Positions 1-27,142 of a stretch of 27,142 nucleotides of DNA are shown here, piece by piece. Source of the stretch: a virus; IMG/VR virus record IMGVR_UViG_3300038714_000385, positions 1 to 27,142 of that record. One strand, given 5' to 3'. The position numbers and the translations under genes were made by a program. How positions within the stretch are numbered: the first letter of the stretch is position 1; every line of letters starts with the position of its first letter. The notes below the pieces were generated by a model. That model was not told where the DNA came from. It was given only the letters and a program-made list of their open reading frames with translations, and searched no databases.

Positions 1-441
1 GCAAGAAAAATCTATCACTATTCGCAATCTCAATATCAAAGTTTAGATACTAATCACCGACCAAACAATTTTGGTTGGGAGTTTTTCAATATGGGATTGA
101 TGGTAATGAATAAATCTATTCTTAACTATCTTAAAGGTATGACTCCAAGAGAGTTTATTATGCAACCAATGTTTCAAGATTTTGTAGATGGTAAAGGACC
201 ATGGAAATGGTCAACAGACCAAACACTATTAAACTATTGGGTAAGAAAAGAAAACATGGCTTTACACAAAATGGATTGGAAATGGAATGGAATGTTTAAA
301 GCTATAAAAGATAAAGCATTCAGTAAAGCATACTTTCTTCATTTCTTTCTAAAAGATAAACTTCCTAATAAAGGTGAAGATATTGATACTTTAAAATCTA
401 TTATTGAAGGTAAAAGTAATTTAGAGTTTAAACATATATGA
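1..441 (+). CDS. Glycosyltransferase-like protein, C-terminal part (5' truncated by window edge)
   Basis: The frame is open from base 1, so the start lies outside the window and about 147 codons are visible. After an aromatic stretch (NNFGWEFFNMGLMVMNKSI), a Gly-Leu-Met-Val-Met-Asn strand and a later STDQTLLNYWV segment match the layout of GT-A glycosyltransferases: the strand that carries the 'N.G.m..n' acceptor-site motif, then a 'DQ..lN' helix, as in GT8-like enzymes. It ends in an ATGA overlap with the next gene, so the two are probably translated together. The downstream genes are also sugar-transfer enzymes, which supports the call. The catalytic DxD part is off the window, so donor and acceptor cannot be stated. 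Confidence 0.55.
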   Translation, partial: ARKIYHYSQSQYQSLDTNHRPNNFGWEFFNMGLMVMNKSILNYLKGMTPREFIMQPMFQDFVDGKGPWKWSTDQTLLNYWVRKENMALHKMDWKWNGMFKAIKDKAFSKAYFLHFFLKDKLPNKGEDIDTLKSIIEGKSNLEFKHI

Positions 442-1115
442 AAGCAATTGTAATATACATTGAAAACCACAAAGGTTCTGTATTACAAGCCAAGCAATGC
501 ATTGAGTCGTGTAAAAGGTTTGGATATGATGTTTATACTTTGAAAGGTTGTACACCAAATGATATGAAAGTTGATTTTGATTACCCTGAAATCGAGGATG
601 CAAGAATTAAAATTTTTAAAAAAGAAAACTATAAAAAATATTTAGCAAAAAAAGCTTGTATAGCAAACCAATATCGAATATGGTTACACGCAATAAAAAT
701 GAATGAGCCAATTCTTTCTTTAGAACATGATGCAATTGCAATTAAAGAATGGGATAACCCAGAGTATGATGAAATGCTAGTATTAAATATGAAATCTGCA
801 ATGAGCAGAACTATTTTTAATTCAACTCGAGCACCCGAGTCTGCTTATAGTCAAGAAGGTATAAGAGATATTTCTGAGTCGGGTAGTAAGCTAATTTATA
901 CTCGCAATAACAAATATACTGGAAGTTATCTTCCACCTGGTCTAGCATCTTACGTAATTAATCCTCAGGCTGCAAAAAAGCTAATAGATTCTCTGTCTGT
1001 TGATGGTTGGGAACAAGGTGATTATTTTGTCAATGCAAGTAAAATAAATATTAAATATACAACACCAGATTATTTTAAATTGAATGAAAATAACTTATTA
1101 ACAAGTCACGGATAA
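438..1115 (+). CDS. GT25-like glycosyltransferase, copy 1
   Basis: 225 residues. The N-terminus (MKAIVIYIENHKGSVLQAKQ) has the short beta-strand plus 'S...A..CI' helix seen in LPS glycosyltransferase family 25. Residues 74-100 (CIANQYRIWLHAI...EPILSLEHDAI) correspond to the family's 'GC..SH..lw......vlIlEDDA' block, with Glu96-His97-Asp98 in place of the usual EDD metal/nucleotide motif. Residues near 170-180 (GLASYVINPQAAKKLI) match the 'aY.is..gA..ll' segment. It is the first of three related genes in a row, joined by an ATGA overlap upstream and a TAATG overlap downstream. It probably transfers a sugar onto a surface glycan, but the substrate is unknown. The EHD variant is shared by all three copies, so it is not a single inactivating change. 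Confidence 0.65.
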   Translation: MKAIVIYIENHKGSVLQAKQCIESCKRFGYDVYTLKGCTPNDMKVDFDYPEIEDARIKIFKKENYKKYLAKKACIANQYRIWLHAIKMNEPILSLEHDAIAIKEWDNPEYDEMLVLNMKSAMSRTIFNSTRAPESAYSQEGIRDISESGSKLIYTRNNKYTGSYLPPGLASYVINPQAAKKLIDSLSVDGWEQGDYFVNASKINIKYTTPDYFKLNENNLLTSHG

Positions 1116-1810
1116 TGAAAGCATATATAATCGGAGATAGAAATAATCAAGCATCGGTAAAAGCAATGAATGGTTGTGCTACATCAATAGCTTACTTAAA
1201 GCAAGATTTTAAAATTGAATTTGTACAACAAACATCACCGGAAACTTTGAATAATGACATAAATCCATTTCCTGGTTTGAAATGGAACTATCCTTTAAAC
1301 AATACATCCAGAGTTGACGAAGATTCTGGTATGGTTCTTCAAGGATATAGAACAAATAGTATGGCTAAAGTATTTTCTTGTTTAGTATCTCATGCAAGAC
1401 TTTGGTTAAGGTGTGCTCAACAAAATGAATCAATTATGATTCTTGAACACGATGCTAAGTTCATTCGTAAATTTGACCCCGACTTTGAATGGGATGGTGG
1501 GGTTTTAGGATTGAATGACCCTAGAGGTGCTACATTTAATTCACTTAAATATCACACATTAATTAGTAATAAAGGAAATGGAGTACATGATGCACCCTAT
1601 GTTGCAGATATTAGTAGACCACAAGGTCTAGCCGGAAACTCAGCATATATTATTAAACCTTTTGCAGCAATAGAATTATTAGAAAAGTTAAAAGAAACAG
1701 GCGGGTGGCCAAATGATGCTTTAATGTGTAATCAACACTTTGATTGGATTAAAGTATTATATCCATATGCCACAGAATTACAGCGCGTGAGAAGTACAAC
1801 AACATTATAA
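1115..1810 (+). CDS. GT25-like glycosyltransferase, copy 2
   Basis: 231 residues, starting on the last base of the previous stop codon (TAATG). The core block FSCLVSHARLWLRC...SIMILEHDA is the clearest GT25 signature of the three copies: the conserved Ser-His of 'SH..lw' is present, followed by Glu111-His112-Asp113. A later AGNSAYIIKPFAAIELLEKL segment matches the 'aY.i...gA..ll' acceptor-side helix, and GWPNDALM resembles the 'p.D..l' motif of this family. It shares its overall plan with the genes on both sides but has a longer insert between strand 1 and the SH block (residues 40-85). Its stop codon lies inside a TATAAATA late-promoter match. Confidence 0.65.
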   Translation: MKAYIIGDRNNQASVKAMNGCATSIAYLKQDFKIEFVQQTSPETLNNDINPFPGLKWNYPLNNTSRVDEDSGMVLQGYRTNSMAKVFSCLVSHARLWLRCAQQNESIMILEHDAKFIRKFDPDFEWDGGVLGLNDPRGATFNSLKYHTLISNKGNGVHDAPYVADISRPQGLAGNSAYIIKPFAAIELLEKLKETGGWPNDALMCNQHFDWIKVLYPYATELQRVRSTTTL

Positions 1811-1813
1811 ATA
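1806..1813 (+). promoter_or_regulatory. T4-type late promoter TATAAATA
   Basis: Exact TATAAATA followed by G, the consensus recognised in T4 by the gp55 sigma factor with gp33 and the clamp. The TAA in its middle is the stop codon of the upstream gene. The expected start, about six bases downstream, lies near base 1819, just before the chosen start codon at 1824. Confidence 0.6.
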
Positions 1814-1823
1814 GGAAATGGAA

Positions 1824-2483
1824 ATGATGCAAAGTTATGTAATTTGTATTGAATCTAATAAACACTCAGTAGAAGCTGCTGAACGATGTATTGAATCAGG
1901 TAAAAAGTTTGGATACACAATTAAAAAACATCCTGCTTATTGCCCTGATGATAACCCTCATAAAATTTTTGAAGAAGAGGGCTTGCCTGTTAGTGAATTT
2001 AAAATTGATGCAAGGTTTTCGAGATTAGAACCATGTATGTGTGGTTTCTTGTCTCATCGTTCTTTATGGATGAAAGCATTTAAAGAAAATAAACAGATTC
2101 TTATATTAGAGCATGATGCAATTTTTATAGATAAGATTCCACTAAATGTTGGATTTGATGGTGTTATTTCATTTGGCAAACCTTCTTATGGTCAATATCG
2201 TGAAGCTAAGAAACCAGGTGTGTATAAAATGTTTTCAAAGGTAGGTGGATATATGCCAGGTGCTCATGCGTATGTGGTTTCTCCTAGAGGAGCAAGAAAG
2301 TTATTACATCATGCTTCAGAAAAACCTGGTCCTACTGATTTATTTTTAAATAAACATGACTTTCCATTTATCTGTGAATATTATCCATGGCCAATAATGG
2401 CAGATGATAAAGTATCTACAATACAACATGACATTGGATGCATCGCAAAACATAATTATAAAAAAGGTATAGATATAGTATGA
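1824..2483 (+). CDS. GT25-like glycosyltransferase, copy 3
   Basis: About 219 residues. ATG codons occur at 1818, 1824 and 1827. AGGA at 1813-1816 sits too close to 1818 but at good spacing for 1824, so 1824 is preferred. The N-terminus (MQSYVICIESNKHSVEAAERC) is plainly paralogous to copy 1. The block CGFLSHRSLWMKAF...QILILEHDAIF carries the Ser-His pair and Glu96-His97-Asp98, and GAHAYVVSPRGARKLL and GPTDLFLN match the two later GT25 motifs, including a candidate catalytic Asp in 'PTD'. It overlaps the epimerase gene by ATGA. It is probably a sugar transferase in the same glycan pathway as its neighbours. Confidence 0.7.
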   Translation: MMQSYVICIESNKHSVEAAERCIESGKKFGYTIKKHPAYCPDDNPHKIFEEEGLPVSEFKIDARFSRLEPCMCGFLSHRSLWMKAFKENKQILILEHDAIFIDKIPLNVGFDGVISFGKPSYGQYREAKKPGVYKMFSKVGGYMPGAHAYVVSPRGARKLLHHASEKPGPTDLFLNKHDFPFICEYYPWPIMADDKVSTIQHDIGCIAKHNYKKGIDIV

Positions 2484-3340
2484 AAATATTAGTAACAGGA
2501 GGTGCCGGATTTGTTGGTACAAATTTAATTAAAAGGCTCTTAAAAGAAAAGCATGAGGTAGTTTCAATCGATAATTATTCAACTGGATATGAAACTAATC
2601 ATGTTAATGGGTGTGTATATCTTTATGGAGACATATCAGATAGCGATACTATTAAAAGAAAATTAACTGATGGGCCATATCAAAATTTTGATGTGATATA
2701 TCATTTAGCAGCTCTTGCTAGAATACAACCTTCTCTTAAAAATCCAAAAAAGACAATTGATAATAATTTTATAGGAACTTTAAATATTTTAGAATATGCT
2801 AGAGAAAATAACACTCAAGTAATTTATTCTGGTTCAAGCTCAATGCATCACGGATTATATGGTAGCCCTTATGCGTGGTCAAAGTTTGGTGGAGAAGAAT
2901 TATGTAAAGTATATAGTTCGGTATATGACTTGAATACTACCATTTGTCGATTCTATAATGTGTATGGCCCTCATCAATTAAAAACAGGAACTTATGCAAC
3001 TGTAATAGGTATCTTCATTAATCAATATGAAAATGGTTTACCATTACAAATTACAGGTGATGGCGAACAACGAAGAGACTTTACTCACATTGATGATATT
3101 GTAGATGCACTTTATCGTTGTATTGGAAAGAATTTTAGAGCTGAGTTTTTTGAATTAGGACGCGGTCTGAATCATTCTATTAATGAGTTGGCTAAAATGT
3201 GGGGTGACTATCCAAAAGAATATATACCACCAAGACCAGGTGAGTACCCATTTACTCTTTGCACTGATAAAAATGCATTTGATAAATTAGGGTGGACTCC
3301 AAAAAGAAATTTAGAAGATTATATAAAAACAATATTATAA
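2480..3340 (+). CDS. NAD-dependent sugar-nucleotide epimerase/dehydratase (extended SDR)
   Basis: 286 residues. The N-terminus MKILVTGGAGFVG carries the Rossmann GxxGxxG (Gly7, Gly10, Gly13), and an Asp (Asp31) at the end of strand 2 points to NAD rather than NADP. HLAALA at 75-80, SSS at 119-121 and the catalytic YAWSK (131-135) are all present, followed by FYNVYGP and DGEQRRDFTHIDDIVDA, the substrate-side motifs of UDP-glucose 4-epimerase/dTDP-glucose dehydratase relatives. Length is slightly short for the family (usually 310-340), with a compact C-terminal domain. It probably makes the nucleotide sugar used by the flanking glycosyltransferases. Exact substrate is not readable. It starts in an ATGA overlap. 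Confidence 0.9.
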   Translation: MKILVTGGAGFVGTNLIKRLLKEKHEVVSIDNYSTGYETNHVNGCVYLYGDISDSDTIKRKLTDGPYQNFDVIYHLAALARIQPSLKNPKKTIDNNFIGTLNILEYARENNTQVIYSGSSSMHHGLYGSPYAWSKFGGEELCKVYSSVYDLNTTICRFYNVYGPHQLKTGTYATVIGIFINQYENGLPLQITGDGEQRRDFTHIDDIVDALYRCIGKNFRAEFFELGRGLNHSINELAKMWGDYPKEYIPPRPGEYPFTLCTDKNAFDKLGWTPKRNLEDYIKTIL

Positions 3341-3358
3341 ACAACAGGAATATAAAAC

Positions 3359-4048
3359 ATGAATGAAAAATTATTTATTACGGGAGTATCACAAAATATT
3401 GAATGGTTACTTCCTTGGTGGTTTAAAAAGTTTAATGAACATAATTCAGAAAACATTCCATTGATCGTTTTTGATTTTGGCTTAAGTGAAGTTGCTAAAG
3501 ACTGGTGTCATAAAAAAGGCATTTCTCTTCAAGTACCTGTAACAAAATGTGATGGGTGGTTCTATAAACCAACTGCACTTCGTGAAGCAAATGGAATCTT
3601 AAAAGTTTGGATTGATATTGATTGTGAAATAAAGGGAAGCATATCAAACATATTTAATTTTATCGAAGAAAATAAACTTTCATGTGGTATTGATAGATAT
3701 CATTCTTGGGGATGTAAGTGGCAAACTGGTGTTGTAGGAGTAAAAGGTGACCCTGAAGTTCTACAAAACTGGGAGAAAAAATGCATTAAGCCAGAAGGTC
3801 AATACGCTAGAGGAGACCAAGAATTACTATATGATTTAGTTAAAGATGACCCCAGTGTTATGACAGACTTTATACCTGAAAAATATAATTGGTTAAGAAT
3901 GTCATTCTTTAAACATACAAAATGGCAAAGAATGGCTGGACGAGATACAAGAATAGTTCACTGGACTGGTGAGATAGGAAAAAAGATTCTTACAAGGGCT
4001 ATAAGAGAAAAGAAAAATACTATTGACATTGTCAAAGAAATGGTGTAA
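3359..4048 (+). CDS. GT-A fold glycosyltransferase-like protein with DxD motif
   Basis: 229 residues. An N-terminal strand (LFITGVSQNIEWLLPWWFKKF), then GWFYKPTALREA, then KVWIDIDCEIKGSISNIF with the metal-binding Asp86-Ile87-Asp88. Later WQTGVVGVKGD, GDQELLYDLV and the terminal IVHWTG follow the order found in GT8-like enzymes: acceptor strand, DQ helix, His-containing C-terminal motif. It is separate from the GT25-like copies upstream and resembles the partial gene at the window start in layout. A weak SD (CAGGA) and a TATAAACA element (3336-3343) precede it. Its last 26 bases contain a sigma70-like promoter for the genes that follow. Confidence 0.65.
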   Translation: MNEKLFITGVSQNIEWLLPWWFKKFNEHNSENIPLIVFDFGLSEVAKDWCHKKGISLQVPVTKCDGWFYKPTALREANGILKVWIDIDCEIKGSISNIFNFIEENKLSCGIDRYHSWGCKWQTGVVGVKGDPEVLQNWEKKCIKPEGQYARGDQELLYDLVKDDPSVMTDFIPEKYNWLRMSFFKHTKWQRMAGRDTRIVHWTGEIGKKILTRAIREKKNTIDIVKEMV

Positions 4049-4051
4049 TAT
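4023..4051 (+). promoter_or_regulatory. Sigma70-like promoter inside the end of the glycosyltransferase gene
   Basis: TTGACA at 4023-4028, a 17-base spacer and TAATAT at 4046-4051: a perfect -35 and a -10 one base off TATAAT. The predicted start near 4058 coincides with the ATG at 4059, so any transcript would be almost leaderless. Confidence 0.5.
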
Positions 4052-4058
4052 ATATTAT

Positions 4059-4289
4059 ATGAAAAAATGTAAATGTTGTGGTGGATATATAGAGCAGGGA
4101 AGAGTAGAATTGGGATTACCAAATTGTCTTGCCTGTGCTAAAATAATTAATGTTCAAAGAGTAAAAGGCAGAATGGTTTATGAGCATAAGACTGGGGGAT
4201 ACATAGAAACAATGTCGCCAGAATCATTCTCATATAATAAGAAATTTTTTAATAGAAGTGGTAATAGAAGTGTTTTAAAACAAGTATAA
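4059..4289 (+). CDS. Small C4 zinc-finger protein, DksA/TraR-like
   Basis: 76 residues from the ATG at 4059. A longer reading from 4023 would run back through the preceding gene and the promoter, so it is not preferred. The first 28 residues form a C4 zinc ribbon, Cys4-x2-Cys7-x15-Cys23-x2-Cys26, within KKCKCCGGYIEQGR and LPNCLACAK. The spacing and the 'CG..I...R.E....P.C..C' wording match the C-terminal zinc finger of the DksA/TraR family, whose members act on RNA polymerase through its secondary channel. The coiled-coil arm of DksA is missing and the C-terminal half is unrecognised, so transcription control is a guess. An extra Cys6 is present. Confidence 0.6.
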   Translation: MKKCKCCGGYIEQGRVELGLPNCLACAKIINVQRVKGRMVYEHKTGGYIETMSPESFSYNKKFFNRSGNRSVLKQV

Positions 4290-4292
4290 ATA
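4285..4292 (+). promoter_or_regulatory. T4-type late promoter TATAAATA
   Basis: Exact match, with the stop codon of the zinc-finger gene (4287-4289) inside it. The expected start, near 4298, is only two bases from the ATG at 4300. Confidence 0.5.
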
Positions 4293-4299
4293 ATAGCAA

Positions 4300-4551
4300 A
4301 TGAAAAAACATTATATTATATTAACCCTTGCAATATTGTCATTTATAGCTGCACTATTTGATATCAATGCAGGAATCTATGTTGCAGTCTTAGCAAATGT
4401 TTTAGCTAATGTAATAGTTCTATCTAGACAAAAGGCAAAGACAGTCACAATAAAAAAGAAAAGACCAATGACGGTTGATGAGTTTAGACAAAGAGAAATG
4501 GAAGCGCATCCACATCGACATTATCCAAATGTACAAGAATTTACAGATTAG
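4300..4551 (+). CDS. Small membrane protein, unknown function
   Basis: 83 residues. Two hydrophobic segments (about 5-22 and 27-42) separated by a short Asp-Ile-Asn-Ala-Gly turn suggest a membrane hairpin. A basic stretch (KAKTVTIKKKRPMTVDEF) and a His-rich tail (HPHRHYP) then form a soluble C-terminus. By the positive-inside rule the C-terminal tail should be cytoplasmic. The stop codon shares its G with the GTG start of the next gene. I do not recognise a family. Confidence 0.6.
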   Translation: MKKHYIILTLAILSFIAALFDINAGIYVAVLANVLANVIVLSRQKAKTVTIKKKRPMTVDEFRQREMEAHPHRHYPNVQEFTD

Positions 4552-5153
4552 TGAAAAGAAAAATATTTATTTTAGTAGGTGCTCATACCGGTAAAGAGTC
4601 TGTTCAATTTAGTAGAATCAACCCTGGTTTTAAACATTATATAATTGAACCAAGTTCTAAATTAATCAGTACAATTAAGGAAAGGACTAAAAAACTTTCT
4701 AGTTGTGAAATAATTGAAAAGGCCGCAAGTACTAAAGATGGTACTACTACATTTTATAAAGGAAAGCCAAATACACATTATGGTTCACAGAGCGGGTCAC
4801 TTCGGTCTGATAAAGAAACTCAGGTAACTGGTGAAACAGAAATGGTTTCCTGTTTTGATTTTCCTAAGTGGATTAAACAATTTAAAGATGATTTTGTTTA
4901 TGTACATATGGATTGCGAAGGAGCTGAATATGATATTCTTCCGCCAATTTTAAAAGATTCTCCTAAAGATTATATTGATGTAATTGCTATTGAGTTTCAT
5001 GGTCATAAACTAAAAGATGTATCAGAAGAAGAACACAATGAACTAAAAAATAATTTGACAGAAATATTTGGTAATCGATTTAAAGAATTTCATAATCATT
5101 GTTATAGTGCAGATATATCGTCTTTCTTTAAGCTAAATTTTAGAAATATATAA
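4551..5153 (+). CDS. FkbM-family SAM-dependent methyltransferase
   Basis: 200 residues from a GTG start that overlaps the upstream TAG by one base; no ATG in this frame would keep the first motif. ILVGAHTGKESVQF (residues 8-20) is the SAM-binding loop, IIEPS (31-35) the acidic end of strand 2, and VHMDCEGAEYDIL (118-130) the FkbM hallmark 'D.EG.E...l'. IEFHG follows as the next strand. FkbM enzymes O-methylate sugars and other hydroxyls, and here the gene sits with glycosyltransferases and an epimerase, so capping or decorating a glycan is the likely role. It is shorter than many FkbM proteins but has the full core. Confidence 0.8.
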   Translation: MKRKIFILVGAHTGKESVQFSRINPGFKHYIIEPSSKLISTIKERTKKLSSCEIIEKAASTKDGTTTFYKGKPNTHYGSQSGSLRSDKETQVTGETEMVSCFDFPKWIKQFKDDFVYVHMDCEGAEYDILPPILKDSPKDYIDVIAIEFHGHKLKDVSEEEHNELKNNLTEIFGNRFKEFHNHCYSADISSFFKLNFRNI

Positions 5154-5156
5154 ATA
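5149..5156 (+). promoter_or_regulatory. T4-type late promoter TATAAATA
   Basis: Exact match, again spanning the stop codon (5151-5153) of the gene before it. The expected start near 5163 leaves a leader of about 15 bases, containing GAAAGG, before the ATG at 5178. This is the best placed of the plus-strand late promoters. Confidence 0.65.
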
Positions 5157-5177
5157 ACGATTGAAAGGTATACTATT

Positions 5178-5465
5178 ATGGGTACAGAAGATTTATTCGA
5201 TTTTGGATTTACTGCAGTTGATGAGAAAGAACTTAATGCTTATCAAGAGGCAGAAAAGTTAAAGTCAGAAGCTGAAAGTAAATTGTCTGCAGCGGATTCT
5301 TCCACTGCAAAATTACAAGGAAAAGTTGATAAGCTATATAACGCAATTCAGCCTTTGCTTAATAACCTAAAGGCCAACCCTGAAAAGGAGTACATATATT
5401 GGCCAAAACGTATGAGTAAGATTGAAGCCTTTGAAGACCATCTTCAAGGAATCTATTCAGAATAA
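5178..5465 (+). CDS. Conserved-type phage protein with central coiled coil, unknown function
   Basis: 95 residues. An acidic/aromatic N-terminus (MGTEDLFDFGFTAVDEKEL) is followed by a heptad-rich helix (about 20-65, with alternating Ala, Leu, Glu and Lys) and a C-terminal part with YIYWPKRMSKIEAFEDHL. The wording resembles a small protein I associate with marine T4-like phages, but I know no function for it. A good SD (GAAAGG) and a late promoter lie just upstream, which suggests late expression. Confidence 0.65.
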   Translation: MGTEDLFDFGFTAVDEKELNAYQEAEKLKSEAESKLSAADSSTAKLQGKVDKLYNAIQPLLNNLKANPEKEYIYWPKRMSKIEAFEDHLQGIYSE

Positions 5466-5480
5466 CAAAGAAAGTATATT

Positions 5481-5690
5481 ATGATTACAATTATTGTAAC
5501 ATTTATTGTGGGTGCTATTGTAGGTGCACTAGTAGCTCGTAATAATATTAAAAAACTAAATGTCTTAGTTAATGAAGCCAAAGAATTGGCTGACAAGGCA
5601 GAAGCTGAGTTGAAAGAACTCAAAGCTAAAAGTAAGCCGAAGACAAAGCGAAAGCCGAGTACTCGGAAAACAACAACAAAGAAAAAGTAA
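5481..5690 (+). CDS. Small single-pass membrane protein with basic tail
   Basis: 69 residues. Residues 1-20 (MITIIVTFIVGAIVGALVAR) form one transmembrane helix with GxxxG-type glycines. An Ala/Glu/Lys coiled-coil helix (about 25-50) and a very basic, Thr/Lys-rich tail (KPKTKRKPSTRKTTTKKK) follow. The charge pattern places the tail in the cytoplasm, where it could touch nucleic acid or membrane lipids. No family recognised. It lies four bases before the beta-barrel gene. Confidence 0.6.
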   Translation: MITIIVTFIVGAIVGALVARNNIKKLNVLVNEAKELADKAEAELKELKAKSKPKTKRKPSTRKTTTKKK

Positions 5691-5694
5691 CTAT

Positions 5695-6321
5695 ATGAAA
5701 ATATTAAAAAATAAGTGGTTCCTTATTAGTGCTGCAATTATTGTAGCATATTTCATCTTTTGTCCAAAGGCAGAAGCAGGAACTCTCGAAGTAGGTCAAT
5801 ATGAAAATCGTATTGATGGTGGACTTTATACTGGAGAAGGCAACTATGCTATTCTTTCCGGTGAAGTCGGTGTTTTCGGTGGTAGCGTAGAATACGTTGA
5901 TGCTGAAGATGAACAAATCTATACAACATTAGAAACCGGTCTCTCTACACCTCTTGGTGATATTGGAGTGTATGGACTATTAAGTTCCGTAGATGACGAT
6001 AATGTTTTCGAAGTCGGAGCAACTTATGGTCTATCGATATTTAATGTTGATACAATTCTCGATGTAGCTATTGATGAAGATACTCAATACACAATTGATT
6101 TAGGAACTGAAGTATCGGTTCTTAATAATGGTGCATTTGAAGTTTCTTTAGGAGGTAGTGTCGGTAAGACATTTGAATATGATGTCAACCATGATTATAT
6201 TCTAGCTTACGCAAAAGTAAACATCGATGCGTTGTTTGTAAAAGTGAATTACTTACAGAATGATTTATATGGTGAAAATTTTGAAGCTACTACTGATTTC
6301 GGTATTAGTTTTGATTTCTAA
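5695..6321 (+). CDS. Putative outer-membrane beta-barrel protein with signal peptide
   Basis: 208 residues. The N-terminus has a classic Sec signal: basic MKILKNK, a hydrophobic core (WFLISAAIIVAYFIF), then PKAEA-G, an AxA-type signal peptidase I site giving cleavage after about residue 28. The mature part (about 180 residues) lacks cysteines and is built of alternating polar/hydrophobic strands with Gly, Tyr and Asp turns (for example VGVFGGSVEYVDAED, IGVYGLLSS, AYAKVNIDALFVKVNY). It ends in ATTDFGISFDF, with the terminal aromatic Phe that the BAM complex uses as a beta-signal. This fits a small 8-10 strand barrel placed in the host outer membrane. A phage gene of this kind could alter receptors or block superinfection, which is inference. 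It is the last gene before a strong terminator. Confidence 0.65.
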   Translation: MKILKNKWFLISAAIIVAYFIFCPKAEAGTLEVGQYENRIDGGLYTGEGNYAILSGEVGVFGGSVEYVDAEDEQIYTTLETGLSTPLGDIGVYGLLSSVDDDNVFEVGATYGLSIFNVDTILDVAIDEDTQYTIDLGTEVSVLNNGAFEVSLGGSVGKTFEYDVNHDYILAYAKVNIDALFVKVNYLQNDLYGENFEATTDFGISFDF

Positions 6322-6339
6322 TTACTTTATTTAATCTAG

Positions 6340-6376
6340 TCCCCACCTCAATAATATTGGGGTGGGGATTTTTTTT
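6340..6376 (+). terminator. Rho-independent terminator
   Basis: TCCCCACC (6340-6347) pairs with GGTGGGGA (6361-6368), extended by weaker pairs around the loop, and is followed by an unbroken run of T. It ends the plus-strand glycan/membrane block and sits between two converging gene sets. The minus-strand side lacks a T run, so it is mainly a plus-strand terminator. Confidence 0.9.
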
Positions 6377-6378
6377 GA

Positions 6379-6549
6379 TTACGCTTCCCAAGCACTACCA
6401 CGGTACATGCCGCGTTTAATAGTAGGGACCGCCTTTTTAATCTCAGAAGGATCGTAAGTCACTCCTCTGTAAATAGCGGTTTTTGTCTTTGGTTTGACCA
6501 CCGCTTTTTCAGAAGTAACTTCCGCTCCTCTATATTGTAGAGTAGCCAT
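6379..6549 (-). CDS. Short YRG-repeat protein (DUF4278-like)
   Basis: 56 residues from the ATG at 6549, preceded by AAGGAAAA at good spacing. A longer reading from 6660 has no clear ribosome site. The peptide shows three YRG motifs: LQYRGAEV near the N-terminus, AIYRGVTYDP in the middle and GMYRGSAWEA at the C-terminus. 'YRG..Y' is the signature of DUF4278, a tiny family seen in cyanobacteria and their phages, with no known function. Pro- and Lys-rich linkers separate the motifs. It is the last gene of the minus-strand late block. Confidence 0.65.
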   Translation of the reverse strand: MATLQYRGAEVTSEKAVVKPKTKTAIYRGVTYDPSEIKKAVPTIKRGMYRGSAWEA

Positions 6550-6590
6550 CGTTATTTTCCTTTTTTTACGGTGCGTTGCTTCATCTATCC

Positions 6591-6647
6591 CATGGTTTAA
6601 GAATAAAACCATGTTGACAAAATAGATTACTTCCATCGCTTGCGCGA
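6591..6647 (-). promoter_or_regulatory. Structured leader between two small genes (two hairpins)
   Basis: The 113 bases between the two flanking minus-strand genes hold two stem-loops. One is TCGC-TTGC-GCGA (6636-6647), which on the minus strand has a GCAA (GNRA-type) tetraloop. The other is an 8-bp inverted repeat, CATGGTTT/AAACCATG (6591-6613). GATAAATA at 6671-6664 (minus) is a one-off late-promoter match upstream. A reading frame runs through the region, but the hairpins and lack of a ribosome site argue for a leader. Function unknown. Confidence 0.35.
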
Positions 6648-6662
6648 CCAACGTATTCAAAT

Positions 6663-6944
6663 CTATTTATCATCTAAACATGTTTTATGTTTATCTGATA
6701 CGTTTCTTTCTTGAATTAAAATCTTTAGCTTCATGTTTAAACGAATCATGTCGTTATCAAGAGCCTGAATTTGTCTCTTTAAAATTCCTAATGATTTACT
6801 AGCTTCACTTAATGCTGGTCTAACTTCTTTCGTTACCCACTTCCAAATGTACCAAATAAAGTAACCCGTCAAAAGTAGTGCAATAACGGGAAATCCAAAT
6901 GTTTGAATCGTATCTGCCCAAAATGTAAAATCTCTTCCGCTCAT
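6663..6944 (-). CDS. TM plus coiled-coil protein, paralogue B (holin-like?)
   Basis: 93 residues. A short N-terminus, one hydrophobic helix (about 17-36: GFPVIALLLTGYFIWYIWKW), then an amphipathic coiled coil with SKSLGILKRQIQALDNDMIRL, and a charged tail. It shares the pattern 'G.P......G.F', 'SKSL..L' and 'NDM(I)...' with the gene directly upstream, so the pair arose by tandem duplication. One TM helix plus a coiled coil in under 100 residues recalls BhlA/UviB-type small phage holin-like proteins, but this is a shape match only. The two genes are separated by one base. Confidence 0.6.
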   Translation of the reverse strand: MSGRDFTFWADTIQTFGFPVIALLLTGYFIWYIWKWVTKEVRPALSEASKSLGILKRQIQALDNDMIRLNMKLKILIQERNVSDKHKTCLDDK

Positions 6945-6945
6945 A

Positions 6946-7230
6946 TTAATCGTCTCTACAATCTTCTTTACCTTCGCTTGCAGCTACTCGGTTAAGATTT
7001 GGTTCTACATGAAAAAATGATGAAAATAAACAATCGATTTTTACGATATCATTATTCATTACATCACATTTATTTTCTAAAGATAACAATGACTTTGATA
7101 GCCCTTTTATTGAATCTGTAACTTGAGCTAAAATAAATTTTAAAATAAGAAATAGAAATCCACCTGTAGCTAAAGCAACAGTAATAGGAACTCCTACGGA
7201 TTGAATGAAGTTTAGAATATCGCCAGTCAT
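6946..7230 (-). CDS. TM plus coiled-coil protein, paralogue A (holin-like?)
   Basis: 94 residues. One hydrophobic helix (about 12-34: VGVPITVALATGGFLFLILKFIL), then a coiled coil containing GLSKSLLSLENKCDVMNNDIVKI, and a polar tail with Cys, Glu and Asp. It is the paralogue of the next gene downstream, with the same length and layout. Its ATG follows directly on a TAA that I read as the end of the gene interrupted by the group I intron, and AGGG lies only a few bases upstream, so translation may couple to that gene. A role in lysis or membrane anchoring is possible but unproven. Confidence 0.6.
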   Translation of the reverse strand: MTGDILNFIQSVGVPITVALATGGFLFLILKFILAQVTDSIKGLSKSLLSLENKCDVMNNDIVKIDCLFSSFFHVEPNLNRVAASEGKEDCRDD

Positions 7231-7253
7231 TTACCCTGGGACCGTAAGGGCCC
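7231..7253 (-). other. Predicted 3' exon after the group I intron
   Basis: If the intron ends at base 7254, the remaining 23 bases finish a codon and then encode ALTVPG and a stop at 7233-7231, with the next gene's ATG following at once. Joined to the base at 7500, the reading is YAKVVWALTVPG. The first four bases (GGGC) can pair with GCCC at 7468-7465 as P10. The same stretch can also form a small hairpin (GGGGCC/GGUCCC). The placement is a prediction from pairing and frame, not from transcript data. Confidence 0.45.
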
Positions 7254-7499
7254 CCAACTTTGTTATCGTATTTTTTTTAATTAATACTTCTATATGTCAC
7301 CATATAGTTCAGACTATATCTTCATTCTTTCGAATGCTGGACGCTCTTGGGTAGATTATTGTTGGGACTCACTACCTAGTCGTTGCACCTTCCGCAGAAC
7401 TTAAACCCTCTGCGGCTTGGCTCAGTATTGTCTCAAAGAGAGTTTCACTGAATTCATCCAGTACGGGCAATTTAAATTTTAAAGAACAAATAATTATTT
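7254..7499 (-). ncRNA. Group I intron (T4-like, with P7.1), no endonuclease gene
   Basis: Read on the minus strand, a complete core can be drawn. P3 pairs CTGGATG (7461-7455) with CGTCCAG (7343-7337). P4 pairs CAGT (7450-7447) with ACTG (7426-7423), enclosing a P5 TCTC/GAGA hairpin and a CAAT joiner. P6 is GCC/GGT with P6a CCGCAGA/TCTGCGG. P7 pairs GACTA (7381-7377) with TAGTC (7316-7312). P7.1 is GGTAG/CTACC, P8 is CATTC-GAAA-GAATG, and P9 is CTATATG-GTGA-CATATAG (7307-7290). The segments GTGCAACGACTA and GATATAGTCTGAAC match the R and S elements of T4 phage introns. In the proposed ends, P1 is GGUAU with GUACU (7464-7460) and P10 is GGGC with GCCC. About 246 bases, with no room for a homing endonuclease. 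The core is secure; the splice sites are inferred. Confidence 0.85.
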
Positions 7500-7502
7500 A
7501 TA
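7495..7502 (-). promoter_or_regulatory. Late promoter match TATAAATA across the predicted 5' splice site
   Basis: Exact TATAAATA on the minus strand (7502-7495), covering the proposed exon/intron junction. If active, it would start transcripts near 7489, inside the intron and upstream of P3, giving an RNA without the 5' exon. It may be chance in AT-rich sequence. Confidence 0.35.
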
Positions 7503-7503
7503 C

Positions 7504-7539
7504 CACTTTGGCATAAATTTTAGTGCACTTTGGCATAAA
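7504..7539 (-). repeat. 14-bp direct repeat with 22-bp offset at the end of the 5' exon
   Basis: TTTATGCCAAAGTG occurs at 7539-7526 and again at 7517-7504 (minus strand). The first copy is the C-terminal coding end of the upstream virion gene (FYAKV), followed by CAC and a stop. The second copy directly precedes the predicted 5' splice site. The offset of 22 is not a multiple of three, so the copies lie in different frames. Confidence 0.85.
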
Positions 7540-8341
7540 AAAGATTATATCTAGTATCGTCGGCAAAAAAACTGCCTCCGTATACTTGTATACCTCCGAA
7601 AGAGAATATAAAAACATAATAACCATCATCCGCTGGCACTGAATGATTATTATTAAAAAGATTAATTAAACTATAAGTTCCAAGTCCAGAGCTTTCATTG
7701 TTATGCCTAACAATAGTCCCGTTCCTCGTTTGTATAAAAAGAACTTTAAAGTCTGACCCATATCTTATTGGTGCAGTTTCTCCAATGGTGCTCGACCACT
7801 GATCGCTGGAAGTAACTCCAGGCGGCACCATTCCTGTGCGCAATTGAATCCTTTGAGGACCGGTGGTGATGGCTTGTCCTCTAAATGAGAAATCTCCGAT
7901 ATCCTCACCACTACTATCTACTATAGCTTTTTTGAAACCATCAACGGTAGGCCAATTTTGAAGCTCTACTAGTTGTCCATCAAGATTCCTTACATAAGAT
8001 TTATTTTCATCTGCACCATAAAGAGTGACTTCCTCAGATTTGGGCTTGAATAATGGTATTTTTCTTCCTAAAGCATCCTCATTAAATAAAACACAAGTAT
8101 TCAATAAAAATGTAAAATCAATAAAGTTATCCCAATGTGTTTTATTAATTTCATTAGGAACAGATTCTTGCGTTGGACGTAAAGTCTTATGACGGCAATT
8201 CATATAGATTTCCTCACCGCGAACACTGGTTCGAATTCCATTAGTTCCAGTCGCGTAAAGAACACCTAATGCTCCACCTGGATTAGGTGGGGAATTATCA
8301 TATTCCCAATTTGGATTACCTGGTATATCTCTAAAAGCCAT
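7520..8341 (-). CDS. Virion-associated protein, unknown; probable 5' exon host of the group I intron
   Basis: 273 residues as read. The N-terminus (MAFRDIPGNPNWEYDNSPPNPGG) and the section GIRTSVRGEEIYMNCRHK look like a small tail-region protein I associate with marine phages. The C-terminal half is Gly-, Ser- and aromatic-rich with beta character (APIRYGSDFKVLFIQTRNGTIV, GYYVFIFSFGGIQVYGGSFF). No enzyme motif is seen. It sits between the holin-like gene and the intron. The reading stops at FYAKVH, but a repeat of the FYAKV codons 22 bases on, joined across the intron, would end YAKVVWALTVPG. Losing one T from the six-T run at 7542-7537 would restore one continuous frame, so this end is either a real frameshift or a base-calling error. 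Confidence 0.65.
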   Translation of the reverse strand: MAFRDIPGNPNWEYDNSPPNPGGALGVLYATGTNGIRTSVRGEEIYMNCRHKTLRPTQESVPNEINKTHWDNFIDFTFLLNTCVLFNEDALGRKIPLFKPKSEEVTLYGADENKSYVRNLDGQLVELQNWPTVDGFKKAIVDSSGEDIGDFSFRGQAITTGPQRIQLRTGMVPPGVTSSDQWSSTIGETAPIRYGSDFKVLFIQTRNGTIVRHNNESSGLGTYSLINLFNNNHSVPADDGYYVFIFSFGGIQVYGGSFFADDTRYNLFYAKVH

Positions 8342-8347
8342 AATTAT

Positions 8348-8833
8348 TTACCTTTTGCCGCCTGGCGTGAAATAGAACCCGATGATCGCTCCCAAAGTGG
8401 CGATTGAGACCAAAGAAATATGCCCTGTTGTGATTGAGGTTGTGACGTCTGCTCCACTTGGCATTTTGACGAGTCCCCACAAGATTGAGATTGCTTCTTT
8501 ATTTTCTGGTGGGGTAAATGTAACGAGTTCAACTCCAGGGTAGAGGGTGCAGAGAATTGATATGGTCGCGAAGTTGAGCATCCCGATAAGAGCGATAAGA
8601 CGACGAGTAGCACGAGTAAAAAGGTTAGACTCTGGGTCAGAGTTATTACCAAATACAGCTTGTTGGAATTTAATGTCGGAGTTAGACATTGCAAGGTCTC
8701 TTGCCATTTCTCGTTTTTGTTTTGCTTCATTTCCATCGCTTATACTCTGTATTAATCCACCGAGAATTTTCAATAAAGAGCCCATGCCGGTGGCACCAAG
8801 GGTCGATAATAACATTGTAACTAATCCAAACAT
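8348..8833 (-). CDS. Holin-like three-TM membrane protein
   Basis: 161 residues. N-terminal hydrophobic/amphipathic segment (MFGLVTMLLSTLGATGMGSLLKILGGLIQSI), a polar stretch rich in Lys, Arg and Glu (NEAKQKREMARDLAMSN), then FTRATRRLIALIGMLNFATISILC and a C-terminal helix SLVSIATLGAIIGFYFTPGG. Spacing of the hydrophobic parts, the 'RATRRLIAL' entry to the second helix and the aromatic C-terminus resemble the '3TM holin' family of phages and gene transfer agents. It would form pores in the inner membrane to release a cell wall hydrolase; a SleB-type hydrolase is encoded at 15266-15736. A late promoter precedes it. Confidence 0.55.
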   Translation of the reverse strand: MFGLVTMLLSTLGATGMGSLLKILGGLIQSISDGNEAKQKREMARDLAMSNSDIKFQQAVFGNNSDPESNLFTRATRRLIALIGMLNFATISILCTLYPGVELVTFTPPENKEAISILWGLVKMPSGADVTTSITTGHISLVSIATLGAIIGFYFTPGGKR

Positions 8834-8852
8834 AATTAAGTCTTTCTATTCC

Positions 8853-8860
8853 TATTTATA
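8853..8860 (-). promoter_or_regulatory. T4-type late promoter TATAAATA
   Basis: Exact match on the minus strand, followed by G, three bases after the stop of the PAAR gene and about 20 bases before the holin-like start at 8833. Confidence 0.65.
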
Positions 8861-8863
8861 CAT

Positions 8864-9154
8864 TTAACCACCAGCAAAAACATTCTCTGAGCCGCCTGAT
8901 ACTTTAGTACAACCTGTAATACCATCTCCGATTCTTCCACACCCCAATCCATTTACAAATACAGTAGAAGAGCCAGATGTTATAGGAGCAGCATGAGGTG
9001 GACAAGGAGCACCGGGAAGTTTATGAACGGTGTTAACATCGGTTTCTCTTGATATTGGTCTTCCGTTTGCAAACACATTACCACTTCCCTCTGCCCGAAC
9101 CATTCCTGAGCAATGGCTAATGTCTCCGTCTCCTATTCTTGTTACTGCTGGCAT
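8864..9154 (-). CDS. PAAR-domain spike tip protein (T4 gp5.4-like)
   Basis: 96 residues, the whole length being one PAAR domain. Glycine-rich beta repeats run MPAVTRIGDGDISHCSG, GSGNVFANGRPISRETD, HKLPGAPCPPHAA, SSTVFVNGLGCGRIGDGI and GSENVFAGG. His14, Cys15, His44, Cys51 and His54 are candidates for the His/Cys zinc site that shapes the tip of the cone. PAAR proteins cap the central spike of contractile tails and pierce the outer membrane; in T4 this is gp5.4. Its place among tail fibre and baseplate genes fits. It starts one base after the previous stop. Confidence 0.85.
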   Translation of the reverse strand: MPAVTRIGDGDISHCSGMVRAEGSGNVFANGRPISRETDVNTVHKLPGAPCPPHAAPITSGSSTVFVNGLGCGRIGDGITGCTKVSGGSENVFAGG

Positions 9155-9155
9155 A

Positions 9156-9833
9156 TTACATTGCTACTAATTGTGAGCATCCTATAATTATACTTCTGAC
9201 TTCTTGTGATTGACCAGTAAGTGTTGGTTTAATAACTAAATTTGTTTGTCCTAGTGCTACAGGAACAAAAACAGTGCTTCTAATTTTACTTTTGTCGTCT
9301 TCCGGTGTTTGAGCTTCATACATGAAAATACTATGGTCGGTTCCATCAGGAAATGTTGCTTTAATATTTGCTGTACTAGAAAAAACACTAAAGCGTTGTG
9401 CTGTGGCCGTGCACTTAATATAAAAACCTATTACCTTTGTAGAATCATAACTTGTGCCAACAAAGTCAGCAATTGGATATGTATGAGTTGTTGAAGAAGT
9501 ACTCGTTTTGTCTACGCTTAACGTTGAGTTGCTAGAAATTGCAACATATTGAGGAATTAATATTTCTTTTGAATCTACATAAGTTTTATTTGTTAAGTGG
9601 TCTCCACTTATTGGTGCAGCATTTGATTGAGGATTACCTGTAAAAGTTGGACTATTCAAATCGGCTTTTAAATCTAAAGCAGCTTGTACAGATGTACTAG
9701 ATTCTCCACCTACACCCCGAATTTCATTTACTGACACTGAAACATTATTACCATTTTGTACTACAGGAATTATTTCTAAACCAGATAATGGTGAGTCAGC
9801 CGATAACATTTCTGATATTTTTAAATTACTCAT
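9156..9833 (-). CDS. Tail fibre-type virion protein
   Basis: 225 residues. The N-terminus MSNLKISEMLSADSPLSGLEIIPVVQNGNNVSV is the common opening of phage tail fibre and collar proteins ('LkIseL..a.pl.g.E..pvvq.g'). Residues around 48-90 carry the fibre repeat LDLKADLNSPTFTG...HLTNKTYVDS, seen in many trimeric tail fibres. The C-terminal 130 residues are Thr/Ser-rich beta strands with no recognised tip domain. It is transcribed with other fibre genes and preceded by a late-promoter variant for the gene after it. Probably a short fibre or a fibre-associated decoration protein. Confidence 0.7.
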   Translation of the reverse strand: MSNLKISEMLSADSPLSGLEIIPVVQNGNNVSVSVNEIRGVGGESSTSVQAALDLKADLNSPTFTGNPQSNAAPISGDHLTNKTYVDSKEILIPQYVAISSNSTLSVDKTSTSSTTHTYPIADFVGTSYDSTKVIGFYIKCTATAQRFSVFSSTANIKATFPDGTDHSIFMYEAQTPEDDKSKIRSTVFVPVALGQTNLVIKPTLTGQSQEVRSIIIGCSQLVAM

Positions 9834-9838
9834 AATTC

Positions 9839-9846
9839 TATTTATG
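9839..9846 (-). promoter_or_regulatory. Late promoter variant CATAAATA
   Basis: One mismatch from TATAAATA and followed by G, on the minus strand, overlapping the stop codon of the upstream gene (9844-9842) and just before the start at 9833. Confidence 0.5.
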
Positions 9847-10387
9847 GATATAATTCTTTTAGTTTAGTTTGAAATATGTCAACATCTGTCTCAACTACCT
9901 GTGTTATAGTAGTACTAAAAGTACTTTTATACGGACCATATTCAATATTTACTTGATATGCGGCAGTTCTTAGTGGTCGGTCATCTTGGATTGCACTAAA
10001 TATCGTATGACCTGTAGGTACTAACTCAAAGGTTTTTGATATCGTAGGTTTTATAGTTTTATCACTTTGGCCTACGGGTATCGATTGGATTATATCCTTA
10101 TCATAAGCATTTTCATAACTACCAGAAAATGTTATTGTTGAATTAGTCGAAGAAATAGTAACCCCTGTAGTTAAAGTAGTAAAGCTACTTTCTGTCACAA
10201 TATTATTTAAACTTTCAGTAGTAACTATATTCCCATCTTCTGCTATTATTTCTGTAATATTTATAGGGACTGGAAATACAATAACAGAATGTATTGTTTC
10301 ACCATCAGTTAGAATGTTTATAGTTTCACTAAAAGTAGCATTTCTGATTACATTCTTTAATGTGTTACTTGATAAACTAATTGCCAT
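9842..10387 (-). CDS. Beta-rich virion-region protein, unknown function
   Basis: 181 residues from the ATG at 10387, which has AAGG seven bases upstream; an in-frame GTG two codons earlier is less well placed. The protein is Thr/Ser/Ile-rich with many short strands (NILTDGETIHSVIVFPVPINITEII, GVTISSTNSTITFSGSY) and no cysteine, like an all-beta virion domain. The C-terminus (VVETDVDIFQTKLKELYP) is helical. No family recognised; the position between fibre genes suggests a tail or fibre accessory. It overlaps the end of the upstream small gene by 11 bases. Confidence 0.6.
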   Translation of the reverse strand: MAISLSSNTLKNVIRNATFSETINILTDGETIHSVIVFPVPINITEIIAEDGNIVTTESLNNIVTESSFTTLTTGVTISSTNSTITFSGSYENAYDKDIIQSIPVGQSDKTIKPTISKTFELVPTGHTIFSAIQDDRPLRTAAYQVNIEYGPYKSTFSTTITQVVETDVDIFQTKLKELYP

Positions 10388-10580
10388 TTTCACACCTTTT
10401 CATTAATTCATCTAATTTAGAACTATAAGTCTCCATTTCTTTATGCTCTTCCTTTGTATGCGGTGGAGGTGGAGCCTTTGGTTCAAACTTAATTACATCA
10501 TCAAATGATTGAGGAATGTTTTCAAATTTATTATATGTTTCAAGAACTCCATTATTTAAAATAACAAATGTACCATCCAT
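10377..10580 (-). CDS. Small conserved-type fibre-cluster protein
   Basis: 67 residues: MDGTFVILNNGVLETYNKFENIPQSFDDVIKFEPKAPPPPHT, then an acidic/basic helix (KEEHKEMETYSSKLDELMKR). A short beta hairpin followed by a Pro-His turn and one helix. I believe similar small proteins accompany fibre genes in marine phages, but no function is known to me. It starts one base after the fibre gene and overlaps the next gene, so all are probably translated from one transcript; a fibre chaperone is conceivable. Confidence 0.6.
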   Translation of the reverse strand: MDGTFVILNNGVLETYNKFENIPQSFDDVIKFEPKAPPPPHTKEEHKEMETYSSKLDELMKRCENGN

Positions 10581-10581
10581 A

Positions 10582-11739
10582 TCATGCTATTCTTTTCCAC
10601 ATATGAACAGCTAGAAAAGGTTGCCGATTCTCATGTTGAATTGTTCTTTTGGTTCCTGCAGAGCTGATTGTGGTTCCACCATATCTAGTACCCGCAGTGC
10701 TAGTACTTGATGGAATTTTAAGGCTACCATATTGTACAATGTGCCAATCATAGTCTGCATCATCAGCATATCCTCCGTCATCGTACTTATGATATTTACC
10801 AGTTGAGCCGGTAAATTCTCTAATTGTTCGAACATTTGCTCCGCCTGCTTGAGGTGGATTATGTCTGTGTGGTGGAAAATGTTGAATATCCAAATCAACA
10901 TCAAATAAATCAGAATTTCCAAAACTATCTGAGTTGCTTATACTATGAGTAGTATTTGCTGCATAAAGATTATCATTTAAAATTGTATAATAAGCATTAT
11001 CTTCTTGTCCGTCTGATGGTCCAAGAACTCCAAAGTTTCCTGTAAATTCTGTATCAAACTCAAACCTTATTACATTTTGGTCGTGAGTTTTTTCTTCAAT
11101 ATCATACCCGCTACCAGCATCGCTTATCTGACCAAATTCAGTATTATATGTAGAAGATATTGTATACACTCCATTTGGTAAAGGTCCAGTTCCACCAGTA
11201 AGGTGAGTTATGCCAGCAACTTTTATTTTCATTCCAACAAATAATTCATCATATCTAAAATTGTTAGCATTAAAATTCATAACTCTTAAATTTGACCTAA
11301 CTTCATCAGTTAATAGTGGCTTAAGAGTTAATTCAACAATTCCTTGTCCATATACTTGAACTACTTTTGCCTTTATAATTTTGCGATGAAGATTTGTAGC
11401 ATCTAACGTCGAGCTAGCAACATTTAACAAATTGTGTCCAGCCGGCAATCTTTCCCATGTACCAAACCCCAATAATATTGCAGGATTTCTTGGGTCAGTG
11501 GCATTCATATAAACCGAACCAATAGGATAAGCATCTACAAAATTTGTATCAAAATCTGCATAAGTTAAAGGACGATGAATTGAAGCTCCACCTTCTTGTT
11601 CTTCTCTTGCTTGCTTATTAAGGTCACTGGTTGCGGTAAAGTCATATCCCTGTCTTTTTAAGTTACTATATACATCATTAATGCTTTCTGCATCAGGGAA
11701 AACTTTATATCCTGGGCTATCAAATAATTTTACTGGCAT
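10582..11739 (-). CDS. Tail fibre/collar protein with HxH tip, paralogue 1
   Basis: 385 residues. The N-terminal 55 residues are unique to this copy. Then LTYADFDTNFVDAYPIGSVYMNATDPRNPAILLGFGTWERL is the collar-type domain found at the end of phage fibres and T4 gp10-like proteins ('pvGsiymn..d.nP...iGfGtW'). Residues about 121-232 are an inserted beta domain with 'F.G..i.v.GIT..TG..P.NGvY.I.S', like the FCCH-type inserts of fibre proteins. His291-Arg-His293 is an HxH motif of the kind that binds iron in the T4 gp37 tip. The C-terminus HENRQPFLAVHMWKRIA is the usual closing strand. It probably forms or decorates the host-binding tip. Confidence 0.8.
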   Translation of the reverse strand: MPVKLFDSPGYKVFPDAESINDVYSNLKRQGYDFTATSDLNKQAREEQEGGASIHRPLTYADFDTNFVDAYPIGSVYMNATDPRNPAILLGFGTWERLPAGHNLLNVASSTLDATNLHRKIIKAKVVQVYGQGIVELTLKPLLTDEVRSNLRVMNFNANNFRYDELFVGMKIKVAGITHLTGGTGPLPNGVYTISSTYNTEFGQISDAGSGYDIEEKTHDQNVIRFEFDTEFTGNFGVLGPSDGQEDNAYYTILNDNLYAANTTHSISNSDSFGNSDLFDVDLDIQHFPPHRHNPPQAGGANVRTIREFTGSTGKYHKYDDGGYADDADYDWHIVQYGSLKIPSSTSTAGTRYGGTTISSAGTKRTIQHENRQPFLAVHMWKRIA

Positions 11740-11740
11740 A

Positions 11741-12391
11741 TTACGAATCTCTTTTCCAAATGTTTACGGTTATATATTTTTGAATATTATTGTGACCTAA
11801 TGAAGCTTGTGTAGCATTTTGAAATGTTAGGGTTCCTCCGCCAATTCTTGCGGCTCTCATTGGATTGTTACCCCGACTCCGATTATGAGCTCCTGCATAA
11901 AATCCATTATAGTCGGTTTTTCCTCTATATCGACCATATACAAAAGTATTTAAGTCAGCTGAGCCATCACCTACATAATTATCACCCATAGTATCTTGAA
12001 GATAATGATTGTGCTTTGGATATTCAGTTACTTTTACAGTTGGTTCACCTCCAGCAAAACCTGGTGAATAATACCCATCAGTTTGATTTGCTCCATTTTC
12101 TATTGAACCTATCAATTTGCCTGATGCTGCAGTTCTAGGTAAACTTTCTGCATATTGTCTAGGTGTATCGTTAAATCCAGTTTCACCATGTAATCTTGGT
12201 GAGTTTGCCGAAAGTAGAGTATATCCTTGAGCAAATAATGACCACTCCCCATATCCAATAATATTACCGGGGCTATTATCATTTAAAGCATTCATGTAAA
12301 GTGACCCAACAGGATAATGACATAAAAAGTTATTATCAAGTTCGGCTTGTGTTAAAGCTGCATTTTTTGTAACTCTAGAAGTAAATGGCAT
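11741..12391 (-). CDS. Tail fibre/collar protein with HxH tip, paralogue 2 (short)
   Basis: 216 residues. LTQAELDNNFLCHYPVGSLYMNALNDNSPGNIIGYGEWSLF (residues 13-53) is the same collar domain as in the flanking genes. This copy lacks the inserted GIT-type beta domain and goes straight to the tip. EYPKHNH puts the HxH at 127-129, and the end is HNNIQKYITVNIWKRDS. The Gly/Arg/Asn-rich segment between (residues 131-190) is probably the variable, receptor-facing part. One base separates it from the gene downstream and five from the gene upstream, so the three fibre genes form a tight operon. Confidence 0.8.
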   Translation of the reverse strand: MPFTSRVTKNAALTQAELDNNFLCHYPVGSLYMNALNDNSPGNIIGYGEWSLFAQGYTLLSANSPRLHGETGFNDTPRQYAESLPRTAASGKLIGSIENGANQTDGYYSPGFAGGEPTVKVTEYPKHNHYLQDTMGDNYVGDGSADLNTFVYGRYRGKTDYNGFYAGAHNRSRGNNPMRAARIGGGTLTFQNATQASLGHNNIQKYITVNIWKRDS

Positions 12392-12396
12392 AATTA

Positions 12397-13416
12397 TTAT
12401 TCCTCCACTGGGTCGGCTATTCTTACCCAGAAATAAGCGCCTATGAATGGCATTAAATTAGAATGAGCTTCTCTTGCAGTATAATATTGATATGGATTTC
12501 CATTCACAGTATATGTTTCTCCATTTCCTCTCAAAGCCAAACCTACATCATTTGTTGTAGCCTCTCCACCATATCTGCCTCGGTTTGTCATATCAACAAA
12601 ACCCCATTGCGGGTCTCTGAATATTCCATTACCAGAACCAATGCGAGAAGCATGACTACCACCACGACCAGAAGCCCGATTCACACTAATAGTATTAACA
12701 AATGACCAATTAACTGTGTGATTATGAGTAGGAAATTCACCAACAGACATTTTTTGTCCTGCTTTACCGCCTGTACCAACGAATGGAATTTCTTCAGCAC
12801 CAGACCTTTCACCTTCATCATATCTAGTTCCAAATAAAGTAGCTGATGCATTACTAGCACCTAAAGGCTCATCCAATCCTTGCGAAAATATAGTGGTGCC
12901 AGAACCTGCAGGAGCAGGCGACCTATAATCAACTCTAAATTTTGTCGAACTATCTATGCTAGTGATTTCTCGTTCTCTATTAGGGTCTACTGAACCTGTA
13001 GCTCCTGTAATACCACTTAAAGTAACTCTTTGCCCTTTTGAGAATTTGTGAGCGGCTGTAGTCGTTATTATTAAATCACACTTTCGATTATTAAGATCGC
13101 TAAAAACACTTACTGATGATATCTTTGAGGATAACCCCTGATTTGTTGTATCTACACCAGCAGTGTGAGCAAGGTTTGAATTTTTTCCGACCAAAATAGT
13201 TTGCTTACCAAGACTGACCCAAACTCCAAATCCAATCAAATCTCTTGGATTTGCATCACTGGCCACATTTATGTAAACTGACCCAACAGGCCATATCGAA
13301 TTGAAATTTTCATCTAATTGTTGATGTGTTAGGGGGTCTGTATTCACACCATGTGTTGAGCTATTCATAATTGAAGTAGCAGTCAAACCAGAATTTTGTA
13401 CAGTCTTTATTGGCAT
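12397..13416 (-). CDS. Tail fibre/collar protein with HxH tip, paralogue 3
   Basis: 339 residues and first gene of the minus-strand late operon. LTHQQLDENFNSIWPVGSVYINVASDANPRDLIGFGVWVSL (residues 29-69) is the collar domain. Residues about 100-175 form the inserted domain (AHKFSKGQRVTLSGITGATGSVD...REITSIDSSTKFRV), a clear FCCH-like 'f..Gd.V.isGi.g....' module. EFPTHNH gives the HxH at 231-233, and the end is HSNLMPFIGAYFWVRIADPVEE with an extra acidic tail. The tip segment (240-300) is Gly-, Arg- and Asn-rich. A TATAAATA late promoter lies about 20 bases upstream of the start. Confidence 0.8.
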   Translation of the reverse strand: MPIKTVQNSGLTATSIMNSSTHGVNTDPLTHQQLDENFNSIWPVGSVYINVASDANPRDLIGFGVWVSLGKQTILVGKNSNLAHTAGVDTTNQGLSSKISSVSVFSDLNNRKCDLIITTTAAHKFSKGQRVTLSGITGATGSVDPNREREITSIDSSTKFRVDYRSPAPAGSGTTIFSQGLDEPLGASNASATLFGTRYDEGERSGAEEIPFVGTGGKAGQKMSVGEFPTHNHTVNWSFVNTISVNRASGRGGSHASRIGSGNGIFRDPQWGFVDMTNRGRYGGEATTNDVGLALRGNGETYTVNGNPYQYYTAREAHSNLMPFIGAYFWVRIADPVEE

Positions 13417-13436
13417 AATTTATCCATTCTTTCCTC

Positions 13437-13444
13437 TATTTATA
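13437..13444 (-). promoter_or_regulatory. T4-type late promoter TATAAATA for the fibre operon
   Basis: Exact match on the minus strand, followed by G, about 20 bases before the ATG at 13416. It heads the long run of fibre and tail genes and lies back to back with the early promoters on the plus strand. Confidence 0.7.
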
Positions 13445-13490
13445 CATATTCAATAGCCGAAAAAAAGAAGCATTTTGTGCATTTTTTCTC

Positions 13491-13519
13491 TTGACTTTAC
13501 CATATCGATATCGTACTAT
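13491..13519 (+). promoter_or_regulatory. Early sigma70-like promoter P1
   Basis: TTGACT (13491-13496), a 17-base spacer and TACTAT (13514-13519). The -35 is preceded by GCATTTTTTCTC, nearly the same as before the second promoter. It fires toward 13657 and would give a leader of about 130 bases. Confidence 0.7.
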
Positions 13520-13538
13520 ATAGATAATGGTTAGTTAC

Positions 13539-13555
13539 GTGAGACAGATTGTCAC
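13539..13555 (+). promoter_or_regulatory. Imperfect dyad downstream of P1, possible operator
   Basis: GTGAgACA-gat-TGTCAC is a near-palindrome with one extra base, placed just after the expected P1 start and upstream of the second promoter. It could be a repressor site or chance; nothing in the sequence identifies a binding protein. Confidence 0.25.
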
Positions 13556-13598
13556 AGAAAAAAAGGCAAAAAAAATGCATTTTCTAGCATTTTTCCTC

Positions 13599-13627
13599 TT
13601 GACATTTGAGAAATACTCGAGTACTAT
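13599..13627 (+). promoter_or_regulatory. Early sigma70-like promoter P2
   Basis: TTGACA (13599-13604), a 17-base spacer and TACTAT (13622-13627), with GCATTTTTCC directly before the -35. The -35 is perfect and the -10 has the key TAnnnT bases. The expected start near 13634 leaves a short leader with GAAAGG before the ATG at 13657. Confidence 0.8.
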
Positions 13628-13656
13628 TATAATATAAGATTGAGAAAGGTTAGATT

Positions 13657-14106
13657 ATGAGTAACAAAACAGTAAAACTACTCGGAGAAAATATTGACTC
13701 CGACCACCATTTAGTTAAACCAGGTCGCTCGATGCATGATGCGATTGATTTAGTTAAATGTTTAGCAATGGAAGACTACAAAAGGTTTTCAAATATACCA
13801 GAAGACAAATCAGCCTATGAATGTCAGCCTGGTGAATCAGATGTGATTGCTGAAAATATGTATCACGATTTCGCTACAAAGCTTAGTTATAAAGAAGGCT
13901 CCAAATACATCAAGATTCTAACTGGTGGCTCAGTTTGGGGATTCATCGTCAATACAAAGAATGACGACAAATTTAAATATGGTGACCTCTTGAAGGCTGC
14001 GGGTTGGAAAGCTCCGGCTCGAAACTTCGCTCGAGGAAATGTTATCGACGATTCAGTCGAGGACTTACGGGTCAAATCAGTTCGTTGGACGGGGGTGAAC
14101 TACTAA
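13657..14106 (+). CDS. Early protein, unknown function
   Basis: 149 residues, first gene behind two strong promoters, hence probably made early and in quantity. The C-terminal half carries YIKILTGGSVWGFIVNTKNDDKFKYGDLLKAAGWKAPARNFARGNV, a compact alpha/beta-looking unit with a basic, aromatic 'GW.aPA.N.aRGN' segment. I have the impression that this segment recurs in marine phage early genes, but I know no function. The N-terminal half has a helical SMHDAIDLVKCLAMEDYKRF. A nucleic-acid or host-protein binder is possible. The stop shares its last base with the next ATG. Confidence 0.7.
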   Translation: MSNKTVKLLGENIDSDHHLVKPGRSMHDAIDLVKCLAMEDYKRFSNIPEDKSAYECQPGESDVIAENMYHDFATKLSYKEGSKYIKILTGGSVWGFIVNTKNDDKFKYGDLLKAAGWKAPARNFARGNVIDDSVEDLRVKSVRWTGVNY

Positions 14107-14294
14107 TGGGAGCAGCTCCGAATGAATCAGAACCAGTTGTCACGGAGATAGGTCCGTTAGACAAATTGTGGCATGAGACTCTTAACAAATATCATGCAGC
14201 ACCAGATGGTAGTGTTCTGAAAGAAACATTGTCGAAAAATCTTGACATTATCGATGCAGCCCTTAAAATAGAATTTAGAAAGATTGAGGATTAA
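14106..14294 (+). CDS. Small early protein, unknown
   Basis: 62 residues from the ATG at 14106, which overlaps the upstream stop (TAATG) and has GGGGGTGA at good spacing. An acidic N-terminus (MGAAPNESEPVVTEIGPLDK) precedes two predicted helices (WHETLNKYHAA, LKETLSKNLDIIDAALKIEFRKI). An upstream in-frame ATG would overlap the previous gene by a hundred bases and is not favoured. No family recognised; translation is likely coupled to the gene before. Confidence 0.6.
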   Translation: MGAAPNESEPVVTEIGPLDKLWHETLNKYHAAPDGSVLKETLSKNLDIIDAALKIEFRKIED

Positions 14295-14297
14295 ATT

Positions 14298-14510
14298 ATG
14301 GAAAGTGATTATATATTAGATTATGCGGTTGGTCAGTTCGTTCTTTGGAATCCAAAGACTCGATACGAAGTTGACATTTCCGAAGAAAATGCTCTGAAGA
14401 TGAGCATGAATAATAACGTCAAGGTGACGAAAGACGCGGAGGGTATGCTCAATACCATCGCTGAAGATTTGAATGAGCAGAATGAAATATTTAACGGAGT
14501 AGGGTTATGA
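14298..14510 (+). CDS. Small early protein, unknown
   Basis: 70 residues. Short aromatic N-terminus (MESDYILDYAVGQFVLWNPKTRYEVDI) that looks like a beta hairpin, then a helical, acidic region (EENALKMS...AEGMLNTIAEDLNEQNEIF). It overlaps the next gene by four bases (ATGA). No recognised domain. It is part of the run of small early genes at 13657-15212. Confidence 0.6.
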   Translation: MESDYILDYAVGQFVLWNPKTRYEVDISEENALKMSMNNNVKVTKDAEGMLNTIAEDLNEQNEIFNGVGL

Positions 14511-14767
14511 TTATAGACACTAGTTACAAAAGAACACCAAGTTATGTAGGAACATTTGATTTGAAGAGCAAAGATGATATCGATGCTATCAAAGCAATTC
14601 GAAAGGCCATGAAAGGTACTGGAAAGCGACTTAAGTTACAAGGAAGGCTTGGAAAGAATAATCCCAATGCTCACAAATATAAAGGTAAAAAAGGATATTA
14701 CGGGAGTTGCATTTGTGTCTCACTTTATGATGCGGCTCGAGCTGACGGATATGTTTACAATATTTAA
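14507..14767 (+). CDS. Small basic early protein, unknown
   Basis: 86 residues. An amphipathic helix (DDIDAIKAIRKAMKGTGKRL) leads into a strongly basic Gly/Asn/Lys loop (RLGKNNPNAHKYKGKKGYYG) and an ending of CICVSLYDAARADGYVYNI. The charge suggests binding to nucleic acid. Two cysteines (CIC) lie close together, but there is no zinc motif. It starts in an ATGA overlap. No family recognised. Confidence 0.6.
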   Translation: MIIDTSYKRTPSYVGTFDLKSKDDIDAIKAIRKAMKGTGKRLKLQGRLGKNNPNAHKYKGKKGYYGSCICVSLYDAARADGYVYNI

Positions 14768-14788
14768 ATTATAACAGAAAGAAGAAAT

Positions 14789-14995
14789 ATGGCAAGAGGG
14801 GTAAAAAAATTCGACGCAACAAAATTCCTACGGGGTCGCCCGTTGAAATCGGTTAAAGCCGCAGAGCTTGATGGATTGGCCGAGGGAGTCGACACATTCA
14901 CTGATAGTGAGATTGTTCAGTTTGATGCAATTGCACCGACTGATGATGATATTCAAGATGAACTTAATTTAATGGGAACATTTCTAAATGATTGA
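14789..14995 (+). CDS. Small early protein with basic head and acidic tail
   Basis: 68 residues. The first 25 are basic (MARGVKKFDATKFLRGRPLKSVKAA) and the rest acidic (DGLAEGVDTFTDSEIVQFDAIAPTDDDIQDELN). AGAAAGAAG-type purines precede the ATG. The split charge recalls small regulators or DNA mimics, but nothing specific is recognisable. It overlaps the next gene by eight bases. Confidence 0.6.
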   Translation: MARGVKKFDATKFLRGRPLKSVKAAELDGLAEGVDTFTDSEIVQFDAIAPTDDDIQDELNLMGTFLND

Positions 14996-15212
14996 AAAAT
15001 GTACAGTAAAAATCGATACAAAACACCCACATGATGCAATCAATATTCTAACCAGGCTAACAAAGATTTATACTGATTGGTTAGATTACGAAGCAAATAA
15101 GGCTACAGGCATTATAGAATGCATTAGCAAAACAACCGATAGTGAGATAGATAATGCTATCAAAGTGTTTTTAGAGCATTTTGGGGAGTATGTCACGCTA
15201 AAAATATCTTAA
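14988..15212 (+). CDS. Small early protein, alpha/beta, unknown
   Basis: 74 residues. The pattern strand (CTVKIDT), helix (PHDAINILTRLTKIYTDWLDYEAN), strand (TGIIECISK), helix (DSEIDNAIKVFLEHFG), strand (EYVTLKIS) suggests a small compact alpha/beta fold. No catalytic motif. It is the last gene before a new promoter-like region, so it probably ends the first early operon. Confidence 0.55.
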   Translation: MIEKCTVKIDTKHPHDAINILTRLTKIYTDWLDYEANKATGIIECISKTTDSEIDNAIKVFLEHFGEYVTLKIS

Positions 15213-15230
15213 AAAAGACCCATTTTTTTC

Positions 15231-15261
15231 TTGACATTTACTATTCGATATAAGAGAATAT
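15231..15261 (+). promoter_or_regulatory. Possible promoter before the hydrolase gene
   Basis: TTGACA at 15231-15236, preceded by CATTTTTTTC as in the two early promoters. The -10 is weak: AGAATA or GAATAT at 18-19 bases spacing. The transcript would begin at or just before the ATG at 15266. Confidence 0.45.
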
Positions 15262-15265
15262 ACAT

Positions 15266-15736
15266 ATGATAAAGGCAATATTAGATTTCATCTTTAAAGT
15301 TATGGTTCTTGGCGTTTTATTCGCCATTTGGTCGCATTATGCAGAAGGGTGTGAGATTCAGTCAAAGGAGATTGAGTTTGAAAATGACGTTGTTATTACG
15401 ACTATTATTTTAGAAGCCGGCGGAGAATATCAGGTTGGAGCTCTTGAGGCGGTTTACGAAGTAATAATGAATCGGGCAAAAAAGAGAAAAAAGACTCCTG
15501 CTCAAGTATGTTTACAGAAGTGGCAATTCTCTTGCTGGAACGGAAAAGATATTCAAGATAATATTACTAAGGCAAAAAAACATCCTCGCTGGGAGATTGC
15601 CAAAAACATTTTAGGAAAAGAAACAAATTATACCAATGGAGCTGACCACTACCATGCTGATTATATTGATGACCCTTACTGGGCAAAAAGCATGAAGGTT
15701 ACGGTCAAGATTGGTAAACATATATTTTACAAATAG
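15266..15736 (+). CDS. SleB-type cell wall hydrolase with N-terminal signal anchor (endolysin candidate)
   Basis: 156 residues. A hydrophobic N-terminal helix (about 6-22: LDFIFKVMVLGVLFAIW) can serve as signal peptide or signal anchor. The catalytic domain follows the SleB/cell-wall-hydrolase-2 pattern: TTIILEAGGEYQVGALEAVYEVIMNR (Glu50 is the likely catalytic acid), VCLQKWQFSCWN (83-92), GADHYHADYIDDPYWAKS (125-142) and the closing IGKHIFYK. This family cuts peptidoglycan. Sec export by the N-terminal helix would let it reach the cell wall without waiting for a holin, as in signal-arrest endolysins; that is inference. It lies in the early/middle block, away from the holin-like genes. Confidence 0.85.
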   Translation: MIKAILDFIFKVMVLGVLFAIWSHYAEGCEIQSKEIEFENDVVITTIILEAGGEYQVGALEAVYEVIMNRAKKRKKTPAQVCLQKWQFSCWNGKDIQDNITKAKKHPRWEIAKNILGKETNYTNGADHYHADYIDDPYWAKSMKVTVKIGKHIFYK

Positions 15737-15747
15737 AATAGGAAATT

Positions 15748-16113
15748 ATGGCAAACATCATCATCACTGAAGAACTTCGCAATCACGTTAACACCATCTG
15801 TGCCGAGTCTAAAGCTTGGGCAGAAGCGGCTCCTAAAGGAGAGATGCGTGGGTATTGTTCTTATGATGAGGCCGATATTCTTCACTATTGTGAGCATTAC
15901 ACCAAAGGTGAGCGATGCATGACTCCTGCCGAGTGGGACCAAGCTAAAGCTTGGGAAGAATATTATGACGCTCATAAGGCGGCATATGGCATTCGACCTC
16001 GTTGGACAAATTGGCAAGATGAAACCACCGAAGAGTGGGAAAAAATGAGCTCTGATTGTTATGCTCAAGCTAACGCGGATTACGAACTTGAACAATTGAG
16101 AAAGGTAGATTAA
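15748..16113 (+). CDS. Trp-rich acidic protein, unknown
   Basis: 121 residues, helical and acidic, with many aromatic residues (SKAWAEAAP, PAEWDQAKAWEEYYDAH, PRWTNWQDETTEEWEK) and four cysteines (at GYCSYDEA, HYCEHY, ERCMT and SDCYAQ). No metal-site spacing is obvious. SD GGAAAT lies before the ATG. No family recognised. It starts 11 bases after the hydrolase and three bases before the next gene. Confidence 0.6.
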   Translation: MANIIITEELRNHVNTICAESKAWAEAAPKGEMRGYCSYDEADILHYCEHYTKGERCMTPAEWDQAKAWEEYYDAHKAAYGIRPRWTNWQDETTEEWEKMSSDCYAQANADYELEQLRKVD

Positions 16114-16116
16114 ATT

Positions 16117-16338
16117 ATGAGTATAAGTGGATATACACCAACAGAAAAATCGGCTGATGTAGAATCAGTATTAAGTTCCATTAATGGTGGAAAAAATCGC
16201 AGGGCATATATATTAGCTGGTAAATGCATTATCACCGGTGAGGATGCAGGTCCGTTTCGTGATGAGGTTTCGAAACGAGAGTATGAAATATCTGGCATGG
16301 GCCAAAAGGCTCAAGATGAATTTTGGGGGGTAGAATAA
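16117..16338 (+). CDS. Small protein, unknown
   Basis: 73 residues. MSISGYTPTEKSADVESVLSSINGGKNRRAYI.. then CIITGEDAGPFRDEVSKREYEISGMGQKAQDEFWGVE. A short hairpin (YILAGKCIITGEDAG) and two polar helices can be predicted. It overlaps the next start by TAATG. No family recognised. Confidence 0.6.
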   Translation: MSISGYTPTEKSADVESVLSSINGGKNRRAYILAGKCIITGEDAGPFRDEVSKREYEISGMGQKAQDEFWGVE

Positions 16339-16535
16339 TGGCAACAATAGATTTACCAAAAACAAGAGAAGAGGCTGATGACTTGGTCGACTTCTTAACG
16401 CAAACCAATTATAACTATAATCGTAAAGCAATCAAGATGTCTGCTGAAGATTTAGCAATTGTGTTCGGAAAAGAACAAGGAGCTAAGCTTGAGAGAAATT
16501 ATCAAAAGATGCTAAATAATGGGAGTTTAAAATAA
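16338..16535 (+). CDS. Small helical protein, unknown
   Basis: 65 residues from the ATG at 16338 (TAATG overlap, GGGGGGTAGAA upstream); an ATG five codons earlier would sit inside that ribosome site. The sequence MATIDLPKTREEADDLVDFLTQTNYNYNRKAIKMSAED... is mainly helical, with a helix-turn-helix-sized C-terminal half (SAEDLAIVFGKEQGAKLERNYQKML). Whether it binds DNA is unclear. Confidence 0.6.
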   Translation: MATIDLPKTREEADDLVDFLTQTNYNYNRKAIKMSAEDLAIVFGKEQGAKLERNYQKMLNNGSLK

Positions 16536-16657
16536 TGGGAGTACCTTTTATTGGCCAACATGACAATGCAAAGATGGGAGTGTTACTTTTCCTATCTTGG
16601 CTTAACACTTTATTACTTTTAACAATAACAATTTTTATAGGATTTTATTTAAAATGA
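16535..16657 (+). CDS. 40-residue membrane protein
   Basis: A very short gene between two overlapping neighbours: it starts on the previous stop (TAATG) and ends in ATGA with the next start. The peptide MGVPFIGQHDNAKMGVLLFL continues as a single long hydrophobic helix (about 15-38) ending FYLK. GGGAG precedes the start. Perfect overlap at both ends is the main argument that it is real. Function unknown. Confidence 0.6.
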   Translation: MGVPFIGQHDNAKMGVLLFLSWLNTLLLLTITIFIGFYLK

Positions 16658-16959
16658 GTCATATCTTACCACACATAAAACCACGGAATCCGTCAATACC
16701 ATTGCCAAAGCGTGGTGGATTCTTATCAGTACAAGCAAGTGAATACAACTATTGTACACCTAAACATAACAACGGGCCATACTTCTCTTACGAAGTTGCT
16801 TACTTTGACGAAAATGATAATTGGTGCGATGTGCCCGAGTTAGGTAAAAGTAGTGATGGCATGGTTTATGGTTGGGTCGATAAATCAGACGTTGTTGGAA
16901 TTTTAGAAAAAGAAGGTTTCTCACCTTCACAGATTAGAAAGCTATTGCCAGATGAATAG
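16654..16959 (+). CDS. Small protein, unknown
   Basis: 101 residues. A Pro-rich N-terminus (PHIKPRNPSIPLPKRGGFLSV), a beta-rich middle (YFSYEVAYFDENDNWCDV) and a C-terminal helix-turn-helix-like end (DKSDVVGILEKEGFSPSQIRKLLPDE). The ending resembles small helical DNA-contact motifs but there is no clear family. Overlaps by ATGA upstream and by eight bases downstream. Confidence 0.6.
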   Translation: MSHILPHIKPRNPSIPLPKRGGFLSVQASEYNYCTPKHNNGPYFSYEVAYFDENDNWCDVPELGKSSDGMVYGWVDKSDVVGILEKEGFSPSQIRKLLPDE

Positions 16960-17065
16960 TTTGATTGGTATAGGATTGATTATAGCAGGCTTGGTTATGG
17001 TCGTGTGGCCATTATGGGATAACTGGATGGGCGATGACAACTGGGACGAAAAATGGAAACAATAG
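16952..17065 (+). CDS. 37-residue membrane protein
   Basis: ATG at 16952, overlapping the previous gene by eight bases and the next by 13. MNSLIGIGLIIAGLVMVVWP is a single hydrophobic helix. A Trp/Asp-rich tail (LWDNWMGDDNWDEKWKQ) follows, with five tryptophans in the peptide overall. The tail could lie along the membrane surface. Supported by tight overlap and composition; function unknown. Confidence 0.5.
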   Translation: MNSLIGIGLIIAGLVMVVWPLWDNWMGDDNWDEKWKQ

Positions 17066-17490
17066 TATTAGTAACAGGAGGATTTGACCCACTACATTCA
17101 GGTCACTTAGCATATCTCAAAGCAGCACGAAAGCTCGGGGATAAACTTATCGTCGGTGTTAACTCAGATTCCTGGTTGGAAAGAAAGAAGGGCAAAAACT
17201 TTTTACCTCTATCAGAAAGATACGAAATAGTTTCATCTATAAAATATGTTGACAATTGTATTCTTTTTAATGATAACGATGATACCGCAATTGAAGCTAT
17301 AAAAAATGTTATAATGTTATTTCCTTTTGATAGAATTATTTTTGCCAATGGCGGAGATAGAAAACAGAGTAATGTACCAGAGCAAGCACCCGGTTTATTT
17401 GATAGAGAAATTATTTTTCAATATGGTGTAGGTGGCGCTGATAAAAAAAATAGTAGTAGCTGGATACTTAAAAAATGGGATAATTTGTGA
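17053..17490 (+). CDS. Cytidylyltransferase-like nucleotidyltransferase
   Basis: 145 residues. VLVTGGFDPLHSGHLAYLKAARKLGDKLIVGVNSD (5-39) is the nucleotide-binding start of this superfamily, with the HxGH motif His15-Ser-Gly-His18. LPLSERYEIVSSIKYVD is the following helix-strand and KKNSSSWILK (131-140) stands where the family has ISST.I. Relatives include glycerol-3-phosphate cytidylyltransferase, the RfaE nucleotidyl domain and FAD synthetase. The wording is nearest to the sugar (RfaE/HldE-like) branch, which activates heptose or similar for glycan synthesis. The substrate remains open. A promoter follows right after its stop. Confidence 0.8.
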   Translation: METIVLVTGGFDPLHSGHLAYLKAARKLGDKLIVGVNSDSWLERKKGKNFLPLSERYEIVSSIKYVDNCILFNDNDDTAIEAIKNVIMLFPFDRIIFANGGDRKQSNVPEQAPGLFDREIIFQYGVGGADKKNSSSWILKKWDNL

Positions 17491-17519
17491 TTGACATTTT
17501 TAACAAAATAGGATAGGAT
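17491..17519 (+). promoter_or_regulatory. Sigma70-like promoter before the 394-residue gene
   Basis: TTGACA (17491-17496), a 17-base spacer and TAGGAT (17514-17519). It begins on the base after the previous stop. The expected start is about four bases before the ATG at 17530, so the mRNA would have almost no leader. Confidence 0.55.
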
Positions 17520-17529
17520 ATATTATATT

Positions 17530-18714
17530 ATGAGTAAAGGAAGAAAATTCAATAAGAACGGAATGGTCAACGCGTATGACGATCAACATACAGGGCCAGA
17601 ACCAGATTGGTCAAATTTAGAAAATGCGACCGCAGAGCAAGTAAATGATAAAATGCTTAGAGCATTAAATTTTTATACTTATTATCTTGATCGTGATGAC
17701 TTACATAAGATGCTTATGGAGTACATGGCCACATATAATGATAAATGGAAGGCTGAAGATATTAAGAAGGTAAGGGCTGTCGGAAAAGATGTTCCGTTGG
17801 CTACAGAAGGTAAGATTGCCCGAATGTTAATTATGGGAATGCCTGATATTGTTACTACAAAAGGTCAATCAATGACAGAATTTGTTGATAATAAAATAGC
17901 ATCGATAATACGATATGTCAATTTACATAACCTTGATAAGGAAAAGGCTAAAGAAGAGTCGAAAGAACCAAAGAAGGTTGTAATTCCACCAATGAAACGA
18001 TTAGAAGAAAAAGTTTATTCTGAAGTAATATGTCACATTGACTGGGCTCTAGATGATTGGGTTGATGATTATGCCAATGTAAAACCAGTTCATGTTACAT
18101 CTCTTTTGAGCGGAGCTAATATACCTTCAAAAGGTTGTAAGTTTGTTACTGATTGGTTAGATAATCTATTGGTAGATATGTATGATGCAAAGACTGGTGA
18201 ATGTGACCAATGTGTAGAAGCTTATTCTTTTTTATCTAAAGTTCAACTTAATAAATGGATTAGAACTTTTGAGAAGATGAAAGATGAAGTAGCCAAATAT
18301 GAGAAAGCTCATAAGAAAGCAATCGTACGAGTTAAGAAAGTCAAACCAGCCATTCAGCAAGTTAAAGACCTAAAGTATTTGGTTGATAATGATGATGCAA
18401 AGTCTGTACCACCGGTTCGAATATGTGGAGCAATGAATCTCTATACATATAATGTAAAGACTAAAAAGGTAGCTAAGTATCAAGCTCTTACTCGAAATGG
18501 ATTGTCTGTCAAAGGTGCTTCGATAAAAGACTTTGATGTAGATAAAAGTTATACTTTTACGGTTCGTCAGAATATGAAAGACGACTTATTTAAGCAATTA
18601 AAGAAGAAAGATGTGGTCAAGGGTATTGACGCAATTAAAGAATCAACTAAAACAAAGGTTATGGTTCCTAATGGTCGAATCAATGAACACACACTATTAA
18701 TCTATGCAAAATAA
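17530..18714 (+). CDS. 394-residue protein, unknown
   Basis: Largest plus-strand gene in the early block. The N-terminal half is helical, with YTYYLDRDDLHKMLMEYMATYNDKW and an acidic DWALDDWVDDYANV segment. The centre holds a Cys pair (GECDQC) and a Lys-rich coiled coil (about 240-275, many K/A/V/E residues). The C-terminal 100 residues look like a beta domain (MNLYTYNVKTKKVAKYQALTRNGLSVKG, RINEHTLLIYAK). I associate such a protein with T4-like marine phages next to gene 33, but I know no function and see no catalytic motif. It overlaps the next gene by 11 bases. Confidence 0.75.
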   Translation: MSKGRKFNKNGMVNAYDDQHTGPEPDWSNLENATAEQVNDKMLRALNFYTYYLDRDDLHKMLMEYMATYNDKWKAEDIKKVRAVGKDVPLATEGKIARMLIMGMPDIVTTKGQSMTEFVDNKIASIIRYVNLHNLDKEKAKEESKEPKKVVIPPMKRLEEKVYSEVICHIDWALDDWVDDYANVKPVHVTSLLSGANIPSKGCKFVTDWLDNLLVDMYDAKTGECDQCVEAYSFLSKVQLNKWIRTFEKMKDEVAKYEKAHKKAIVRVKKVKPAIQQVKDLKYLVDNDDAKSVPPVRICGAMNLYTYNVKTKKVAKYQALTRNGLSVKGASIKDFDVDKSYTFTVRQNMKDDLFKQLKKKDVVKGIDAIKESTKTKVMVPNGRINEHTLLIYAK

Positions 18715-19474
18715 ATTTGATGTTATTATTCCCTGTCACCCCAAAGACTTTGATACTTTAAATCTAGTTATCGAGGGTGTACAGAAAAATTTAAATTACA
18801 ATGAAATATTTGTAGTGACTCCAGCTTTAGTTGCTGGTTATGGTCACCCCAATGTCACGTTTGTTTTAGATAATACTTATTATGAACATTCAGATATTGA
18901 AAAGATTAAAGATAAACTTAAAGATACAAATAGGCCAGGACGTTTCGGGTGGTTGTTCCAACAAACCATTAAGTTACTTTCACATAGAGTACTCGAAGAA
19001 TTAACTGAGTCATATCTTTGCTTAGATGCAGATACTATATTTACTCGACCAGTTGAATTTGATACAGATAAGTTTCAATATTTAAAAGTAGAAGAATATC
19101 ATCGCCCATACTTAGAAACATATAATAAGTTATATGATTCTAGAAGTTGTGGATTTTCTATGATATCACATCACATGATGTTTAATAAAACGTATATGGA
19201 AGAACTTATAAGTAGCATTGAGTCTAAACATGACTCATCTTTCCTTGATGCTTTATTGAAATCGATAGATGTAAATCAGAAATCAACATTTAGTGAATGG
19301 GATTTATATGGAAACTTTATGCTCCTACATCATGGTGATGTATGTGAGCTCAGAGAATTAGAATGGTATAATAATGTTACGAATATTCCAAGTGAATGGG
19401 AGCTCGAGCAATATCATAATGTGTATGACTTTGTTTCAACACATGCACACAAGAGAAAGATAACTAATGGCTAA
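18704..19474 (+). CDS. Glycosyltransferase-like protein (DUF6492-like)
   Basis: 256 residues. FDVIIPCHPKDFDTLNLVIEGVQKNL is a GT-A first strand and helix. RFGWLFQQTIKLL followed by SYLCLDADTIFTRPVEF gives the Asp108-Ala-Asp110 metal motif. FSMISHHMMFNKTYMEEL and FSEWDLYGNFML match the acceptor-side motifs of the DUF6492 branch. It is therefore probably another sugar transferase, and sits near the cytidylyltransferase-like gene. It overlaps the gp33 gene by eight bases, so it may be translated with replication and transcription genes rather than with the glycan island at 1-5153. Confidence 0.7.
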   Translation: MQNKFDVIIPCHPKDFDTLNLVIEGVQKNLNYNEIFVVTPALVAGYGHPNVTFVLDNTYYEHSDIEKIKDKLKDTNRPGRFGWLFQQTIKLLSHRVLEELTESYLCLDADTIFTRPVEFDTDKFQYLKVEEYHRPYLETYNKLYDSRSCGFSMISHHMMFNKTYMEELISSIESKHDSSFLDALLKSIDVNQKSTFSEWDLYGNFMLLHHGDVCELRELEWYNNVTNIPSEWELEQYHNVYDFVSTHAHKRKITNG

Positions 19475-19712
19475 ACAAAAACCAACGATCAAAACAAAGC
19501 TTACATTTCCTGAGCTTATTGAAAAAGTAGAATTTCTAGTAAGAAAAGATAGTATGACATATACCGAAGCAATCATTGAAATATGTGAACAGAAAGAGTT
19601 AGAACCAGAAGATGTGGCTAAACTTATTAAGAAAGGACCACTTAAAAATAAGTTGGAAGTCGAAGCAACCAAACGAAACATTGTTAAATCAAATACATCA
19701 ACATTATTTTAA
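19467..19712 (+). CDS. 33: Late transcription coactivator gp33-like
   Basis: 81 residues, shorter than T4 gp33 (112). MTYTEAIIEICEQKELEPEDVAKLIKKGPLKNKLEVEA aligns with T4's 'MSYLEATTAFLEEN.IPE...AKFI' and following helix, the part that binds the RNA polymerase flap. The end, NIVKSNTSTLF, stands where T4 has TNTLDFLL, the sliding-clamp contact, but it is shortened here. gp33 ties the gp55-bound polymerase to the clamp so that TATAAATA promoters fire. Its place upstream of genes 59 and 32 is the T4 order, and nine late-promoter matches in this window are its likely targets. Confidence 0.75.
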   Translation: MAKQKPTIKTKLTFPELIEKVEFLVRKDSMTYTEAIIEICEQKELEPEDVAKLIKKGPLKNKLEVEATKRNIVKSNTSTLF

Positions 19713-19719
19713 GGTAAGT

Positions 19720-20220
19720 ATGGAATATAACTCACATGTTTATTGGCCTTGGCCAGATGGAGACCAAGATGGCTTTTCTTGTAAATGTAACTTTACAATA
19801 ACTAAAAAGGCTATGTGCAAAACAAAAGAGGACGCAAATAGAATAGAAGAAATTTACGACCGACTTAGAAGTGAAAACTTTGGTCAAGTATTATTACCAG
19901 CTTTTAAGTATACTCGAGATAGTGACACTGAAGTTACTTTGCAACAGCAATTTATTAAGGGGGTTCCAGTCGGTACTTTAGTAAAACGTTTTAGCGATAT
20001 TGTTTATAAAGAAGTTGTAGAGAAAAAAGGTGATTGGACTTTTGTTGATTATAGTACTTTTAACTTTATAGTGGAAGAAGAAACAAATAAAATTTATGCA
20101 ATCGATTTTTTATCATACGCAAATGATAGTGGTGAACCTTGGGGCTCAAGAAAAGATAGGTGGGATATGTATCAAACCCATCATAAGGATAAGATGAAAG
20201 CGTTAGGTATTAATGACTGA
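19720..20220 (+). CDS. Small protein with degenerate kinase-like motifs
   Basis: 166 residues from the ATG at 19720 (AAGG five bases upstream); an earlier in-frame start lies inside gene 33. The section TFVDYSTFNFIVEEETNKIYAIDFLSY (107-133) carries Asp110-x4-Asn115 followed by Asp129-Phe130, the same order as the catalytic loop (D....N) and metal loop (DF) of aminoglycoside- and LPS-kinase-type folds. QQFIKGVPVGTL (76-87) fits the preceding hinge strand. It is much smaller than a full kinase and lacks a clear P-loop, so activity is uncertain. It is placed between genes 33 and 59. Confidence 0.5.
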   Translation: MEYNSHVYWPWPDGDQDGFSCKCNFTITKKAMCKTKEDANRIEEIYDRLRSENFGQVLLPAFKYTRDSDTEVTLQQQFIKGVPVGTLVKRFSDIVYKEVVEKKGDWTFVDYSTFNFIVEEETNKIYAIDFLSYANDSGEPWGSRKDRWDMYQTHHKDKMKALGIND

Positions 20221-20677
20221 TAATTATAATAACACAAAATATTGGACTTCATCAGATTATATTGATGAACCATATACTTTAGCCGCACATATAAAAAAAT
20301 CTACTACGAGAAATAATACTAAAAAGTTAGAATATATTTGGGAAATCAATAAACTAGACTGCAATCAACCATTAAACTATTTCTTTGCTATTGAAAACAA
20401 AATTTTAAAATTTGGACAAAGTAATAGAGACGCTATTGGTAGATTAAATAGATATAAACATCAGCACCCTGATGAGTATATGACTTTAATATTTGATGAG
20501 TTATATAAAGGTAAAAATCCAAGATTATATATTAGATTAGCTGAAGGTAAAATGGTTGATTTTTCAACTGGTAAAGAAATGTGTTATCAAAATACTGCTG
20601 ATTTAGAAGCAAGGCATATTATTAGATATGAAGAAGCTATTGGAATAAAACCTATGGCAAATAGTAAAATAGGATAA
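20213..20677 (+). CDS. Possible GIY-YIG/T5orf172-type nuclease-like protein
   Basis: 154 residues. LNYFFAIENKILKFGQSNRDAIGRLNRYK (54-82) has the shape of the short GIY-YIG variants: a hydrophobic strand, then 'lKfGqS' in place of YIG, then an Arg (Arg77). LEARHIIRYEEAIGIKPMANSKIG near the end supplies a Glu (Glu132) and the closing 'P..N'. The first tyrosine motif is degraded (YFF), so the call is tentative. It overlaps the previous gene by eight bases and ends just before gene 59. If it is a nuclease, it might be a stray homing-type or a host-DNA nuclease. Confidence 0.4.
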   Translation: MTDNYNNTKYWTSSDYIDEPYTLAAHIKKSTTRNNTKKLEYIWEINKLDCNQPLNYFFAIENKILKFGQSNRDAIGRLNRYKHQHPDEYMTLIFDELYKGKNPRLYIRLAEGKMVDFSTGKEMCYQNTADLEARHIIRYEEAIGIKPMANSKIG

Positions 20678-20680
20678 AAA

Positions 20681-21298
20681 ATGACGGGATTTGAAGCATA
20701 TAGAATATATAATGCAATAAGATTACATTTTAATACAGATTATAATGCAATCAAATATCATTTTAAGACTAATGTTAGTCCAAGCTCTTTTGAGATAAAG
20801 AAAGAGAGATACTTTTTCGAAAAGTTGGCTCGAACATATCCCAATCTTAACGACTTAATTGGATTCTATACTTCTAACTTTTTGAAAGAAAACACCTGGC
20901 CAACAGAAATGAAAGTCAACGTATATAATGATTGGAAAGGTCGCTTTGAGTCGATGAGTTACTTATTATCAGAAGATTGTAAGACCATCGCAGAGCAGGC
21001 TGAAGACAAGACTTGGGGTTTTACGGATTTATTTAAAGCAAGAAATACTTTTTTATATGACTTATATCATTCTGATATAATTGAAATAGAGACTTTATGT
21101 TTATTTGAGATGATGTTGAAAAAGCGATGGCTTAATCTACATTCTTCTCAAGACCCACTCGGATTGTATGAAACATTATCAGCTCGAGTGTATAAATATA
21201 GAATGCTACTGGAGTTCCTCGGTATACAACCGACAACAAAGATGGCAGAAAATGCAATAAAAGTATTGACACCAATACTAAATTGTGATAATATATAA
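20681..21298 (+). CDS. 59: gp59-like helicase loader
   Basis: 205 residues, close to T4 gp59 (217). GFEAYRIYNAIRLHFNTDYNAIKYHFKTNVSPSSFEIKKERYFFEKLARTYP aligns well with T4's 'yklYl.ikqHmngkYdvikYnw...vs..ay.krrdkyFF.Kls.kY'. IGFYTSNFLKEN continues the match, and the second all-helical domain follows. gp59 loads the gp41 replicative helicase onto gp32-coated single strands at forks and recombination structures. It is directly upstream of gene 32, as partners in T4 are. The match is from recall of the T4 sequence, not an alignment run here. Confidence 0.8.
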   Translation: MTGFEAYRIYNAIRLHFNTDYNAIKYHFKTNVSPSSFEIKKERYFFEKLARTYPNLNDLIGFYTSNFLKENTWPTEMKVNVYNDWKGRFESMSYLLSEDCKTIAEQAEDKTWGFTDLFKARNTFLYDLYHSDIIEIETLCLFEMMLKKRWLNLHSSQDPLGLYETLSARVYKYRMLLEFLGIQPTTKMAENAIKVLTPILNCDNI

Positions 21299-21349
21299 CA
21301 TATACAAAATAAACAATAACATACACTGCAATATAGGAGAAAAATAAAT
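21299..21349 (+). promoter_or_regulatory. Unstructured A-rich leader of gene 32
   Basis: Fifty-one bases of almost pure A/T/C with no stem, ending in TAGGAG and a few A/T before the ATG. In T4, gp32 represses its own translation by coating an unstructured A-rich leader; the composition here would suit the same control. No strong promoter is seen. Confidence 0.35.
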
Positions 21350-22258
21350 ATGTCATTCGCGGCACTAAAGGCATCTAGAGAAGATGCAATGAATAAACTA
21401 ATCAGCGCTGCTGATTCAACAAAAGACAAGTCTTATGGCAACGATGGTGAATGGAAGCCAACCGTTGATAAGGCTGGAAATGGATACGCTGTTATTCGTT
21501 TCTTACCAGCGCCACAAGGTGAAGATTTACCTTGGGCAAAGTACTGGGACCACGGGTTCAAAGGCCCAACAGGTCGTTGGTATATCGAAAACTCATTAAC
21601 ATCGATTGGTCAGAAAGACCCGGTTAGTGATATGAACTCTTATCTTTGGAACACAGGACGTGATGAAGATAAGGACATAGCTCGTCAACGTAAGCGTCGT
21701 TTGCATTACGTATCTAACATTATGGTGATTACTGACCAAGGTAATCCTGCTAATGAAGGTAAGGTATTCTTATACAAGTTTGGTAAGAAAATCTTTGATA
21801 AGGTTATGGATGTAATGCAACCACAGTTTGCTGATGAAACTCCAGTCAATCCATTTGACTTTTGGGGTGGAGCAGACTTTAAGTTGAAGATTCGTCAAGT
21901 AGAAGGCTATCGTAATTATGATAAGTCTGAGTTTGATAATCCTACTCCTCTACTTGGTGGAGATGATACCAAGCTTGAAGAAGTCTATGACCAACTAAAA
22001 TCTTTAACAGATTTTGTTGACCCGGCTAATTTCAAGAGTTATGCGGAACTTCAGCGCAAGCTCTATGAGGTTCTTGGTGAAGATGGAGTCCCCGGTGTAT
22101 CTACTGAAGTGGCTACGGAATTGAATGAAACTTCCGAGCCGGTAGTTGATGCTCCTGCACCAGTAGAACCAACTCCAGTTGCACAGCCCGCGCAAACTGG
22201 TGATACGGAAGATGATGATGCATTGAGTTATTTTGCTAAACTTGCTCAGCAAGATTAA
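21350..22258 (+). CDS. 32: Single-stranded DNA binding protein gp32
   Basis: 302 residues (T4: 301). GEWKPTVDKAGNGYAVIRFLPAPQGEDLPWAKYWDHGFK..GRWYIEN aligns along T4's '[44 protein letters not shown]'. NEGKVFLYKFGKKIFDKV, FDFWGGADFKLKIRQVEGYRNYDKSEFD and the C-terminal acidic tail (TGDTEDDDALSYFAKLAQQD) complete it. His68 is kept, but the three zinc cysteines of T4 (77, 87, 90) are replaced here by Ser82, Asp90 and Ser93, so the zinc site is lost. A strong SD (AGGAG) precedes the start and a terminator follows. Confidence 0.92.
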   Translation: MSFAALKASREDAMNKLISAADSTKDKSYGNDGEWKPTVDKAGNGYAVIRFLPAPQGEDLPWAKYWDHGFKGPTGRWYIENSLTSIGQKDPVSDMNSYLWNTGRDEDKDIARQRKRRLHYVSNIMVITDQGNPANEGKVFLYKFGKKIFDKVMDVMQPQFADETPVNPFDFWGGADFKLKIRQVEGYRNYDKSEFDNPTPLLGGDDTKLEEVYDQLKSLTDFVDPANFKSYAELQRKLYEVLGEDGVPGVSTEVATELNETSEPVVDAPAPVEPTPVAQPAQTGDTEDDDALSYFAKLAQQD

Positions 22259-22280
22259 TTTAACTCATTTGAATAGGGTA

Positions 22281-22315
22281 GGGAGTGGTCGTTCATTGGC
22301 CACTCCCTTTTTTTA
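22281..22315 (+). terminator. Rho-independent terminator after gene 32
   Basis: GGGAGTGG (22281-22288) pairs perfectly with CCACTCCC (22300-22307), followed by eight T. It closes the early/middle block and overlaps the stop codon of the converging minus-strand gene at 22313. Confidence 0.92.
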
Positions 22316-24235
22316 TATAAGTTGTCTTGGTCCCATGCCATACATTGCCATGGTTAAGTCCCTATCAGGCGTGATAGTATTTTGAATTTGAGTAACTGCC
22401 ATAGATTGATTCCCTTGGCCACCACCTACATTTTCAACTATCACGGGTTGTGATGCATTGTTTGCTTGTTGATTTAAATTGTCTTCTTGCATGGCTGCTA
22501 TTCGAGCGCCTTGCCTTGTGTTCATGTTTTGGATATTGACTCGGCCGGTTCTTCCACCAAAGGACATTGAAAAACCTTCTGGTACTAATGATATTGCATC
22601 AACAAATTGCTCTAAATTTTTTATTCGACCTTTATTATCTAGGTCTGCTAACATTTCAAGGAATCGTTTAATACCTTCTTTTGATTCCTTACTCCCCATT
22701 GTTTTTGTAGCATTGGCGAATCTCTCAAGGCCGGCTCCAGCGTCTTCTAATGCGGGTTTAATTGCTTTAATACCATCTACATTATCGGCCAATCTAAGTA
22801 TCTTATCCATTGGAGCTTCACCACCAAAGAGTTTTCCAACACCTTCAATAAATGACCCAATCCCTTGACCTGCACCAAATGCAGCAAGTCCTGCGCCGAT
22901 TCCTGTCATAGCCAATAAGAATGTGGCAGAATCACCAATAAATTCTGTAGCACCACCTAATTTATCACTTATTGATAATAATGTCATTACATTATCAACA
23001 ATTGTTTGCGCAAATCCACCTGTTGAGAAATCAGAAATAGCGGTTCCTAGACCAGCAATGCCGGCTCCAAGACCAAAGACTGCGAGACCAAGACCTATAC
23101 CCGACATTGCAAGATAAAATGTACCAGCCTTTCCAATTAAATTAGCAGCACCACCTAGCTCATCAGATATAGATAATAAAGTTATTACACTATCTTTAAT
23201 GGATTGAGCAAACCCACCTGTAGTAAAGTCTGCTAAAGCCGATGTTAATCCAGCAACACCTGAACCGATTCCAAATACGGCTAAACCCAATCCGATACCA
23301 GTCATTGCTAAAAGAAAAGCAGCACTTCCACCAATAAATGAGGCTGCACCTCCAAGCTCATCAGATATAGACATCAAAGTTACTACTTGAGATTTTATAT
23401 TCTCAGCAAAATTTCCAGTTCCTGTAAAAGTTTTAAGACCATCAGACACTCCAGCAATTGCAGAACCCGCTCCAAAGATTGCTAATCCTAATCCAATCCC
23501 TAGCATTGCAAGATAAAATGCTCCACCATCTGCTAGCATTGCGACATTACCACCCAGTTCATCTTTAATAGATAAGAGTTCAACCACCTGTTCTTTGATA
23601 GTTGTAGCAAAGTTACTTCCGTCAGTAAACATTGCCACTCCGGCTGAAGCTCCACTACCAATGGCAAATGCAGCTAATCCAATTCCTAATCCAGTTAAAG
23701 CAAGAGTGAGAGCACCGCCATCTTTTAACATCTCAAGACCACCACCAACAGATTCAGGTATGGACATAATCTCGACAATGTTGTCTTTGATTTTCTTACC
23801 ATCAAGGTTAGCAATCTTTTCAGCAAATGTGGCTGCTCCTAATAAAGCAACCCCAATACCAGCTCCGGCAGCCCCGATTCCTAATCCGACTGCGCTAAGA
23901 GTACCACCGAGAGCCTTTCCAGCTCCGGCCATCTGTGCACCAAATAATTTACCAGCAACTCCAGCACCCTTTGATGCAGATTTACCATTTTTTTCAATTT
24001 GTTCAAGAATTTTTGTTTGTTTAGATTCAGCATCGATATTAGCTTTAGTGGCTGCCTTATCTTCTTGCTGAGATTCTTCTGAGCTACCAATCTCATCGGC
24101 TGCATTAGCAGCCGCTTCTTGACGAGCAAACTCGGCATCTTCGGCAGATTCATCTATAGCAGACTTTAACTCACCTAACTTTTCGTTAGTTAGCTTAGTC
24201 TCCTCTAAATTCTTCTTTTCGTTATCCTCTGCCAT
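22313..24235 (-). CDS. Glycine-rich hydrophobic five-repeat protein, candidate tail tape measure or hub protein
   Basis: 640 residues. The N-terminal 90 are acidic and helical (coiled-coil type). Residues about 91-136 are a Gly/Ala hydrophobic stretch. Residues 137-472 consist of five tandem units of 65-72 residues, each with 'FA..I...V..LLSI.DELGG', 'lLAMTGIGLGLAvFG.GsgiaGl' and a Ser/Thr/Gly linker. The C-terminal part (473-640) is helical, then Gln/Asn-rich, ending in GPRQLI. It follows gp26 and a gp51-like gene, in the tail/baseplate operon, where T4 has the tape measure gp29 among the hub genes. Repeated hydrophobic helices are common in tape measures, but no sequence match to gp29 is seen. 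Confidence 0.65.
   Translation of the reverse strand: MAEDNEKKNLEETKLTNEKLGELKSAIDESAEDAEFARQEAAANAADEIGSSEESQQEDKAATKANIDAESKQTKILEQIEKNGKSASKGAGVAGKLFGAQMAGAGKALGGTLSAVGLGIGAAGAGIGVALLGAATFAEKIANLDGKKIKDNIVEIMSIPESVGGGLEMLKDGGALTLALTGLGIGLAAFAIGSGASAGVAMFTDGSNFATTIKEQVVELLSIKDELGGNVAMLADGGAFYLAMLGIGLGLAIFGAGSAIAGVSDGLKTFTGTGNFAENIKSQVVTLMSISDELGGAASFIGGSAAFLLAMTGIGLGLAVFGIGSGVAGLTSALADFTTGGFAQSIKDSVITLLSISDELGGAANLIGKAGTFYLAMSGIGLGLAVFGLGAGIAGLGTAISDFSTGGFAQTIVDNVMTLLSISDKLGGATEFIGDSATFLLAMTGIGAGLAAFGAGQGIGSFIEGVGKLFGGEAPMDKILRLADNVDGIKAIKPALEDAGAGLERFANATKTMGSKESKEGIKRFLEMLADLDNKGRIKNLEQFVDAISLVPEGFSMSFGGRTGRVNIQNMNTRQGARIAAMQEDNLNQQANNASQPVIVENVGGGQGNQSMAVTQIQNTITPDRDLTMAMYGMGPRQLI
22820..23827 (-). 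repeat. Five tandem 65-72-residue repeats inside the 640-residue protein
   Basis: Units start at residues 137, 209, 276, 342 and 408. Units 3 and 4 are exactly 66 residues, unit 2 is 67, and units 1 and 5 diverge most. The core words LLSISDELGG and GIGLGLAVFG recur, while the linkers vary. The DNA has diverged more than the protein, which points to an old duplication under selection. Confidence 0.85.
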
Positions 24236-24359
24236 TTTGCTTTCTTATTCTTTCGTTTTCTTTTTCAACGTGTTCCTGTAGTAGTGCTATATAAATTTGC
24301 CTTTCCCACGGTAACATTTCATCTAGTTCGCTCAAACTATATTTATGATGTTGCATCAT
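24222..24359 (-). CDS. 45-residue gp51-like baseplate hub assembly protein
   Basis: A small gene in the gap after gp26. It starts at tandem ATG codons and reads MMQHHKYSLSELDEMLPWER, then a helix through IYIALLQEHVEKENERIRKQ. It overlaps the start of the 640-residue gene by 14 bases. Small proteins with 'hH.YsL.eld.M.P.Er..Y..lL' are, as I recall, annotated as the gp51 hub-assembly catalyst next to gp26 in marine T4-like phages. The frame stays open upstream of the ATGs but offers no better start. The gene is likely; the function is tentative. Confidence 0.55.
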   Translation of the reverse strand: MMQHHKYSLSELDEMLPWERQIYIALLQEHVEKENERIRKQNGRG

Positions 24360-24406
24360 GTTAAAGTTTGATTGATAATGATTCTCTAAACTATCATGCG
24401 AAAGGC

Positions 24407-25102
24407 TTATGCGAAAAAATCTTGAAATCCCGTTATTGTTTGTTTATTTTTATAACCAGTTGGCCCCGTAAATTCTACGTCTAATGCTAACTTTGGTTGA
24501 CCAAGTAAATATTCATTTACTTCCTGTAATATCTTATGAGGTAAAGACTCGATAAACTCATCTAATTCCACATCAGTTGAATCTTCTACTGGGTAGACAT
24601 TATCAGCATCATAGATATTTTTAATCAATGACTTGATAGTAGTAGTTAAGTCCGTTGAGTTATCAATTTTATTAAGTTGATTGACTTTAATTGGTTGTAG
24701 AGTCATACCAACATCTTTAGTTATCTTGATAACCTTTTCACTCTCGAAGTCATCCGCCTTTTTGATGTAAACATCATCAAGATTGATCGTTACTGGAACT
24801 TTCTTTCCACTTTCTTCGCAAGTAATCTGTATGTCGGCTGTCTCACCGACTGCCTTTGACCTAATTTTAATAAAAGCATATTCCATATCATAAGTAGCGA
24901 CTTTATCTACGTCTAACTTATCAAATGTACATGCCTTGACAATATCTTTGAGAGCATTAAAGACAGTATTACCTTCTCCAGTTTCCTGAGCAATCATAAG
25001 ATTTTTTTCCTCTTTTACAAGGAATGGACGATACTCTATCACTTCACCTGAAGATGGTAACGTCATTGTGTACTTTGGTACTTCTAATTTTGGTAGTGCC
25101 AT
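24407..25102 (-). CDS. 26: Baseplate hub subunit gp26-like
   Basis: 231 residues (T4 gp26: 208). The opening MALPKLEVPKYTMTLPSSGE and the section RPFLVKEEKNLMIAQETGE are the hallmark of the T4 gp26 baseplate family in marine phages. DVEFTGPTGYKNKQTITGFQDFFA closes it. The middle contains DIQITCEESGKKVPVTINLDDV, a beta-rich unit with a single Cys. gp26 belongs to the central baseplate hub. The gene comes 13 bases after the tail-tube-like gene and is followed by the small gp51-like gene. Confidence 0.8.
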   Translation of the reverse strand: MALPKLEVPKYTMTLPSSGEVIEYRPFLVKEEKNLMIAQETGEGNTVFNALKDIVKACTFDKLDVDKVATYDMEYAFIKIRSKAVGETADIQITCEESGKKVPVTINLDDVYIKKADDFESEKVIKITKDVGMTLQPIKVNQLNKIDNSTDLTTTIKSLIKNIYDADNVYPVEDSTDVELDEFIESLPHKILQEVNEYLLGQPKLALDVEFTGPTGYKNKQTITGFQDFFA

Positions 25103-25115
25103 AATCTATTGCATC

Positions 25116-25799
25116 CTATATTATTCTTGTAAAGCCTCCGATTGTTGTTCCAATACCTGAGACGACAGAGGCTATCGCGCCTTCAGGTACCATATTTTCA
25201 AAAGTAAATGTTACAGTCATTTTCTGTAAAGTATCAGCTGATGTTTGATTCAAATCAATCGAGCTCTGTGAAATTGGAAACGCATTTTGTAATCTCATAC
25301 CATAAATAGGAACATTCTGTTCATTCAATTGTTGAATCACAACATCTGTTGCATATTCTTCACGATATGATAAGAGATAGTTTTCTCTTGGCATAATAAG
25401 ATTTAACCAATTATCAAACATCTTTCTTACATACATATCATTGGTTAAAAGAAAACTAAATTCTACATCTGGCGCATTATAACCATTAGGTAGTTTGATT
25501 GGAAACGAAATGGTTTGATAATCCAGAGTTGTAAGTTCAAGACCTGGCAGAGAGCAACTTTCACAGAGTAACGCCATATCTCTTGGGTCATTCAATAATG
25601 AAGCAGGATTGAATCCGCCACTTAATGCAGAGGAAAGGGCTCCTTGTAAATCTAAATTGATAAGAGATTGTTGTGGTGGAGTCATAAAGATAGCAAATCT
25701 ATTTGCTCTGGCCACACCACCACGTTTACTGAAGACTCCTTTAATAGAATCAACTCCGGTCGGGGTTATTGCATTTAATGCTTTATTAATTATACTCAT
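25116..25799 (-). CDS. Tail tube-like protein (gp54/gp19 fold)
   Basis: 227 residues. RANRFAIFMTPPQQSL, ALLCESCSLPGLELTTLDYQTISFPIKLPNGYNAPDVEFSFLLTNDMYVRKMFDNWLNLI and the closing QKMTVTFTFENMVP follow the order of strands in phage tail tube and tube-initiator proteins ('s..lPg......~~y.g..~~~p......v..tf~~d~~~~~r~~fd~W'). In T4 this fold includes gp19, gp54 and gp48. Its position directly upstream of gp26 fits the baseplate tube initiator gp54, but gp19 cannot be excluded. Two cysteines sit in CESC. It overlaps the upstream gene by four bases. Confidence 0.7.
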   Translation of the reverse strand: MSIINKALNAITPTGVDSIKGVFSKRGGVARANRFAIFMTPPQQSLINLDLQGALSSALSGGFNPASLLNDPRDMALLCESCSLPGLELTTLDYQTISFPIKLPNGYNAPDVEFSFLLTNDMYVRKMFDNWLNLIMPRENYLLSYREEYATDVVIQQLNEQNVPIYGMRLQNAFPISQSSIDLNQTSADTLQKMTVTFTFENMVPEGAIASVVSGIGTTIGGFTRII

Positions 25800-26383
25800 A
25801 TCATTTTCCTTGAGTCAGACCAGACTTTAGATACTCCAGCTTTCTTAAATTGTTCAGATGGTAAGAATAAAGTAAAGTCCCAATCAGATGAAGGTACCTG
25901 AACAATTCTTGATGCCACATGACCATTCAAATATTGTTTATAGCAGGGTTTATAAAATCTTAATTTACTTGCGCCTTTTAACCGACCAAGAGTAACACGT
26001 ATCTTTGTAGCAAAATCAGAGTCACCAGTCTTATAATCTAATAAGCCATCCATTAATCGAGCTCTAAGCATTGGTGGCAAATAATGCATATTTAATCCGA
26101 AGAAACCACCAGGAGCAGGTTTGACCGCAATTATAAGAGGAAATCTATCGTAATAAGGCAAAGTCTTTTTGTGTTTAGGGTCATAGAAATACATATACAT
26201 ACGACCAGGCAAGATTCGACGAGCCAATTCAACGTCAGGGTCTTTTAACATACCAGACCGATTGACCCTTTTCATTCCACGTAGTTGTTTACGGAACCAA
26301 TCTAAAGAATCTTTTGTGTTTAATTGAACACCTGCTCTAAAGGCCTGAGCTTGAACCTTATCTTTATATGTCACTTTCGCCAT
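25796..26383 (-). CDS. Possible gp2-like DNA end protector, or other head/tail completion protein
   Basis: 195 residues, strongly basic. ILPGRMYMYFYDPKHKKTLPYYDRFPLIIAVKPAPGGFFGLNMHYLPPMLRARLMDGL (residues about 54-110) is a highly distinctive segment. LRFYKPCYKQYLNGHVASRIVQV and DWDFTLFLPSEQFKKAGVSKVWSDSRKMI follow. I recall this wording from marine T4-like genomes under the label 'DNA end protector gp2'; in T4, gp2 plugs the DNA end in the filled head and protects it from RecBCD. The memory is not checked here. A late promoter is placed just before its ATG. Confidence 0.5.
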   Translation of the reverse strand: MAKVTYKDKVQAQAFRAGVQLNTKDSLDWFRKQLRGMKRVNRSGMLKDPDVELARRILPGRMYMYFYDPKHKKTLPYYDRFPLIIAVKPAPGGFFGLNMHYLPPMLRARLMDGLLDYKTGDSDFATKIRVTLGRLKGASKLRFYKPCYKQYLNGHVASRIVQVPSSDWDFTLFLPSEQFKKAGVSKVWSDSRKMI

Positions 26384-26388
26384 ATCTC

Positions 26389-26396
26389 TATTTATA
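26389..26396 (-). promoter_or_regulatory. T4-type late promoter TATAAATA
   Basis: Exact match on the minus strand, followed by G, six bases upstream of the ATG at 26383 and just after the stop of the preceding gene. It would serve the gp2-like/tube/gp26 operon with a very short leader. Confidence 0.6.
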
Positions 26397-26400
26397 AGGT

Positions 26401-27142
26401 TTAGCTAACCTTTATAAAGATAGAACTTATCTCAGTTGAGGACGATGCATATCCTAAAATAGCTGCAATACAATCATCACGAACAGACTTTTTCATTCGT
26501 TGAAATGAATGAATTACTTCATTGGCATGCCATTTAGATATGACATATGTTTCGCTATTACCTTTTTCTTCGATTGCTTTAGCATATTGGTCTTCGGTTA
26601 TATCAGCTGCTTCAGTTGGAGCGAGCTTTTGCATATCCTTGTATAAATGACTCACTACAAATTCAGGCTTGGTCTCATACATTTTCATTATATCTTTCCA
26701 TGCAGGAACCGAAAACTTTTTATCAAACTCTCGCATAATTCTGAATAATGGACCACCACCAACTTTACCACCAGCAGCATGTTTGCCATTTATCTCACCA
26801 ATTACATCAGCTGGCTTACCAAACAATCGAAAGGTTATCTTACCTCCAGTAAAGAATATTTCATTGCCCATTGCTTTAACATAAGATGCACCGGTTTTAA
26901 AGCTCTCATACTTGAACTCCTGTTTGATTCCGTCATTGAATATCTTAACAGACGCCTTCTTTTTAGTGGCTTTGAGGGATACTCCAACTATATCTTTTGA
27001 CTTATAGGATTCGTAGATAAACTCATTGAGGTCAATGATTGATGTATATTGTTTAAAGTCGTGATTTAGAAATGATTTCTTAACCAACCAGATGTCAGCA
27101 GGATTCCACTTATCGATACCCATATTTTTACCAGACTCACGG
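26401..27142 (-). CDS. Large unknown protein, C-terminal part (5' truncated by window edge)
   Basis: The frame is open through the window edge; an internal Met (27123) is not preceded by a ribosome site, so the true start is probably outside. Visible C-terminal part about 246 residues. MGIDKWNPADIWLVKKSF is a striking 'KW.P.DIW' word found, in my memory, in large nuclease-like proteins and some phage genes. VGVSLKATKKKASVKIFNDG and VHL/VSHLYKDMQKLAP follow. The Lys-rich 'vgvSLK' strand after an acidic pair could be part of a PD-(D/E)xK-type core, but the evidence is slim. No product is assigned. Confidence 0.55.
   Translation of the reverse strand, partial: RESGKNMGIDKWNPADIWLVKKSFLNHDFKQYTSIIDLNEFIYESYKSKDIVGVSLKATKKKASVKIFNDGIKQEFKYESFKTGASYVKAMGNEIFFTGGKITFRLFGKPADVIGEINGKHAAGGKVGGGPLFRIMREFDKKFSVPAWKDIMKMYETKPEFVVSHLYKDMQKLAPTEAADITEDQYAKAIEEKGNSETYVISKWHANEVIHSFQRMKKSVRDDCIAAILGYASSSTEISSIFIKVS

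What the first reader, a model, noticed from the sequence alone, without database searches (positions are those of the whole stretch)
7254..7499. Compact group I intron in a tail/lysis gene region
The minus strand can be folded into P3, P4, P5, P6/6a, P7, P7.1, P8 and P9 with perfect or near-perfect pairing, and its GTGCAACGACTA and GATATAGTCTGAAC segments match T4 intron core elements. At about 246 bases it has no endonuclease, so it must rely on another enzyme for mobility or be fixed. A model with P1 (GGUAU/GUACU) and P10 (GGGC/GCCC) explains both ends. T4-like introns usually sit in nucleotide-metabolism or DNA genes; a virion-protein location is unusual.
Basis: partly seen in the sequence, partly recalled or inferred. 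Interest (0 to 1): 0.85.

Follow-up and report, generated by a model that had tools for sequence, protein, structure and literature searches.

The report
Group I ribozyme behind phage fibre gene
A short self-splicing-type RNA (a group I intron without its own endonuclease) sits between two late genes of a marine T4-like phage, and close copies sit behind the same kind of fibre-like gene in two other phage lineages, but the upstream pairing that should mark its first splice site is missing in all of them.

Summary
The core observation holds. Rfam's group I model matches minus strand 7509-7290 at 86 bits, and P3-P9.1 are all present. No gene is interrupted. The element starts behind the stop codon of a 273-aa fibre-like ORF (8341-7520) and ends before the ATG of a 94-aa ORF (7230-6946). 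It is absent from 79 contigs carrying relatives of the 94-aa gene, apart from a copy elsewhere in one of them. In 17 of 20 close relatives a T4-type late promoter (TATAAATA) lies 5-6 nt before that ATG. Here the only such box (7502-7495) overlaps the proposed 5' splice site. I found ~92% identical copies directly behind the stop codon of homologous fibre-like genes in two other phage lineages, once tandem with a second group I intron. The fibre proteins are only 33-59% identical. Compensatory changes in P8, P9 and P9.1 suggest the fold is maintained. No upstream P1 beats shuffled sequence in any copy, although several standard introns have one. The only consistent partner for the guide sequence (UGCCC) lies downstream (GGGU|A). 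That suggests a permuted, downstream-cleaving ribozyme, but the evidence is post hoc and weak. Splicing is untested.

The parts
7290..7509 (-). Rfam group I intron match (RF00028)
   Evidence: cmscan 86.1 bits, whole model
7255..7502 (-). most likely extent of the conserved ribozyme unit: UAUAAAUA... to the terminal G of ACAAAGUUG
   Evidence: alignment with L116 and L119 copies; 3' end by analogy with terminase introns in 6ec and L098 and P9.0 AAC/GUU; 5' end unproven
7495..7502 (-). T4-type late promoter box TATAAATA overlapping the proposed 5' splice site
   Evidence: in 17 of 20 close relatives the same box ends 5-6 nt before the ATG of the 94-aa gene
7464..7470 (-). guide-sequence region UUGCCCG (UUGCCC pairs with GGGUAA 7236-7231)
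7455..7461 (-). P3 5' strand CUGGAUG; partner CGUCCAG at 7343-7337
7377..7381 (-). P7 5' strand GACTA; partner TAGTC at 7316-7312
7350..7376 (-). P7.1 hairpin GGTAG...CTACC, a subgroup IA feature
7323..7336 (-). P8 CATTC-GAAA-GAATG; L116 and L119 have CATCC/GGATG (compensatory)
7290..7307 (-). P9 hairpin, two compensatory pairs between the copies
7268..7287 (-). P9.1 hairpin, one compensatory pair
7231..7236 (-). GGGU|AA: candidate P1 partner downstream of the ribozyme, directly before the ATG of the 94-aa gene
   Evidence: GGGU present in all four fibre-linked ribozymes, 230-238 nt after the guide G
7497..7539 (-). 22-nt tandem duplication of the end of the fibre ORF (TTTATGCCAAAGTG...); copy 1 carries the stop codon, copy 2 carries the late promoter and proposed splice site
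7520..8341 (-). 273-aa fibre-like ORF; its C-terminal part is homologous to the ORFs in front of the L116 and L119 copies
6946..7230 (-). 94-aa ORF of PHROG 18771, unknown function, downstream of the element

Best explanation
It is a genuine, fold-maintained, endonuclease-free group I ribozyme of subgroup IA, found behind fibre-like genes that share a C-terminal domain. In this phage it lies in the untranslated stretch between the fibre-like gene and the 94-aa gene. I think it most likely still acts in cis on the late transcript that covers both genes, removing itself by guanosine-started splicing from ...GGU or GGUAU (7502 or 7500) to the G at 7255 or 7254. Neither protein would change, so carrying it would cost the phage little. 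Shown: fold, position, conservation, absence from relatives. Inferred: that it is active, where it cuts, and that it ligates exons.
For: Whole-model Rfam match. Copies ~92% identical in two other lineages, both directly behind a fibre-like gene (in L116 the first of two introns abuts the stop codon). Four two-sided compensatory pairs in 54 pairs, 99.4% of cells paired, 0-1 two-sided pair in slid controls. A U precedes AAAUA in all four related ribozymes, and in L119 and L116-A the intron starts with a UAA in frame with the fibre ORF; in-frame stops are seen in many such introns (PMC3984707). 3' end ACAAA..UUG as in terminase introns with a readable reading frame. A window P1 of GGU|A with UGCC would resemble the weak candidates in Silviavirus helicase introns.
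Against: No upstream P1 scores better than shuffled sequence in any of the four fibre-linked ribozymes (p 0.77-0.97), while P2-less standard introns searched the same way reach p 0.01-0.22; introns with a P2 and some others scored poorly too. The L119 copy has no acceptable 5' exon partner at all. The late promoter box sits on the proposed 5' splice site, so transcripts starting there would lack the 5' exon. No P10 is conserved.
Confidence: 0.42

Rival explanations
1. Permuted, downstream-acting ribozyme: P1 forms between the guide sequence and GGGU|A located after the 3' splice site. Guanosine cuts there, freeing the downstream RNA with a 5' end next to the AUG here (or defining the 3' end of the fibre message in L116 and L119), and the 15-25 nt between could be circularised. 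Topology as in lariat-capping ribozymes and in a synthetic ribozyme-then-target circRNA system.
For: GGGU|N is the only guide partner at the same place in all four ribozymes (+230 to +238 nt), with the U.G wobble in each. The next pair outward is A-U in the three B copies and C-G in L116-A. In L116/L119 the conserved 3' flank stops right after GGGUA. The helix is in the MFE of the window and L116-B. A synthetic construct with the target downstream of the ribozyme works (PMC10415121).
Against: Each pairing is weak alone (p 0.03-0.11); combining the three independent ones gives roughly 0.01-0.03, and the idea was formed after looking. L116 and L119 flanks are homologous. The five core pairs never vary among the three B copies. 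The MFE of L116-A does not show it.
Confidence: 0.25
2. A relic: a recently transferred intron that lost its 5' splice site and does nothing, or only serves as a folded leader.
For: No upstream P1 in any copy. L119-B looks like a deletion fusion between introns A and B of an L116-like tandem. Only three lineages are known.
Against: Compensatory changes and an intact core in all copies; the ribozyme is better conserved (~92%) than the fibre proteins next to it (33-59%).
Confidence: 0.2
3. Splicing switches the C-terminus of the fibre protein: the unspliced message ends at the in-frame UAA, the spliced one adds a tail encoded after the intron.
For: In L116 and L119 the three differences in the first ~27 nt of the 3' flank are all synonymous in one frame (GGLLFWPWV).
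Against: In the window the fibre stop codon (7520-7522) lies upstream of the splice site, so the protein cannot change. In the other frames the extensions are not conserved, and in L116 the favoured frame runs on over the antisense portal gene.
Confidence: 0.08

Closest known systems
Phage group IA introns (T4 td type; S-CBWM1 psbA intron 2, qdvp001 terminase)
   Same: Core P3-P8 with P7.1, P9 and P9.1; ORF-less form of 227 nt in S-CBWM1 psbA; sequence similarity over the core
   Different: Those interrupt a coding gene, and several show a recognisable P1 with the upstream exon; this one lies between genes and shows none
Cluster J mycobacteriophage introns in capsid and tail genes (PMC3706429)
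   Same: Introns linked to virion genes
   Different: They are inside coding sequence and their splicing was shown experimentally
Clostridioides difficile c-di-GMP allosteric group I ribozyme (PMC3984707)
   Same: Group I ribozyme in an untranslated region, ahead of a start codon
   Different: No aptamer or riboswitch was found here
Lariat-capping ribozymes (PMC4167309) and a synthetic ribozyme-then-target circRNA system (PMC10415121)
   Same: Reaction site downstream of a group I core, if the permuted reading is right
   Different: No sequence kinship tested; activity here is only inferred

Membership tests
Group I intron (RF00028) | Covariance-model match above the curated cut-off | tested here: met
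   86.1 bits against 50
Group I intron (RF00028) | Core helices P3, P4, P6, P7, P8 with P3/P7 pseudoknot | tested here: met
Group I intron (RF00028) | P1 with U.G wobble between the upstream exon and the guide sequence | tested here: inconclusive
Group I intron (RF00028) | Terminal G with P9.0 at the 3' splice site | tested here: met
   ACAAAGUUG, AAC/GUU pairing read from the sequence; same layout as in 6ec and L098 terminase introns
Group I intron (RF00028) | Guanosine-initiated self-splicing | not testable with these tools
   needs RNA
Subgroup IA | Extra hairpin(s) P7.1/P7.2 between P7 and P3' | tested here: met
   GGTAG/CTACC at 7376-7350, paired in all three copies
Mobile (homing) intron | Encodes a homing endonuclease | tested here: not met
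   No ORF inside; no GIY-YIG or HNH_3 match in the L119, L116, L120 and L091 records
Lariat-capping / permuted group I ribozyme | Reaction site downstream of the core | tested here: inconclusive
   GGGU|N pairing in all four copies, weak individually

The most novel reading that the evidence does not exclude
A naturally permuted group I ribozyme of phages: it has no upstream splice site and uses a target placed after its own 3' end (GGGU|A), cutting late messages next to the start codon or defining the end of fibre messages, possibly releasing a tiny RNA circle.
Probability: 0.22. Interest if true: 0.85.

Novelty: new variant of a known kind. Interest (0 to 1): 0.5.

Why it matters
A 2014 review states that all phage group I introns seen until then lie in protein-coding genes (PMC3984707). 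A fold-maintained group I ribozyme that lies between genes, follows the same kind of fibre-like gene in three phage lineages and lacks an upstream P1 is a small, testable exception. If the downstream-target reading is right, it would be a natural counterpart of engineered RNA-circularising ribozymes and a new way for a phage to process late messages. If not, it is an intron that avoids harm by sitting in untranslated RNA.

Tried and rejected
2) A distant 5' splice site inside the fibre gene (UAUGGGU|CAGAC, 288 nt upstream of the guide, 7 bp): no matching counterpart in L116 or L119. 3) 3' flank as an exon of another gene: exact 16-mer hits elsewhere (L107-L110) lie in unrelated sequence, three of them in one capsid-like gene; chance. 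4) An intron in other relatives of the 94-aa gene: none near that gene in 79 contigs, one elsewhere = L119. 5) Intronless homologues of the fibre domain: none in isolate phages, viral contigs or genomes beyond the same lineages. 6) AlphaFold model of the fibre protein: mean pLDDT 37, not used; no PDB sequence relative. 7) Ribozyme pattern in bacterial genomes: none. 8) A purpose-built covariance model was not made: three near-identical copies would add little to RF00028.

Full report
Observation. The minus strand of 7509-7290 matches the Rfam group I intron model over its whole length at 86.1 bits, the only Rfam hit in the window. Folding shows P3, P4, P5, P6, P7.1, P8, P9 and P9.1 with z -3.5. 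No ORF lies inside on that strand. BLAST against isolate phages finds only core segments in known phage introns such as S-CBWM1 psbA, the qdvp001 terminase region and Klebsiella terminases.

Place. The element lies between a 273-aa ORF (stop at 7520) and a 94-aa ORF (ATG at 7230). The neighbourhood holds PAAR and gp10-like baseplate genes, so the 273-aa protein is called fibre-like here by context only. Of 79 contigs with relatives of the 94-aa gene, none carries a group I intron near that gene (16 of the closest checked over the locus with Rfam; all whole records searched with RF00028). One distant record has a copy elsewhere. In 17 of 20 close relatives the late box TATAAATA ends 5-6 nt before the ATG, so transcription would start at about the ATG (the start spacing is my own knowledge of T4 late promoters). 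In the window the only such box near this gene is at 7502-7495, on top of the proposed 5' splice site and 264 nt before the ATG. Transcripts from it would lack a 5' exon.

Relatives. The copy found (L111 = L119, a 185-kb contig) and a second lineage found by a 5'-end pattern (eight contigs alike around the element, representative L116) carry the same ribozyme, 230 (L119) and 228 (L116) of 250 columns identical to the window's. In both it follows a fibre-like gene whose protein is 33% (L119) or 42% (L116) identical to the window's ORF. In both the gene lies against the portal gene, facing it. In L116 a second group I intron (A, 6415-6635) abuts the stop codon and precedes the shared one (B, 6688-6910). 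The L119 copy has A-like first bases and a B-like body, as if a tandem pair had collapsed. No GIY-YIG or HNH_3 endonuclease was found in these records.

Is it maintained? Over the three B copies, 54 named pairs are 99.4% paired and four pairs change on both sides (P8 one, P9 two, P9.1 one); slid controls give 0-1. With three sequences this is modest but points to selection on the fold.

The ends. The 3' end ACAAA..UUG matches terminase introns whose reading frame fixes the junction (6ec, L098). The 5' end is the problem. A search for the best upstream P1 gave p 0.77-0.97 for all four fibre-linked ribozymes. Standard introns under the same search reached 0.01 (qdvp001, UP87), 0.02 (ZH4), 0.13 (CRP-7) and 0.22 (phD2B); introns with a P2 and some others (YP1, MRSA28, L091a) also scored poorly, so this test is not decisive alone. 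A weak P1 such as GGU|A with UGCC, similar to the weak candidates in Silviavirus helicase introns, cannot be excluded.

The downstream pairing. The only partner for the guide that recurs in all four is GGGU|N, 230-238 nt downstream (window GGGU|AA at 7236-7231, directly before the ATG). The wobble U.G is in the same place, and the next pair outward is A-U in the B copies and C-G in A. Each case alone is weak (p 0.083, 0.081, 0.034, 0.109); taking window, B lineage and A as independent gives about 0.01-0.03 by Fisher's method, after the fact. It would put the reaction site after the ribozyme, as in lariat-capping ribozymes (PMC4167309) and an engineered circle-making ribozyme (PMC10415121).

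Judgement. Membership in the group I family by structure is met; splicing is untested and the P1 criterion is inconclusive. My best explanation is an intercistronic intron that still acts in cis (0.42), then a downstream-acting ribozyme (0.25), a relic (0.2) and a C-terminal switch (0.08). What is new is the intergenic position, the repeated link with one fibre-like domain in three lineages, and the missing upstream P1.

Noticed in passing
L002-L019 upstream of the 94-aa gene; window 26389-26396, 1806-1813, 4285-4292: TATAAATA boxes end 4-7 nt before start codons, as if several late genes of these phages were leaderless.
   Followed up: partly
L116 6415-6910: Two group I introns in tandem, about 50 nt apart, behind one fibre-like gene.
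   Followed up: yes
L091 11300-11774 (-): Another tandem pair of group I introns, next to what looks like a capsid-type gene on an 82-kb contig.
   Followed up: no
window 7497-7539: 22-nt tandem duplication of the fibre gene's end; the first copy keeps the stop codon, so the gene does not depend on the element.
   Followed up: partly
window 6663-6944 and 6946-7230: Two adjacent small ORFs with a hydrophobic stretch, both in PHROG 18771 (unknown function): tandem paralogues.
   Followed up: no
L047 3177-3228: Glutamine riboswitch downstream of the 94-aa gene relative.
   Followed up: no
L116 5740-6426 and L119 5119-5823: The fibre-like gene and a small gene before it are inserted antisense between portal and head-tail connector genes.
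   Followed up: no
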